Source: Lachnospiraceae bacterium JLR.KK008 (GTDB lineage: Bacteria; Bacillota; Clostridia; Lachnospirales; Lachnospiraceae). From it: DNA of 64,000 nucleotides. The stretch is taken from contig CP143548.1 in NCBI GenBank assembly GCA_037015955.1, forward strand, positions 892,001-956,000, given 5' to 3'. The notes beneath the pieces were generated by a model. The model worked only from the letters and a program-made list of their open reading frames with translations, did no database searches and was not told the origin of the DNA. The translations under genes and the position numbers were made by a program. Shown one piece after another: positions 1-64,000 of this stretch; within the stretch, counting starts at the first letter, position 1, and each line of letters starts with the position of its first letter.

Positions 1-537
1 ATCAAGCACAACCGTTTAGAGGCCGCCGTACTGTTCGCTATCCAGTATCAAGTGAACACCGCCGTTTCCTACTCGGAGCTGATAGCCCGTATCAATTCGG
101 CCCCGCTGAAAAAAAGTCAATCCCACCGCCTTAACGACCAGATAGCCGCAAAGGAAAAGGAATTGACCAGGATAACCCGCTATAAGCAGTCACTGTATCA
201 AGATTGGAAAGACGGGGAAATCACCCAGCAGGAATACCGGGATATGAAAGCCGATTATGAACGGCAGGCCGCCGAGCTTGCGGATGTGCTGGCCCGGCTG
301 AACGCGGAACGGGCAGAGCTGGCAAACGGCGTTGACAAGGAACACCCCGCGCTGGTAGCCTTTGCAAAGTATCAGAGCATCGAAACGCTGAACCGTGAAA
401 TCCTCACGGACTTGGTAGACCACATCAAGGTTTACGAAAACGGCAATATCAGCGTTCACTTCAAGTTCGCGGACGAGTTCCGCAAGATTGCCGAGTACAT
501 TGAAATCAACACCACCGATACCGCCGAGGCGGGCTAA
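1..537 (+). CDS. Large serine recombinase, C-terminal part (cut by window start)
   Basis: The reading frame is already open at base 1 and reads into the window without a start, so only the last 178 residues are present. The visible part is the coiled-coil and C-terminal zone of TnpX/TndX-like large serine recombinases: an alpha-helical stretch rich in K, E, Q and R (roughly residues 40-105 of the visible part), then a short beta region like the DUF4368-type tail. The catalytic serine domain would lie to the left of the window. These enzymes excise and integrate conjugative or mobilizable elements and usually sit at one element end, which fits the broken gene starting about 60 bases downstream. 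Family call is good; exact subfamily is inference. Confidence 0.85.
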   Translation: MKHNRLEAAVLFAIQYQVNTAVSYSELIARINSAPLKKSQSHRLNDQIAAKEKELTRITRYKQSLYQDWKDGEITQQEYRDMKADYERQAAELADVLARLNAERAELANGVDKEHPALVAFAKYQSIETLNREILTDLVDHIKVYENGNISVHFKFADEFRKIAEYIEINTTDTAEAG

Positions 538-604
538 CCCCGCCAACGCATAAACCCCTTTGACAGTGTGTTTTCCTAATAGGAGTTAATCATATGCGGT
601 AGTT
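538..604. mobile_element. Probable right end of a serine-recombinase mobile element
   Basis: Between the recombinase stop and the first codons with ABC-ATPase homology there are only about 60 bases. An in-frame stop at 587-589 blocks the ATPase frame, and homology resumes at about 596-605. Base composition changes sharply here, from GC-rich recombinase to AT-rich transporter genes. The attachment core must lie in this interval; I cannot place it without the left end. An AGGAG at 581-585 followed by ATG at 594 opens only a three-codon frame. Confidence 0.55.
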
Positions 605-1270
605 ATGGGGCAGAAAAGCCAGTTGTTTTTTGAGCTGACAGCGGAGGATACGCTGAGACTGTTTAAAGAAATATATCGTATTCCAGAAGACGAGTATAGG
701 AGAAATAAGAACTTTTTTGTGGAGCTGTTTCAGGTGCAGGAGCTTATGGATGTACAGGTAAGGACATTATCATTAGGAGAAAGGATGAAAATGGAATTGA
801 TTGTTGCATTGCTTCATAATCCCAAAATACTGTTTTTAGATGAGCCGACAATTGGACTGGATGCTGTGGCAAGTAAGCAGATTCGGACTTTCCTGAAAAA
901 TATTAATGAATCGAGAGGGACGACCATCCTGCTGACTTCACATTATATGGAGGATATTAAGGCATTATGCAAACGCTCTATTGTAGTAAATTACGGCAGA
1001 AAAATATATGACGGCGATACGGATATGTTATTTGAACAATACCAGAAGAGCAAGAAAATGACTATATACTTTGAGCATAGCGTAGAGCCTGATGTCCCGG
1101 AACATTGCAGGATATTAGAAAAAACAAATGACAAACTGGTGCTTGAAATACCAAAACAAAATACAGAAAAAGTTCTGGAATTGTATATAGGTCATTATCC
1201 GATCCGGGATATTGGAATTGAGGAAGAAGAAATAGGCTCTGTAGTAGAGCGTATCTATAAGGGGGTGTAA
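605..1270 (+). pseudogene. ABC-2 exporter ATP-binding protein, 5'-truncated
   Basis: The ORF begins at what should be the Q-loop (MGQKSQLFFEL) of a drug/export-type ABC ATPase. The signature motif (LSLGERMKMEL, about residues 56-66), Walker B (ILFLDEPTIGLD) and the switch histidine (LLTSHYMED) are all present, but the Walker A half, about 80-90 residues, is missing. The frame continues upstream only to a stop at 587-589, so the 5' part was removed by the adjacent mobile element. Without Walker A the product cannot be a normal ATPase. It is followed after 3 bases by two permeases of the same exporter. The 5' part may survive on the far side of the element, outside the window. Confidence 0.8.
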
Positions 1271-1273
1271 AAC

Positions 1274-2068
1274 GTGAAGAAATATATGGAAATTGCTAGG
1301 GCATATATGAAAGCGCAGTTAATCTGGAGAGCAGATGTATTTATTGATGTGATTCTGTCAGTAGCCAAGATATTGTTTGCATGGATCTTATGGAGTATTT
1401 TGTTTGAAGGAAAAGAGCAGATAGCAGGATTGAAATTTCACACCATGATTTCTTACTATATCATAAGTTCCTATCTATTCCAGATGGAAAAGTCTGCTGA
1501 AATCAGCCAGCAGATGACGGGGATGTTGAGAAACGGCACTTTTTCAAAATATATGGTGATACCGGTACAGACACAGGGCTATTTTGTGGCAATGGAGGTC
1601 GGGAAGCTAGCATTTTCTTCAGGCATTGGCTTTTTAGCAACTGTTCTGTGGTTTTGTTTGTTCCGGATTTCTATTGTACATACACTCAATTTGAAGATAT
1701 TGCTATGCGGAATTATCATGGTTGTTTTAGGTCTGCTGTTTATGGCTCAGCTCAATTATTTCCTTGGGATTTTAACTTTAAAATTTGAGGAGATCAGTAC
1801 CTTTCTTATGATAAAGGATAATTTATCAGCAGTTGTGACAGGAGCGGTGATTCCCCTTGCACTTTTGCCGGAATGGATGATAGCCAGCATGAGATTTCTG
1901 CCGTTCTATTATGTCACATATCTCCCAAGTATGCTGTTTATAGGAAGATGTGAGGATGAAGCAGTGACAGGCTTATTTGTTTTAAGTATATGGTGCATTT
2001 TCTTTATTGTTTTAAATCAAGTAACTTATGAACATTATCGAATTAAATATGACGGAGCAGGAATATGA
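1274..2068 (+). CDS. ABC-2 type transporter permease (first of two)
   Basis: A 264-residue integral membrane protein with about six hydrophobic segments, of the ABC2_membrane_6 (DUF990-like) type that pairs with a sister permease and an ATPase to form a multidrug or daunorubicin-like exporter. The GTG start at 1274 lies 3 bases after the ATPase stop, indicating one operon. AT-rich codon use matches the ATPase and the next permease and differs from most of the window. Function probably impaired because the ATPase gene is broken; substrate unknown. Confidence 0.8.
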   Translation: MKKYMEIARAYMKAQLIWRADVFIDVILSVAKILFAWILWSILFEGKEQIAGLKFHTMISYYIISSYLFQMEKSAEISQQMTGMLRNGTFSKYMVIPVQTQGYFVAMEVGKLAFSSGIGFLATVLWFCLFRISIVHTLNLKILLCGIIMVVLGLLFMAQLNYFLGILTLKFEEISTFLMIKDNLSAVVTGAVIPLALLPEWMIASMRFLPFYYVTYLPSMLFIGRCEDEAVTGLFVLSIWCIFFIVLNQVTYEHYRIKYDGAGI

Positions 2069-2856
2069 AAGATAATTTTAAATTTTTGAAAGAATTAATG
2101 AAATTAAGGCTATCCCATATCATGACATTCCGGTTGGGATTCTTTGGACCGTTTTTTATTGACACCAGTTATTTTCTGGTTCAGCTTTTTGCCTTTGAGG
2201 CAATTTACGGGCATGTGGATAAAATTCGTGGATGGGGGCATGGAGAAATCCTTGTTTTTGTAGGAACATTTTCCTTGATCAATGCCCTTAACATGACAAT
2301 TTACTTTTTTGGAGTGATTTCCATACCTGAAAAAATACAAACAGGTGAACTGGATTTGTATCTGACCAAACCGGTAAATCCGCTATTGCGAATTACTTTT
2401 GAAAAAATAAATCCAGGTTCCATACCGCTATTGGCTTTCAGTGCATGTATTATTGCGTATGGGGTGAAAGAAATAGGCATGGTTTTTTCATGGTCTCATA
2501 TTATTAAATATCTGTTTCTGGTTTTTATGATGACGATACTGTACTACGATATGGAACTCTTGATACGATGCTTTGCTTTTTTTGTTTTCTCTGTAAACAA
2601 TTTAACGAAAATTGAGGAGACAGCGATTGACTTGTGTTTGAAAATACCAGGGATTGCTTTTTATGGAATTTATAAGTTTATTTTTTATTGTGTATTGCCA
2701 TATGGAATCATTGCAACGTTGCCGACACAAGCATTTATAGGGGCACTGTCAGTAAAGGGTCTGTTTTTTGGAGTAGTAATTGTGTGTATTTTTACTTTTT
2801 TTGCATTATCATTTTGGTCATATGGAGTACACAGATATGAAAGTGCAAGCAGTTAA
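2065..2856 (+). CDS. ABC-2 type transporter permease (second of two)
   Basis: A 263-residue polytopic membrane protein, paralogous in architecture to the preceding permease. The start ATG overlaps the previous stop (ATGA, 4 bases), showing translational coupling. The central motif around residues 90-115 (ELDLYLTKPVNPLL) is typical of this permease family. The ATPase-permease-permease order is the standard layout of these exporters. Substrate cannot be told from sequence. Confidence 0.8.
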   Translation: MKDNFKFLKELMKLRLSHIMTFRLGFFGPFFIDTSYFLVQLFAFEAIYGHVDKIRGWGHGEILVFVGTFSLINALNMTIYFFGVISIPEKIQTGELDLYLTKPVNPLLRITFEKINPGSIPLLAFSACIIAYGVKEIGMVFSWSHIIKYLFLVFMMTILYYDMELLIRCFAFFVFSVNNLTKIEETAIDLCLKIPGIAFYGIYKFIFYCVLPYGIIATLPTQAFIGALSVKGLFFGVVIVCIFTFFALSFWSYGVHRYESASS

Positions 2857-2882
2857 TTATTTTTTGTAATAGGAGGGTTAAA

Positions 2883-3370
2883 ATGGTTCAAACAGATAAA
2901 GTATTGAAATTTGATAAGATTAAAGAGAAGTCTGAGTTTAGAATAGTCAGGGTGCGTGCCGCTGCAATTTGAGACAGGGTTTTGATGGTGTAGTTATTAC
3001 AGGGCCTAATACGGGCGGTAAAACAGTTACAATTAAGACAGTTGCATTAAATTGTATGATGGCACAATGCGGTTTACACGTGACATGTAAAAAAGCGGAA
3101 ATTTGTATGAACAGTAATTTTCTGTGTGATATAGGTGATGGGCAAAATATATCAGAGAATCTTTCTGCATTATCAGCACATATTGTGAAGGTATTAGAAA
3201 TATTAAAAAAAGTTAATAGAGACAGCCTTGTAGTTATGGATGAGCTTGGTTCCGGCACAGACCCAACAGAAGGTGTGGGAATTGCCATTGCAATATTGGA
3301 AAAATTACAAAAGAGTGGAGGATTATTTCTTGTTACGACACATTATCCAGAGGTAAAACAAAAAATGCAG
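2883..3370 (+). pseudogene. MutS2-like ATPase, decayed fragment
   Basis: An ATG at 2883 with RBS AGGAGGG (2871-2877) starts a short MutS2-like N-terminus (MVQTDKVLKFDKIKEK) that stops at 2970-2972. In another frame the sequence then resumes directly at the ATPase core: Walker A GPNTGGKT near 3002-3025 and Walker B VVMDELGSGTDPTEG near 3231-3275, ending at TTHYPEVKQ near 3360. The whole middle of the protein is missing and the end is cut where the ankyrin-gene terminator begins. The ORF reading on to 3568 is only antisense of the ankyrin gene. Clearly non-functional; parent could be MutS2 or a shorter MutS-like relative. Confidence 0.7.
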
Positions 3371-3391
3371 CCGGACTTCGAAAAATCCGGC
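3359..3391 (-). terminator. Rho-independent terminator of the ankyrin gene
   Basis: Stem GCCGGA (3370-3375) pairs with TCCGGC (3386-3391). On the minus strand the stem is followed by TGCATTTTTTG. It lies about 40 bases after the stop of the minus-strand ankyrin gene. Confidence 0.7.
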
Positions 3392-3433
3392 TGTTGCTGT
3401 CTGCATATTGTTACGATTCGACCATCTGATCCT

Positions 3434-5506
3434 CTATTCTATATCTGTCATAAGTTCCAGCACTGTGTCCAGACCATGTTCCACGGCCACTTGCACAGGT
3501 GTAATTCCCTCATTATTTGGCTGGTTATAATTGGCTCCCTTCTTGATCAGATACCGCGCTACACCTGAATCTCCGTTTTGCAGAGCATAATACAGAACCG
3601 TATTGCCCTCATTATCCGTGATATGGATGTCGGCTCCGGCCTGAATCAACTGTTTGATGGCGTCTTTGAAACAGTAATGGTCTGCATTCAGCATCAGCGC
3701 AGTCATGCCAAGGTTGTCTGTGTGGTTCACATCGACACCCTTTTCTGCGAATATCGGGAACAGTTCTTTGGGAGCGGTAAGGTCCGCAAGCTGTAACAGC
3801 ATGAGAGGAGTCCTTCCGTTCTGGTCCGGTATATCCAGGTTTTTCAGCAGTTTTAATACAAGGCCCCGTTTTTCGTTGGTCATTTCCCGGCTATACCGAT
3901 CACTTGACACCACACAGTGTGCAGGTGTTTCCCCTTTGGAATTTTTTATCGTATCATCGGCGCCGACATCCATCAGCAGTTTTACTACATCAACGTGACC
4001 ATAGGTGCATGCTTCGTGGAGAGGGGTTGTTCCCGGATCGGCGGGAGAGTCCTCGGAAAGATTCACATCAATGCCTTTTTCTATCATGACAGCCAGCATA
4101 TCCGCATGTCCGTTCCGGGCAGCCATATGTATTGCGGCTTTGCCGCTTTCGTTTAACTGTTCCATAGATTGCTTGGACAGAATTTTTGCCGCTTCGCGAT
4201 GATAATTGACACAGTCCTGATATATTCTGGAACCGGGGTCTTTGGAAGCTATGATATATGCCGGAGTCAGCCCTTTTATTACGCCGGAATCCATGTCTAC
4301 GCCAAGATCTATCATTTTCCGGATAACGTTTGCTCCATAGCATGTGCCAAGGCATTCATCGCGCAGGCATGTGATGCTGCCGCCAAAATGGATGGGCATG
4401 GTAAAATCAAGTCCGGCATTATGACAGGCGTCCAATACCCGGAAGCCTGGATCAGACAGAAGGGCGTTGTGGAAAATGTCTGTGACATATCCTAATTCAT
4501 CATCGTCATCCATGTCTACCTGAGCGATCAGTTTCTCTGTAAGAAAAAGAGCCAGGCTGATACCGTCCAGATCATCATGAGAGTGGTTGCAGAAGGCATT
4601 GCTGGTAATCTGGCTCAATTCACTGATGTCCATAGGAGCTGTGTCAATCGGAGTTGCCCCGTAGTCCGCAAGGGCAAGGCAGAGTCCGTCATTTCGCCAC
4701 TCATGGGCGTGCCGGATGGGAGTCACCCCTTCCTTGTTGGCCATCTCCACCATTTCCGGATGCCGTTTCATCAACTGGAGGGCAGCGGTTATATGACCGT
4801 TTTTCATGGCCAGCATCAGCAGTGAGTTACCATTTTGATCGATATAATCGGTTTCAGCGCCTTTGTCCAGAAAAACCTCTGTCAGAGGCCAGGTATATTC
4901 CGAGCAGTAGGAGGAAGTTAAAAGGCGTGACAGAGGGGTAAAACCTTCTGCGTCTTTCTGATTGATGTCACAGGTTAAAATCCGGGCAATGGCTTCTCTC
5001 TGCATTGCGGTCTTTTCCTGACAGGGATCGTTCAGACCCTCAAACTGAGGATATGCGAGGAAATGGAAGGCATTCATGCCCCGTTTGTCGGAGAGGGAGG
5101 CATCGGCCCCGTGATCCAGTAAAAGTTTGGTCATAGCCAGATTACCGCGGCAGCAGGCCAGTAAAATGGGAGTAAGGCCATACCCTTTATCATCAGTCAG
5201 GTTTACATCTTCGTCAGAGATTCTTCCGTCATCAAACATGGCCTTTATCGCATCATAAAAGTTATGCCATACCAGAAGATGAAACAAAGTAAGTCCATAA
5301 CCGCCATAGATGCCTGTGGGAGCCAGCAAAGTCTCTTTCGAACATTGTGCAAGGCATTCCTGCGCTTCTGCGATCTCTTCTTCCGTGATGAGGTTATAAT
5401 AATAAATGCTGTTTTCAAAATCTTCCTCCCACCAGGGGATGAACTTGCTTTGGTTTAAGCGGGTGGCAGATACGGTCAGAAATTTTGACAATTCTTTTAC
5501 GTCCAT
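3434..5506 (-). CDS. Ankyrin-repeat protein, 690 residues
   Basis: The protein is almost entirely ankyrin repeats: about a dozen recognisable units with the TPLHxA / GHxxxVxxLLxxGAD pattern, clearest in the last 250 residues (for example TTPLHEACTYGHVDVVKLLMDVGAD). The first 70 residues are not repeat-like. No signal peptide or membrane segment, so probably cytoplasmic. Ankyrin arrays bind other proteins; no enzymatic domain is seen. Start chosen at ATG 5506 with AAAGGAAAA upstream. It is convergent to the mutS2 fragment and divergent from a second ankyrin operon starting at 5683. Partner unknown. Confidence 0.85.
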   Translation of the reverse strand: MDVKELSKFLTVSATRLNQSKFIPWWEEDFENSIYYYNLITEEEIAEAQECLAQCSKETLLAPTGIYGGYGLTLFHLLVWHNFYDAIKAMFDDGRISDEDVNLTDDKGYGLTPILLACCRGNLAMTKLLLDHGADASLSDKRGMNAFHFLAYPQFEGLNDPCQEKTAMQREAIARILTCDINQKDAEGFTPLSRLLTSSYCSEYTWPLTEVFLDKGAETDYIDQNGNSLLMLAMKNGHITAALQLMKRHPEMVEMANKEGVTPIRHAHEWRNDGLCLALADYGATPIDTAPMDISELSQITSNAFCNHSHDDLDGISLALFLTEKLIAQVDMDDDDELGYVTDIFHNALLSDPGFRVLDACHNAGLDFTMPIHFGGSITCLRDECLGTCYGANVIRKMIDLGVDMDSGVIKGLTPAYIIASKDPGSRIYQDCVNYHREAAKILSKQSMEQLNESGKAAIHMAARNGHADMLAVMIEKGIDVNLSEDSPADPGTTPLHEACTYGHVDVVKLLMDVGADDTIKNSKGETPAHCVVSSDRYSREMTNEKRGLVLKLLKNLDIPDQNGRTPLMLLQLADLTAPKELFPIFAEKGVDVNHTDNLGMTALMLNADHYCFKDAIKQLIQAGADIHITDNEGNTVLYYALQNGDSGVARYLIKKGANYNQPNNEGITPVQVAVEHGLDTVLELMTDIE

Positions 5507-5608
5507 GATAAAGTTTTCCTTTCTTTGATATTTTTTCCTGTAAAAATATCATACCACAAATGTAGTAGGAATGGTAGGAAAAGAGACAGTCTACGCCAGC
5601 CGTATTGC

Positions 5609-5637
5609 TTGACTTGTAAAGACTGAGACGATAGAAT
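5609..5637 (+). promoter_or_regulatory. Sigma-A promoter for the 5683-8646 gene group
   Basis: TTGACT at 5609-5614 and TAGAAT at 5632-5637 with a 17-base spacer, about 45 bases before the first start codon. Confidence 0.65.
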
Positions 5638-5682
5638 AAGATATAATCTTACAGAAGTTGGTAAATTCAGAGGTGAGCCATC

Positions 5683-6180
5683 ATGGAGTTTGTGGGCAAA
5701 GGCAGAGAGCAGGCGGGACATACGACGGAAGACGAAGAGTTATACCGTGTATTGGCGGTTGGAGATCTGCCTGCGGCATGGCTTCTGACCAAAGCTGTTA
5801 TGGAGAAATCGAAAACGGAGCAACTACCCTATACAACAGCGTTTAACTGCGGACTGTGCTTATACCGGCTGGAGGAATACGAAAAGGCTCTTGCGGAGCT
5901 GAAACGTGCAGAGCAGTCTCTGGGTAATCCTCCTGACTTAGACATATCGGAGAAAAAGCCGTTTATGCAGGCGCTGTCTGTGACAGGGGAAGCGGCAGCG
6001 CTGCTCCCTCTCGCTCCAGGCAGTGGGAAACGTCTGGAACGCTATGGGTTTTTGCGGGTGAAATGGCTTATGACTCTTAGCCTGTTACGGCTTGGACGCC
6101 AGCAGGAGGCGGCTGCCGGTATCAGGTTTTTACGACAATATCATATCGAGCTCCAGGGAAAGCAGGATGCAATATCATGA
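5683..6180 (+). CDS. Small TPR-like protein
   Basis: 165 residues. The middle (YTTAFNCGLCLYRLEEYEKALAE, about residues 44-66) has the spacing of a tetratricopeptide helix pair; the rest is helical without a named motif. RBS GAGGTG lies 7 bases before ATG 5683. It is the first gene of a probable operon with an ankyrin protein (34-base gap), a membrane protein and a uracil-DNA glycosylase. Probably a cytoplasmic adaptor; function not recognised. Confidence 0.6.
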   Translation: MEFVGKGREQAGHTTEDEELYRVLAVGDLPAAWLLTKAVMEKSKTEQLPYTTAFNCGLCLYRLEEYEKALAELKRAEQSLGNPPDLDISEKKPFMQALSVTGEAAALLPLAPGSGKRLERYGFLRVKWLMTLSLLRLGRQQEAAAGIRFLRQYHIELQGKQDAIS

Positions 6181-6214
6181 GATTCTAAAATATAAACAAA
6201 AGGTGGGAGAAACG

Positions 6215-7195
6215 ATGCAGTTAGACAATATGCTCTTACAGGCATGTAAAAACAACAAGAAAAGTGTTGTGCAGACATTTTTAAAACGAGGCGGGGTAGA
6301 TGTGAACAAACAGGACGAGTCAGGTAACACGCCGCTCATCTACGTCTGCATGAAAAATGCCAGAGATCTTGTAAAATTGTTGCTGGACAATGGTGCGGAT
6401 GTCAACCTGGGAAACCATCAGGAGCGTATGCCTCTCCATTATGCGGCGGAAACGGGAAACTCAGAGATCATTACCCTGCTGACGGACGCAGGCGCAGACG
6501 TAAACTGTACGGATACAAACGGGGTTACACCGCTGATGGTCATGGCGCGCAGCGGCAAGACAGACGCGGCGCTGAAATTCATTCAAAATCCTGACATAGA
6601 TGTGAAACTCAAAGATAACGACAACCATATGGCCATAGATTATGCTTCTTCTTCCGGACTGCGTGAACTGGTAAAAGCGCTTACGCAGACAGAAGAGCAC
6701 ACGGATGCCTTTGGGAATACGACGCTTCATCACGCCTGCTGGGAGGAACAGGCAGAAGTGGTGAAAGTTCTTCTGGAGAAGGATAAAGAGAGTGTTAATA
6801 AAGTCAATGATGAGGGAGAGACTCCGCTGATTCTGGCGGTAAGACGGTCTAATCTTGTGATCACCGAGCTGCTCCTTGGCGCAGGCGCCAAGCCGGAGTG
6901 TGCTGACCTGAACGGTGTCCTGCCTCTTCATATTGCCGCTGACAGCGGGGACTTATTTGTGGCAAAGGCGCTGATTGCGGCGGGGGCGGACATTAATACA
7001 AAGACTACAGGGGGAGAGACTCCACTGATTCTGGCGGCAAGAAGCGGCAGGAACGATTTCACGGCAATGCTTATGGAGGCAGGTGCAGATGTGAACGCGG
7101 TGGACAATGAGCAGCACAGTGCGCTCTATTATGCGACAGAAGCAGGATTTACGGAGATCGTGGAGCAGCTTCTCATGGCCGGAGCGGAAAATTAA
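6215..7195 (+). CDS. Ankyrin-repeat protein, 326 residues
   Basis: Nearly the whole protein is ankyrin repeats (about nine), with good consensus, e.g. GNTPLIYVCMKNARDLVKLL and GETPLILAVRRSNLVITELL. No signal peptide. The start at ATG 6215 is preferred because AGGTGGGAG (6201-6209) stands in front and because upstream in-frame starts would overlap the previous gene. It is transcribed divergently from the 690-residue ankyrin protein, which has similar repeats. Likely a protein-binding scaffold; partners may be the adjacent TPR-like and membrane proteins (inference). Confidence 0.85.
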   Translation: MQLDNMLLQACKNNKKSVVQTFLKRGGVDVNKQDESGNTPLIYVCMKNARDLVKLLLDNGADVNLGNHQERMPLHYAAETGNSEIITLLTDAGADVNCTDTNGVTPLMVMARSGKTDAALKFIQNPDIDVKLKDNDNHMAIDYASSSGLRELVKALTQTEEHTDAFGNTTLHHACWEEQAEVVKVLLEKDKESVNKVNDEGETPLILAVRRSNLVITELLLGAGAKPECADLNGVLPLHIAADSGDLFVAKALIAAGADINTKTTGGETPLILAARSGRNDFTAMLMEAGADVNAVDNEQHSALYYATEAGFTEIVEQLLMAGAEN

Positions 7196-7241
7196 TGATA
7201 TGGCAGCAGTTCGTTTCTATGACTACATATGAGGAATCACT

Positions 7242-8066
7242 ATGGAAAACTTGTTACTACTACTTTTTTTTGTATTTATCCTGGCGGTGTTTGTCTGCGT
7301 GAAACTGATGAGAAAAGTCAGCAACCGCAAGGCGGCGCAAAGTGGTGAGGATAAGGAGCGTGTGCGCAGGGCGGCGGAGTTGCTGTTGGCCGAAGGCGGA
7401 GAACGCAGGACAATCTATGCCCACTGGGAAGAGCGGGAGTCGTATGGCCGCAGCGTCAGGACCACTTATTACCGCTATGTTGTGACATATCAGAATCAGA
7501 CAATGTGCATTGCCCCTTTATATATTGACAAAAAAACCCGTCAGGTCCAGGTTGGCCAGCCGAGCATTGTTACGCCGGAACGGTTGGGAAAAGTGACGGT
7601 CAGGACGAAGAAAAAAGATGGTGTGGTAAAGCGCATAGAAGTCTGGCTGGGCGATAAGCAGGGCCATACGCTCATTGAGCTGTTTATGGATGCGGAAAAT
7701 CTGCGGAGAAGCCGCTGGTATCCGGTCAACATCATGCAACAGGAGGAATGTGTTGATTTTGAACGCTTTCTCTTATCTCTGGCGCAGCGTGTTGCAGCCG
7801 AAAATCCGGGTGTGGACGATCTGATCAAAGCGGAGAACAATGAAGGTTTCGGAATTATCGGTGCAGGCATTTCCATTGCCGGAGCATTTTTTGCATTTTT
7901 CTTTCCTCCTGCCGGAGTAATCCTGGCCCTGATCGGACTGATTATGTCCATGGTAAGCAAACGAAAAGGAGCCAAAGGCTGGAAGGTTATGATTATTAGT
8001 ATTCTATGTACCATATGGAGCGCAGGGTTTTTCTGGATGTACTGGACCTATTTTATTTGTCAATAA
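7242..8066 (+). CDS. Membrane protein of unknown function
   Basis: 274 residues. One membrane segment at the N-terminus (about residues 3-22), a soluble middle of about 170 residues with a Y/R-rich beta-like stretch (YGRSVRTTYYRYVVTY), then two hydrophobic segments at about 202-235 and 248-272. The C-terminal pair, GAGISIAGAFFAFFFPPAGVI, resembles small DUF4190-like membrane hairpins. RBS AGGAAT before ATG 7242. It lies between an ankyrin gene and the uracil-DNA glycosylase on the same strand. No enzymatic motif recognised. Confidence 0.65.
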   Translation: MENLLLLLFFVFILAVFVCVKLMRKVSNRKAAQSGEDKERVRRAAELLLAEGGERRTIYAHWEERESYGRSVRTTYYRYVVTYQNQTMCIAPLYIDKKTRQVQVGQPSIVTPERLGKVTVRTKKKDGVVKRIEVWLGDKQGHTLIELFMDAENLRRSRWYPVNIMQQEECVDFERFLLSLAQRVAAENPGVDDLIKAENNEGFGIIGAGISIAGAFFAFFFPPAGVILALIGLIMSMVSKRKGAKGWKVMIISILCTIWSAGFFWMYWTYFICQ

Positions 8067-8088
8067 CGATCACAGAAGGAGCGTCCTT

Positions 8089-8646
8089 ATGCAGTGTACC
8101 TGGAACGATATTGAACAATATGTCGCTGTCTGTACCCTCTGTCCGCTGAGCCGGACCAGGCAGCGGCCGGTTATGGGCCGTGGAAATTTTCAGGCGGATA
8201 TAATGTTGATCGCGGAGGCGCCGGGAGGACAGGAAGACCGGCAGGGAATTCCGTTTGTCGGGCGTTCCGGGGAGATATTGGATGATCTTTTGAGGGACTG
8301 CGGACTGGACAGAACGGAAATTTACATAACCAACATTGTGAAATGTCATCCGCCCGGGAATCGTGATCCGGAGGAAGAGGAAAAGGCGGCATGTTTTCCT
8401 TTTCTGAAGTATGAGACATTTCTTTTAAAACCGAGAATCATTGTCTGTCTTGGCCGTGTCGCTGCACAGCGTATTATTTCGCCGGATTTTAAGATTACCA
8501 GACAACATGGTACATGGATATGCCGTAAAGGCTGTGCGCTGACTGCGACATACCATCCCTCGGCTATTTTGCGGGATCCTTCCAAATATGAAACTGCGAA
8601 GGAAGATTTTTACCAGATCGTTAAGAAAAGGGATGAGTTACGTTGA
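8089..8646 (+). CDS. Uracil-DNA glycosylase, family 4 type
   Basis: 185 residues, the usual length for the family 4 (UDGa) group, which removes uracil from DNA to start base-excision repair. N-terminal cysteines in VCTLCPLSRTR fit the iron-sulfur ligands of this family. The uracil-binding loop is AEAPGGQEDRQGIPF (about residues 44-58), ITNIVKCHPPGNR follows, and the late motif is TYHPSAILR near residue 160. RBS AGAAGGAG precedes ATG 8089. It closes the ankyrin/TPR gene group and is followed by a hairpin. Family call firm; family 4 versus 5 not fully certain. Confidence 0.88.
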   Translation: MQCTWNDIEQYVAVCTLCPLSRTRQRPVMGRGNFQADIMLIAEAPGGQEDRQGIPFVGRSGEILDDLLRDCGLDRTEIYITNIVKCHPPGNRDPEEEEKAACFPFLKYETFLLKPRIIVCLGRVAAQRIISPDFKITRQHGTWICRKGCALTATYHPSAILRDPSKYETAKEDFYQIVKKRDELR

Positions 8647-8679
8647 CAGGTGTTTCGTACAGGAACATATTGACAGTTT

Positions 8680-8701
8680 GAGGGCAGGATTTCCTGCCCT
8701 C
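8680..8701. terminator. Hairpin terminator between convergent genes
   Basis: Perfect 10-base stem GAGGGCAGGA (8680-8689) with TCCTGCCCTC (8692-8701), tight loop, then a T-rich but interrupted tail. It separates the glycosylase gene and the minus-strand chemoreceptor. Confidence 0.6.
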
Positions 8702-8727
8702 TTTGAATTATCTTTATAATTTTATTG

Positions 8728-10314
8728 TTACAGGTTGTCAAATACAAGCGTTTCTTTTTCCAGTTCTTCTATGACTTCCTGATTGGTTCCCATGCGCTGT
8801 GTGATGTCTTCCATATCTTCCACGAGATCCCGTGTGTTGCCGGCGACGCCGGTAATGCCGCTGGCGCCTTCATCAATGACATTTGTGATCGTGCTGATGG
8901 ATTCTGCAATTCCGGACATGGAACTTTTCAGACGCTCGGTACGCTCATGGAATTGATCCATCGTTTGTCTGATATAAGCGGCGTCTTGCTTATACTGGCT
9001 GCCGGATTGGACGAATGACCGGAACTCAGTGAGAACCGACTGATTCATATAATCAATCAGATGCTGGGCATTTTCGGCCAGATTATATACAGCATCGGTG
9101 ATCACACTGTTGATCGACTGGATTCGGTTGGCCGCTTCCTGGCTGGAATTAGAGAGATTACGGATTTCGCGGGCAACGATCGCAAAACTTTTGCCGGCGT
9201 CTCCGGCGTTGGCTGCTTCGACGGAGGCATTCAGAGAGATCAGGCTGGTCTGATCGGCGATGGCGAGAATGTCATCGGTCAGTATTTTGATCTGATCCAC
9301 ACTTTTACTCTTTTCAATGGCATCATTGAGAGCGCAGAGGATTTCTGATGCTTTGGCGCTGGCAGTCTCCGCACTGTCCCGGGCGGATTGCTGCATGGCG
9401 TCTGCGCGTGCGTTCATATCAGTGGTGTAGGCGGTGATGTCACCGCATTCTTCTACAATATTCTGTACATCAAGGCTGACAGTCTCGGTGTTGTCGTTGA
9501 TGAGAGATACATTGCCGGCCACTTCCTGGATTGTCGCTGATAACTGCTGGGCAAGGGCGGAGAGACTGGCGGCGCTGCCCTTAGAATCCTGCGTTCTTTT
9601 CAGAACCTCTCCGGTCATGTTGTTGATACGGCCGGAACTTTCACGGATCGTCCCGATGATGCTTTTGATCGGCAGTACGACGTAATTGTTGATCAGTTTC
9701 AGATCTGCCAGTACAAGCAGGATACAGGCAATGACTGCAGCGATACCGACGACCAGGGAAACTATGTACACAATAGAAAGCCGTGTCCTTGCGTGGGCTG
9801 TCTGATCGTTGATAGAAGTGTTCAGCGCATCAATATCCGCTTCTATGGCCTCGGCGGCGGAGGCTACATCGCCGTTGGCGAGAGCATAGGCATCCTGAGT
9901 CTTGTGACTGGCGCTGGCACAGACGAGGTGGACGAGCGCGTGTTTAAACGAAGCGTAATCGTCCAGAAGTGCTGCATATTGAGGCTGATCCTCGGGGAGC
10001 ACATACTGTTCGTAGAGAATGAGCTTTTCGTCCAGGAGCGCTTCCTGCTCTTTGATCTGCTGCACGAGGACGATCATCGTATTATAATCAGTGGCAACGA
10101 TGTGACTCAGCGCCATTTTATGAATGTCCATTGCAGACTGGCTGATCTCAGCCAGCTGGCTTTTGCCATTCATATAATTGTCAGCGATATTGGATGCGCT
10201 TGCGTTCACATTGTGAATGTTGATAATGGACAGAATATTTGATAAAAGCGCGACGATTCCGAGAATAACGATCGGTATGATCAGGCGGTGTTTAAGACTG
10301 ATATTTTTCATCAT
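8728..10314 (-). CDS. Methyl-accepting chemotaxis protein
   Basis: 528 residues. Membrane segment at about 10-32, a periplasmic-side helical sensor of about 150 residues (four-helix-bundle type), a second membrane segment at about 180-205, a short HAMP-like linker, then the cytoplasmic signalling coil. The hairpin tip reads QTSLISLNASVEAANAGDAG, slightly divergent from the usual EAARAGE. It would signal to CheA/CheW, which are not in the window. It lies 41 bases downstream of a sugar-binding lipoprotein gene on the same strand, so the two are probably co-expressed. Confidence 0.88.
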   Translation of the reverse strand: MMKNISLKHRLIIPIVILGIVALLSNILSIINIHNVNASASNIADNYMNGKSQLAEISQSAMDIHKMALSHIVATDYNTMIVLVQQIKEQEALLDEKLILYEQYVLPEDQPQYAALLDDYASFKHALVHLVCASASHKTQDAYALANGDVASAAEAIEADIDALNTSINDQTAHARTRLSIVYIVSLVVGIAAVIACILLVLADLKLINNYVVLPIKSIIGTIRESSGRINNMTGEVLKRTQDSKGSAASLSALAQQLSATIQEVAGNVSLINDNTETVSLDVQNIVEECGDITAYTTDMNARADAMQQSARDSAETASAKASEILCALNDAIEKSKSVDQIKILTDDILAIADQTSLISLNASVEAANAGDAGKSFAIVAREIRNLSNSSQEAANRIQSINSVITDAVYNLAENAQHLIDYMNQSVLTEFRSFVQSGSQYKQDAAYIRQTMDQFHERTERLKSSMSGIAESISTITNVIDEGASGITGVAGNTRDLVEDMEDITQRMGTNQEVIEELEKETLVFDNL

Positions 10315-10355
10315 AACTGATAAATACTCCTTTGCGTTTCTATATATCCGGGGTA

Positions 10356-11591
10356 TTATGGGGCAATGATTCCCTCAACCATAATATCGAGCTGTTCCTG
10401 AAGGCTTTCTCCTTTGGGATTCCCTGCCAGCATGTTTTCGGTAAAGGCAGCCACGGGTTCCCAGAAGTTGCCGCCGATACGTTGCGGAGAGGAAAATTCT
10501 GACTGCTCGAGCAGCGCCATGATTGCGGGGGAGCTTTGCACTTCCTCTGAAGCAGCAGCGGTTATATTGGATGGTCCCTGACCGCGCAGTAAAAAGCGGA
10601 GCTTTTGATTCTCTTCATTTGCAATCCATTCCGCCAGTTTCGCCGCCCAGTCACGGTGCTTGGAATATGCGTTTACACCGATCAGTTTATAGCCGGAAAA
10701 GGATGCCATCTGGATCTGTTGTCCGGCGCAGGTATAAGAGGGCAGTTTCGCTGCCCCGAAACCGCTGTTCCATGCGGATTCCACGGCAACGGCGTTCCAT
10801 ACACCGTTGATTCCGGCAATGATCGTCCCGTTTTTGACACCTTCGAGAAATCCGGCGTCATCCGTGCTGATAAATCCCGGGTGTTGCGCCATTCCTGACA
10901 TGGCGCGTGCGACATCGATGCCTCTGACAGCGCCGTCCGTGCTGTTCCAGGTGCAATAGTTGGTGATACCGTCATCGTTCAGGCCGACCGTGAGTCCGGT
11001 GTTGCCAAACAGAGAATATACATACCATCCCGAGGACCATTCCATAGACACTTTTTTGCCTTGTTCGGCGGCAATATCCAGCATTCGGTCCAGAGACTTG
11101 ATGTCTTCTTCCGAAAAATATTGTTTATTATAATATAGAAAGTAGCCGTTGTCCGCCGTCAGCGGCAGTGCATATAACGTATCATTGACAGATGCCGCCA
11201 GGACGGCTTCCGGCAGGTTGGCATTGATAAATTCCTGGGCGTTTTCGACTGGTTCCAGCGCGCCGGCAGCGACGAGCGTATTCAGCTGGTCGTCGGCAAA
11301 GGCAAAGACGTCAGCTCCCTGCTCAAGGTTTTCCATCAGAGCGTCGGTACAGTGGCTCTCGCTCTGCGGTTCATAAGTAATCACGAAATTGGCCTGCTCC
11401 CGGTATTCTTCTTTGAAACTGTCGATGATCTGTAGGAGCAGTTCTTCATCTTCCTCGGCGCCCCAGACAGTCAGATTGACCGCATCGGAATTGGTTGTCT
11501 GCTCTTTGGGATCAGAGTTGTTTTTCTGACATCCGGATAATAATGCGATCGACAAAAAGGCTGGGAGCCATAAATAATATTTTCTTTTCAT
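10356..11591 (-). CDS. Extracellular sugar-binding lipoprotein (ABC type, no permease nearby)
   Basis: 411 residues of the family 1 solute-binding protein group (maltose/oligosaccharide type). The N-terminus is a lipoprotein signal with lipobox LLSGC (Cys21), so it is anchored outside the membrane. Characteristic stretches are VNLTVWGAEEDEELL, GADVFAFADDQLNTLVAAGAL and ALPLTADNGYFLYYNK. No ABC permease or ATPase is adjacent; instead a chemoreceptor follows. It may therefore act as a chemotaxis co-receptor, or serve a transporter encoded elsewhere. RBS GGAGAGAG before ATG 11591. Confidence 0.85.
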   Translation of the reverse strand: MKRKYYLWLPAFLSIALLSGCQKNNSDPKEQTTNSDAVNLTVWGAEEDEELLLQIIDSFKEEYREQANFVITYEPQSESHCTDALMENLEQGADVFAFADDQLNTLVAAGALEPVENAQEFINANLPEAVLAASVNDTLYALPLTADNGYFLYYNKQYFSEEDIKSLDRMLDIAAEQGKKVSMEWSSGWYVYSLFGNTGLTVGLNDDGITNYCTWNSTDGAVRGIDVARAMSGMAQHPGFISTDDAGFLEGVKNGTIIAGINGVWNAVAVESAWNSGFGAAKLPSYTCAGQQIQMASFSGYKLIGVNAYSKHRDWAAKLAEWIANEENQKLRFLLRGQGPSNITAAASEEVQSSPAIMALLEQSEFSSPQRIGGNFWEPVAAFTENMLAGNPKGESLQEQLDIMVEGIIAP

Positions 11592-11626
11592 AACTCTCTC
11601 CGTTGCATGTAATTTTTAGTGTTATA

Positions 11627-11655
11627 ATTTTATCATTTTTCGAAATTGCTTACAA
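11627..11655 (-). promoter_or_regulatory. Promoter of the binding-protein/chemoreceptor unit
   Basis: On the minus strand TTGTAA (11655-11650) and TAAAAT (11632-11627) with a 17-base spacer, about 35 bases before the start codon. Confidence 0.5.
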
Positions 11656-11725
11656 TCTATCCGGTCAATTTTGTCATAAATCACATGCCGACAAGCGAGA
11701 AAAAATAAAAATTTGTATAAATCTC

Positions 11726-11756
11726 TTGACCTTATACTTACAACACCCTTTATAAT
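11726..11756 (+). promoter_or_regulatory. Promoter of the fructosamine-kinase-like gene
   Basis: TTGACC (11726-11731) and TATAAT (11751-11756), spacer 19 bases, slightly long. The roughly 140-base leader contains a weak stem (GTGAAAA near 11823 with TTTTTCAC near 11851). The 306-base interval 11592-11897 otherwise holds only the divergent promoter. Confidence 0.5.
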
Positions 11757-11897
11757 CAGCTATATCGATCTGCGATGATCGAAAACCCGAGGGAATTTAC
11801 GGAGGCGCTCCTGTAATGTGCCAGTGAAAACTGCAGGGAACTTGTTTTTCACAAAAGAGGGAATGTACCCGCTCTTCGAGCAGGAAGGAGAATCATC

Positions 11898-12815
11898 ATG
11901 ACTATTTCAACGAAAGACATATATTCGTCACTGCGGCAGGCGATCTGTTCAATATTGGGAGAGGACAGGAAGATCGTGCGGTTTGTGCCGGTCTCCGGCG
12001 GTGACATCAATGAGGCGTACCGGCTGGAATTACATGACGGAAGTCTGGTTTTTATGAAAACGAACAGAAAGGAAAATCTGTCCTTTTTCACGACGGAGGC
12101 AGCAGGACTGCGGGTGATCGCTGCAACCGGGGCTATCGCAGCAGCGCGTGTTCTCGGCTGTGGGACAGATGAGGGCAACGGCGGCTACGCATTTTTGCTG
12201 CTGGAATATATTGCGGGCAGGGACCGCGCTGCGGATTACTGGGAAACGTTCGGTCGTGAGCTTGCCGCCATGCACCGGGCGCCGACAGCGGAGCTGGTAC
12301 CTGGCGGAAGGTATGGTTTTGCAGAAGACAATTATATCGGCGCAAGCCGCCAGATCAATACCGCCTGTGATAATTGGACTGCGTTTTTCCGGGATTGCAG
12401 ACTGGAACCTCAGCTTCGGTCGGCCGCCGCATATTTTGAGCGGGCAGATCTCCGGCGGTCAGGCAGACTGCTGGATCAGCTGGAGAACATACTCGATGAG
12501 CCCAGGCAGCCGTCCCTGCTGCATGGCGATCTGTGGTCCGGAAATGTGATGACGGGAGCGGACGGAAACGTGTGGCTGATCGATCCGGCGGCTTATGTGG
12601 GACATGCTGAGACCGATCTTGCAATGACAGAGCTTTTCGGAAGATTTCCCCGGAGATTCTATGACGCTTACAGGGAAGTAATGCCGCTGCAGCCGGGCTA
12701 TGCCGACCGGCTGGACCTGTATCATCTCTACCATCTTCTGAATCATCTGAACCTGTTTGGACGTGCTTATCTTTCGCCCGTGCAACAGATTTTGAAAAGA
12801 TATGTCTGGCTGTGA
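11898..12815 (+). CDS. Fructosamine kinase family protein
   Basis: 305 residues, the usual length for the fructosamine/ketosamine-3-kinase family, which phosphorylates sugar-amine adducts and so repairs glycated amines or uses Amadori products. Visible elements: VSGGDINEAYRLEL at about 34-47, an ATP-binding lysine in FMKTN, the catalytic loop LLHGDLWSGNVM at about 205-216 and the metal-binding LIDPAAYVGHAETDLAM at about 224-240. RBS AGGAAGGAG before ATG 11898. Monocistronic, with a terminator overlapping its stop. The physiological substrate cannot be deduced. Confidence 0.88.
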   Translation: MTISTKDIYSSLRQAICSILGEDRKIVRFVPVSGGDINEAYRLELHDGSLVFMKTNRKENLSFFTTEAAGLRVIAATGAIAAARVLGCGTDEGNGGYAFLLLEYIAGRDRAADYWETFGRELAAMHRAPTAELVPGGRYGFAEDNYIGASRQINTACDNWTAFFRDCRLEPQLRSAAAYFERADLRRSGRLLDQLENILDEPRQPSLLHGDLWSGNVMTGADGNVWLIDPAAYVGHAETDLAMTELFGRFPRRFYDAYREVMPLQPGYADRLDLYHLYHLLNHLNLFGRAYLSPVQQILKRYVWL

Positions 12816-12835
12816 CAGGCCGGACATATTTTTTT
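12800..12835 (+). terminator. Terminator overlapping the kinase stop codon
   Basis: ATATGTCTGGC (12800-12810) pairs with GCCGGACATAT (12819-12829), followed by seven T. The stop codon lies in the loop. Confidence 0.8.
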
Positions 12836-13067
12836 CGCTATTTGATTGATGGAAAAATGTTTGCATATCTATAAAAACAGAAATAATTATATGATAAATT
12901 AGAATATATAAATAAAATTTCTGAATATATATTCAAAATATGAAAATCATATATAAAAATGGAGTGTAAAGAATAAGACAACCGGAGTGGATCAGGTATA
13001 TCTTTCCATTTTATAAAATACCTGGAAAATTTTTGTGTAATTTTGATAAAATAATTATAAAAAATAC

Positions 13068-13096
13068 TTTACAGGTATGCAGATGTATGCTATATT
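13068..13096 (+). promoter_or_regulatory. Promoter of the mannose-family PTS/nanE operon
   Basis: TTTACA (13068-13073) and TATATT (13091-13096), spacer 17. The 354-base gap 12816-13169 is strongly AT-rich; besides this promoter and the upstream terminator I see no gene in it. An RpiR operator could lie here but no clean palindrome stands out. Confidence 0.6.
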
Positions 13097-13169
13097 TTGT
13101 CTATGGAGTAATACTTCAAAAAAATAAAAAACCGGAGCGCAAAATGTTTTTTAGAAAGGAGTGTAGTGA

Positions 13170-13577
13170 GTGTTAGGTGTTATTGTTTGCACCCATTCGG
13201 ATTTCGCTGATGGGATTCGTAAATCCGTAGAGATGATCTTGGGTGAGCAGGAATGTTTCGATGTGGTTTGTTTTCAGGAGGGAGAAGACATGCTTGCCCT
13301 GAGTGACAGGGTCAAGGAAATAACAGAAAAGTATCGTCAGGACGACGAGAAATATATCGTCTGTGTAGATCTTTTCGGGGCAACTCCTTTTAATGCTTCA
13401 TCAGCAGCATTGGCCGCATTCGACACAAGCGTGATCACAGGGGTAAATCTTCCCATGCTTTTGCAGATCATGTCAGAGAGAGAGGATTATGAGGATTACG
13501 ACGCTCTTCTGGAAGGAGCCCTCTCGAATGCGAAGGAAAATATGAAAATTGTGAAGATGAAAGAAATGTTCGGTTAG
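13170..13577 (+). CDS. PTS mannose-family EIIA component
   Basis: 135 residues, a free-standing EIIA-Man domain. The phosphorylated histidine is His9 in VCTHSDFADG, and the conserved VDLFGATPFNAS follows near residue 68. It passes phosphate from HPr to EIIB. Start is GTG 13170 with AGAAAGGAG 8-16 bases upstream. First gene of the EIIA-EIIB-EIIC-EIID-nanE operon (gaps of 4-25 bases). Confidence 0.9.
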   Translation: MLGVIVCTHSDFADGIRKSVEMILGEQECFDVVCFQEGEDMLALSDRVKEITEKYRQDDEKYIVCVDLFGATPFNASSAALAAFDTSVITGVNLPMLLQIMSEREDYEDYDALLEGALSNAKENMKIVKMKEMFG

Positions 13578-13592
13578 AAAGGAAGGGACAGA

Positions 13593-14075
13593 ATGATTGC
13601 TTTAGTTCGTTGTGATGATCGTTTGATTCATGGACAGTGTATGACTGTTATCGTGAAGTCGTATGATATTCAGGAGATTATTGTAGTTGATGATTTTACT
13701 GCAACCAATGCAGTTTTGAAAACAGTATTTAAAACGGCAGTTCCGTCCAATATGAAAGCGGATGTGTTTACCATTCAGGATTCCCTGCCAAAGATTAAAG
13801 AAGCTCTGACAAATGACGTGAGGACAATGGTATTGATGAAGAGTCCTATCGTTTATGTGGAACTGTTAAAAGCGATGGATGAGCTTCCGAAGGAACTGAA
13901 TGTGGGTCCTATGACGAAGAGAAAAGGCTCCATTGCCGTTCATCCGGCAATTAACCTGATCCAGAGTGAAGGCGACGCTGTTAAAGAAGCAGTGAGCATG
14001 GGTGCGCATGTATATTTCCGTCAGGTTCCTGAACAGGCACTGATCGAATGGGATGAAGTGAAAGATAAATTTTAA
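13593..14075 (+). CDS. PTS mannose/fructose/sorbose-family EIIB component
   Basis: 160 residues. The N-terminus VRCDDRLIHGQ contains the phosphorylated His13 of this family. Cytoplasmic; receives phosphate from EIIA and gives it to the incoming sugar at EIIC/EIID. RBS GAAAGGAAGGG lies just upstream. Second gene of the PTS operon; the downstream nanE suggests an amino sugar substrate. Confidence 0.92.
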   Translation: MIALVRCDDRLIHGQCMTVIVKSYDIQEIIVVDDFTATNAVLKTVFKTAVPSNMKADVFTIQDSLPKIKEALTNDVRTMVLMKSPIVYVELLKAMDELPKELNVGPMTKRKGSIAVHPAINLIQSEGDAVKEAVSMGAHVYFRQVPEQALIEWDEVKDKF

Positions 14076-14087
14076 AAGGAGGGCACT

Positions 14088-14840
14088 ATGAGTATATTTC
14101 AAGCTCTGTTATTAGCATTATTTGGTTGGATGAGTTCTATTTACTGCCCGGTATTATCGGGTGGACTGGGCGGCTGGTATACACTGGGCAGACCGCTTGT
14201 ATCCGGTATGGTGATTGGTATTATCATGGGTGATGTACAGACCGGTATTATCATGGGCGCGGCAATTCAGATGCTCTATATCGGCCTTGTTACGCCGGGC
14301 GGTGCAATGCCGGCTGACGTAAACTTTGCTTCCTGGATTGGAATACCGCTGGCTATGGCTGCGGGAGCAGGACAGGAGTTCGCACTGGCGCTGGCAGTAC
14401 CGCTGTCTACGCTTGGTGTGTTTGCAGTCTATGGTCTGTGTGCAATCAATCTGTTTTTTGTACATAAACAGGACGCTTATATTGACAGCGGTGAACTGGA
14501 CAAAGCGGCAAGAATCCCGATTATTGGTCAGATTACGAATATTATGCTGCGGTTTTTCCCGATCCTGATTATCAATTATTTTGGTGCGGATCTGGTAGCA
14601 ACCCTTGTCGAGATGATGCCTGTATGGCTGACAGATATTTTGCAGATTTTCGCAAATATGCTTCCTCTCGTTGGATTTATGCTGCTGATGCGTACACTTG
14701 TTAAGAAAGATCTGGATCTGATCTACTTTGTACTTGGATTTGTGCTGGTATCCGTTATGGGACTGGGCATGATTCCGATCGTTATCTTTGCACTGGTAAT
14801 TGCATATCTGAAATATCAGATGTCGGAAAAGGAGGCGTGA
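14088..14840 (+). CDS. PTS mannose-family EIIC permease component
   Basis: 250 residues with many hydrophobic segments. The early motif SGGLGGWYTLGRPLVSGMVIG and the following GDVQTGIIMGAAIQMLYIG are typical of EIIC of the mannose-fructose-sorbose family. It forms the sugar channel with EIID. RBS AAAGGAGGG before ATG 14088; it ends 4 bases before EIID. Confidence 0.92.
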   Translation: MSIFQALLLALFGWMSSIYCPVLSGGLGGWYTLGRPLVSGMVIGIIMGDVQTGIIMGAAIQMLYIGLVTPGGAMPADVNFASWIGIPLAMAAGAGQEFALALAVPLSTLGVFAVYGLCAINLFFVHKQDAYIDSGELDKAARIPIIGQITNIMLRFFPILIINYFGADLVATLVEMMPVWLTDILQIFANMLPLVGFMLLMRTLVKKDLDLIYFVLGFVLVSVMGLGMIPIVIFALVIAYLKYQMSEKEA

Positions 14841-14844
14841 GAAG

Positions 14845-15672
14845 ATGAGCGAAGAAAAGAGAACTTTAAGTAAGAAAGCGATACGCAAATCTTATTGGAA
14901 CTGGATGTTCTGGAACTTGTCCGTTCAGAACTTCGAGCGTATGGAAGGTCCGGCAATCGTAAAGATGCTTGCCGATGTGAGAGAAGAGCTGTATCCGGGT
15001 GATGTAGAGGCGCAGAAAGAGATGCTGGAGCGCCATTCTATCTTCTTTAATACGGAGCCTTTCCTTGGCAGTATCGTTCCTGGTATTGTACTTGGTATGG
15101 AGCATGAGATGGCACAGGGCGGAGACGTGCAGCCTGAGTTTATCAACTCCATCAAAACTGCTCTGATGGGACCGTTTGCAGGTATCGGTGATTCCCTGCT
15201 TCCCGGCACACTGTGCCCGATCCTTTTGAGTATTGCCCTTGGTCTGTGCGGTAACGGCGAGATTATCGGGCCTCTGTTCTACATTATTGTGTTCCTTGGC
15301 GTTATGTTCCCGCTGACATGGTTCTTATTCTCCTATGGTGTTAAAACCGGTGCCAATGCAGCCGAGATGGTGCTGGCGGGCGGTATCAAGGATAAGGTGA
15401 CAAAAGCAGCCGAGACGGTAGGTTTGATTGTCGTCGGTGCGGTCACAGCTTCCTATACCCATGTAAATATTGGACTCGTGTATACGAGCGGTGATTTGTC
15501 CGTTGATATTGGAGCGATTCTCAATTCCCTGCTTCCGGGACTTTCCGTACTGATCGTATCCATGATTGCATATGTATTGATGGTAAAGAAAAAATGGTCA
15601 GTCAACAAAATGATGCTGCTCTTCCTCATTATTGCTATTGTAGGCTATGTGACAACGGTTCTGACGGTTTAA
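14845..15672 (+). CDS. PTS mannose-family EIID component
   Basis: 275 residues. Diagnostic stretches are WNMDFWN-like WNWMFWNLSVQNFERM near residue 18, the HSIFFNTEPFLGSIVPGIVLGMEHEMAQG block near 65-90, and IKTALMGPFAGIGDSLLPGT near 103-122. C-terminal membrane segments follow. EIID is unique to this PTS family and completes the complex with EIIC. Four-base gap to EIIC. Confidence 0.93.
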   Translation: MSEEKRTLSKKAIRKSYWNWMFWNLSVQNFERMEGPAIVKMLADVREELYPGDVEAQKEMLERHSIFFNTEPFLGSIVPGIVLGMEHEMAQGGDVQPEFINSIKTALMGPFAGIGDSLLPGTLCPILLSIALGLCGNGEIIGPLFYIIVFLGVMFPLTWFLFSYGVKTGANAAEMVLAGGIKDKVTKAAETVGLIVVGAVTASYTHVNIGLVYTSGDLSVDIGAILNSLLPGLSVLIVSMIAYVLMVKKKWSVNKMMLLFLIIAIVGYVTTVLTV

Positions 15673-15696
15673 AACCGGCCGGGAGGAGGAAAACGT

Positions 15697-16410
15697 ATGC
15701 ACAAAACAGTAGAAAAGTTATTACACGGACTGGTGATCTCCTGCCAGGCTTATGAAGATACCCCTTTGTACGGGCCGAAGTATATGGCAGCGATGGCGCT
15801 GTGTGCACAGATGGGCGGAGCCAATGGGCTTCGCGCCTGCTGGGCGCAGGACATCCGTGCAGTGAAAGAGGCTTGTGATCTGCCGATCATTGGTATTAAC
15901 AAGAAATTCGGAGACGGCAATCCACTGGATGAGATATTCATTACACCGACATTTGAATCTGCGAAAGAGATCATTGAGGCGGGTTGCGACATTGTGGCGC
16001 TGGATTGTACGATCCGTGACTGCCGACCATTTGCGGAATTGGATAATCTGTTGCACCAGATCAAAGACGCTTATCCTGACATTGCGATCATGGCTGATCT
16101 GGCAACGCTGGAAGAGGCTGTTAAGGCTGCGGAGACAGGTTGTGTGGACATTATCTCCACCACCCTTGCCGGGTATACGAGAAATTCTCTTGACGGCGCT
16201 ACGGACGGACCGAATGTAGGATTGATCAGAGAGATCAAAAAACAGGTTTCTCTGCCGGTCAATGCAGAAGGCCGCATTTGGGAACTGCATGATCTTGAGG
16301 AAGTGCTGGAGGCGGGAGCCGATATGGTTTCCATCGGCAGTGCGGTTACAAGGCCTCATCTGATCACGGAACGTTTTGCGAACTGCAATAAGAAATACCA
16401 TAACAGATAG
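15697..16410 (+). CDS. nanE: N-acetylmannosamine-6-phosphate 2-epimerase
   Basis: 237 residues, TIM-barrel NanE family. Interconverts ManNAc-6-phosphate and GlcNAc-6-phosphate in sialic acid and ManNAc use. Visible are GLVISCQAYEDTPLYGPKYMAAMA at the start, the ALDCTIRDCRPF phosphate-side loop and the late NAEGRIWELHDLEEVLEAGADMVSIGSAVTRP barrel segment. It ends the mannose-type PTS operon, so the PTS probably delivers ManNAc-6-phosphate directly. No sialate lyase or ManNAc kinase is present, which supports PTS entry (inference). A terminator follows. Confidence 0.93.
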   Translation: MHKTVEKLLHGLVISCQAYEDTPLYGPKYMAAMALCAQMGGANGLRACWAQDIRAVKEACDLPIIGINKKFGDGNPLDEIFITPTFESAKEIIEAGCDIVALDCTIRDCRPFAELDNLLHQIKDAYPDIAIMADLATLEEAVKAAETGCVDIISTTLAGYTRNSLDGATDGPNVGLIREIKKQVSLPVNAEGRIWELHDLEEVLEAGADMVSIGSAVTRPHLITERFANCNKKYHNR

Positions 16411-16416
16411 GAGTTT

Positions 16417-16443
16417 GGGGCTGTCTTATGACAGCCCTTTCTT
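16417..16443 (+). terminator. Terminator of the PTS/nanE operon
   Basis: GGGGCTGTC, loop TTAT, GACAGCCCT, then TTCTT. It follows the nanE stop by a few bases. Confidence 0.75.
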
Positions 16444-16463
16444 AAAAAGGTGAAAAGTCAGAG

Positions 16464-16982
16464 ATGGACAGAACATTTCATGTAACATTACAGGAAGAAG
16501 AATATGTTGAGTATTTGAGCTGTCAGATCAGCTACTCAAAGATGATGCGGGGATACCGCTGGTTTCTGTTGACAAGCGTTCCGGCGCTGCTTGTGACAGG
16601 GGTGCTGATTCTGAAGATCAAATCATGGCTGTTTGTATCAAGTATCATTGCCCTTGCCGTAGTGTGGGTACTGTACGGCGCTTCGGCAGTATGGAGAAGA
16701 TACATCAGAGGAAAGATCAGAAAAAAATTTCTGCCGAGGATGAATGTCAAAGAATTTAAAGAAGTCACCTATCATTTTGGCGAGCGGGAAATCGAATATT
16801 CTGACAAAAATAAAAAAACAAAGATCGCTTATTCTGATATTGTGACAATGCTGCCATTAAAAAGTCAGTTTGCTTTCTGCTATCCCGGCGGGACGATCCT
16901 GCTCCCTTATCGCGTTTTTAAGGAAGAAGAGGATATGAAACAGTTTATAAAAGAATATGAGGAATTCAGAAAGAAAGGCTGA
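16464..16982 (+). CDS. YcxB-like membrane protein
   Basis: 172 residues. Two adjacent hydrophobic segments at about 30-75 followed by a soluble C-terminal domain with KTKIAYSDIVTMLPLKSQFAFCYPGGTILLPYRVF, the YcxB-like pattern. Function of this family is not known. Own terminator downstream; start ATG 16464 about 15 bases after a weak GGTGAAAAG. Confidence 0.65.
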   Translation: MDRTFHVTLQEEEYVEYLSCQISYSKMMRGYRWFLLTSVPALLVTGVLILKIKSWLFVSSIIALAVVWVLYGASAVWRRYIRGKIRKKFLPRMNVKEFKEVTYHFGEREIEYSDKNKKTKIAYSDIVTMLPLKSQFAFCYPGGTILLPYRVFKEEEDMKQFIKEYEEFRKKG

Positions 16983-16989
16983 GATAACA

Positions 16990-17025
16990 GGGAGCTGATA
17001 CAGACGATTGCACCAGCTCCTTTTT
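16990..17025 (+). terminator. Terminator after the YcxB-like gene
   Basis: GGGAGCTG (16990-16997) pairs with CAGCTCC (17014-17020), followed by TTTTT. Confidence 0.75.
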
Positions 17026-17064
17026 AATAAATAGAAAACGATTTTTTATGAATAAGACTGTCTC

Positions 17065-17850
17065 TTATACACAGATATGTGTGACAGTATACCCTTCTTC
17101 CAGATAAGAGACGGACAGCTCCGGAAAACGGTTCTGTAAATACTGTTCCATACTTTTGATTCCCGCAATCTCACAGCAGGAGTGGTTGACGACAATCAGA
17201 GGGAGATCATTATCAATCGCATACTGGGCCTGATAAAAATTGGAGATTCCGTCATCAGCCACAATACATACGTCGCAGTGCTGTTTGTCGAGCATTTTGA
17301 AAATATCGGTGGCGGCGCCGGTCCCCATGCCGATGGCAGATACTTTTTTATCGACATCTCCAAAGACATAGACACCGTTCTCTCCGTCCTGTTTCAGACA
17401 GTCGGCAACATGGGCAGCAAGCTCTCTGACGGTTGTCTCCGGAATCGTCGCGTGCTGGATATAGGAGGAAGTTACCCGGGTGAAATCAAAGCCGAGACGT
17501 TTCGCCCACATATCGGCCACGCCAACTTCGGGGATCATGTCCCACAGGTCATGACAGCGATAGACAGTAATATCGTGTGCGTTCAGACGTGCAAGTTTTC
17601 GCTTAACACTTTCGTGTGCGAGCTTCTTGGGGCCGGTCGTCATATGGTAAAAGGGATTTTCATGACTGATAATAAAGTGGATGCCCTTTTCGATTGCCTG
17701 ATCAATGACCTTGTTTGTTGCTACCCAGCATACGCCGATACGGTCAGCATCCATGTCCTCACTGCCGCAGAGGATAATGTCACGTGTTTCATTGTAATTG
17801 ACCCACGGCGCATCTGCTGTTAATTGTTCTATTAAATTTTTTATTTTCAT
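17065..17850 (-). CDS. Nif3-like dinuclear metal-centre protein
   Basis: 261 residues, the size of the Nif3/DUF34 family (GTP cyclohydrolase I type 2 relatives). Metal-binding histidines appear in FIISHENPFY (about residues 58-67), YRCHDLWDMIPEVGVADMWA and the C-terminal IVVNHSCCEIAGIKSMEQYL. Members form toroidal hexamers with two metals; their true substrate is unsettled. Divergent from the RpiR regulator with about 130 bases between, which suggests a possible shared control. RBS AAAGGAA before ATG 17850. Confidence 0.8.
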   Translation of the reverse strand: MKIKNLIEQLTADAPWVNYNETRDIILCGSEDMDADRIGVCWVATNKVIDQAIEKGIHFIISHENPFYHMTTGPKKLAHESVKRKLARLNAHDITVYRCHDLWDMIPEVGVADMWAKRLGFDFTRVTSSYIQHATIPETTVRELAAHVADCLKQDGENGVYVFGDVDKKVSAIGMGTGAATDIFKMLDKQHCDVCIVADDGISNFYQAQYAIDNDLPLIVVNHSCCEIAGIKSMEQYLQNRFPELSVSYLEEGYTVTHICV

Positions 17851-17979
17851 TTTGATTCCTTTCCGAATCGGAGCGCTAATCTTATTTTAACAGATTTTCA
17901 GAGAAAATACAGTATTTATATATCTTTTACTATCGCTATAATATATAATGCAAAAATATAACATATAAAGGGGTGGCGG

Positions 17980-18816
17980 ATGAATACAACAGATATTATT
18001 GACAGCAATTACACGAAATTAACCAAAACGGAAAAAAAAATAGCGAATTTCATTCTCCAGGACCAAAGGCATACACTGATCAATATGACATTGCTGGAGC
18101 TGTCAAAGCAGCTCAGACTTGGGGAAGCGAGTATTATCAGGTTCTGCCGGAAAATGGGTTTCAGAGGGTTTCAGGATCTGAAACTGAGCATGGCGATTGA
18201 GAGCGCTCAGGATGAGGAAAAGGATAAAACAGGAAGAGCGGGAGAGGCGGACAACAGTATCGGTTCGGAGAAAATGATCCGCGTCATCCAAAATACGGAT
18301 GCCTGTGTCAATCGTGAACATTTAAAACAGGCTGTGGCATTGATGGGAGTGAACGAACAGGTCTACTTTTATGGGGCCGGCAGCAGCGGGATCGCGGCGG
18401 AAATTGCGGAGACACGTTTTATCCGTATGGGCAGAAGGAGCAAGTCAGTCAGAGATTCCCATATTCAGACAATCCAGGCTGCGATTATGTCTCCGGAAGA
18501 TGTGGTTGTGGCGATCTCTGTCTCAGGAACCACGCATGACCTTTACAATGCGCTGATGCTCGCCAGAGACAGCGGCAGCAAGATTATTGCCATTACCAAT
18601 CATGAAAATTCACCGATCGCCGAAATAGCGGACTGCGTGCTTTTGACGAGTGCACCGGAGAATCCGATTACAGGGGGGACGTTCGAATCGATCGTATCGC
18701 AGCTTTATGTGCTGGATATGCTGTTTTCCTGCTATTCTGCAAATAATCGGGAGACAGTCAGCAGTTACAGGGAGAAAGTGGCAATTTCCATTAACCGAAA
18801 ACTGGAGACGAAATAA
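17980..18816 (+). CDS. RpiR-family transcriptional regulator
   Basis: 278 residues. N-terminal RpiR helix-turn-helix (about 1-77, with LTKTEKKIANFIL and LGEASIIRFCRKMGFRGFQDLK) and a C-terminal SIS sugar-phosphate domain (about 125-250; VYFYGAGSSGIAAEIAETRF, AISVSGTTHDLYNALMLARD). Such regulators sense phosphosugars and control amino sugar or PTS operons. The nearby ManNAc-type PTS/nanE operon is the obvious candidate target. RBS AAAGGGGTGG before ATG 17980; TATAAT-like boxes stand at 17937-17942 and 17944-17949. Confidence 0.88.
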   Translation: MNTTDIIDSNYTKLTKTEKKIANFILQDQRHTLINMTLLELSKQLRLGEASIIRFCRKMGFRGFQDLKLSMAIESAQDEEKDKTGRAGEADNSIGSEKMIRVIQNTDACVNREHLKQAVALMGVNEQVYFYGAGSSGIAAEIAETRFIRMGRRSKSVRDSHIQTIQAAIMSPEDVVVAISVSGTTHDLYNALMLARDSGSKIIAITNHENSPIAEIADCVLLTSAPENPITGGTFESIVSQLYVLDMLFSCYSANNRETVSSYREKVAISINRKLETK

Positions 18817-18828
18817 ACAGGCAGACGT

Positions 18829-18883
18829 TGACAGGAAAGGCCGCCGTAAGAAGATTTATCAGAGGCGGCAGTCTTTCCTGTCA
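18829..18883. repeat. Long inverted repeat downstream of the RpiR gene
   Basis: TGACAGGAAAG plus GCCGCC (18829-18845) pairs with GGCGGC (18864-18869) plus CTTTCCTGTCA (18873-18883), a three-base bulge, 18-base loop and no T-run. It may stabilise the rpiR mRNA end. The remainder of 18817-19100 holds a promoter and leader only. Confidence 0.6.
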
Positions 18884-18958
18884 GCGGTTATGTACAGACC
18901 GTATAAAATGTAATTTTTAGTATGACGAAACCAGGTGCCATGAATATGACAAAAGTCA

Positions 18959-18987
18959 TTGACGGTTTGGATGTCTTGTTATATGAT
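18959..18987 (+). promoter_or_regulatory. Promoter of the dCache-type chemoreceptor
   Basis: TTGACG (18959-18964) and TATGAT (18982-18987), spacer 17. The preceding AAAAGTCATTGAC (18951-18963) recurs at the MATE promoter at 21055-21067. Confidence 0.65.
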
Positions 18988-19100
18988 AGAGACAGGGGAG
19001 AAAACATTGCCGATATTGATCGGTATGTTTATTTTTTTTACCTTTTTTTAGGCATTACACGACAAAACCTATAAAACACAAAAGGAAGGAAACCCATCCA

Positions 19101-20978
19101 ATGAAAAAAATGTTTACCAGGCGCCTGTTTCTCTATATGCTGGCGGGACTCGTCATCACAATCAGCGTTATCTTTGCATTGCAGACAGTAATCAACCAAA
19201 AAGAAAATACTGCATCCAGTGGGGACAAACTGGCGATGGTGAAAGAAAGGATGCGCATTAACGAGGAAAATATCGAAAATCTTACGGTAAATCTCGGTGA
19301 AAACAACCTTGCCAAGACGAGGGCCTTTGCGGATATGCTTGTCATGGATGATACGATTGCAGGCGATATGGCAAAACTCAATGAAATCAAAGACCGTCTG
19401 ATGGTCAATGAGTTACATATTATTGATGAGAATGGGATCATTACGAGCAGTACGATAGAAGCGTACATAGGATTTGATATGAAGAGCGGTGAGCAGTCCA
19501 ATGCTTTTATGGTCATCGTGGATGACCCTTCTATCGAGATCGTACAGGAGCCGCAGGTTAATGTTGCGGAAGGAACAGTCATGCAGTATATTGGCGTGGC
19601 AAGAAAGGATGCAAGAGGGCTTGTACAGGTGGGTGTACAACCGGAAGTTCTGGAAAATATGCTGGCTGGTACGGAAATATCCAGAGTCCTGCAGGATATA
19701 GATTTTGGGAAAAAAGGATATGTGTATGCGATTAATATAGAAAACGGAGAGATCGCGGCGCATCAGAACAAGGAGCTGATCGGTACGTCCGCTGTCTCTG
19801 CAGGATTTCCCGCTGAACTTACCGGAAGCGGAAAGGCCGTTATCGATGGCATCAGGGGTTATTATGTGGCGGAGCGGCACAATAGCTGGGTCATCGGTAC
19901 TTTTATGCCTGCGAACGAATATTATGATGCCCGTGGCAGCCAGATGTTGGTAGTATCGCTGAGCATGTTGGTCATATTTGGTGTGTTACTCATTGTAATC
20001 AATCAGACTGTGGATGGTAAGATCGTTCAGGGAATCAATCGTATTGTTAATTCCATGAAAGAGATTGCCGGTGGAAAATTTGACGTTGTCGTCAATGAGC
20101 AGGGCAATCCGGAGTTCGTGCAGCTTTCAGAAAGCATCAATAAGATGGTTGGCAGTATCTGCCGGAATATGCGGGAAAATGAAAGGCTGTTGGAACAGCA
20201 GAAAGATGATGTGGCGAATAACCATAATCTGATCCAAAATGTGAAAAATGCCTGTATTGACCTGAATGAAGTGTCGGGAGAGACTTTGCGGAATGCGGAC
20301 AGCATCCATGACGGGACCGGGGAGCAGGAAAAAGCGGTTGCAGATTTGAAGCAGATCATGAATCAACTGACCCAGGAGCTGAACCACAGCGCCAGTGCTT
20401 CTGAAAGTGCTTTGGCGGCGACAGACGGGATCGCAGAAAAAATGGCGCAGACGCAGTCTAAGATAGAATTGCTCAAAGGCTCCATGAAGAGAACGAGTGA
20501 AATGTCGATCGCAATCGAAAAGATTATTGATGAGATTGATTCCATTGCCCAGCAGACGAATATGCTTTCTCTGAATGCCTCCATTGAGGCTGCCAGAGCC
20601 GGTGAGATGGGAAAAGGGTTTGCCGTTGTGGCGACACAGGTCGGGGAGCTTGCGGAGAGGAGTGCGCGGGTGGCAAAAGAGACGAATGAGCTGATTACCA
20701 ATTCCATACAGGCTGTGGAAGAGGGAAGAGAGATTACTGATCAGACGGTGAACGCATTTGATATTGTTGCGGAAAACATTGAGAAGGCCAACCATGATAT
20801 AGAACAGATTACAAGCATGGTAAAACAGAATGTTGAAAGCGTTTTCAAAGCGGTTCAGAAACTGGAGAGAATATCCGGCGTCGTGGAGGAAAATGTAAAG
20901 ATTTCTCATGACTCAAAGCAAGTGTCGATGCAGATGGCGGATATTACAGGAAAACTGCTGGTATTAATAGAATCATGA
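19101..20978 (+). CDS. Methyl-accepting chemotaxis protein with Cache-type sensor
   Basis: 625 residues. Membrane segment at about 8-27, an extracytoplasmic Cache-like sensor of about 250 residues (with [20 protein letters not shown] and [18 protein letters not shown]), a second membrane segment at about 287-305, HAMP, then a signalling coil. The hairpin tip [20 protein letters not shown] and following [21 protein letters not shown] are canonical. Transmits ligand binding to CheA/CheW, not found in the window. RBS AAAGGAAGG before ATG 19101, own promoter and a strong terminator, so monocistronic. Confidence 0.92.
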
Positions 20979-20990
20979 TAGCTGTGTGAA

Positions 20991-21042
20991 CGGAGAGGCC
21001 CCGTGACTGTGTGACAGTCATGGGGCTTCTCCGTTGTTTTTC
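20991..21042 (+). terminator. Strong terminator after the chemoreceptor
   Basis: CGGAGA-GGCCCC-TGACTG stem closing with the complementary AGTCA-GGGGC-TCTCCG by about 21033, followed by TTGTTTTT. Confidence 0.85.
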
Positions 21043-21062
21043 CCAGGAGAGAGCAAAAGTCA

Positions 21063-21091
21063 TTGACCGTCCGTTGACGCTGTACTATGAT
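21063..21091 (+). promoter_or_regulatory. Promoter of the MATE exporter
   Basis: TTGACC (21063-21068) and TATGAT (21086-21091), spacer 17, with the same 13-base AAAAGTCATTGAC upstream as the chemoreceptor promoter. The -10 box covers the ATG at 21087, so translation must start further on. Confidence 0.65.
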
Positions 21092-21143
21092 GAGAATGCA
21101 GGAGAAAATCAGGACTGCAGATCAGGCGAAGAGGGGGATATTG

Positions 21144-22586
21144 ATGGAGATGGAGAATGAAACAGAATATTCTGATGTAAAATTTTCCCATAAAAAGAAT
21201 GGTCAGATGGATATGGTGACAGGCAGTCTCTGGGATAAGATTTTATTGTTTGCCTTGCCGATTGTCGTCACGAATGTATTGCAGCAGTTGTTTAATACGG
21301 CGGATATTGCCGTCGTCGGACGGCTTGTCGGCAACGACGCGCTGGCGGCGGTGGGCTGCACAGGTCCGATCGTCACACTGTTTATCACACTGTTTTCCGG
21401 TCTGGCGATCGGAGCCAACGCCGTTATCGCCAGACATATCGGCGCAGGAGACCGGAAAAAGACTAAAGAGGCGGTACATACATCCATAGCCATCGCCGTC
21501 CTTGCAGGGCTGGTTATTATGGCGGTGGGTGAGAGCATCACCAGACCTTTACTGGAAGTCGTGAGTACGCCGGATAATGTGATGGATCTGGCAGTCACTT
21601 ATCTGCGCATCTATTTTTCCGGCAGTCTCTTTCTGATGCTCTATAATTTTGAGGCTGCGATCCTGCGCGCGGGCGGCGATACGAGAACGCCCGTATTTGT
21701 ATTGATGGCCACGGGAGTGATCAATATCGGACTGAATCTGTTTTTTGTATTGGCCTGTGGTATGAGTGTGGAAGGTGTGGCGCTCGCCACGCTGATTTCC
21801 AATATTATGAGTGCGCTCATTCTTTTCATGATTCTGATGAGGGAGGAGGGCGTGCTCAAAGTCAGGCTGCGGTCGGTGCGCATATACGGAAAAGATGCAA
21901 AGGCGATTTTGATGATCGGCGTTCCGGCGGCGATACAGGGAATGCTGTTCAATGCGGCCAATATTGTCATTCAGTCCGGAGTCAACAGTCTCGGCTCCGA
22001 TGTGGTGGCGGGAGCGACCGTCGGCCTCAACGTGGAGACGTTTGGTTACTATATCGTGGCTGGCTTTGGTCAGACGAGTATTACGTTTAACAGTCAGAAC
22101 CTGGGGGCAGGCAAGTTAAGGCGCTGCGCCGAGTCCACGAGGTGGTGTCTGGGACTTGGGTTTCTCGTCACGGCGCTGGCCTCTGTATTGATGGTCGTCT
22201 TCCGGGAGGCGCTGGCGGGACTTTTCACGACGGATCAGACATTGATCGAGATCGCCTCTGTGCGCATTATGCTGATCGCGGGCTTTGAAGTGGTCAATAT
22301 GGTCATCGAGGTGATGTCAGGCACCCTCCGGGGGTTGGGATATTCGGCTTTGCCGGCGCTATTAAGTGTCTTTTTCGTGTGCGGAGTGCGTATTTTCTGG
22401 CTCTTTTATATCTTTCCGCTTAATCGGACATTTGGCTGGCTGTTCACGGTCTATCCTGTGAGCTGGGGACTTGCGGCTGCCAGCATGACGGCTGCATATC
22501 TGATTGTAAAAAAGAGATTGTATACACTGGCGGCGAAGCGACTGCAGGCAGGGGGAAACAGTGTGCAGGCTGATTATAATATGTGA
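21144..22586 (+). CDS. MATE-family multidrug/metabolite exporter
   Basis: 480 residues from ATG 21144, with about 12 membrane segments. The start is chosen because GAGGGGG stands 7 bases upstream and an earlier in-frame ATG at 21087 lies inside the promoter. The N-terminal motif LPIVVTNVLQQLFNTADIAVVGRLVGNDALAAVG is characteristic of the NorM/DinF-type MATE proteins, cation-coupled antiporters. Two homologous halves are visible (second begins near IGVPAAIQGMLFNAANIVIQSG). No terminator is seen before the RADAR ATPase gene 87 bases downstream, so read-through is possible. Substrate unknown. Confidence 0.92.
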   Translation: MEMENETEYSDVKFSHKKNGQMDMVTGSLWDKILLFALPIVVTNVLQQLFNTADIAVVGRLVGNDALAAVGCTGPIVTLFITLFSGLAIGANAVIARHIGAGDRKKTKEAVHTSIAIAVLAGLVIMAVGESITRPLLEVVSTPDNVMDLAVTYLRIYFSGSLFLMLYNFEAAILRAGGDTRTPVFVLMATGVINIGLNLFFVLACGMSVEGVALATLISNIMSALILFMILMREEGVLKVRLRSVRIYGKDAKAILMIGVPAAIQGMLFNAANIVIQSGVNSLGSDVVAGATVGLNVETFGYYIVAGFGQTSITFNSQNLGAGKLRRCAESTRWCLGLGFLVTALASVLMVVFREALAGLFTTDQTLIEIASVRIMLIAGFEVVNMVIEVMSGTLRGLGYSALPALLSVFFVCGVRIFWLFYIFPLNRTFGWLFTVYPVSWGLAAASMTAAYLIVKKRLYTLAAKRLQAGGNSVQADYNM

Positions 22587-22597
22587 ACGGCAGATGA

Positions 22598-22619
22598 AAT
22601 TCTGAATGAATTCTGAATG
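22598..22619 (+). repeat. Perfect 11-base tandem direct repeat before rdrA
   Basis: AATTCTGAATG occurs at 22598-22608 and again at 22609-22619, immediately adjacent, 55 bases before the rdrA start. Could be a regulator site or a scar of insertion. Confidence 0.6.
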
Positions 22620-22673
22620 GAGCTACAGTTTTGCAATCGGTGGCAGAACCTGTAAGAGAAAGGACGACGACAA

Positions 22674-25472
22674 ATGATAAAGTTAAAACTTTCGGACGCG
22701 CAAAAATTTAAGATACATATCGAAGAGAAAATCAAACGGGACAGCCTGTTTTTTCACGAATATAAGACTGCCGCCGGTCATCTGAATCAGATCTGGCAGA
22801 TGCAGAAGGAGGCGGAACAGGACAGAAAGCAGGAGTTTGCCGCGGAAACGCCGAACAATATCATTGCCTTTTGCGGCGAGCGGGGAAGCGGGAAGAGCAG
22901 CGTCATGCTCTCCTTTGTGAACGCGGTCATAAACTGCGGAAAGGAGGAAAATGTCCTTTCTTTTGACAAGGCAGTCAGGGAGAACGGCTGGAGCCATGCG
23001 GCAGTGACGATCGACCCTTCCATGTTTGATGAAGTGCACAATATTGTGGACATTGTATTGGCGCACATTTATCAGAGTTTTGCCGATGCCTATGAGGCGG
23101 ACAATCAGAGACTTGATACGTATGAGCGGGAGAAGATGATTGGCCTGCTGGCGAAAACGTACAAGAGCCTGTCGATTATTAAAAAGAAAGAAAAAATGCT
23201 GGATGACGAGTATGACATCGCCGGCAATGTGTCCAAGCTGCAAAAGCTCGGTCAGAGCACGCGGCTGAAACAGGATCTGAGGGAACTGATCGATCATTAT
23301 TTAATGCTGCTTCCGGGACTCGTCAGCAGTAAGAAAGACGCAGCGGACTGGAAAAGCAAAAAGCTGCTGATTGCGATCGATGACCTTGATCTGTGCAATG
23401 AACATGCCTATGAGATGGCGGAGCAGGTGCGCAAGTATCTGATCCTGCCGAATGTGGTCGTTCTGATGGCCATCAGGATCGAGCAGTTACAGATGGGCGT
23501 GGAGGAAAAGAACCGGGAAGATTTTAAACAGGTAATTGCAGGAAGGAACAACGACCCTTCGATCGCACGGGAGATGAAGGACATGGCCGAGCGGTATGTG
23601 ACAAAACTCATTCCCATGGCGCGGAGAATCTATCTGCCGGAACTTCGCAGCGATCAGGTCAGCCTTGTGCCGGAGAGCAGGGAGGATCAGCAGGGAAAAG
23701 ACGATGTGGTGCGGACAACGGAAGAGAGCAAAAAGGCAGATAACGAAGAATCGCTCGAACAGACGATCCTGCGTCTGATCCGGGAAAAGACAGGGATGTA
23801 CTTTGTGACGCCCGAAGAGGGGCCTTCCTATTTTGTGTCTGCCAATCTGCGGGAATTTGTGAACCTGGCTTCCCTGCTGATGGCGATGCCGACACCAACG
23901 CCGACGCCGGATGATGATCAGACAAGACTGGATAATATTGATACATTCCAATCTTATTTTACAGAGGGAATGCTGAAGAAAAATATTAGTTGGGAGCGGC
24001 TGGAGTGGTTTCTGGAAATTATGAAAAATGCCGACAGTGTGAGAAACTATAACATCGGTATGTATCTGAACGGCTTGCTGGACAGTGCAAAGCAGGAATA
24101 CGATCTGTATCAAAATTCCCTCTGTGAGTTTCCGAATATGAGTCTTTCCTTTGTGGCGGAGCGGCTGGCATCAGTCTCACGTTTTCGGACCAGACGGGAA
24201 GACTGGCGGCTGTTTTATTATATCAGAGTCTATTATACGATCTTGCTCAATGCAAGACTGTGTGCGAACGGCAAGATCCCGTTCTCCATTACTGGCGGTT
24301 TCCTGTGGGGGAATCGGCTGGGCGGATTACTGCCTGCGGTCACGATCAGGCAGAACCAGCATATGATGAACCGGGAGCGGTTTTTTATTCCTGCGCTGCG
24401 GGGCTGGAATGAGACCGCCTCTGTGCTCCATGACAGCGAGAATTCGTTATCTGTGCCGGAAAAAGATGCTTCTCAAGCTTATGTTTCAAAAATAGAGGAC
24501 GAACACTGGCTGGCGGAGACGGTATGCTGGCTGCTTCTGGCGCTGGTTTCCGCGCATAATGGCAAAACGAATTTTAGGAAAAACTATATGAACCGGGCGC
24601 CCATTGTCTATAACAATTATGCGGTGCCGTCAGTGGAAATCGAAATCAGTCTTGAGAACTATATCGTCAATCTGTGTGATCCGGAAGATCTGTACCGGAT
24701 TGCCAATCTGGAACTGCTGGGAATCACCCGGGAGAGAATACAGCCGGTTCTGGAGGCAATGAAAGCGCACAATGCGCCAGTCATTCGGCAGGCGAAGATC
24801 GTGGCGGCCAATATGGACCTGGCGGACAGACTGCTTCAGTACTGTCAGATTCACAATGATTATAAAGAAAGGACACAGTCAAAAGAGGACAGGACCTACC
24901 GCCTGTATGGTTTATTTTTCAAAAATGTAAGGAATTATTTAAAGATGCAGGGAGCCGGAGAGGCGGACTGGACGCAGCTCTGGATTCCGACCGGGATCAA
25001 AGAGGATGGACAGATCGAAGGAGTGTCTATCGATATGAATAGACTGTTTACGAAACTATGTGCGGCTGCTGCGGCGATCCTGCGAGAAAACTCAGGAGAA
25101 GGAAGTGACAGTGAGAACGCGAAAGAAGGATATATCAGCTATGAGGAAGGCCAGCGGAAAAAGCAGGAGTTTGCACAGCAGGTGCAGACGGTCGCGCAGG
25201 TGGATTATGCCAGGGGACTTCGAACAATCTCCGGTGCTCTGCAAAATAAAACGGCGGATCACGCGAGGTTTATGCTGGAAACTATCGGCAACAGCATTCA
25301 GAAGTATACATTCAGAGAGAAGAAGCTTCCCGCAGGCTTTGACCCTGTGCCTCTGATCCAATTATATGAGGAAGTGGTCGATCTGTGTGTGACAGACCCC
25401 AAAAAGGAGATCACAGAGATACAGCACAATACATACAGAGCCATTGCCAGAATCAAAGATGTAATCGGATAG
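22674..25472 (+). CDS. rdrA: RADAR anti-phage ATPase RdrA (predicted)
   Basis: 932 residues, the size expected for RdrA, the large P-loop ATPase of RADAR. Walker A is GERGSGKSS at residues 68-76, Walker B LLIAIDDLD at 231-239, followed by a sensor-like segment NVVVLMAIRIEQL. The remaining two thirds is a large helical region with no other named domain, as in RdrA, which forms a ring that cooperates with the RdrB deaminase. RBS AAAGGA precedes ATG 22674. The deaminase gene follows after 74 bases. Taken alone it would only be called a KAP-like or STAND-like ATPase; the RdrA name rests on the pairing. No sign of foreign codon use by eye. Confidence 0.85.
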   Translation: MIKLKLSDAQKFKIHIEEKIKRDSLFFHEYKTAAGHLNQIWQMQKEAEQDRKQEFAAETPNNIIAFCGERGSGKSSVMLSFVNAVINCGKEENVLSFDKAVRENGWSHAAVTIDPSMFDEVHNIVDIVLAHIYQSFADAYEADNQRLDTYEREKMIGLLAKTYKSLSIIKKKEKMLDDEYDIAGNVSKLQKLGQSTRLKQDLRELIDHYLMLLPGLVSSKKDAADWKSKKLLIAIDDLDLCNEHAYEMAEQVRKYLILPNVVVLMAIRIEQLQMGVEEKNREDFKQVIAGRNNDPSIAREMKDMAERYVTKLIPMARRIYLPELRSDQVSLVPESREDQQGKDDVVRTTEESKKADNEESLEQTILRLIREKTGMYFVTPEEGPSYFVSANLREFVNLASLLMAMPTPTPTPDDDQTRLDNIDTFQSYFTEGMLKKNISWERLEWFLEIMKNADSVRNYNIGMYLNGLLDSAKQEYDLYQNSLCEFPNMSLSFVAERLASVSRFRTRREDWRLFYYIRVYYTILLNARLCANGKIPFSITGGFLWGNRLGGLLPAVTIRQNQHMMNRERFFIPALRGWNETASVLHDSENSLSVPEKDASQAYVSKIEDEHWLAETVCWLLLALVSAHNGKTNFRKNYMNRAPIVYNNYAVPSVEIEISLENYIVNLCDPEDLYRIANLELLGITRERIQPVLEAMKAHNAPVIRQAKIVAANMDLADRLLQYCQIHNDYKERTQSKEDRTYRLYGLFFKNVRNYLKMQGAGEADWTQLWIPTGIKEDGQIEGVSIDMNRLFTKLCAAAAAILRENSGEGSDSENAKEGYISYEEGQRKKQEFAQQVQTVAQVDYARGLRTISGALQNKTADHARFMLETIGNSIQKYTFREKKLPAGFDPVPLIQLYEEVVDLCVTDPKKEITEIQHNTYRAIARIKDVIG

Positions 25473-25546
25473 ACCAAACGACATTTTATGCCGCACGGAT
25501 GTTATGACCGGATCAATGATGAGATCGCAGCGAACAGGACAGAACG

Positions 25547-28120
25547 ATGGATATTGAACGTGGAAATCTGGAGATCTTGCTGAAAGAGATTCCTTATGAC
25601 GAAATACAATTAAGTGAAAGACCGGGAGGGCGGCGTCATGACTATGCACATGTGGACCGGACGCTCTATCTGGAATACGCCAGACGTATTTTTCCTGCCT
25701 GCTCGGAAGATGAGAGGAGCAGTCACTATGAGTTGCTTGTGGAGAGTATGCGGGACGATAGAGGAGGCGTGCAGAGCCTGTTTGCACTGATCGTGAAGAT
25801 CGCGTCCAGACTGCTCTGTCTGCAGGGGAATGCCGTCAAATGCCGTCTGAATGAAATGCTGCGCTGGCGGGAGATCTCCTTCCAGCTCGGGCAGGAAGTC
25901 TTTACCTGTGCGCTGCTGGCAGCCGAGGACATACGCAGAGGAATGAGGACCAGATTCTTCGCCTGGGAACCGATCATCGGCAGTAACGATATGCGGCTCG
26001 ATCATATTCTGAAGCGGGGACTGGCGGAAAATCATTTTCACCTGAACGGATCGACGAAGATATTTGAGCTCAACTGGAGCTGCCTGATGAATCAGATCGA
26101 AGACCGTGGCCGGGCGTTTGCCAGATTTGAAACAATATTACAGCATGACTATGTGGAGCGGTCAGAGAGACAGAGATTCTATGGACGTTGTCAGGAGGCG
26201 GCGCTCTACCGCCTGTATTTGTTCAGTGTTTTGCACAGGGATCACTATCTGCTGGAAAATGTGGGCAACCTGTTATTAAAGGTAGAAAAGCGGAATGTCT
26301 TTATCTGGGAATGCCTGTCCGGGTTACAGGAGATGATCGGCCTGGCAGGAATGCTGTACGGCGCGGTCAATGAACGCGGCGCGGTGCTCGACTATGCGCT
26401 GGAGAAGGATTCGTACGACAGCAACAATAATTCGTGCCGTCTGCTGGCCGGTGAGCGGAGGTTCCTTTATGCGTGTTACCGGAGCGCGCTGGGAACAGGG
26501 GCCGAGGCCTTTTCTGCGTACGATAAAAATATATTTTACCGCTATCTTGTCCTGCGGACGTATTTCAGAAGCGAGATGATTCAGGTCAACCGCATGGTCG
26601 GTTTCGCTAATTTCAGCGAATATGAACTGCGCAAGGAATACTTTGTGGAAGGAAAAAAGGAATATGAAAGCGAGCTTGTCCGTCTGGCGGTCAATGCCTC
26701 GTTTCAGAATCAGAATATCGTCTCTCTGGAAGCAAGACTTTGTCCGGCGATGGACGCCGGCGGATTGGCGAGGAAGATCAATGAAAAGATCAGAGCGACG
26801 GCGGAAGATGACATTGAGCAAAAGCTGTTTTTTGTTCTGCACTTTCCGAAACAGAGGGAAGAGACTTATCGGCCCGGAGAGCCGCGTAATGCCGCCGTGC
26901 GCAGCAGGACAGCGAGGCAGACAGACGCTATTGTGGCGCTTTTGGAAAAAGAAGGCGGATTGGGCGAATCTGTCAGGGGCATTGATGCCTGCGCCAATGA
27001 GATCGGCTGTCGGCCGGAAGTATTTGCCCGGTATTTCCGTTATCTGCTTGACTATCATCCACCGGTAAGGAGAGAGCGGGCACACAGTCTGATGGCCACG
27101 TACCATGCGGGCGAAGATTTTCTTGACATCGTGGACGGACTGCGGGCGATTGATGAGGCGGTGCTTTTCTGCGGGCTGTCTCGGGGCTGCCGGCTCGGTC
27201 ATGCACTTGCGCTCGGTATCAGTGCCGCTGATTATTATCAGTTCAAGGGGAACCGGGTCGTGATGCCGAAGCAGGATCTGCTGGATGATATTGCGTGGCT
27301 GCTCGTGAAACAGGAGCAATACGGCTGTCCGCTGGACGGGGCGTTAAAGAGTATATTAGAGACAATGTTTTATGAACTGTTTCATGAGATCTACGGCGGG
27401 AGAGTTAAGGGGACCGGGACGATGTTCCGTTATCCGGATTATTACAACAGCTGGATGCTGCGGGGCGACGAACCGTCCGCCTACCTGGCGGATCGTGACA
27501 GTTTTCTGCGGAGACTGGCGGTCGTTCCGCTGCATAAGCCGGACCGCTATCGGTTTAACAAAGCGGCGGCGGATTCGATACGTAGAGTTGATCAGTACAG
27601 AGAGTTGTATGTGCTCTATCATTATGACAGGCGGGTGAGAGAGAGGGGCGCGCAGACGATATTATTTAAAGTACCGTGCGGTTATGCGGAACTGGTGAGG
27701 AATATCCAGGATAAGATGATCCGGGAGCTGGTGGACAGGGGGATTGGCATTGAGACGAACCCGTCTTCCAACTATCTGATCGGGACAATCCGGAAATATG
27801 AGGAACATCCGATCATCCGTTTTAACGGCAGAAAATTAAAAGACACAGAGACAAACATGTCTCTGCAGGTTTCGATCAATACGGACGATCAGGGTGTATT
27901 TGACACTTCGCTGGAAAATGAATATGCGCTGATGACGATCGCCCTGAAAAAAGCCAAAGACGGGAATGGCAGGTATTTATATGATATGGAGGATATTTAT
28001 GCGTGGATCGACTATGTGCGGCGAATGGGCATCACACAGTCGTTTCGGATGCAGGAGGACGGGAAAGCACAGACATCTTGGACAGAGGTTAACTGGAAAG
28101 AGAGAGATTGGAAAATATGA
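25547..28120 (+). CDS. rdrB: RADAR adenosine deaminase RdrB (predicted)
   Basis: 857 residues, more than twice an ordinary adenosine deaminase. All active-site elements are present in order: the zinc pair H163-x-H165 in AENHFHLNGST, H520 and catalytic E523 in YHAGE, H552 in RLGHALALG, the ETNPSSN block, and D780-D781 in NTDDQGVFDTSLENEY. Large insertions between them are typical of RdrB, which assembles into a big shell with RdrA. RADAR deaminates adenosine in RNA or in (d)ATP during phage infection; which is the main substrate is debated. No accessory SLATT or Csx27-like membrane gene follows. Alternative, an isolated divergent deaminase, is unlikely given rdrA upstream. Confidence 0.88.
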   Translation: MDIERGNLEILLKEIPYDEIQLSERPGGRRHDYAHVDRTLYLEYARRIFPACSEDERSSHYELLVESMRDDRGGVQSLFALIVKIASRLLCLQGNAVKCRLNEMLRWREISFQLGQEVFTCALLAAEDIRRGMRTRFFAWEPIIGSNDMRLDHILKRGLAENHFHLNGSTKIFELNWSCLMNQIEDRGRAFARFETILQHDYVERSERQRFYGRCQEAALYRLYLFSVLHRDHYLLENVGNLLLKVEKRNVFIWECLSGLQEMIGLAGMLYGAVNERGAVLDYALEKDSYDSNNNSCRLLAGERRFLYACYRSALGTGAEAFSAYDKNIFYRYLVLRTYFRSEMIQVNRMVGFANFSEYELRKEYFVEGKKEYESELVRLAVNASFQNQNIVSLEARLCPAMDAGGLARKINEKIRATAEDDIEQKLFFVLHFPKQREETYRPGEPRNAAVRSRTARQTDAIVALLEKEGGLGESVRGIDACANEIGCRPEVFARYFRYLLDYHPPVRRERAHSLMATYHAGEDFLDIVDGLRAIDEAVLFCGLSRGCRLGHALALGISAADYYQFKGNRVVMPKQDLLDDIAWLLVKQEQYGCPLDGALKSILETMFYELFHEIYGGRVKGTGTMFRYPDYYNSWMLRGDEPSAYLADRDSFLRRLAVVPLHKPDRYRFNKAAADSIRRVDQYRELYVLYHYDRRVRERGAQTILFKVPCGYAELVRNIQDKMIRELVDRGIGIETNPSSNYLIGTIRKYEEHPIIRFNGRKLKDTETNMSLQVSINTDDQGVFDTSLENEYALMTIALKKAKDGNGRYLYDMEDIYAWIDYVRRMGITQSFRMQEDGKAQTSWTEVNWKERDWKI

Positions 28121-28824
28121 GAAAATGGAACAATAAAAAAAGTGATAAAGTTAATAAGACCGGAGACGAAGCGATGACAGTCATGCCGGGGACAGGCGAG
28201 ATCTACCGGCATTTTAAGGGGAATCTGTACAGGATCGTGACACTGGCCACACATTCGGAGACGGGAGAAAAGATGGTTGTTTATCAGGCACTCTATGGTG
28301 ACTGTGAGATTTATGTGCGGGAGCTGTCCATGTTTATGAGCAAAGTGGACAAAAAGAAATATCCGGATGCGGAGCAGGAGCAGCGGTTCGCCCTGATGCC
28401 GCAGATCATCGGACAGGGGGCGGTGAGCGGAGAGAGCAGGCCGATGCAGAGCCATGCGCAAAGTCAGCCGGATATACCGATACCGCCAGCGCGGCCGGAG
28501 AGCGGACAGGTTCAGCCACAGTCTGTCGTTCGCCCACAGCCCACAGTGACAAAGAAGGAGGCTGCTGCCCGGCCTGCGGATCAGATACAGGAAGATGAGG
28601 CCCCGCTGGACCCGTTTTTATTACAGTTTTTAGATGCGGATACGTATGGGGAAAAGCTGAATCTGCTGGCAGCGCTCCATGGACGGATCACAGATGATAT
28701 GATCAATACGATGGCTGTCTCTCTTGATCTGGAAGTGAATGACGGAGAGATTGAGGAGCGGTATGAGGCGCTGAAGACCTGTCTGCTGACACTGGAAAAG
28801 TATGAATGTAACAGGCTCAGATAA
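28117..28824 (+). CDS. DUF1653 protein overlapping rdrB
   Basis: About 235 residues. DUF1653 domain near the start (GEIYRHFKGNLYRIVTLATH ... VVYQALYGDCEIYVRELSMF), a proline/glutamine-rich linker at about 105-160 and a helical C-terminal domain (PFLLQFLDADTYGEKLNLLA onwards). Two starts are plausible: ATG 28117, overlapping the rdrB stop as ATGA, or ATG 28174 with CGGAGA upstream. DUF1653 has no settled biochemical role. From memory, proteins of this two-domain form are common in Lachnospiraceae outside RADAR loci, so it may be a chromosomal gene rather than part of the defence system. Confidence 0.8.
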   Translation: MRKWNNKKSDKVNKTGDEAMTVMPGTGEIYRHFKGNLYRIVTLATHSETGEKMVVYQALYGDCEIYVRELSMFMSKVDKKKYPDAEQEQRFALMPQIIGQGAVSGESRPMQSHAQSQPDIPIPPARPESGQVQPQSVVRPQPTVTKKEAAARPADQIQEDEAPLDPFLLQFLDADTYGEKLNLLAALHGRITDDMINTMAVSLDLEVNDGEIEERYEALKTCLLTLEKYECNRLR

Positions 28825-28872
28825 GATATGTAATGTGATTTCGGACTGTGCGCATATTCTGGAGGTGAATAG

Positions 28873-29976
28873 ATGATAACGACAGAGCTGGAAGCCCTTG
28901 TGGAGCCGCTGCTTGGCTGGTATGACAAGTCGCATCGCGTCCTGCCGTGGCGGGAGGAGCCGACACCGTACCGGGTATGGATTTCGGAGATCATGTTGCA
29001 GCAGACGAGAGTGGAGGCAGTCAGACCTTATTTTGCCCGCTTTCTGGCTGCTCTGCCCGATATTCGGCATCTGGCGCAGGCGCCGGAGGATGAATTGCTC
29101 AAGCTGTGGGAGGGCCTTGGCTATTACAACCGGGTCCGCAATCTGAAAAAGGCGGCGGTTGAGATCATGGAAACGTATGACGGCCAGATGCCGGGAGACT
29201 ATGAACAACTGCTGAAGCTGCCGGGGATTGGCAGTTACACGGCGGGCGCAATCGCGTCTATCGCTTTCGGCCAGGCTGTGCCGGCGGTCGATGGCAACGT
29301 GCTGCGGGTCATTACAAGAGCGACGGCGGACGACGGGGACATCGGCAGCCAGAAGGTGCGCCGCGGGATTGAGGAGCGTCTGCGCGCCGTGATGCCTCGG
29401 CAGCGTGCAGGGGATATGAATCAGGCGTTGATGGAGCTGGGGGCTGTTGTCTGTATTCCGAACGGAGCGCCCAAATGCGGGGACTGTCCCTGGAAGACGC
29501 TTTGCCAGGCAAGGGCGCTGGGAAAGATCAGCGAATATCCGAAGAAGCCTTCCAAAAAGCCGAGAGTCATTGAGGAAAAGACGATACTGATCATTCAGGA
29601 TGAGAATCGGACGGCTCTGAGGAAGAGACCATCGAAAGGACTTTTGGCGGGGATGTATGAGTTTCCTTCGCTCCCGGGGCACAGAGAGGAAGAAGAAGTT
29701 CTTTCTTATTTAAAGGAGCTGGGTTTGAAAGCGGTCTATATCAGACGGCTGGAGGAGGCAAAACATATTTTCACCCACAGAGAATGGCATATGATCGGCT
29801 ATGTCATTCGGGTGGACGAGCTGGAGAGGGGAGCTTTTGATTCAGAAGAGCCTTTTCTGTTTGCAGAGAGAGATGAGACAGAAGAAAAGTATCCGATTCC
29901 CTCAGCGTTTGTCCGTTATGCGCAATACTTAAAAATCAGGCTTGGCAATGATAAATATATTTACAGCAAAGAGTAA
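28873..29976 (+). CDS. mutY: A/G-specific adenine DNA glycosylase
   Basis: 367 residues. Removes adenine mispaired with 8-oxoguanine. Catalytic features near the N-terminus: LPWRxxxxPYRVWISEIMLQQTRV, helix-hairpin-helix LPGIGSYTAGAIAS with the catalytic Asp in AVDGNVLRV, and the [4Fe-4S] cysteines CIPNGAPKCGDCPWKTLC (C-x6-C-x2-C-x5-C). The C-terminal 130 residues form the NUDIX-like 8-oxoG recognition domain. RBS GGAGGTG before ATG 28873. The promoter of glyA lies in its last codons. Confidence 0.95.
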   Translation: MITTELEALVEPLLGWYDKSHRVLPWREEPTPYRVWISEIMLQQTRVEAVRPYFARFLAALPDIRHLAQAPEDELLKLWEGLGYYNRVRNLKKAAVEIMETYDGQMPGDYEQLLKLPGIGSYTAGAIASIAFGQAVPAVDGNVLRVITRATADDGDIGSQKVRRGIEERLRAVMPRQRAGDMNQALMELGAVVCIPNGAPKCGDCPWKTLCQARALGKISEYPKKPSKKPRVIEEKTILIIQDENRTALRKRPSKGLLAGMYEFPSLPGHREEEEVLSYLKELGLKAVYIRRLEEAKHIFTHREWHMIGYVIRVDELERGAFDSEEPFLFAERDETEEKYPIPSAFVRYAQYLKIRLGNDKYIYSKE

Positions 29977-29989
29977 GCTGTGATATACT
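29960..29989 (+). promoter_or_regulatory. Promoter of glyA, inside the mutY end
   Basis: TTTACA (29960-29965) and TATACT (29984-29989), spacer 18. An imperfectly placed inverted pair AAGCTGT/ACAGCTT flanks the -10 region. Confidence 0.55.
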
Positions 29990-30022
29990 CACAGGTAAAA
30001 ACAGCTTAGAGGAGGAATCGCA

Positions 30023-31261
30023 ATGTATTCATTGGACGAAGTGAGAAATACGGACCCGGAGATCGCACAGGCGATCGTGGACGAGCAGGAGAGACAGAAC
30101 AGTCATATTGAGCTGATCGCCTCGGAAAACTGGGTAAGCAAGGCAGTGATGGCGGCTATGGGAAGCCCTCTGACGAATAAATATGCGGAAGGGTATCCGG
30201 GGAAACGTTATTATGGCGGCTGTCAGTGTGTTGACGTTGTGGAAAATCTGGCCATCGACAGGGCGAAAGAGCTGTTTGGCTGTGATTATGCCAATGTGCA
30301 GCCACACTCCGGTGCACAGGCGAATCTGGCTGTGCAGTTTGCAATCTGCGAACCGGGTGATACGATCATGGGAATGAACCTGGATCACGGCGGACATCTG
30401 ACACACGGAAGCCCGGTCAACATTTCCGGCAAGTATTTTAAGATTGTCCCTTACGGCGTCAATGACGATGGATTCATTGATTATGATAAACTGCGGGAAA
30501 TCGCGCTGGAAGCAAAACCGAAAATGATCATTGCCGGCGCGTCCGCATATGCGAGAACGATCGACTTTAAAAAATTCAGGGAAGTGGCGGACGAAGTCGG
30601 AGCTGTGCTGATGGTGGATATGGCGCATATTGCCGGGCTGGTGGCGGCAGGCCTTCATCCGAGTCCGATTCCCTATGCCGATGTGGTGACGACGACGACA
30701 CATAAGACACTGCGTGGACCGAGAGGCGGCCTGATTCTGGCGAATGAGGCGGCTGCAAAAAAATACAATTTTAACAAAGCAATCTTCCCGGGCATTCAGG
30801 GCGGGCCGCTCATGCACGTGATCGCGGCAAAAGCAGTATGCTTCAAAGAGGCGCTGTCCGATGAATTTAAGACTTATCAGAAAGGAATTGTCGACAATGC
30901 GCAGGCGCTTTGCCAGGGACTTCTGGACCGTGGGATCAAGATCGTGTCCGGCGGCACGGACAATCATCTGATGCTTGTAGATCTGTCCGGATTCGGCCTG
31001 ACGGGCAAGGCAGTGGAAAAGCTGCTCGACGAGGCGCATATCACATGTAATAAAAACACGATCCCCAATGATCCGCAGTCACCTTTTGTGACGAGCGGTA
31101 TTCGCCTGGGTACACCTGCCGTGACATCGAGAGGGATGAACACGGAAGATATGGACAGAATCGCGGAAGCGATCGCGCTTGTTGTCAAGGACGGCGAGGA
31201 AAAGATCCCGCAGGCGAAAGCGATCGTTGAGGAATTGACGAAAAAATATCCTCTGATCTAA
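30023..31261 (+). CDS. glyA: Serine hydroxymethyltransferase
   Basis: 412 residues, normal length. PLP enzyme interconverting serine and glycine with transfer of a C1 unit to tetrahydrofolate. The PLP lysine is K228 in [16 protein letters not shown]; other signatures are [37 protein letters not shown] at the N-terminus and the substrate-side [17 protein letters not shown]. Strong RBS GAGGAGG before ATG 30023. Stands alone between mutY and the amino-acid importer. Confidence 0.97.
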
Positions 31262-31269
31262 CGCGCGAC

Positions 31270-31299
31270 TTGACAAGGACAAGCCTTTTATGGTATTGT
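31270..31299 (+). promoter_or_regulatory. Promoter of the amino-acid ABC importer operon
   Basis: TTGACA (31270-31275) and TATTGT (31294-31299), spacer 18, directly before a palindromic operator. Confidence 0.55.
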
Positions 31300-31307
31300 T
31301 TGTGTCG

Positions 31308-31329
31308 GGATAATTGTATACAATTATCC
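31308..31329. promoter_or_regulatory. Perfect 22-base palindromic operator
   Basis: A perfect palindrome centred between 31318 and 31319, with core ATTGTATACAAT. The TTGTATACAA core resembles sites of GntR-family repressors. It lies just past the transcription start, ideal for repression. Confidence 0.7.
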
Positions 31330-31352
31330 AAAACAGATAAGGAGGATAAATT

Positions 31353-32207
31353 ATGAAAAAGAAATTTTTATCGGTAATTCTTGCAGCTGCAATGGTTTTT
31401 GCCGTGACAGCATGCGGAAGTAAAGAAGAGGCTCCGGCAGCGGAGGCAGGAACAGAGGAAGCGGCAGAGGCTCCGGCAGCGGAAGCAGGCGCAGAGGAAG
31501 CAGCGGAAGGAGAAGCGGAAGCGGCTGGCGGAGAGGGAAAAACCTATATCATCGCTACAGATACCGTGTTTGCACCATTTGAGTTTACGGATGCGAGCAA
31601 CAGTTTCGTGGGAATTGATGTGGATCTGCTGGCAGCGATTGCAGAAGATCAGGGTTTCTCCTATGAGCTGCAGTCTCTTGGTTTTGACGCTGCTCTGCTT
31701 GCAGTAGAGTCCGGACAGGCGGACGGTGTGATTGCCGGTATGTCTATTACAGAGGAAAGAAAAGAGAAGTTTGATTTCTCTGACTCTTACTATGACGCAG
31801 GCGTGACAATGGCAGTTGCCAAAGGTTCGGAAGTAGCTTCTTTTGATGATTTAAACGGTAAGAAAGTTGCTGTCAAGACAGGAACGAACGGTTCGGCTTT
31901 TGCGAAGTCGATCGCAGAAGAATACGGTTTTGAGATCGTGGAATTTGCAGATTCACCGACAATGTATCAGGACGTGATCACAGGCAATACGGTTGCATGT
32001 TTTGAAGATTATCCGGTTATGGCTTACAATATCCAGCAGGGCGCCGGAATGGAGATGCCGGGTGATGTCAACGAGTCTCAGACACCTTACGGTTTTGCCG
32101 TTAAGAAAGGCGAGAATGCAGAGCTTCTGGAAATGTTCCAGGCAGGTCTGAAAAATATCAAAGAAAACGGCAAATATGATGAAATTATTGGTACGTATAC
32201 AAAATAA
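31353..32207 (+). CDS. Polar amino-acid ABC transporter, substrate-binding lipoprotein
   Basis: 284 residues. Lipoprotein signal with lipobox VTACG (Cys21), an alanine/glutamate-rich repetitive linker (about 25-62), then a family 3 solute-binding domain: YIIATDTVFAPFEFTDASNSFVGIDVDLLAAIA, and GMSITEERKEKFDFSDSYY. Members bind polar amino acids such as glutamine, arginine or cystine; specificity is not readable. Strong RBS AAGGAGG before ATG 31353. First gene of a binding protein-permease-ATPase operon. Confidence 0.92.
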   Translation: MKKKFLSVILAAAMVFAVTACGSKEEAPAAEAGTEEAAEAPAAEAGAEEAAEGEAEAAGGEGKTYIIATDTVFAPFEFTDASNSFVGIDVDLLAAIAEDQGFSYELQSLGFDAALLAVESGQADGVIAGMSITEERKEKFDFSDSYYDAGVTMAVAKGSEVASFDDLNGKKVAVKTGTNGSAFAKSIAEEYGFEIVEFADSPTMYQDVITGNTVACFEDYPVMAYNIQQGAGMEMPGDVNESQTPYGFAVKKGENAELLEMFQAGLKNIKENGKYDEIIGTYTK

Positions 32208-32230
32208 ACGATCACTTCTGTGATTAAATG

Positions 32231-32298
32231 GATGACGCATGTGGGCGAAAAATGCACGGAATCGGACGCCGCACGGGGCGGCGTTCACATGCGTCATC
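32231..32298. repeat. Long intercistronic hairpin between binding protein and permease
   Basis: Perfect 13-base arms GATGACGCATGTG (32231-32243) and CACATGCGTCATC (32286-32298), with an inner ACGCCGC/GCGGCGT stem. Not followed by T. Such hairpins often protect the upstream mRNA so that the binding protein is made in excess. Confidence 0.75.
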
Positions 32299-32327
32299 AC
32301 TTAACTGCAGAAAAGGAGGGGGCTTTC

Positions 32328-32984
32328 ATGTCATTTTTGGAATTAATCAGGGAAAACGGGGTATATCTGTTGGCAGCCATGGGCAAGACGCTGGAGCTTA
32401 CCTTTTTATCACTTGTGTTTGCTTCGCTCATCGGTCTGTTTTTCGGTCTGCTGAATGTATCAAAGAAAAAGATACTGCATGTGATCGCCAATGTATATAT
32501 TGACTGCATCAGAGGGGTGCCGTTGATCGTGTTGGCGTTTTTTGTGTACTTTGGTGTGCCGATGGCGATCAATGTGCGGCTCAGTGCATTGACGGCAGGC
32601 ATTATTTCGCTCAGTATGAACGCGGGCGCTTATATGGCGGAGATTGTGCGTGCAGGTATCCAGTCGATCGATAAAGGGCAGATGGAGGCGGCGAGAAGTC
32701 TCGGTCTTCCCTATGGGAAGGCGATGAGCAAGGTAGTGCTTCCCCAGGCCATCAGAACGATGATTCCCTCTATTATCAATCAGTTTATTATGACTTTGAA
32801 GGATACGTCGATCCTCTCTGTGATCGGTTTCCCGGAACTAGTGAAGGCAGGCCAGATTGTGATCGCGCGGAACTTTGAGACATTTCGTATGTGGGCCATC
32901 ATTGCAGTCATGTATCTGATCGTTATCACCACACTCTCGAAGGTTGCAAGGGCATTGGAAAGGAAGATCTCCTATGGGAAATAA
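32328..32984 (+). CDS. Amino-acid ABC transporter permease
   Basis: 218 residues from ATG 32328, chosen because AAGGAGGGGG lies 8 bases upstream and the longer frame runs through the hairpin. HisM/GlnP type with about five membrane segments and the EAA loop [29 protein letters not shown] that contacts the ATPase. The ATPase start overlaps its 3' end by 11 bases. Confidence 0.92.
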
Positions 32985-33714
32985 CAATAGCAAAATCAGT
33001 GTAAAGGGACTCAGAAAAAGTTTTGGTCATCTGGAAGTGCTGAAAGGGATGGATATAGAAATCAAGGAGGGTGAGGTCGTCTGTCTGATCGGTCCTTCGG
33101 GTTCGGGCAAGAGCACCTTTCTGCGCTGCATGAACGCACTGGAGAAGATCACTGCCGGTTCGGTGATCATAGACGGCTATGATCTGACCGATAAGAAGAT
33201 CAATATCAACAAGGCGAGAGAAAACATTGGCATGGTTTTCCAGCATTTTAATCTGTTTGCCAATCTCAATGTAATTGATAATATTATGCTGGCGCCGGTG
33301 GAATTAAAGAAGATGACGAAGGAAGAGGCGAGAACGAAAGGCATGGAGCTGCTTGCGATGGTCGGTCTTGCGGAGAAGGCAGAAGTATACCCGAGTAAGC
33401 TCTCGGGCGGGCAGAAACAGCGGGTAGCCATTGCCAGAGCGCTGGCGATGAATCCGGACATCATGTTGTTTGACGAGCCGACGAGTGCGCTTGATCCCGA
33501 GATGGTCGGTGAAGTTTTGGAAGTTATGAAAAATCTTGCCAGAGAGGGTATGACGATGGTCGTGGTGACACATGAGATGGGTTTTGCCAGAGAAGTTGCC
33601 AGCCGTGTCATTTTTATGGACGAGGGTGTGATCGTGGAGGAGGGGACTCCGCAGGAAGTGCTGCTGCATCCCACACAGCCCCGAACGATCGACTTCCTCA
33701 ACAAAGTGTTATAG
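32974..33714 (+). CDS. Amino-acid ABC transporter ATP-binding protein
   Basis: 246 residues from ATG 32974. GlnQ/HisP-type ATPase: Walker [11 protein letters not shown]-loop [11 protein letters not shown], signature [15 protein letters not shown], Walker [16 protein letters not shown] and switch histidine [13 protein letters not shown]. Drives import of the amino acid delivered by the lipoprotein. Last gene of the operon; convergent and overlapping by 6 bases with the YciI-like gene. Confidence 0.95.
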
Positions 33715-34008
33715 TAAATAGTTATTCTCTTTGTCGGCCACTTGCAGAGCCGCGAGCGTAAATGTCGCATAACCTTCAGCGACAAGCGGCTCCTGCCGAC
33801 AAAGGGCTTCGGCTTCCTCATAGCTTTGCGTTTTGAAAATAACCATGCCGGCAACGCCCGGACAATGTTTGAGCGGACCACAGAGTTCCAGTTTTCCGTC
33901 TGCATCTAAATTTCTCAGATTTTCAACATGTCTCTCGATCACAGCTTTTGTCACTTTGTTATAAGTCTTCCCCTTTTTGATTGTCATTACATATAACCAT
34001 TTTTCCAT
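33709..34008 (-). CDS. YciI-family small protein
   Basis: 99 residues from ATG 34008 (GGAGGAACAC directly upstream). Ferredoxin-like YciI fold: the conserved histidine and the [25 protein letters not shown] segment, then [23 protein letters not shown]. Enzymatic role of most members unknown. Same strand as the flavoredoxin and dehydrogenase genes, likely one operon with 44 bases to the next gene. Confidence 0.8.
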
Positions 34009-34052
34009 GTGTTCCTCCGATTTTATCACACGTTTCCTGAAACCTTGTTGCC

Positions 34053-34667
34053 TTATCCGACTACTTTCTCGAAATCAGATGCAGGATGTTTGCAGAGCGG
34101 ACAGATAAAGTCTGCCGGAAGCTCTTCACCTTCGTATGTGTAGCCGCATACTTTACAGCGCCATACGGTCTTTCCGGTGGCATTCTGTGCCGGTTTCGGC
34201 TTGATTGAGGACTGATAATAGGCATAGGTTGCCGAAGCCGTTTCTGAGAGCACCTCCATATCGGTGACAGAGGCGATGAACAGCGTGTGGCTGCCAAGAT
34301 CAATGGCCTGTTCCACGGAGGCGCTGATATAACCGTTTGTTCCGGCGGTAATATAGCAGAGACCGTTCTCGCTTCTGCGGCAGCTTTCATAGCCGGCAAA
34401 TTTATCGGTGTCGCGGCCGGACTGGAAACCGAAATGCCGGAACGTTTCAAAGCTGGCATCCTCGCTGAGAATGGAAAGATTGAACTTACCGCTTTTTTGG
34501 ATCAGACTTTCCGTGAAATTCGATTTATTTACGGCAATACTGATCCGGTTTGGTTCGGAAGTTACCTGGCTACCGGTATTGATAATGCAGCCATTGTCTT
34601 TCCCTTCGTATGCGGAAGTGAGGACAAACAGGCCGTATGTCAGTTTGTACATGGTACTTTTATCCAT
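34053..34667 (-). CDS. Flavin reductase-rubredoxin fusion (Hrb-type)
   Basis: 204 residues. N-terminal flavin reductase-like FMN-binding domain (about 1-150; VLTSAYEGKDNGCIINTGSQVTSEPNRISIAVNKSN) fused to a C-terminal rubredoxin (WRCKVCGYTYEGEE ... FICPLCKHPASDFE) with two CxxC pairs for one iron. This is the layout of high-molecular-weight rubredoxin, which feeds electrons to flavodiiron oxidases or rubrerythrins in oxygen and NO detoxification of anaerobes. RBS AGGAGGA before ATG 34667. Confidence 0.92.
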   Translation of the reverse strand: MDKSTMYKLTYGLFVLTSAYEGKDNGCIINTGSQVTSEPNRISIAVNKSNFTESLIQKSGKFNLSILSEDASFETFRHFGFQSGRDTDKFAGYESCRRSENGLCYITAGTNGYISASVEQAIDLGSHTLFIASVTDMEVLSETASATYAYYQSSIKPKPAQNATGKTVWRCKVCGYTYEGEELPADFICPLCKHPASDFEKVVG

Positions 34668-34695
34668 TAAAAATCCTCCTTTTTTCGTTCACTGC

Positions 34696-35439
34696 TTAAA
34701 CCATCGCTGCGCCGTCTACGTGCAGAATTTCGCCGGTGACGTAAGATGCCAGATCGCTTGCCAGATACAGAAAGGCGTTGGCGATGTCCACAGGTTCGCC
34801 CGGCCGCCCGAGTGGGATACCGGCAGAGATCCTGTCAATCATTTCCTGTGGCAGGGCGGCTACCATATCGGTTCTGGTCACCCCGGGTGCGACTGCGTTG
34901 ACACGGATATGATTCGGCGCAAGTTCCCTGGCCAGAGACTTTGTCAGACCGTTCACGGCAAATTTGGTGGCAGGATAACCGCAGCCGGAAGGCTGGCCGT
35001 AGGTGCCCACCATGGAGCTCGTATTGATGATTACGCCGCCGCCCTGATCTCTCATCAGTCTTGCGGCAGCCTGGGAACAGACAAATACTGCCTTCAGATT
35101 GAGATCCAGTATCTGGGAAAATTCCTCCAACGTGTAGTCATAGAGACTCGTGCGGGAGGAGATTCCAGCGTTATTTGCGAGAATGTCAAGACTGCCAAAG
35201 TGTTCCTTCACTGAGGCGAAAGCCGCGCCCACAGCCTCAGGCTCACAGAGGTCAGGCCAGAGCCCGAGTACTCGTCCCTGCCGCTTATACTCTGTCAGCT
35301 CAGTCAGCGCCTTTTCCACCGACTCCTGTCTGGAGCCCGTAAAGGCTACGTTGGCACCGTTTTCCAGATACTTTTTTACAATCGCGAGTCCGATTCCCCG
35401 CGTGCCGCCTGTGACAACGGCTGTCTTATTTTTCAGCAT
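34696..35439 (-). CDS. Short-chain dehydrogenase/reductase, FabG-like
   Basis: 247 residues from ATG 35439 (AAAGGAA upstream); the longer frame would add 21 basic residues. Rossmann motif TGGTRGIGLAIVKKYL, NNAG at about 89, catalytic Ser in NTSSMVGTYG, Tyr-x3-Lys in GYPATKF, and the LARELAPNHIRVNAVAPG block. NAD(P)-dependent carbonyl reductase; with no fatty acid genes nearby, the substrate is open. Probable operon with the flavoredoxin gene (28-base gap). Confidence 0.9.
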   Translation of the reverse strand: MLKNKTAVVTGGTRGIGLAIVKKYLENGANVAFTGSRQESVEKALTELTEYKRQGRVLGLWPDLCEPEAVGAAFASVKEHFGSLDILANNAGISSRTSLYDYTLEEFSQILDLNLKAVFVCSQAAARLMRDQGGGVIINTSSMVGTYGQPSGCGYPATKFAVNGLTKSLARELAPNHIRVNAVAPGVTRTDMVAALPQEMIDRISAGIPLGRPGEPVDIANAFLYLASDLASYVTGEILHVDGAAMV

Positions 35440-35494
35440 ACCGGTTCCTTTCTTTACTTTGAGATTCGGTTGACGCCTTGCCTTCATTTTAGAC

Positions 35495-35743
35495 TTACGC
35501 ATCCATAAATGCTTTCATGGCGTTGACTCTGGAAGCCATCTTTTTTAATCCAGGCAGTTCACGCTTCATGTAATCTTCCAGTTGGACAAGCTCTGCCTGG
35601 GAGAATCCGCTGCCTGTCGTAATAACACAATCGGGTATTTTCCCCTCGGCGTTTCTTGTCCCATCGGAAAAAGAGACAAAGGCATATTTTTTTCCGTCTT
35701 TTTGAAATATCTGTGATACCGACATCGTTAAGGCATCATTCAT
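35495..35743 (-). CDS. Small conserved-looking protein, unknown function
   Basis: 82 residues. N-terminal half looks like a small beta sheet (KKYAFVSFSDGTRNAEGKIPDCVITT), the C-terminal half like one or two helices (FSQAELVQLEDYMKREL, LKKMASRVNAMKAFM). AGGCAGGA lies before ATG 35743. First gene of the minus-strand group, opposite to the aspartate-family operon. No family recognised. Confidence 0.65.
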   Translation of the reverse strand: MNDALTMSVSQIFQKDGKKYAFVSFSDGTRNAEGKIPDCVITTGSGFSQAELVQLEDYMKRELPGLKKMASRVNAMKAFMDA

Positions 35744-35863
35744 GTTTGTATCCTGCCTTTTTTTGGATTTGAAAACATATTATTTATAGTATACACCATA
35801 TCCCAAAAAATTTCACTTGTCTTCCCCGATTTTCTATGATAAAATATCTTTCGTTGACAAACA

Positions 35864-35886
35864 ACTGTCCATGTATAACGGACAGT
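35864..35886. repeat. Hairpin next to the ribosome binding site of the PheB-like gene
   Basis: ACTGTCC (35864-35870) and GGACAGT (35880-35886) with a 9-base loop, ending directly before AAAGGAG. Could modulate translation or be an operator. A TATGAT box at 35835-35840 may be the -10 of this operon. Confidence 0.5.
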
Positions 35887-35900
35887 AAAGGAGATACGAA

Positions 35901-36344
35901 ATGAAGGACGAAGGCAAATATTTTGTACTGAAGCAGAAAGCGGTTCCCGAAGTCCTGCTCAAAGTGGTGGAGGCAAAGAGACTGCTGGACTGCGAGAAGG
36001 CGATGACGGTGCAGGAGGCAGCGGAAGCGGTGGGTATCAGCAGGAGTTCCTTTTATAAATATAAAGAGGATATTTTTCCGTTTCATGACAGCTCACAGGG
36101 GCGGACAGTCACGTTTACGCTGCAGATGGATGATGAACCGGGGCTGCTGTCCGATGTGTTGAAGATCGTGGCACAGTTTCAGGCCAATATTCTGACAATT
36201 CATCAGAGCATTCCGATCAACGGTGTAGCATCTCTGAGTATCAGCGTACAGGTATTGCCGACGACACAGGACGTATCAAAGATGATTGAAAAGATGGAGA
36301 CCCAGAAAGGTGTCCACTATGTAAAAATACTTGCTAAGGAGTAG
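35901..36344 (+). CDS. UPF0735 ACT-domain protein (PheB-like)
   Basis: 147 residues. N-terminal helix-turn-helix-like part (TVQEAAEAVGISRSSFYKYKEDIFPF) and C-terminal ACT domain (VTFTLQMDDEPGLLSDVLKIVAQFQANILTIHQSIPINGVASLSISV). The family is often next to homoserine dehydrogenase, as here (6-base gap), and is thought to sense amino acids. RBS AAAGGAGA before ATG 35901. First gene of the aspartate-family operon. Confidence 0.9.
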   Translation: MKDEGKYFVLKQKAVPEVLLKVVEAKRLLDCEKAMTVQEAAEAVGISRSSFYKYKEDIFPFHDSSQGRTVTFTLQMDDEPGLLSDVLKIVAQFQANILTIHQSIPINGVASLSISVQVLPTTQDVSKMIEKMETQKGVHYVKILAKE

Positions 36345-36350
36345 AAGACA

Positions 36351-37571
36351 ATGGTTTATGCGGCGATTTTAGGGTATGGTACGGTAGGCAGCGGTGTAGC
36401 GGCCGTGCTGGAGCACAACAGAGAGATGATCACCAACAAGGCGGGGGAGGAGATTTCCGTCAAATATATTCTCGATCTGCGGGAATTTCCGGGAGACCCC
36501 AATGAAGACAAAGTGGTGCATGACTTTGAAGTGATACTGGCGGATGAGCAGGTGTCTGTGATCTGTGAGACGATGGGCGGTACGGAGCCGGCCTATACAT
36601 TTTCCAAAAAGGCTTTGCTGGCAGGAAAAAGTGTGTGTACTTCAAATAAAGAACTGGTGGCGAATCATGGACCGGAGCTGCTGCGTCTGGCGAGAGAGAA
36701 CAACTGCAATTACCTGTTCGAGGCAAGTGTGGGTGGTGGGATTCCGATCATCCGGCCGATGAACTATTCCCTGACGGCGGAGAAGATCGACGGTATTACC
36801 GGTATCTTGAATGGGACGACCAATTATATTCTGACGAAGATGGAGCAGGAAGGGGCTGACTTTGCCAGTGTCTTAAAAGAAGCGCAGGAAAAAGGATATG
36901 CAGAGAAGAATCCGGAGGCTGATGTGGAAGGGTATGATGCCTGCCGCAAGATTGCCATCCTTTCTTCCCTGATGCTCGGCAGGACTGTCAACTATGAAGA
37001 TATTTATACGGAAGGAATTACCAAGATTACAGCGGAAGATTTCCGGTATGCAAAAGCGATGGATAAAACGATCAAGCTGCTTGCGATCAGCAGGATGACA
37101 AAAGAGGGCTGTTTCGTGATGACGGCGCCCTTTATGATCCCGGCGGCGCATCCGCTTCACGGGGTGAACGATGTATACAATGCGGTATTTCTTCACAGTA
37201 ATATGTTGGGCAATTCCATGTATTATGGCAGAGGCGCCGGCAAGCTGCCGACAGCCAGCGCCGTCGTGTCGGACGTGGTGGACTGTGCCAGACATCAGGG
37301 CAAGACGGTAATGTGCCTGTGGGATGAGGAAGCGGTGAAGCTCGGGGATTACGGAGACTTTGTGCGGAGATTTTTTGTGCGGGCGGACCGGAAACAGCTT
37401 GCTGAAGCGCAGGCGCAGTCTCTGTTCGGGCCGCTGCAGATCGTTACGCTGGAAGGGCAGACAGAGGAGTACGGCTTTGTGACGGAGCCGATGCGGGAAG
37501 CGGATTTTGAGGCAGCCAGAGAAAAGGCACAAGGGATTCTCGGGAGAATCCGTCTGGAGGATGAGAAATGA
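36351..37571 (+). CDS. hom: Homoserine dehydrogenase
   Basis: 406 residues. NAD(P) motif AILGYGTVGSGVAAVLEHN; catalytic domain with EASVGGGIPIIRPMNYSLTAEKIDGITGILNGTTNYILTKM and the EADVEGYDACRKIAILSSL block. Reduces aspartate semialdehyde to homoserine for threonine and methionine. The C-terminal ACT region is short and poorly conserved, so feedback control may involve the upstream ACT protein (inference). Its stop overlaps the next start by 4 bases. Confidence 0.95.
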   Translation: MVYAAILGYGTVGSGVAAVLEHNREMITNKAGEEISVKYILDLREFPGDPNEDKVVHDFEVILADEQVSVICETMGGTEPAYTFSKKALLAGKSVCTSNKELVANHGPELLRLARENNCNYLFEASVGGGIPIIRPMNYSLTAEKIDGITGILNGTTNYILTKMEQEGADFASVLKEAQEKGYAEKNPEADVEGYDACRKIAILSSLMLGRTVNYEDIYTEGITKITAEDFRYAKAMDKTIKLLAISRMTKEGCFVMTAPFMIPAAHPLHGVNDVYNAVFLHSNMLGNSMYYGRGAGKLPTASAVVSDVVDCARHQGKTVMCLWDEEAVKLGDYGDFVRRFFVRADRKQLAEAQAQSLFGPLQIVTLEGQTEEYGFVTEPMREADFEAAREKAQGILGRIRLEDEK

Positions 37572-38773
37572 AATATGTGATCGTATTGGGAGACGGCATG
37601 GCAGATCAGCCAATCGCAGAGCTGGACGGCAAGACGCCGCTCGCGTATGCTGCCACGGAGAATCTGGACAGACTGAGCAGACAATCGGAGATTGGTATGG
37701 TACATACAATTCCCGACGGCATGAAGCCCGGTTCGGACACGGCGAATCTGTCCGTGATCGGCTATGACCCGAAAGTCTATTATTCCGGCCGTTCACCGCT
37801 GGAGGCGCTGAGTATCGGTGTGCCGATGAAAGAGACTGACATTGCCATCCGCTGTAATATTGTGACGATCTCCGAGGAGGAAGGGATTCCCTTTGAGGAG
37901 CGGACGATCATCGACCACAGCTCCGACGAGATCAGTACGGAGGACTGCGCGGTCCTTCTGGAAGCCGTAAAAAAGGAATTGCAGAGTGACACTTATAAAT
38001 TTTATCTCGGTACAAGTTACCGGCACTGCCTGATCTGGGATCGTGGGGAAGTGACGGAGCTGACACCGCCCCATGACATACTGGAACGGGTGATCGGTCC
38101 TTATCTTCCTGCCGACAGGGCGCTCTGTGAGATGATGAAGAAAAGTTTTGAGATTCTGGTGTCTCATCCGCTGAATGCGGAGCGGAGAAAGAAGGGACTG
38201 CGTCCGGCCAACTGTTGCTGGTTCTGGGGCGCGGGGACGAAACCGCTTCTCTCCGATTTCGAACAGGAACATCACAAAAAAGGAGCGATGATCTCAGCGG
38301 TCGATCTGCTCAAAGGAATTGCCGTAGGCGCCGGTATGGATAATATCGAAGTAAAGGGAGCGAACGGCGGACTGCATACCAATTATGAGGGCAAGGCAGA
38401 GGCGGCTGTGAAAGCGCTGACAGAGGATGGTTATGATTTTGTCTATATTCATGTGGAAGCGCCGGACGAAATGGGGCATCAGGGAAGTGCGGAGAGAAAG
38501 GTACAGGCCATTGAAAATATTGACACTCGTGTCATACGTGTATTGACAGAGGGGCTGGAGGCTGCAGGTGAAGATTACCGACTGCTCGTTCTTCCTGATC
38601 ATCCGACGCCGGTCAGTTTGAGGACTCATACGTCCGATGATGTGCCCTATCTTCTGTATGACAGTACCTGCCCACAGGAAAACGACTGTGTCTATCAGGA
38701 AGATGCGGCGGCCGCTACAGGCATCCGTATCGCGAAGGGACATGAGCTGATCCGCAGACTGTTCCAGGAGTAA
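37568..38773 (+). CDS. ApgM-like phosphotransfer enzyme, possible homoserine kinase
   Basis: 401 residues of the archaeal-type cofactor-independent phosphoglycerate mutase group (alkaline phosphatase superfamily): VIVLGDGMADQPIAELDGKTPLAYA at the N-terminus, GSDTANLSVIGYDP with the likely nucleophile, and metal-site residues in HVEAPDEMGHQG and VLPDHPTP. Within a hom-lysC operon (4-base overlap with hom) such proteins are proposed or shown in other bacteria to act as homoserine kinase in place of ThrB. No thrB is seen in this operon. Assignment of mutase versus kinase activity is inference from context. Confidence 0.85.
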   Translation: MKYVIVLGDGMADQPIAELDGKTPLAYAATENLDRLSRQSEIGMVHTIPDGMKPGSDTANLSVIGYDPKVYYSGRSPLEALSIGVPMKETDIAIRCNIVTISEEEGIPFEERTIIDHSSDEISTEDCAVLLEAVKKELQSDTYKFYLGTSYRHCLIWDRGEVTELTPPHDILERVIGPYLPADRALCEMMKKSFEILVSHPLNAERRKKGLRPANCCWFWGAGTKPLLSDFEQEHHKKGAMISAVDLLKGIAVGAGMDNIEVKGANGGLHTNYEGKAEAAVKALTEDGYDFVYIHVEAPDEMGHQGSAERKVQAIENIDTRVIRVLTEGLEAAGEDYRLLVLPDHPTPVSLRTHTSDDVPYLLYDSTCPQENDCVYQEDAAAATGIRIAKGHELIRRLFQE

Positions 38774-38805
38774 AACAGAGAGAGTTATGAGGAGAATACG
38801 GTATT

Positions 38806-40125
38806 ATGGAAAAAGTAGTGAAATTCGGCGGCAGTTCGCTTGCCAGTGCCAGGCAGTTTAAAAAAGTGGCTGAAATCATCCGTGCGGATGAAGAGAGAAG
38901 GTATGTCATACCGTCCGCACCGGGGAAACGGCATCTGCATGACACAAAAGTAACGGATATGCTGTATGAGTGTTATGATCTGGCGGAGCAGGACAAAAAT
39001 TTTGAGAAGCAGCTCAAGCAGATTCGTCTGCGCTACGAGGAGATCATTACCGGGCTGGATATGGTGTTGTCTCTCGATAAAGAGTTTGCAGAGATCTCCG
39101 CACAGTTTAAAGACAAAGCAGGGAGAGATTATGCCGCTTCCCGGGGCGAATATCTGAACGGTATTATTATGGCGCAGTATCTGGGATTTCCGTTTATCGA
39201 CGCTGCGGAAGTGATCCGGTTTGATGAAGATGGCCTCTTTTTGAGTGATGAGACGGATAAATTGCTCAGAGAACGGCTGGCCTCGCTGGATGCAGCCGTG
39301 ATTCCAGGCTTCTACGGAGCGAAAAAGGATGGCACGGTAAAGACATTTTCCAGAGGCGGCTCGGACGTGACGGGTTCTATCGTGGCGAAAGCCGTTCATG
39401 CCGATGTGTATGAGAACTGGACGGACGTATCAGGGTTTCTCGTCGCCGATCCCCGCATTATCGACAGACCGGAAGGGATCGAGACGATCACCTACAGGGA
39501 ACTGCGCGAGCTCTCCTATATGGGAGCCACTGTACTTCATGAGGATGCGATCTTCCCCGTGCGCAAGGAAGGGATTCCCATCAATATCCGCAACACCAAT
39601 TCGCCGGAAGACAAAGGGACATGGATTGTGGAGAGTACCTGTCAGAAATCAAAATATACAATTACGGGAATTGCCGGGAAACGGGGATTTTGTTCGATCA
39701 ATATTGAGAAAGATATGATGAATTCGGAAGTCGGATTCGGCAGAAAGGTGCTTCAGGTGTTTGAGGAAAACGGTATTTCCTTTGAACATATGCCTTCCGG
39801 TATTGATACTTTGACAGTCTTCGTCCATCAGGATGAGTTTATCGATAAGGAGCAGAAAGTAGTGGCGGGGCTGCACCGCCTGACTCGTCCGGATTCCATC
39901 GATATTGAATCGGATCTGGCGCTGGTTGCAGTCGTGGGCCGGGGAATGCGCGCGACGAGAGGGACCGCGGGAAGAATATTCTCTGCGCTGGCTCATGCCA
40001 ATGTCAATGTAAAGATGATCGATCAGGGTTCCAGTGAGTTAAATATTATTATCGGTGTCAGTGACAGTGATTTTGAGGCGGCGATCAAGGCTATTTATGA
40101 CATATTTGTCATTTCCCAGTTGTGA
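38806..40125 (+). CDS. Aspartate kinase
   Basis: 439 residues. Kinase domain starts with VVKFGGSSLASARQFKKV; later ENWTDVSGFLVADPRI and TYRELRELSYMGATVLHEDAI; two ACT domains follow from about residue 285 (ITGIAGKRGFCSINIEKDMM and LVAVVGRGMRATRGTAGRIFSAL), so it is an allosteric, probably lysine- or threonine-sensitive enzyme. First step of the aspartate family pathway. 32 bases after the apgM-like gene, last of the operon. Confidence 0.95.
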   Translation: MEKVVKFGGSSLASARQFKKVAEIIRADEERRYVIPSAPGKRHLHDTKVTDMLYECYDLAEQDKNFEKQLKQIRLRYEEIITGLDMVLSLDKEFAEISAQFKDKAGRDYAASRGEYLNGIIMAQYLGFPFIDAAEVIRFDEDGLFLSDETDKLLRERLASLDAAVIPGFYGAKKDGTVKTFSRGGSDVTGSIVAKAVHADVYENWTDVSGFLVADPRIIDRPEGIETITYRELRELSYMGATVLHEDAIFPVRKEGIPINIRNTNSPEDKGTWIVESTCQKSKYTITGIAGKRGFCSINIEKDMMNSEVGFGRKVLQVFEENGISFEHMPSGIDTLTVFVHQDEFIDKEQKVVAGLHRLTRPDSIDIESDLALVAVVGRGMRATRGTAGRIFSALAHANVNVKMIDQGSSELNIIIGVSDSDFEAAIKAIYDIFVISQL

Positions 40126-40223
40126 TGATCGCAGTGTAGGTGGACTGTGGTCTTTTGGGGCACAGTCCTTTCCAAATGGAATGGAAAAGTAACCAAAAAC
40201 AAACACATAAAAGAGAGAAGCCT

Positions 40224-40505
40224 GTGAAAGATAATATGTTGGAAATTTTTGCAAAGCTGATGACTGCTGAGCGGTTTGATCAGATCGTATCAGAAGAAAA
40301 AGAATATATAAAAAGAGACCAGACGGTGGAAGAGCTAGTGGAGCAAGTGCGTAGGTGCAGACTGACCAGAGAACAGCGTCTGGCAGTTGACAGGCTTCTG
40401 GCTGCAAATAATATGTGTAATTATCGCTATAGTGAGCTCGCATATATGCAGGGAATCAAAGACTGCGTCAGTCTGCTCAAGGAGATGGATCTGATCAAGA
40501 CGTGA
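40224..40505 (+). CDS. Small helical protein, unknown function
   Basis: 93 residues from GTG 40224 (AAGAGAG upstream); ATG 40236 is an equally possible start and would give 89. Almost entirely helical, charged (ERFDQIVSEEKEYIKRDQTVEELVEQVRR), ending YMQGIKDCVSLLKEMDLIKT. No family recognised; the last 30 residues resemble DUF6809-like small proteins only loosely. Stands alone between aspartokinase and a VOC protein. A short ACCGG/CCGGT hairpin follows at about 40530-40545. Confidence 0.6.
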   Translation: MKDNMLEIFAKLMTAERFDQIVSEEKEYIKRDQTVEELVEQVRRCRLTREQRLAVDRLLAANNMCNYRYSELAYMQGIKDCVSLLKEMDLIKT

Positions 40506-40584
40506 GACAAAGCATGAAGAAATGAAAACTACCGGCGAAACCGGTACCATTACTTTAAATAAATATGATTTGAGGGGTTGACAG

Positions 40585-40950
40585 ATGAAGCTGAAAAACG
40601 TACTGATCGTCACGGAGGACATTGAGCGGTCCAGGAAATTTTATAAAGAGTTATTCGGCCTGGATGTTGTGCTGGATCATGGCGGCAATGTCATTTTAAC
40701 GGAAGGACTGGTACTTCAGGATAAGCGTATCTGGGAGTCCTTTCTTGAAGCGGACATCAAATTCAGAAACAATGCCAGCGAATTGTATTTTGAGGAGAAA
40801 GAAATCGAAGAATTTGCCGAAAAACTGGATGCTTATGAGTTGCCGGTCACATATGTCAACAGATTGACGGAGCATTCCTGGGGCCAGAAAGTGCTCCGGT
40901 TTTATGATCCGGACGGCAACCTGATCGAGGTTGGGACACCGATGCAGTGA
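40585..40950 (+). CDS. VOC (glyoxalase/bleomycin resistance) family protein
   Basis: 121 residues with two beta-alpha-beta-beta-beta modules: VLIVTEDIERSRKFYKELFGLDVV and LRFYDPDGNLIEVG. Typical metal-dependent VOC enzymes include glyoxalase I and fosfomycin or bleomycin resistance proteins; the terminal Glu in LIEVG is a possible metal ligand, the N-terminal His is absent, so activity is unclear. Start ATG 40585 after GAGGGGTTGACAG. Confidence 0.85.
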   Translation: MKLKNVLIVTEDIERSRKFYKELFGLDVVLDHGGNVILTEGLVLQDKRIWESFLEADIKFRNNASELYFEEKEIEEFAEKLDAYELPVTYVNRLTEHSWGQKVLRFYDPDGNLIEVGTPMQ

Positions 40951-41011
40951 CAGAGGATTTTGGGAAATTCGAAAAATAGAGGTACAGGATCTGAGAAAGG
41001 ACGATAACAAT

Positions 41012-41878
41012 ATGAAGTTGGACAGACTATTTGAAGAAAAAAACAGGCAGGTGCTCTCCTTTGAGATATTTCCGCCCAAGAAAGGAACGGCGCTGAAAAA
41101 TATTGACGAGACGCTGGAAATTCTCAGCAGCCTTCATCCGGATTTTATCAGCATTACCTTCGGAGCGGGCGGCAGTGCGGTGAACAATAAGACGATCGGG
41201 CTGGCGAAAAAAATCAAGGAAGTCTATCACGTGGAACCTGTCGTACACCTGACCTGTCTCAACTATACAAAAGAAGAGATCAAGGGAATGCTGGATGAGC
41301 TGCGGGAGGCAGGGATTTATAATCTGCTCGCCCTCCGCGGGGACCGCAGTGCGGATATTGAGCCTAAAAAAGAATTTTTATATGCCAATGATCTGATCCG
41401 CTTTATCCGGGAACAGGGGGATGATTTCCATATCTGTGCGGCCTGCTATCCGGAGACGCATCAGGAGGCCGGGAGCCGGGCGGCGGATCTGCAGCATCTG
41501 CGCGAGAAGGTGGAAAGCGGGGCTACGCATCTGATTTCCCAGCTCTTTTTCGACAATGATAAATATTATCGCTTTCTGGAAGATGTGGCGATCGCAGGCA
41601 TTCAGGCGCCGATTGAGGCGGGGATTATGCCTGTGACGAATAAGGCACAGATTGAGCGTATGGTCAGTCTGTGCGGGGCAAGTCTGCCGGAAAAATACAG
41701 ACGGATCATGGAGCGGTTCGAGGACAATAAAGAAGCGCTGTTTGATGCGGGTATGGCATATGCCATCAATCAGATCGTAGACTTGCTGACAAGCGGCGTG
41801 GATGGTGTGCATCTGTATACGATGAACAATCCGGCGGTTGCGCGCAGGATATGCGAAGGGATACGGAACCTGATCTGA
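41012..41878 (+). CDS. metF: Methylenetetrahydrofolate reductase
   Basis: 288 residues from ATG 41012 (GAAAGGA upstream; longer frame rejected). FAD-dependent reduction of 5,10-methylene-THF to 5-methyl-THF, for methionine or the Wood-Ljungdahl route. SFEIFPPKKGTALKNIDETLE near the N-terminus, FISITFGAGGSA, VHLTCLNYTKEEI, LLALRGDR and HLISQLFFDND are family hallmarks. Single gene here; a GCCCG/CGGGC hairpin lies right after the stop. Confidence 0.95.
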   Translation: MKLDRLFEEKNRQVLSFEIFPPKKGTALKNIDETLEILSSLHPDFISITFGAGGSAVNNKTIGLAKKIKEVYHVEPVVHLTCLNYTKEEIKGMLDELREAGIYNLLALRGDRSADIEPKKEFLYANDLIRFIREQGDDFHICAACYPETHQEAGSRAADLQHLREKVESGATHLISQLFFDNDKYYRFLEDVAIAGIQAPIEAGIMPVTNKAQIERMVSLCGASLPEKYRRIMERFEDNKEALFDAGMAYAINQIVDLLTSGVDGVHLYTMNNPAVARRICEGIRNLI

Positions 41879-42009
41879 AGCCCGGTGATCTTTATTTCGG
41901 GCTGTTGTGAGAGCAGGCAGCGGAAAAGTATAAAAGGATCGTTGCGATCAAGGATACTTATAACAGATAACGTAGAGGGATTTTACAGTATAAAAGCACG
42001 AAATAACAC

Positions 42010-42038
42010 TTGACAACCCGGAGGGGTTTAGTTAAAAT
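42010..42038 (+). promoter_or_regulatory. Promoter of the beta-glucoside operon
   Basis: TTGACA (42010-42015) and TAAAAT (42033-42038), spacer 17; transcription would start a few bases before the RAT element. Confidence 0.75.
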
Positions 42039-42045
42039 ATCCTCA

Positions 42046-42113
42046 GAGTGTTACTGGTAATGCAGGCATGACTGGAAGAATGTACAAAGTACATTTATTG
42101 GTCATGCCTTTTT
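42046..42113 (+). promoter_or_regulatory. RAT antiterminator site overlapping a terminator
   Basis: GTGTTACTGGTAATGCAGGC (about 42048-42067) fits the ribonucleic antiterminator bound by BglG/LicT proteins (GTTACTG ... GCAGGCA). It overlaps the 5' arm of a terminator: AGGCATGAC (42064-42072) with GTCATGCCT (42101-42109), then TTTTT. Binding of the antiterminator encoded just downstream would allow read-through when beta-glucosides are present. Confidence 0.88.
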
Positions 42114-42171
42114 GCTTTGCAAAATTACTTTTTGCAGGGAAGGTCCAGGGAAGGAACGAAAGGAGACAGCC

Positions 42172-44915
<2,744 letters not shown>

Positions 44916-44919
44916 TAGA

Positions 44920-46453
<1,534 letters not shown>

Positions 46454-46509
46454 GACAGTTCACGGAATGTTCCTTTCTGCGTTTGTCCTCAACAGCGGCA
46501 CGGTTATCA

Positions 46510-46538
46510 TTGACTTTTCCGAGGTAACGTATCATAAT
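46510..46538 (+). promoter_or_regulatory. Promoter of ilvE
   Basis: TTGACT (46510-46515) and CATAAT (46533-46538), spacer 17. Confidence 0.55.
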
Positions 46539-46596
46539 AGAGGTGATGTTGGCAGGTGTGCCGACGGCTTACGAGTGGAAAGGGAGGAGTCAGGAA

Positions 46597-47619
46597 ATGG
46601 AAAAGAAGCATATCGACTGGAGCAGTCTGGGATTTACTTATGTGCAGACGGACCAGCGTTTTGTAGCGAATTATACGAACGGTGCGTGGGATGAGGGCGG
46701 ACTGACTGCGGATGGCAATGTAGTGATGAGCGAATGTGCAGGGGTATTGCAGTATTCGCAGTCATGTTTTGAAGGCCTGAAAGCCTATACGACAGAGGAC
46801 GGGCGTATCGTTACATTCCGGCCTGACCTCAACGGACAGCGGATGGAAGATTCCTGCCGCAGACTGGAGATGCCGGTCTATCCGAAGGAAAAGTTTGTGG
46901 AGGCGGTCATCAGGACAGTCAGGGCAAACGAAGCCTGGGTGCCGCCTTACGGCAGCGGTGCAACATTGTATGTCCGTCCGTTTATGTATGCCAGCGGGCC
47001 GGTTATCGGTGTAAGTCCCGCCAGCGAATTTCAGTTCCGTGTGTTCGCGACACCGGTCGGACCGTATTTCAAGGGCGGCGTAAAACCGCTGACGATCAGA
47101 GTCACAGATTTTGACCGGGCAGCGCCGAACGGTACGGGCCATATCAAAGCCGGACTGAACTATGCGATGAGCCTTCATGCCATCGTGGATGCACACAAAC
47201 AGGGTTATGATGAGAATATGTATCTGGACGCCGCTACCCGTACGAAGGTGGAGGAGACCGGGGGAGCCAACTTTATCTTTGTCACGAAGGACAATAAGGT
47301 GGTGACGCCGAAGTCTTCCAGCATCCTGCCGTCCATCACAAGACGTTCTCTCATGTATGTGGCGAAAGAATATCTGGGTCTGGAAACCGAAGAGAGGGAA
47401 GTGCACAGGGAAGAACTGAAAGATTTTGCGGAGTGCGGCTTATGCGGTACGGCGGCAGTCATCTCTCCTGTTGGCAAAATCGCAGACCATGGCACGGAGA
47501 TCTGTCTGCCAAGCGGCATGTCAGATATGGGCCCTGTTACGAAGAAGCTGTACGAGACTCTGACCGGAATACAGATGGGACGCATCGAGGCGCCTCAGGG
47601 ATGGATTCAGGAGATCTGA
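46597..47619 (+). CDS. ilvE: Branched-chain amino-acid aminotransferase
   Basis: 340 residues from ATG 46597 (AGGGAGGAG upstream), preferred over the ATG at 46543 which lies just after the promoter. Fold type IV PLP enzyme: QSCFEGLKAY, RPDLNGQRMEDSCRRL, YVRPFMYASGP, PLP lysine in GTGHIKAGLNYAMSL, EETGGANFIFV and ECGLCGTAAVISPVG. Transaminates valine, leucine and isoleucine. A small GGCGC hairpin (about 47662-47679) follows. Confidence 0.95.
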   Translation: MEKKHIDWSSLGFTYVQTDQRFVANYTNGAWDEGGLTADGNVVMSECAGVLQYSQSCFEGLKAYTTEDGRIVTFRPDLNGQRMEDSCRRLEMPVYPKEKFVEAVIRTVRANEAWVPPYGSGATLYVRPFMYASGPVIGVSPASEFQFRVFATPVGPYFKGGVKPLTIRVTDFDRAAPNGTGHIKAGLNYAMSLHAIVDAHKQGYDENMYLDAATRTKVEETGGANFIFVTKDNKVVTPKSSSILPSITRRSLMYVAKEYLGLETEEREVHREELKDFAECGLCGTAAVISPVGKIADHGTEICLPSGMSDMGPVTKKLYETLTGIQMGRIEAPQGWIQEI

Positions 47620-47715
47620 AAGGCTGACCGGGACGTACTGTCCATGGAAATTAAATAAAACCGGCGCGGAGGAGCGCCGTGTGAAAAAGGGACGTCATGG
47701 AAGCTGCTTAGTCAC

Positions 47716-47745
47716 TTGCCAAACGTTCCTTTTTTGTTGTAGAAT
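47716..47745 (+). promoter_or_regulatory. Promoter of the udk gene group
   Basis: TTGCCA (47716-47721) and TAGAAT (47740-47745), spacer 18. Confidence 0.5.
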
Positions 47746-47797
47746 TAATATTTGTATGGGGAAGTAGCCAATAGCAAAGACAAGAGAGGAAAATGGG

Positions 47798-48433
47798 ATG
47801 GGCAGAACGTATGTGATTGGGGTGGCAGGAGGAACGGCTTCCGGTAAGACGACGATTGTGAAGATCATCAAAGATTATTTTGGCGAGGGCATAGAGCTGA
47901 TCGGGCATGACTGTTATTACAAGGCGCATGATGACATGCCGTTTGCAGAGCGGGAAAAGCTCAATTACGATCATCCTCAGTCTTTCGACACGGAGCGGAT
48001 GGTGGCGGATGTGATCGCACTCAAAGAAGGAAGGACGATCCAGCGGCCGGTCTATGATTACAGTGTGCATAACCGCTCCGAAGAGACGGTGACAGTACGG
48101 CCGAAAAAAATACTGATGCTGGAAGGGATTCTGATTCTGGAGTCGGAGGCATTGAGAAATCTGATGGATCTGCGGATCTTTGTGGATACGGACGCAGACG
48201 AACGGCTGATGCGCAGGATTACACGGGATATGGCGGAGCGGGGCCGCAGTGTGGAATCCGTTCTCCGGCAGTACCGCACGACCGTGAAACCGATGCACGA
48301 ACAGTTTGTAGAACCATCCAAAAAATATGCAGACCTGATTATTCCCAGGGGCGGGAAAAATACAGTGGCAGTGGCGATACTTAAAAACTATCTGAAACGG
48401 ATCTTAGACGGAGAAGAGGCAGAATGGACATGA
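47798..48433 (+). CDS. udk: Uridine kinase
   Basis: 211 residues. Walker A GVAGGTASGKTTIVKII; HDCYYKAHDDMPFAEREKLNYDHPQSFDTE; YDYSVHNRSEET; LMLEGILILESEALRNLMDLRIFVDTDADERLMRRITRD. Phosphorylates uridine and cytidine for pyrimidine salvage. The next start overlaps its end by 10 bases, indicating an operon with the PHP protein. Confidence 0.95.
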   Translation: MGRTYVIGVAGGTASGKTTIVKIIKDYFGEGIELIGHDCYYKAHDDMPFAEREKLNYDHPQSFDTERMVADVIALKEGRTIQRPVYDYSVHNRSEETVTVRPKKILMLEGILILESEALRNLMDLRIFVDTDADERLMRRITRDMAERGRSVESVLRQYRTTVKPMHEQFVEPSKKYADLIIPRGGKNTVAVAILKNYLKRILDGEEAEWT

Positions 48434-49185
48434 AGGATTTTCGGAGAGAATATCCGTATTTGTATGAAACACATTTACACACGCGGGAGGCGAGCGCCTG
48501 TGCCAAAGCAGGAGGCGCAGATATGGTAAAAGCCTGTAAGGCGGCCGGATATACGGGCATTTTTATCACGGACCATAACTGGGGCGGCAATACGGCGGTC
48601 AGCAGAAGGCTTCCATGGGAGGATTTTATCGGACAGTTCGTAAAAGGCTATGAAGCCGCCAGACGTATGGGAGAGCAGATCGGGCTGGATGTTTTCTTCG
48701 GCTGGGAAGCAGGTTATCGCGGCACGGAATTTCTGATCTATGGGTTGTCTCCGGAGTGGATGCTCGCTCATCCGCAGCTTTGGACGGCTTCCGTGGAAGA
48801 ACAATATGCGCTTGTGCATGAAGGCGGCGGACTTGTCATTCATGCACATCCTTTCCGGAAAGAATATTATATTCCGCAGGTCAGGCTGTTTCCGGAAGCG
48901 GTGGACGGTGTGGAGGGACTTAACGCTACACACAGCAACAGCCGCAGCCTGGAACATAACGACAGAACATTTGACGAAGAGGCGATCGTCTATGCCCGGG
49001 AACATGATCTGCCGATGACGGCGGGCTCAGATATTCACAGGACAGCGCTGCTTGGCGGCGGGATGGCGTTCAGAAGGAAACTGAAGGACGCGCAGGACTT
49101 TGTGCAGGCAGTGAAAAACCGGGAAGATTATCTGCTGACAAACGGCGAGGAATGGTTTGACAGAGACGGGAGAAAACTGATATAG
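48424..49185 (+). CDS. PHP-domain phosphoesterase
   Basis: 253 residues. Metal-ligand motifs of the PHP family: YETHLHTREASACAKAGG (HxH), GIFITDHNWGGN, an EAGYRGTEF Glu, LVIHAHPFRK, ATHSNSRSLEHN and AGSDIHRT. Related proteins hydrolyse nucleoside or sugar phosphates such as 5'-phospho oligonucleotide products. Next to udk, a nucleotide role is plausible but unproven. Translationally coupled to udk. Confidence 0.85.
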   Translation: MDMKDFRREYPYLYETHLHTREASACAKAGGADMVKACKAAGYTGIFITDHNWGGNTAVSRRLPWEDFIGQFVKGYEAARRMGEQIGLDVFFGWEAGYRGTEFLIYGLSPEWMLAHPQLWTASVEEQYALVHEGGGLVIHAHPFRKEYYIPQVRLFPEAVDGVEGLNATHSNSRSLEHNDRTFDEEAIVYAREHDLPMTAGSDIHRTALLGGGMAFRRKLKDAQDFVQAVKNREDYLLTNGEEWFDRDGRKLI

Positions 49186-49210
49186 TGACAAAGAGACGGA
49201 GGGACAGGGA

Positions 49211-50611
49211 ATGGAAAAACAAGCAGATGTGATTATAATCGGAGCGGGACCGGGTGGTATCTTCTGTGCCTATGAGCTGATGAGACAAAGGCCCGGACTG
49301 AAAGTCATCATGGTGGAAAAAGGACGTTCCATTGAGAAAAGGGAATGTCCGAAGCGAAAAACAAAACAGTGTGTCGGCTGTAAGCCCTGCTCCATCACGA
49401 CCGGTTTTGCCGGTGCGGGCGCGTTTTCGGACGGAAAACTTTCCTTATCGCCGGATGTGGGCGGAAATCTGCCGGAGATTCTCGGCTACGACGAGACGGT
49501 AAAACTGATCCGGGAGTCGGATGACATTTATCTGAAATTTGGCGCGGATAAAAATGTGTACGGTGTCAATAAAGAGGCGGAGATCCGGGAGATACGGCGT
49601 AAGGCGATCAATGCCAATCTGAAACTGGTGGAATGCCCGATCCGGCATCTGGGTACGGAAGAAGGGTACAAAATATATGCCAAGCTCCAGCAGGCCTTAC
49701 AGGAACAGGGCGTGGAGCTGCGTTTCAACACGATGGTCACAGATATTATTGTGGAAGACGGCCGGGCGGTCGGTGTCAGGACCGGACAGGGAGAAATCCT
49801 CTGTGCGGACGAGATCGTATCAGCGGTGGGACGGGAAGGCGCCGACTGGTTTAAGGACAAATGCGAGGAGATCGGCATAGAGACGACGCCGGGGACCGTA
49901 GATGTGGGCGTGCGCGTGGAAGTGCGGGACGAAGTGATGCAGATTCTCAACGAAAATCTGTATGAGGCGAAGCTCATCTGTCATACGCCTACGTTTGACG
50001 ATAAAGTAAGAACTTTCTGCACCAATCCTTCCGGGGAGGTGGCGACAGAATATTATGAAGGCGGGCTTGCCGTTGTCAACGGTCATGCCTACAAATCTCA
50101 GGAATACAAAACAGACAACACTAATTTTGCCATACTGGTATCCAAAAACTTTACCAAGCCGTTCAAGACACCGATCGAATACGGCAGGAAAATTGCGGAG
50201 CTGTCCAATATGCTCTGTGGAGGCAAGATTCTGGTACAGACATTTGGTGATTTCCGCCGGGGACGGCGGACGACGGAGGAACGGCTCTGCCGGAATAACC
50301 TGATTCCGACGCTCAAAGACGCGGTACCAGGCGATCTGTCGCTCGTATTTCCGCACAGGATCATGGTTGATATTGAGGAGATGCTTGTGGCGCTGGACAA
50401 GGTGACGCCGGGGATTGCCTCGGAGGAGACGCTGCTGTATGGTGTGGAAGTGAAGTTCTATTCCAATAAAGTAATCGTGGACAGAGATTTCCAGACAAGT
50501 ATCCGGGGATTGCGTGCCATTGGGGACGGCGCCGGCGTTACCCGGGGATTGCAGCAGGCTTCCGCCAATGGGATCAGCGTGGCGAGAAGTATATTGAAGT
50601 GCATGGAGTGA
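49211..50611 (+). CDS. FAD-dependent oxidoreductase (COG2509-type)
   Basis: 466 residues. N-terminal FAD-binding VIIIGAGPGGIFCAYELM, then a cysteine-rich stretch CPKRKTKQCVGCKPC (about 55-69) and TGFAGAGAFSDGKLSLSP. C-terminal FAD site GLRAIGDGAGVTRGLQQASANG. Uncharacterised dehydrogenase family common in Firmicutes; the four cysteines may bind a metal or cluster. Start ATG 49211 after GGAGGGACAGG. The PpiC-type lipoprotein gene follows 4 bases after the stop. Confidence 0.88.
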   Translation: MEKQADVIIIGAGPGGIFCAYELMRQRPGLKVIMVEKGRSIEKRECPKRKTKQCVGCKPCSITTGFAGAGAFSDGKLSLSPDVGGNLPEILGYDETVKLIRESDDIYLKFGADKNVYGVNKEAEIREIRRKAINANLKLVECPIRHLGTEEGYKIYAKLQQALQEQGVELRFNTMVTDIIVEDGRAVGVRTGQGEILCADEIVSAVGREGADWFKDKCEEIGIETTPGTVDVGVRVEVRDEVMQILNENLYEAKLICHTPTFDDKVRTFCTNPSGEVATEYYEGGLAVVNGHAYKSQEYKTDNTNFAILVSKNFTKPFKTPIEYGRKIAELSNMLCGGKILVQTFGDFRRGRRTTEERLCRNNLIPTLKDAVPGDLSLVFPHRIMVDIEEMLVALDKVTPGIASEETLLYGVEVKFYSNKVIVDRDFQTSIRGLRAIGDGAGVTRGLQQASANGISVARSILKCME

Positions 50612-50615
50612 TGTT

Positions 50616-51683
50616 ATGAAAAAAAAGGCGGGAAAGCTGCTTTGTCTTATGCTCTGCTTTCTGTTTTTCCTGACCGGCTGCGGGGAGGACGAAGAGACGA
50701 CAAAGGTAGTGCTGACGACCGGATTTGACAAAGATGAAATCTTCCGCGTGGAGAGCGCTTCCTGCAGTCTGCCGGAAGTGATGGTCTATCTGACAAACAC
50801 ACAAAACCGGTATGAAAGCATATACGGACCGCAGATCTGGGAGAAAAGTCTGCGGGGCAGGACGCTTGAACAGAATGTAAAAGATACAGTGCTCGCAGAG
50901 CTGGCGCAGATCAAAGTAATGAATCTGCTGGCAGAAAAGTATGCGGTCGCGCTCAGTGACAGCGAGAAGGAACTGGCAGATCAGGCTGGCGCAGAATACT
51001 TCGCTTCCCTCAATGAGACAGAGATCGAGGCGATGGGGGTCGATGAGAAAGCGATCAATGCGATGTATGAGGAATATGCCATAGCCGATAAAGTTTACCG
51101 TTATATTATCAAGGACATCAATCCGGAGATCAGCGACGATGAGGCGAGGACGATCACTGTGGAGCATATTCTGATCAAAACCTATTCTCTGGACGGCAGC
51201 GGACAGAAAGTACCCTACGACGAGGCAGAGAAGCGGCAGGCTTATGAGAAAGCGCAGCAGGCGCTGGAAGCCGCGCGGGAAGGTGAGGTGTTCGAGAGTC
51301 TGATTTCGAGATATAATGAGGATAACAAGAGCGTCTATTCGTTCGGCAAGGGAGAGATGGAGCCTGATTTTGAGAAAGCTGCCTTTAACCTTGGTACCGA
51401 TGAGATCAGCGATATTGTAGAGACCGAATATGGATACCATATCATCAAATGTATCAGCACATTTAACCGGGAAGAGACGGACGCCAACAAAGTGAAGATT
51501 GTCGAACAGCGCAGAAAAGAAGTGTTCAGCCAGGAATACGATGCTTTTGCGGATTCTCTGACGCGCAATCTCAATGAGGAGGCGTGGGATCGTGTGACGC
51601 TGATTCACGATGAAAAGGTAGCGACGACAGATTTTTTTCAGGTTTACAACACCTATTTTGAAGGAGTGTTCGGAGAGGAGTAA
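50616..51683 (+). CDS. PpiC/PrsA-like peptidyl-prolyl isomerase lipoprotein
   Basis: 355 residues. Lipoprotein signal with lipobox FLTGC (Cys21). N-terminal SurA-like helical chaperone part (about 55-165), then a parvulin domain at about 175-290: ITVEHILIKTYSL, AREGEVFESLISRYNEDNKS, FGKGEMEPDFEKAAFNLGTDEISDIVETEYGYHIIKC. Assists folding of exported proteins on the outer face of the membrane. Four bases after the flavoprotein gene. Confidence 0.9.
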   Translation: MKKKAGKLLCLMLCFLFFLTGCGEDEETTKVVLTTGFDKDEIFRVESASCSLPEVMVYLTNTQNRYESIYGPQIWEKSLRGRTLEQNVKDTVLAELAQIKVMNLLAEKYAVALSDSEKELADQAGAEYFASLNETEIEAMGVDEKAINAMYEEYAIADKVYRYIIKDINPEISDDEARTITVEHILIKTYSLDGSGQKVPYDEAEKRQAYEKAQQALEAAREGEVFESLISRYNEDNKSVYSFGKGEMEPDFEKAAFNLGTDEISDIVETEYGYHIIKCISTFNREETDANKVKIVEQRRKEVFSQEYDAFADSLTRNLNEEAWDRVTLIHDEKVATTDFFQVYNTYFEGVFGEE

Positions 51684-51753
51684 AAAAGGCACACCATACA
51701 AGCGTTCTGCATAGGATAAATGTGGATATAAATCAGGAAAGAGGCAGTTTGGC

Positions 51754-52608
51754 ATGAGAGTGAAAAAATGGATGGTGAGAATGATCCTTCTTGACCTGTT
51801 CACGCTGGGACTGCTTCTTTTTGTACGTGGTTATGGACAGGAGAGCGCAGCGGCCGCGGCGCCTGCCGCTGCCACTGATATGAGGATGGAAGAAGCGGGC
51901 ATGCCGGTCGGTGAGACGGCTCTTCCGGGGCAGAAAGGCAGCGCGCAGGGACAGGAAAATAGTGTGCAGGGACAGGAAGGCAGCGAGCAGGTGCAGGAAC
52001 AGGAGGACAGCGGGCAGGTGGAGGAACAGGAGGGCAGCGGGCAGCAGGATGTCGGCAAACACATTGCGCTCACGTTTGACGACGGGCCTCATCCCCGGTA
52101 TACGGAAAAGCTGCTGGACGGTCTGGCGGAGCGGGGTGTAAAAGCCACTTTCTTTGTGACAGGCGCCAACGCGGAGAAATATCCGGAGATCGTAAAGCGG
52201 ATGCAGGAGGAAGGGCATTTAATCGGCAATCATACTTATCATCATGTGCAGTTGACGGCTGCCAACGGCGAGAAGTTCCGGGAGGAGATCATATCCACGA
52301 ACGAGGTCATCAAAGAGATCACAGGTGAAGACACAGAATATATCCGGCCGCCATACGGCTGCTGGAATAAGAAATACGAAGACGAGCTGAATATGTTTCC
52401 GGTTCTGTGGTCCATCGATCCGCGTGACTGGTGCTCGGATGATGTGGACTGCATTGTCAGAAACACCGTGGGCAAGATCAAAGAAGGAGACATCATCCTC
52501 ATGCACGATCAATATAAATCGAGCGTCACTGCCGCCCTGGAGATCGTGGATCAGCTGCAGGACCAGGGCTATGAGTTTGTGACAGTGGAAGAGATGCTGC
52601 TGGATTAG
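51754..52608 (+). CDS. Polysaccharide (peptidoglycan) deacetylase
   Basis: 284 residues. N-terminal membrane anchor or signal (about 7-27), a low-complexity linker rich in Gln, Glu, Gly and Ser (about 45-100), and a NodB domain: IALTFDDGPHPRYTEKLLD with the catalytic and metal Asp pair, IGNHTYHHVQL with the metal histidines, IRPPYGCWN, and DIILMHDQYK. Removes acetyl groups from cell-wall GlcNAc or MurNAc. Its last four bases overlap the end of the convergent AraC gene. Confidence 0.92.
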   Translation: MRVKKWMVRMILLDLFTLGLLLFVRGYGQESAAAAAPAAATDMRMEEAGMPVGETALPGQKGSAQGQENSVQGQEGSEQVQEQEDSGQVEEQEGSGQQDVGKHIALTFDDGPHPRYTEKLLDGLAERGVKATFFVTGANAEKYPEIVKRMQEEGHLIGNHTYHHVQLTAANGEKFREEIISTNEVIKEITGEDTEYIRPPYGCWNKKYEDELNMFPVLWSIDPRDWCSDDVDCIVRNTVGKIKEGDIILMHDQYKSSVTAALEIVDQLQDQGYEFVTVEEMLLD

Positions 52609-53438
52609 GCGGACGGTACGTTCTGCTCCCGGTAACGGGCAGGACTGACGCCCATTTTCTGCCGGAAGATTCTCGAAAAATACAGAGGGTCTGCGTAGCT
52701 GACAGAGTGGGCGATGGCACGTACCGATAAGTCCGTGTTTTTCAGAAGGATACAAGCCTGTCGGATCCGGTAATCGGTCAGCCACGTCTGGATGGAAAAT
52801 CCGGTGTGCGATTTAAAGATCCGGTGCAGATAGGAGCGGTTCAGGTTTAAATGGTCGGCGATGTCCTGAACGGTGATTGGATCACAATAACAGCTTTCGA
52901 TATAGTTCAGCGCTTCTTCCACGTGATCGGACTTTTTTTCCTGAGCAGGATAGCGGCTGCCTGGAAACTTGCGCGCCAGCAGGAAGAGATATTCATACAT
53001 AATGCTGTTCATTATCAGATCACGGTTTTGCGGGAGCCGGTCAGCTTCAAACATCTTCTCATAGCAAAGCCGCATCTGGTCATCCTGTCCGTAGTGGACA
53101 ACCAGTTCATTGATCAGGGAAGTGCGCTCCAGATAGCCTTTTACTTTAATGCCCTGCATACCGATCCAGGTATAGCTCCAGGGGCAGTGAGCGTCAGCTT
53201 CATAATAGATCAGTTCGCCGGGGCAGATCAGAAAGGCGTCCCCCTTACCGAGCCGGAAGAGCTTTCCTCTTGCCTTATAGATGCCTGAACCGTCCAGTAC
53301 ATAGTGGATCAGGTAGCCGTTGCGCAGGATCGGCCCATAGCTGTGCCCGGGTGCACAGTCTTCATAACCACAGGTATAGATCATCGCGTCGATATTTCGG
53401 TAAAAGTCGTTGGAAAAGTTGTAGTCCTCCATCATCAA
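52605..53438 (-). CDS. AraC-family transcriptional regulator
   Basis: 277 residues. N-terminal cupin sensor (about 20-95; HYVLDGSGIYKARGKLFRLGKGDAFLICPGELIYY) and C-terminal double helix-turn-helix (about 170-270; ITVQDIADHLNLNRSYLHRIFK and SVRAIAHSVSYADPLYFSRIFRQKMGVSPARYRE). Sugar-responsive regulator; its divergent neighbour, a beta-glucoside PTS, is the likely target. RBS AGAGGAA before ATG 53438. Confidence 0.92.
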   Translation of the reverse strand: MMMEDYNFSNDFYRNIDAMIYTCGYEDCAPGHSYGPILRNGYLIHYVLDGSGIYKARGKLFRLGKGDAFLICPGELIYYEADAHCPWSYTWIGMQGIKVKGYLERTSLINELVVHYGQDDQMRLCYEKMFEADRLPQNRDLIMNSIMYEYLFLLARKFPGSRYPAQEKKSDHVEEALNYIESCYCDPITVQDIADHLNLNRSYLHRIFKSHTGFSIQTWLTDYRIRQACILLKNTDLSVRAIAHSVSYADPLYFSRIFRQKMGVSPARYREQNVPSA

Positions 53439-53619
53439 TTCCTCTCAGGTCATAATGTTCAATATGGAAGTCACATATCTCCATATACTCTCCATTTTAT
53501 CTTGTTATAATATGAATTACAAGAGGCAGATAAAAAAGTAAAAAGCCTTTTCTTTTACTGTGGCCACGGGAATCGGAAAGTAAATAACTTCTGCAAAAAA
53601 TAACAAGGAGGCGCATGGA
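53439..53619. promoter_or_regulatory. Divergent control region with repeated TCCAT motifs
   Basis: Towards the PTS a good -10 box TATAAT (53506-53511) has no matching -35, as expected for an activator-dependent promoter. Upstream are CTCCATATA and CTCTCCATTTT in tandem (about 53479-53497) and an inverted ATATGGA near 53462, candidate AraC-type half sites. Confidence 0.5.
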
Positions 53620-55593
53620 ATGGATGCGAATAAACGGCAGCGATATGAAAAAATCTCCATAGAGCTTACGAGACTGGTCGGGGGAAGAGAAAATATACAG
53701 GGTGTGGCGCACTGTGCCACCCGTCTGAGGATCGTCTTGAATGACAACGATCTGGCAGATCTGAAGGCGATCGAAGATGTAGACTTGGCAAAAGGAGTGT
53801 TTGTGGCGGGCGATCAGGTACAGATTATTTTCGGGGCTGGTCTTGTCAATGACGTATATGAAGTGTTTGCGGAACACAACAATATGAAAAACATGAGTCT
53901 GAGCGATCTGAAAACGGTGGCGAACAGAAAAATGAATCCCCTGCAGAGAATTATCAAGGCGTTATCCGATGTGTTTGTGGACATTATGCCGGGTATCCTT
54001 GCGGCAGCGCTGCTCACGGGACTTTCCGGGGTGCTTGGCAATCTGGACTTCGTAAAGGCCAATGAGACTTTGTTTGGGATCAACAGACTGATCAATATTT
54101 CATCGGGAGCGATCTTTGGCTTCCTGCCGCTCGCCGTGGCTTACAGTACATGCAAACGATTCGGCGGCCGGCCCATTCTCGGTATTGTCATTGGCTGTAT
54201 TATGTTAAGTGACAGTCTGGCGAACGCGTATGCGGCGGCGCAGGGGACAGTGGAGGTCACAACATTACATATTTTTGGGATGGGTGTGGAGCTGGTAGGC
54301 TTTCAGGGCGGTATTATCGTGGCGCTGCTCATGGGATTTGTGACCGCAAAGCTGGATCTGTTTTTTGAGAAAAAGGTGCCGGAAGTCATCCGGCTTCTCA
54401 TTTCGCCGCTGCTCACGACATTGGTCGGTGCACTGCTTTTATTTACCGTGATTGGTCCGGTGGGGCGGGGGCTTTCCTCCGGAATCACAAATGGTCTTGT
54501 ATGGATGACACAGAATATGGGTGTTTTCGGCTACGGAATCTTTTCTGGTCTGCAGCAGCTTGTCGTCATTACCGGCTTGCACCATATTTTTGGGGCGATC
54601 GAAGCGCAGCTTCTGGCAGATACGGGCAGGAATTTTATCAATCCGCTTATGTCGGTGGCCATCATTGCGCAGGGCGGTGCCGTTCTCGGTTATCTGGCAA
54701 TGCACAGAAAGAATGCGAAGACGAAAGAGTTATGTATTCCCAGCTTTATCTCGGTGTTATTTGGAATTACGGAACCCGCGCTGTTCGGCATTAACCTGCG
54801 TTACCGTTTCCCGATTATCGGCGGCTGTATTGGCGGGGCTTTGGGTGGTATTGTCGTATATCTGACCAATCTCGCAGCAGTCGGTTTCGGGACGACCGTC
54901 ATTCCGGGCATTGCCCTTGCCGACCCTGCAGGCAATGGTTATGTGAATTATGTGATTGCTCATGCTGCTGCCATCACCGGTGGTTTTGTGATGACGCTGT
55001 TACTTGGACGGTTTATGGATCGGACTCCGGCGGCAGAAGGTGCGGACAGAGCAGGAAGAGAGACGCAGGCATCGGCAGAGTATACGGCGGTGTCAGGGAG
55101 CGTATGCTGCGAATCCGCAAAACAGGCAGAGATTCCAAAGGAAGAATTATTCTTCGCACATGCGCAGGGACAGCTGATCAAGATGGAGGATGTGAAGGAC
55201 GAAACTTTTGCCAATAAAATTTTGGGAGATGGTACGGCGATCATTCCGGAGACAGGACAGGTTTACGCACCGGCGGATGGTACGGTAACCGGTATTTTTG
55301 AGACAAAGCATGCACTTTGTTTCAGCAGTGTCTGTGGAACGGAGATTCTCATCCATATCGGTGTTGACACGGTAAAGCTGGGAGGCCAATATTTTACGGC
55401 ACATGTAAAAAACGGCGCCCATGTGAAGCGGGGCCAGCTGCTGATTGAATTTGACAAGGCACAGATCGAAAAAGCGGGCTATGACACGACCATTCCCATG
55501 ATCTTTACTGATCTGGCGGATGAAAGGAAACTGCAGGTATCCGCGCCCGGCAAAGTGACAATGGATGCGAAGACAGTGACAGTGCTTACATGA
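53620..55593 (+). CDS. PTS beta-glucoside-family EIIBCA permease (second)
   Basis: 657 residues, same domain order as the antiterminator-controlled PTS: EIIB with phospho-Cys in VAHCATRLRIVL, EIIC (about 100-460), low-complexity linker, EIIA at about 500-657 with CFSSVCGTEILIHIGVDTVKL. RBS AAGGAGG before ATG 53620. No RAT is seen upstream; an AraC regulator is divergent instead. No glycosidase follows, only a HAD phosphatase, so the substrate may be a disaccharide such as trehalose or sucrose or a glucoside handled elsewhere. Confidence 0.93.
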   Translation: MDANKRQRYEKISIELTRLVGGRENIQGVAHCATRLRIVLNDNDLADLKAIEDVDLAKGVFVAGDQVQIIFGAGLVNDVYEVFAEHNNMKNMSLSDLKTVANRKMNPLQRIIKALSDVFVDIMPGILAAALLTGLSGVLGNLDFVKANETLFGINRLINISSGAIFGFLPLAVAYSTCKRFGGRPILGIVIGCIMLSDSLANAYAAAQGTVEVTTLHIFGMGVELVGFQGGIIVALLMGFVTAKLDLFFEKKVPEVIRLLISPLLTTLVGALLLFTVIGPVGRGLSSGITNGLVWMTQNMGVFGYGIFSGLQQLVVITGLHHIFGAIEAQLLADTGRNFINPLMSVAIIAQGGAVLGYLAMHRKNAKTKELCIPSFISVLFGITEPALFGINLRYRFPIIGGCIGGALGGIVVYLTNLAAVGFGTTVIPGIALADPAGNGYVNYVIAHAAAITGGFVMTLLLGRFMDRTPAAEGADRAGRETQASAEYTAVSGSVCCESAKQAEIPKEELFFAHAQGQLIKMEDVKDETFANKILGDGTAIIPETGQVYAPADGTVTGIFETKHALCFSSVCGTEILIHIGVDTVKLGGQYFTAHVKNGAHVKRGQLLIEFDKAQIEKAGYDTTIPMIFTDLADERKLQVSAPGKVTMDAKTVTVLT

Positions 55594-55658
55594 GAATTTC
55601 CATGAACTGTCGAACAGACACAGACAGAACAGAAACAAACGGAAATCGGGGAAAAGGT

Positions 55659-56528
55659 ATGAATAAGAAACTGATCTTTTTGGACATTGACGGGACTTTG
55701 GTCTCTGCCATGGCGCCGCCGTCAGTGCTAACGGCAGAGGCAGTGCGGGGAGCAAGGGCAAACGGGCATAAAGTGTTTCTCTGTACGGGACGGAATATGC
55801 CGATTATCGGGCGTGAGATTCTGGATGTTGGCTTTGACGGGATCATCGCCAGCGCCGGAAGCCATGTAGAGGTTGAAGACCGGGTGCTTTTTGACCATCT
55901 TCTGCCGGAAGAGACGATACAGGAATGTCTCTCCGTGTTCCACACTCATCGGATGTATTGCAGAATAGAGACAGCGGAAGGGATTTATACCGATCCGCAG
56001 ATGGAGGAACTTCTCAGGAACGCAAAACCGGATCAGGGCAATTCGGAACTGATTCGGATGCAGAAGGAGATTGAAGCTGGCTTTATGCTCTCGCCATATG
56101 AAAAATATCCCGGAAGGGGCGCCTACAAAATATGCTTTACGAGCAGGGACCTTGCGTCGATTGAGGAGACAAAACAGTATCTCGGGGACCGCTTCCTCTA
56201 TGCCGTACATCCTTATGCGGGGACGACGTCCTGTTTTAACGGGGAGATCATTCCCAGGGGGATCGACAAGGGCAGGGGGATGAAGATCGTCTGCCAGTAT
56301 TACGGGGCAGGCCTGCAGGATACGATTGCCTTTGGTGACAGTATGAACGACTATGAGATGTTGGAGGCTGCGAATGTAAGCGTGGCCATGGGAAACGCCT
56401 GTGACGAACTGAAGCAGATGGCGGATCTCGTCTGTGGAACGGTGTGGGAAGACGGTATTTATTACGGATTCCGGGATCTGGGACTCCTTCAGGAATACAA
56501 AGGCGACAAAAAAGATGCCGCCTGCTGA
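55659..56528 (+). CDS. Cof-type HAD-IIB phosphatase
   Basis: 289 residues from ATG 55659 (GGGGAAAAGG upstream; an upstream in-frame start overlaps the PTS). Motif I FLDIDGTLVSAM, motif II with VFLCTGRNMP, C2 cap in the middle, motif III/IV IPRGIDKGRGMKIV and IAFGDSMNDYEMLEAANVSVAMGNA. Hydrolyses sugar phosphates or similar. Follows the second PTS after 65 bases, so it may dephosphorylate its product. Confidence 0.9.
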   Translation: MNKKLIFLDIDGTLVSAMAPPSVLTAEAVRGARANGHKVFLCTGRNMPIIGREILDVGFDGIIASAGSHVEVEDRVLFDHLLPEETIQECLSVFHTHRMYCRIETAEGIYTDPQMEELLRNAKPDQGNSELIRMQKEIEAGFMLSPYEKYPGRGAYKICFTSRDLASIEETKQYLGDRFLYAVHPYAGTTSCFNGEIIPRGIDKGRGMKIVCQYYGAGLQDTIAFGDSMNDYEMLEAANVSVAMGNACDELKQMADLVCGTVWEDGIYYGFRDLGLLQEYKGDKKDAAC

Positions 56529-56719
56529 CTGCTTACTTCCATTTGAAGTGCATGGACTGGAACAGAAGTCAGGGAGACACATGGACTGCAAAAAACAGGA
56601 AAAAGTTTCCGGCGAGATGTTGATGAGTTATAATAAACCCAGTTATTATAACAAATACAAGTACTTGGAAGATAACAGCAGAGACCAAAGGTTCTGCTCT
56701 GCCATGGAGGGTATCACAA

Positions 56720-57268
56720 ATGCAATATATTGATCACTGTAAATCTCCGCTTGGAGATATTCTTCTTGCCGCCGATGAGATCGGTTTGACCGGTCTGTGG
56801 CTTGATGGGAAAACGTATGAGGGAAAGCATCTTGCTTTGCAATATGAAGAAAAGGAACTGCCTGTCTTTGAACAGACGAAACGTTGGCTGACTATTTATT
56901 TTTCGGGTCAGGAGCCGGATTTTATGCCGCCTGTCCATTTGACCGGCACGCCTTTCCGCCTTGCAGTCTGGGAGATCCTGCGAAAGATACCGTATGGTGG
57001 GACAACGACATACGGAGAGATCGCCAGACAGATCGCGCAGCAGAGAGGATTGCCCCGTATGTCCGCACAGGCGGTAGGCGGAGCAGTGGGACATAACGAA
57101 ATATCGATTATCATTCCCTGCCACAGAGTTGTGGGCACGAACGGGAGCCTCACCGGGTATGGCGGAGGACTCGATAAAAAGGTAAAGCTGTTGACGCTGG
57201 AAAAAGTGGATATGCGGCGGATGTTTCTTCCCGCGGGCAGCAGGCCGGGTGCTTTGCCTGGGAATTAA
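56720..57268 (+). CDS. Methylated-DNA-protein-cysteine methyltransferase
   Basis: 182 residues. N-terminal Ada-like fold, C-terminal methyltransferase with active Cys in SIIIPCHRVVGTNGSLTGYGGGLDKK and the IPYGGTTTYGEIARQIA recognition helix region. Repairs O6-methylguanine by a suicide transfer. GGAGGGTATCACAA lies before ATG 56720. Confidence 0.93.
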   Translation: MQYIDHCKSPLGDILLAADEIGLTGLWLDGKTYEGKHLALQYEEKELPVFEQTKRWLTIYFSGQEPDFMPPVHLTGTPFRLAVWEILRKIPYGGTTTYGEIARQIAQQRGLPRMSAQAVGGAVGHNEISIIIPCHRVVGTNGSLTGYGGGLDKKVKLLTLEKVDMRRMFLPAGSRPGALPGN

Positions 57269-57288
57269 GAGGGGAAGAGACAGGAAAA

Positions 57289-57320
57289 GGAAACGGTATC
57301 GCCCAGGCCATACCGTTTCC
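57289..57320. terminator. Hairpin between convergent genes
   Basis: Perfect 11-base arms GGAAACGGTAT (57289-57299) and ATACCGTTTCC (57310-57320). On the minus strand it is followed by TTTTCC, so it serves best as terminator of the DUF3795 gene. Confidence 0.7.
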
Positions 57321-57372
57321 GGATTGCATTGGTTTAATTCTGTAAGTAAGAATTTACAGGTGCCAGATTTGA

Positions 57373-57636
57373 TCAGGGACAGTCGCGCCAGGTCTTGCAT
57401 TGTTCAATACGCTGTCCGTTGTCGCTCTGTTCCATATCATAGGCGAACTGGTGGAGCAGTGCGCAGGGGAAACTTTCACAAGTTCCGCAGTGTACCTGTC
57501 TGCTGTTCTCCGAGCATGATTTCACGGGGCAGCTCTCGCCCCAGAATGGCTTGTCCATATGTACGCAGCCAGGACAGTTCATCTGTTCCCGAAAAGCACA
57601 TTGGCTGCAAAGTAATCCACATCTTGACTCGATCAT
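57373..57636 (-). CDS. DUF3795-type cysteine-rich protein
   Basis: 87 residues with eleven cysteines, paired as CGLLCSQC, CPGC, CPVKSC and CGTCESFPC, the pattern of DUF3795 proteins; probable metal or iron-sulfur binding. Function unknown. GGGAGG lies before ATG 57636. Divergent from the thrS leader. Confidence 0.8.
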   Translation of the reverse strand: MIESRCGLLCSQCAFREQMNCPGCVHMDKPFWGESCPVKSCSENSRQVHCGTCESFPCALLHQFAYDMEQSDNGQRIEQCKTWRDCP

Positions 57637-57746
57637 AATAATACCTCCCTTCTGTAAGAAACCTCTATTTCTGTTTTTATCTTATCATGGCAAACAGGAC
57701 ACCAGTCTGTCATGAATCTTTTTACGACGCACAATATTGTTGCCTC

Positions 57747-57775
57747 TTGACAATCTTCTCACGAAGTGCTAAAGT
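57747..57775 (+). promoter_or_regulatory. Promoter of thrS
   Basis: TTGACA (57747-57752) and TAAAGT (57770-57775) with TG extension, spacer 17, directly before the T-box leader. Confidence 0.7.
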
Positions 57776-57784
57776 GAACAGAAA

Positions 57785-58041
57785 TTAAAAGCGATGACGG
57801 AAACGAGTAGCAGTCCGGAACCATCCAGAGAGAGCGGCATTTGGTGGAAGCCGTTTATGCGGGAAGGCTGTGAAAACCATTCCCAAGCTGCAGCGCCGAA
57901 AGACATTTTTGTCCGGTAAGTGTTGTCGTATGCCTGCGTTAAAGGACAGGATTTGCTGGAATCCGAAGTGAAAAGTTAAGGTGGAACCGTGCAACTTGCA
58001 CCCTTAAAGATACAGGAACTGTATCTTTGAGGGTGTTTTTT
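57785..58041 (+). promoter_or_regulatory. T-box leader (threonine) of thrS
   Basis: Conserved stem I elements GATGACGGAAACGAGTAG and AGAGAG, distal loop TGGTGGAAGCC, and the T-box sequence AAGGTGGAACCGTG at 57978-57991. The likely specifier is ACC (Thr) at 57876-57878 within GTGAAAACCATT. The terminator is CACCC ... GGGTG (57999-58035) plus six T. Uncharged tRNA-Thr would pair with the specifier and T-box and allow thrS transcription. Confidence 0.92.
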
Positions 58042-58083
58042 ACCATATAGGAAAGTTCTCCGAATTTCCCATATGGTAAAAAA
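58036..58083. repeat. Second large hairpin after the T-box terminator
   Basis: Arms of 19 bases (58036-58054 and 58065-58083) match except one position: TTTTTTACCATAT-GGAAA against TTTCC-ATATGGTAAAAAA, loop of 10. The left arm includes the T-run of the T-box terminator. Confidence 0.8.
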
Positions 58084-58160
58084 GTAATTATCGCACTGCG
58101 GCGAGCAGGGGGCCATCTGCATGATTGTTTTAAAAATTTCCATAGAAAGGGGTAAATGAC

Positions 58161-59945
58161 ATGAAAGTGCTGACAAACGACGGACAGGTAAGAGAATATG
58201 GTTTTGATGAGAAGCTGGGGAGAGCGGCTTTCTGGCACACGTCGGCCCATATTCTGGCGCAGGCGGTAAAGCGGCTCTATCCGGATGTGAAATGTGCGAT
58301 TGGACCGGCAGTGGACGGTGGATTTTATTATGATTTTGAGTTTTCATTTCCTTTTCAGGAAGGACATCTCGCCGGAGTGGAGGAAGAGATGAGACGGATT
58401 GTAAAGGAAGCGCTTCCGCTGCGGACGTACGAAGTGGCAAGAGAAGAAGCGGCCCGGATTATGGGAGAACGTGGGGAAGAGTATAAGCTGGAGATGATCA
58501 GACAGCTTGCCGACGGGGAACGGATTACGTTTTATGAGCAGGGTAATTACGGGGAATTCTGCGCAGGCCCTCATGTGACGAATACGTGTGTAGTTGGGGC
58601 GCTGAAGCTGACAGGCATTGCCGGAGCCTATTGGCGGGGCGATGAAAACAACAGAATGCTCACAAGAATTTACGGTGTTTCGTTCCCGAATGAGGCGGAG
58701 CTGTCACAGCATCTGGAAATGCTGGAGGAGGCAAAGCGCAGGGATCACAGGAAGCTGGGACGGGAATTGGGGCTGTTTGCTTTTATGGAAGAGGGACCGG
58801 GGTTTCCCTTTTTCCTTCCAAAAGGAATGATTCTCAAAAATATTCTGATCGGCTATTGGAGAGCGCTGCATGAGCGGGAAGGGTATCAGGAGATTTCCAC
58901 GCCGATTATGCTGGATCGCGGTCTGTGGGAGACATCGGGGCACTGGGATCATTACCGGGATAATATGTACACGACAGTGATTGAGGGAAATGAATTTGCG
59001 GTCAAGCCGATGAACTGTCCGGGCGGGATGCTTGTCTATCAGATGACGCCGCATTCTTATAAGGAACTGCCGCTGCGGCTGGGAGAACTGGGGATTGTGC
59101 ACAGACATGAAAAGTCCGGACAGATGCACGGACTTATGCGGGTACGCTGCTTTACACAGGACGACGCTCATATTTTTATGACGGAAGAGCAGATCCGGGA
59201 CGAGATCAAAGGCGTTGTGAGAATGATCGATGAAGTATATACCAGATTTGGGTTTCCCTATTATGTGGAACTTTCGACAAGACCGGAGGACAGCATGGGG
59301 AGCGATGAGGACTGGGAGCTGGCGACACAGGGGTTGCGGGAGGCGTTGGAAGATCTGGACTTGTCCTACCAGATCAATGAAGGAGACGGAGCCTTTTACG
59401 GGCCGAAGATCGATTTTCATCTGAAAGATTCTCTTGGCAGGACATGGCAGTGCGGTACGATACAGCTTGATTTTCAGCTTCCGCTCAGGTTCGGGGCGGA
59501 ATATACGGGTGCCGACGGGAAGAGACATCGTCCGATCATGATCCACCGGGTCATCTATGGCTCGATCGAGCGGTTCATCGGGATTCTGATTGAGCATTAT
59601 GCAGGGAAATTTCCGGTATGGCTGGCACCGGTCCAGGCAAAGGTACTCTCGGTCTCGGAAAAGAGCGAACGATATGCAGGAGAAGTCTGCGAAACGATGA
59701 AACGGGCGGGCATCCGCTGTGAGACTGACCTTCGCAGTGAAAAGCTGGGCTATAAGATCCGGGAATCCAGGCTGGAGAAGGTGCCGTATCTTGTGATCGT
59801 GGGGGAAAAGGAGGAGCAGGAAGGGACGATCTCCGTGCGCTGCAGAGACGGGCGGGAGGGAAAAGATTCGTCGGAGAGTATGAGGGTGGAGGATCTGATC
59901 AGGAAGATCAGCCAGAGACAGAGCGACTGTCTGCCTCCGGTCTGA
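58161..59945 (+). CDS. thrS: Threonyl-tRNA synthetase without TGS domain
   Basis: 594 residues. About 60 N-terminal residues that form the TGS domain in most ThrRS are missing; only about 20 precede the N2 editing domain. Editing residues are intact (H26 and H30 in HTSAHILAQ; C134 and H138 in CAGPH). Class II core: zinc Cys286 in MNCPGGM, IVHRHEKSGQMHGLMRVR, and the later MIHRVIYGSIERFIGILIEH; anticodon-binding domain at the C-terminus from about residue 490. RBS AGAAAGGGG before ATG 58161. Controlled by the T-box. Confidence 0.95.
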   Translation: MKVLTNDGQVREYGFDEKLGRAAFWHTSAHILAQAVKRLYPDVKCAIGPAVDGGFYYDFEFSFPFQEGHLAGVEEEMRRIVKEALPLRTYEVAREEAARIMGERGEEYKLEMIRQLADGERITFYEQGNYGEFCAGPHVTNTCVVGALKLTGIAGAYWRGDENNRMLTRIYGVSFPNEAELSQHLEMLEEAKRRDHRKLGRELGLFAFMEEGPGFPFFLPKGMILKNILIGYWRALHEREGYQEISTPIMLDRGLWETSGHWDHYRDNMYTTVIEGNEFAVKPMNCPGGMLVYQMTPHSYKELPLRLGELGIVHRHEKSGQMHGLMRVRCFTQDDAHIFMTEEQIRDEIKGVVRMIDEVYTRFGFPYYVELSTRPEDSMGSDEDWELATQGLREALEDLDLSYQINEGDGAFYGPKIDFHLKDSLGRTWQCGTIQLDFQLPLRFGAEYTGADGKRHRPIMIHRVIYGSIERFIGILIEHYAGKFPVWLAPVQAKVLSVSEKSERYAGEVCETMKRAGIRCETDLRSEKLGYKIRESRLEKVPYLVIVGEKEEQEGTISVRCRDGREGKDSSESMRVEDLIRKISQRQSDCLPPV

Positions 59946-59987
59946 CTGGCAGAATATACGGCGGAGGAAAGGAAAGCGGAGCAGGAG

Positions 59988-61202
59988 TTATTGCCTGTCC
60001 GGTTTTCGGATGGCTTCCAGGATCCGTGTCAGCCCTTTTTCGATCATGGCACGCGGCATGGCGAGATTCAGCCTGACATATCCCCGGGAGTTGCCGACAA
60101 ACAGACCATTGCCGCTTTCCAGGAGCACGCCTGCATGATCGGCGAAAAACAGCGTCAGGTCGTCGACGCCGGGCAGGATGCGGCTTGTATCGATCCACGC
60201 AAAATAGGTGGCTTCCGGGATACAAAAACCGGCCTGCGGAATGTTATCTCTGAGAAAGTCATTCACATACGCGAAATTTCCGTCCACGTATGCCTTGAGT
60301 TGTTCCAGCCATTCTCCGGCCTGCTCATATGCGGCTTTGTGTGCGGCAACGGAGAGCGGGTTGACAGCGCCGATGTTCTTGTCACGGGCGGTAAATCTGG
60401 CTCGCTCCCCAGAGTCGCGGATGATGATATTGGAGAAGAGCATTCCCGCCAGATTAAAGGTTTTGCTCGCGGACATGCAGGTGACCAGTCGACGATAGTC
60501 CGGCATAATCTTTCCCATTGGTGTATGATGCAGGCCGCAGCGGACGAGATCACAGTGGATTTCGTCGGACACGATCCATAGCTCATGTTTTTTGACGATG
60601 TCGGCAATCCGAGTCAGCTCTTCCTCCGTCCAGATGCGTCCGGTCGGATTGTGCGGATTGCATAGCAGAAGGAGTTTTACCGCGGAGTCGGATGCCTTTT
60701 CCTCCAGATCGTCAAAGTCGATGGAAAATCGGCGCCCGTCTGTCTGCAACGGAAGTGGCACCAGTTCCCGGCTATTATATTCACAGGCACAGAGGAAGGC
60801 GCCGTAGGAAGGGGTGAAGGCCATCACTTTTTCACCGGGACCGACCAGATCTTCTATGAGCTGATAGAGCGCGGGAACGACGCCCGGAGAAAACACCAGC
60901 TCTTCTTTGGGGAAATGCCAGTCGTACCTGTCCTGACACCATTTGCGTACAGCCTCGTAGTAGCCATTGTCCGATACCATGGTATAGCCGAGAATCTTCC
61001 GATTCAGGCGGTCGATGATCGCCTGGCGGATCTGCGGCGCTACGGCAAACTCCATGTCGGCGACCCACATTCGCACAAAATCGTCATCCGCATAGGGAAA
61101 TTCTCTCTCCGGCGTGAGTGGGAAGAGATAGGAACGCCAGCCGTCCACATTCTCGGAATTGGTATTGTTTCTGTTGATGATCTCATCAAAATCGTATTTC
61201 AT
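59988..61202 (-). CDS. MalY/PatB-type cystathionine beta-lyase/aminotransferase
   Basis: 404 residues from ATG 61202 (GAGGAGG upstream). Fold type I PLP enzyme: MWVADMEFAVAPQIRQAI, GVVPALYQLIE, LCNPHNPTGRIWTEEEL, VSDEIHCDLVR, and PLP lysine in CMSASKTFNLAGMLFSN. Cleaves cystathionine or cysteine by beta-elimination; some members regulate sugar genes. Single gene, convergent to thrS. Confidence 0.92.
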   Translation of the reverse strand: MKYDFDEIINRNNTNSENVDGWRSYLFPLTPEREFPYADDDFVRMWVADMEFAVAPQIRQAIIDRLNRKILGYTMVSDNGYYEAVRKWCQDRYDWHFPKEELVFSPGVVPALYQLIEDLVGPGEKVMAFTPSYGAFLCACEYNSRELVPLPLQTDGRRFSIDFDDLEEKASDSAVKLLLLCNPHNPTGRIWTEEELTRIADIVKKHELWIVSDEIHCDLVRCGLHHTPMGKIMPDYRRLVTCMSASKTFNLAGMLFSNIIIRDSGERARFTARDKNIGAVNPLSVAAHKAAYEQAGEWLEQLKAYVDGNFAYVNDFLRDNIPQAGFCIPEATYFAWIDTSRILPGVDDLTLFFADHAGVLLESGNGLFVGNSRGYVRLNLAMPRAMIEKGLTRILEAIRKPDRQ

Positions 61203-61268
61203 AAAAGGCCTCCTCATACTGCATGGGATTATCAGGCGTTTGCGAAATTACTTCATGCCTGAATTTTT

Positions 61269-61482
61269 ATATCCAATTCATATATTTGAGCAGGAACCGT
61301 TTCTTTTCTGCAAAAGCTGAGAAAGTCAGACACGCCGGGCATTTCGATGAGCCTGTTACCGCGAAAAACATGTTCCGCAGAAGCGTCCATGCTTTTTCAG
61401 TCTCATCTCCATGGCGGTCAAATGTCTTTCTCAGCTTTTGCAGAAAAGAAACGCCTTTGCTGAAATCCGACGAATTGGATAT
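61269..61482. repeat. Large inverted repeat in a gene-free stretch
   Basis: Two 57-base arms, 61269-61325 and 61426-61482, around a 100-base loop. The inner 28 bases (61298-61325 and 61426-61453) are perfect and the outer 11 (ATATCCAATTC) are perfect; the 18 in between have diverged. Further related pairs lie outside: GGCGTTTGCGAAAT at 61235-61248 with one mismatch against 61503-61516. The 520-base interval 61203-61722 has no credible gene besides this. Confidence 0.85.
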
Positions 61483-61722
61483 GAAATCGCACAGTTGATT
61501 GCATTTCGAAAACGCCCGCATGGGCTTCCATTCAGGCAGAATTCTGTCGTATGAATATCATAGCATCCGACATGCGGCAGTGCAAGGCGTTTCTATACTT
61601 GCTGTCATTTATCGAACCTGAAACTTTCGGTGGAGAATTCGGGCCGGATATGGTAAATTAAGATAGATGCGAAATACAGGACACAGGGTGTGGATGATAA
61701 GACACAGAGGTAGGTAGGAACG

Positions 61723-63660
61723 ATGACTGATGAGAGAAAGAAGCAGCTGCTCCGGCTGCTCGAAATGGCCCGCAGTGAGGTAGAGAACGGACAGGAGATT
61801 TCCACGGAGTATGCGAGAGTCTTCTTCCCGCCGCAGCGCCGGGAATATGAGCTGACTTATTACGGCAAGGAGACGAGAGAACAGATTATCAGTCAGACGT
61901 ATGCGGCGCCGCTGCAGGAGGACCGGAAATTTGGCGATGCGGGTGCGGATGGCTGGCTGAACAAGCTGATCTTCGGAGACAACCTGCAGGTGCTCAAACG
62001 GCTGGTCGAGATGAAACGGTCCGGGGAGCTGAAAAATGCCGACGGTACGGATGGCGTCAGACTTGTCTATATCGACCCGCCCTTTGCCTCGAAGCAGGAC
62101 TTTACCAATAACGAGAAGGCTTATGCCGATAAGATCAAGGGCGCACAGTTTCTGGAATGGCTGCGCAGACGGCTTGTGCTGCTGCGGGAAGTGCTGTCTT
62201 CAGACGGCAGTATTTTCGTTCATCTGGATTGGCACAAGGCGCATTACATCAAAGTGTTGATGGACGAGGTGTTCGGTGAGGGGAACTTTCGCAATGAGAT
62301 TATCTGGCATTATGGAACTTATGTCGGGCAGACAAAAAATAAATTTCCGCGCAAGCACGATACGCTGCTCGTATATGGGAGGACGATTGATGCGCGGGTT
62401 TTCTTTCCCCAAAGAGATGGCAATCCGGAGAATGATGCCAACTTTAAGCGGTGGATGAGCTATTTTAACGACAACAATGAGATCACGGGAGGCGACTACC
62501 CGTCCGAAGATTCGAAATTTGACGGTTATGTCAAACGGTTTGTCAAAGAGCACGGCAGGCAGCCCGGGAGCGAGGATGTGTTGCTGCGGGTTGACGGTAA
62601 GCTGGTAGACTCTGTCTGGGGCATTGAACCGGAAGAGGATGAGACGGTCTGGGATATTCAGTCAGTCAATCCGATGGCGAAGGAAAAGACCGGTTATCCA
62701 ACACAGAAACCGGAAGAATTGCTGCGCAGAGTGATCGCTTCCTCCTCAGTAGAAGGGGATATCGTGCTGGACTGCTTTGGCGGTTCGGGCACGACGGCGG
62801 CGGTGGCTGAGAAGATGGGACGCAGATGGATCACCGTGGATATTGGCAAGCTGTCCGTTTATATGATACAGAAGCGGATCCTCGGCATTGGCGGCCACAG
62901 GGGCTTTGTCGTATACAATGCGGGCCTGTACGACAATACGAGGCTGAATGATTTTGACGAAGGGCAGTGGAAGCAGTTCGCCATGTCGCTGTGGGACGTG
63001 GAACCGCTGGAGAAGACGGTGAGAGGAATCCGCTTCGACGGGCACAGAGACGGTGCCCCTGTCAAAGTGTATACGCCGCAGGAACTGGAGCGGCTTGGCG
63101 GGCTGATCACGGAGGAGACGATCGGACAGCTGTACCGAAGACTCGGAGCCAGCGCCGGTAGAGAGCTCTATGTGATCGCACCGCGGGGGAAATTTGCCTT
63201 TGCCAGCGATGAACTGGACGGCGACGGTGACTGGGACGTGACCTTTTATTTCCTGCGCATCCCCAATTCAATGACCGAGCGGTTCACAGACAGCTTCAGC
63301 GCCCAGATTCAGGCGTCCGACACGGATTCGGTCAACGATGCGGTGGATGCGGTGGGATTCGATTTCATCCGTCCTCCAAGGGTGGCTTTTACGGTGGCGG
63401 ACGGACGACTGACGATCGATTCCTTCAGTGCGCAGGCGAGAATCCGGGGGAAATACGAGTACATGGGGATCGAAGCGTTCTCCATGCTGCTTGTTGATTT
63501 TTCCTATGATGGCAAAGTGTTCTCGGTGGATCATGTCTATTATCGGGATCACTTTAAAGAAAACAGTATCGATTTTCCGACGAAACGTGTCGCCGGGCAG
63601 GCAATGCTGATCTTTATCGATAAGTTCGGAAACGAGTACAGAACAATATACGGAGGCTGA
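61723..63660 (+). CDS. Type III restriction-modification adenine methyltransferase (Mod)
   Basis: 645 residues, typical for Mod. Beta-class N6-adenine methyltransferase order: catalytic DPPF at 118-121, target-recognition region in the middle, SAM-binding DCFGGSGTTAAVAEKMGRR from residue 350. Methylates an asymmetric site and forms the complex with Res. The N-terminal helical stretch and LIFGDNLQVLKRL are family features. Start ATG 61723 after AGGTAGGAACG. Res begins one base after its stop. Confidence 0.93.
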   Translation: MTDERKKQLLRLLEMARSEVENGQEISTEYARVFFPPQRREYELTYYGKETREQIISQTYAAPLQEDRKFGDAGADGWLNKLIFGDNLQVLKRLVEMKRSGELKNADGTDGVRLVYIDPPFASKQDFTNNEKAYADKIKGAQFLEWLRRRLVLLREVLSSDGSIFVHLDWHKAHYIKVLMDEVFGEGNFRNEIIWHYGTYVGQTKNKFPRKHDTLLVYGRTIDARVFFPQRDGNPENDANFKRWMSYFNDNNEITGGDYPSEDSKFDGYVKRFVKEHGRQPGSEDVLLRVDGKLVDSVWGIEPEEDETVWDIQSVNPMAKEKTGYPTQKPEELLRRVIASSSVEGDIVLDCFGGSGTTAAVAEKMGRRWITVDIGKLSVYMIQKRILGIGGHRGFVVYNAGLYDNTRLNDFDEGQWKQFAMSLWDVEPLEKTVRGIRFDGHRDGAPVKVYTPQELERLGGLITEETIGQLYRRLGASAGRELYVIAPRGKFAFASDELDGDGDWDVTFYFLRIPNSMTERFTDSFSAQIQASDTDSVNDAVDAVGFDFIRPPRVAFTVADGRLTIDSFSAQARIRGKYEYMGIEAFSMLLVDFSYDGKVFSVDHVYYRDHFKENSIDFPTKRVAGQAMLIFIDKFGNEYRTIYGG

Positions 63661-63661
63661 G

Positions 63662-64000
63662 ATGGAATACCGGGAGAGCGATCTGGTGCTGGAAGTCAGC
63701 AAGAATGTAGATCCCAATGTGTGGGATGAGGGGAAATATGCGGCCTTTTTTGACCTTTTATTCCGGGACCGGGTTTATCAGAAGGAGGCGGCGGAGACGG
63801 CGCTGCGTTATTTGAACAGCGGTGTATATTCATGTATGGAGGATCTGGCGCGGGAAAATTTTGCTGCCAATGAAGTGATCCGGGAACGCTTTTACGGGAA
63901 CCTCAGCGCCTTTCTCGAGGACATCGGACTGCCGGACAGATTGTCGGGAACGATCGATCTGGCGACGGGCACCGGGAAAAGTTATGTGATGTATGCGCTG
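63662..64000 (+). CDS. Type III restriction endonuclease Res subunit (cut by window end)
   Basis: The first 113 residues are visible from ATG 63662. Walker A is TIDLATGTGKSYVM near residue 97-110, the start of the SF2 helicase motor of Res; the nuclease domain would be far downstream. The gap to mod is one base (TGAGATGG), with GGAGG upstream within mod. Together with Mod it forms a type III restriction system. Confidence 0.85.
   Translation, partial: MEYRESDLVLEVSKNVDPNVWDEGKYAAFFDLLFRDRVYQKEAAETALRYLNSGVYSCMEDLARENFAANEVIRERFYGNLSAFLEDIGLPDRLSGTIDLATGTGKSYVMYAL

Follow-up and report, generated by a model that had tools for sequence, protein, structure and literature searches.

The window analysed here, a stretch of 64,000 nucleotides from a Lachnospiraceae-type genome, very probably carries a two-gene RADAR operon at positions 22674–28120, in which rdrA is followed by rdrB. 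In characterised RADAR systems RdrA forms a ring and RdrB a shell, the RdrA crown docks on the shell, and infection leads to the conversion of ATP and dATP to ITP and dITP (PMC9994260, excerpts). By analogy with the E. coli, C. rodentium and S. suis systems, from which we infer oligomers, complex formation, substrate, trigger and defence alike, the operon would act against phage in the same manner. RdrA would assemble as an AAA+ ATPase ring and dock through its helical crown on a large shell of RdrB deaminases, with the C-terminal helical lobe of RdrA as the likely infection sensor. RdrB activated by infection would then turn ATP and dATP into ITP and dITP, which would spoil the nucleotide pool and stop phage replication.

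RADAR is already known, as are its stand-alone form and a tested system that the RdrA of this branch reaches. What is new is one more member of a branch that the naming models miss, and a view of the genes that lie upstream of rdrA in its relatives. The analysis places an intact RADAR operon in the branch that an RdrA profile connects to S. suis RdrA, and the upstream partner genes of the relatives bear on the question of what activates RADAR.

The two proteins and their predicted folds

The rdrA-like gene (22674–25472, forward strand) encodes an AAA+ ATPase of 932 residues, and the rdrB-like gene (25547–28120, forward strand) encodes a protein of 857 residues with an adenosine-deaminase fold. 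Both open reading frames (ORFs) are intact and lie in the order given by the earlier note, with the same gap of 74 bases between them (25473–25546, forward strand), in which a terminator scan listed no site. The start of rdrB is supported by its two closest relatives in alignment A1, which share MDIER at the same point, one of them with two extra residues in front.

Family searches agree on both proteins. The best PADLOC matches are RdrA for the first (E 3.5e-7) and RdrB for the second (E 8e-32), and the NCBIfam models of the same two families also match (RdrA, E 8.8e-13 and 47.6 bits; RdrB, E 2.1e-49 and 168.8 bits). These scores are far below the equivalog cut-offs of 600 and 800 bits, which indicates a distant branch and makes automatic naming improbable. 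The cut-offs serve for naming and do not define RADAR, and validated systems share 22–28% identity in parts (PMC9994260, excerpts). Above the Pfam gathering score, the first protein matches KAP_NTPase and the second A_deaminase. Two other PADLOC families considered for the first protein, mad8 (E 1.2e-4) and AriA of PARIS (E 0.011), were rejected against the stronger RdrA match.

The nucleotide-binding motifs expected of the first protein were confirmed: Walker A reads GERGSGKS (68–75) and Walker B reads LLIAIDDLDL (231–240). Residues R70, G71, G73, K74, D236 and D237 are invariant in all 38 aligned sequences, the window included, and R393, also invariant, is a candidate for sensor 2. The sensor 1 place is occupied by R268, equivalent to D253 of E. 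coli RdrA as read from the profile alignment, and is variable among the 38 sequences (K in 15, D in 13, R in six, N in three and H in one). In the predicted structure (pLDDT 80.6, pTM 0.73), helices at 124–228, the predicted crown, lie between beta strands 110–113 and 231–235; further helices at 269–312 follow strand 261–267, so that the helices after sensor 1 are present, and the C-terminal part is largely alpha-helical.

A single-sequence search with the window RdrA matched E. coli RdrA at E 0.004 and did not reach S. suis RdrA (8FNU); the link to the latter therefore requires a profile. Built from 38 RdrA-like sequences with the window first, the profile matches 8FNU almost end to end (E 2.1e-46; profile 69–834 of 866, chain 56–899 of 907) and E. 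coli RdrA essentially over the ATPase part (E 1.6e-22 and 4.3e-22). All 20 PDB matches of the RdrA model with E below 0.001 are RdrA chains, and S. suis 8FNU stands first (E 6.5e-14). The alpha-helical C-terminal lobe is supported by the reach of the profile match to residue 899 of 8FNU and by significant structural matches to RdrA chains only. The TM-score against 8FNU is modest (0.48/0.55) and the rmsd is high, a result that would be consistent with the mobile lobes reported in RdrA (PMC9994260, excerpts).

RdrB contains a complete deaminase site, composed of four zinc-ligand histidines, the catalytic glutamate and a pair of aspartates, within the motifs HFH (H163, H165), HAGE (H520, E523), RLGHA (H552) and NTDD (D780, D781). 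The active-site list of the earlier note was correct for the six residues that it gave and missed the seventh, H552. This histidine lies 32 residues after H520, the spacing that separates H498 from H530 in E. coli RdrB, and it aligns with H530, the last histidine of that zinc site (E. coli positions from PMC9994260, excerpts). All seven residues are invariant in the 49 aligned RdrB sequences, window included.

The RdrB model (pLDDT 89.6, pTM 0.90) was compared with the PDB using Foldseek. RdrB chains, from 8FNV and 8HR7, fill the first eight ranks (E 2.5e-28 to 2.3e-26), with TM-scores of 0.69–0.71 by query and 0.76–0.77 by target (0.77 by target for 8FNV). Ordinary and CRISPR-associated deaminases rank after these chains, from E 3.5e-4, and those of them with E below 0.001 have query TM-scores of 0.22–0.28. 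An ordinary adenosine deaminase was rejected as the identity of the second protein, being weaker than RdrB in NCBIfam, alignment and structural matches. A CARF-fused deaminase (CARF-ADA/Cad1) was likewise rejected: Pfam finds no CARF match at E 1, and PADLOC CARF_ADA matches only the deaminase end of RdrB (721–795).

The predicted folds settle membership of RADAR. The profile search and structure comparison proposed by the earlier note thus bear out its RADAR-type reading, with RdrA and RdrB as the best family matches of the two proteins and, in the RdrB model, RdrB-type insertions and RdrB chains ahead of ordinary adenosine deaminases. The nature of the site also bears on a reading that we consider improbable, namely a RADAR-like pair whose deaminase acts mainly on RNA, not on free nucleotides. 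A-to-I editing was reported when RADAR was first described (according to excerpts of PMC7699616), and the PDB holds RdrA entries titled 'RNA-loading state'; against this, PMC9994260 (excerpts) reports ATP-to-ITP conversion with little RNA editing, and the site in the window RdrB is of the adenosine deaminase type. Conversion of ATP and dATP by a RADAR pair is the activity that we would predict.

Relatives, pairing and genomic setting

RdrB matches at E 0.001 were found in 25 of 299 Lachnospiraceae genomes, the window's own included. Eleven are strong, at E 8e-36 or better (G000, G273, G262, G107, G028, G076, G201, G176, G252, G029 and G144); among the remaining 14, one is a remnant (L050, in G010), and the other 13 match only weakly, at the deaminase end and within frames of 120–376 aa; we read these as ordinary deaminases. 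RdrA matches occur in nine of the 299 genomes, each of which also has one of the 11 strong RdrB matches. The frame upstream of rdrB is cut by the contig end in G252, and in G144 a protein of 1068 aa in that position is not matched by the window RdrA.

Scanning the GTDB species genomes yielded 168 relatives, of which 80 were kept; going by their record titles, these belong to Bacillota and Bacteroidota, with one Fusobacteriaceae and one Solidesulfovibrio. Once a locus with no RdrB ORF called (L085) was dropped from 82, 78 of 81 loci have an RdrA-like ORF ahead of rdrB. This count is partly circular, since the RdrA HMM was built from ORFs positioned upstream of RdrB in 17 loci and the window, and some contigs of those loci seem to recur among the 80 (the pairs L038/L061, L039/L058 and L045/L102 look identical by length and place). 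The three loci without RdrA are two at contig edges (L102, L131) and a fragment (L132). Independent checks on the pairing come from the RdrA count in the 299 Lachnospiraceae genomes and from the NCBIfam RdrA model, which matches 36 of the 38 aligned RdrA sequences (alignment A3, 37 of 66 relatives plus the window), the window among them. NCBIfam RdrB matches all 49 sequences of alignment A2 (48 of 73 listed relatives, eight loci having already been set aside, plus the window). The best E-value among these is 4.8e-63, so the sampled branch as a whole falls far short of the score needed for naming.

The best plasmid-borne match is from Aureibacter tunicatorum (35% identity over 85%). In this plasmid record (L032) both genes are listed as 'hypothetical protein' and are followed by a gene annotated SLATT. 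Given those labels and the position of the window far below the NCBI cut-offs, RADAR is probably under-counted by name-based surveys in Bacillota and Bacteroidota. The phage collection gave no match; two related stretches lie in viral contigs, one of them a fragment of 236 aa.

Relationships within the family were drawn from a quick maximum-likelihood tree of 86 RdrB rows (L062, L064, L089, L105, L131 and L132 left out), in which the chosen outgroup does not hold together, a long-branch warning was given and deep branches are unsure. The window falls in a group of 13 rows (100% SH-aLRT) as outgroup to 12 relatives, of which 11, those in A2, are 51–55% identical to the window RdrB; nine of the 12 come from records placed in Lachnospiraceae. 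The next supported set, of 32 rows (95%), takes in the branch where upstream family X occurs (see below). Nine rows lie outside the 77-row branch that contains the window: the plasmid rows L033–L037, together with L047, L048, L049 and L165, the last from G299, of the same genus as the window.

Two side observations concern the relatives. In seven loci from Bacteroidota and one Fusobacteriaceae (L072, L081, L084, L086, L089, L097 and L116), RdrA appears to be divided between two neighbouring ORFs, one for the ATPase part (310–333 aa, but 505 in L116) and one for the C-terminal part (385–696 aa), either by gene fission or at a frameshift site; L086 and L089 are near-copies. In L053 (Dorea sp. 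5-2), two ORFs directly upstream of rdrA appear recombinase-like by eye, a hint of mobility.

In the window, rdrA is preceded by a gene for a MATE-family transporter (21087–22586, forward strand) and rdrB is followed by a gene for a DUF1653 protein (28174–28824, forward strand; ATG start at 28174 set by homologs), with gaps of 87 bases from MATE to rdrA, 74 from rdrA to rdrB and 53 from rdrB to the homology-based DUF1653 start. With these two genes as flanks, the expected lack of a SLATT or Csx27-like accessory gene was upheld. The MATE gene is judged to lie outside the system because a 70% identical copy in another genus (G001) stands without rdrAB and with other genes after it. DUF1653 was rejected as an operon member since it heads a conserved DUF1653-mutY block, and is taken as the right edge of an insertion. 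DUF1653 and mutY lie close together in all six contigs of the genus that show 1.8 kb or more upstream (L157–L162), with glyA nearby in five of them, and on the upstream side shown neither rdrAB nor this MATE gene is present in any of the six. Together with the MATE copy elsewhere without rdrAB, these contigs make rdrAB look laterally gained at the block. A repeat search for the insertion ends gave short imperfect matches only and no clear repeat.

The RdrB match in the window's genome is the sole copy. This type occurs in one of the ten genomes of the genus and in none of the nine others searched, with another RdrB type in G299; four of the ten reach 90% completeness with no more than 5% contamination. 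The scan of flanking genes (ten window proteins) found no defence gene near rdrAB, its REase_II match being mutY. The next defence-like gene found downstream is about 34 kb away, an N6/N4 DNA methyltransferase (61723–63660) that scores best on type III restriction models (Pfam 1.9e-46; PADLOC MTase_III 5e-57) and has behind it an ORF that continues past the window end (63662–64000). Other features of the window include an ordinary T-box leader (57785–58008; Rfam 99.8 bits) preceding a tRNA synthetase gene with the threonyl/alanyl second additional domain (58161–59945), and a 690 aa ankyrin-repeat protein (3434–5506, reverse strand) matched by PADLOC candidate PDC-M72A (1.9e-42) and by Ankyrin (3.8e-26); these matches may reflect repeat similarity only.

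The housekeeping type of the nearest neighbours and the deaminase fold would suit a two-gene system of purine metabolism unrelated to phage. We regard this as very unlikely, given a patchy distribution (strong matches in 11 of 299 Lachnospiraceae genomes, and this type in one of ten within the genus), an AAA+ partner gene in nearly every related locus, and the position of several relatives next to genes that we read from sequence as type I restriction, McrBC-like and SIR2-like. Decay is seen in related loci: in L064 rdrB is broken into two ORFs and a piece of 175 aa is left of rdrA, in L062 rdrA is shortened to 386 aa, and in L050 (G010:C172) the start of rdrA is fused to the end of rdrB. That the window operon is likewise a non-functional RADAR remnant has an equally slight chance, as both of its frames are open from end to end and it retains the residues found invariant in relatives.

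Upstream and accessory genes

Stand-alone rdrAB is a described RADAR subtype (PMC7699616, excerpts), and reviews, in excerpt, also give Csx27- and SLATT-associated subtypes, one of them describing the SLATT subtype as four genes (rdrABCD). The window operon is of the stand-alone subtype, since SLATT and Csx27 are not among its neighbours and its genome has no match to the profiles of two upstream families found in relatives, here termed X and Y (the X search being empty in every genome). Accessory genes do occur among the relatives: in L112 rdrB is followed by a Csx27-like gene (PADLOC E 2.5e-7; one locus tested of four in its cluster), and L032 and L043 have SLATT/DUF4231-like genes, with a DUF4231 match above the Pfam cut-off in L043 only. 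The window and its 12 nearest relatives have the plain pair, with no shared upstream gene seen.

Family Y proteins (406–483 aa) are encoded directly upstream of rdrA and have a conserved N-terminal part followed by TPR repeats, with a TPR_2 match at E 0.1 in 11 of 14. Y is present in 14 of the 15 rows of its tree branch (L091, L099, L101, L108, L109, L112, L114, L119, L120, L123, L127, L128, L129 and L130), the fifteenth (L124) lying near a contig start, and also in L040–L044 and L046. The Y profile matched 45 of 299 Lachnospiraceae genomes, six of them strongly (E 2.3e-43 or better) and all six beside rdrA; weak matches from other genomes begin at profile position 195 or later, which is the repeat part. 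Y is a candidate RADAR sensor or adaptor.

Family X proteins are larger (594–723 aa) and are also encoded directly upstream of rdrA, in 14 of the 19 rows of their RdrB branch (L067, L070, L079, L087, L093, L094, L095, L106, L107, L110, L113, L117, L118 and L125); in the other rows, L082 and L103 begin at rdrA, and L068, L071 and L092 carry something else. X matches no Pfam family (best E 0.06), and its best PDB match has only E 0.032. Its consensus contains a conserved D-D-x-x-x-H-G-R stretch, which may resemble a phosphoribosyltransferase loop. The X profile matched none of the 299 Lachnospiraceae genomes, an empty result that, without a known positive, shows nothing.

X or Y may already be among the rdrABCD genes. 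A literature search joining RADAR, rdrA and tetratricopeptide found no paper, and the excerpts of PMC10952713 and PMC12948488 add nothing on RADAR accessory genes. This RADAR branch has at least three operon plans (plain, Y and X). We suggest tentatively, with a little less than even confidence, that X and Y serve RdrA as its own infection sensors or adaptors, and that RADAR is modular with swappable inputs. If so, comparing the stimuli of sensor-bearing and plain systems could reveal the RADAR trigger.

Comparison with known systems

Cad1, the CARF-fused adenosine deaminase of type III CRISPR systems, makes ITP from ATP (PMC11645235, excerpts) and has its deaminase fold in common with the window RdrB. 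It differs in its CARF domain, none being found in the window protein, and it is a much weaker match (PADLOC E 1.8e-7; Foldseek E 6.6e-4).

The RADAR system of E. coli P0304799.3 (RdrB 8FNV, RdrA 8FNT, complex 8FNW) is nearer. The RdrB fold, insertions, and active-site residues with their spacing are common to both, at 18% identity over the structural alignment with the window RdrB model. Three segments, one ahead of H163, one running from H165 to H520 and one from H552 to D780, comprise 162, 355 and 228 residues in the window, close to 151, 344 and 218 in E. coli (D748 placed by alignment). In a weakly aligned stretch, the glutamates of the E. coli three-fold interface (E595–E597) fall on R-V-K of the window. 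The ATPase part of RdrA is also common to both, whereas the C-terminal part is hardly matched by sequence.

For the S. suis SS993 system the comparison rests on RdrA, as the excerpts of PMC9994260 list no structure for its RdrB. Single-sequence similarity between the window RdrA and 8FNU is too low to detect, yet at the level of the profile 8FNU is homologous almost from end to end and is the best structural match. 8FNU is SsRdrA, the RdrA of a system that protected E. coli from phages (PMC9994260, excerpts).
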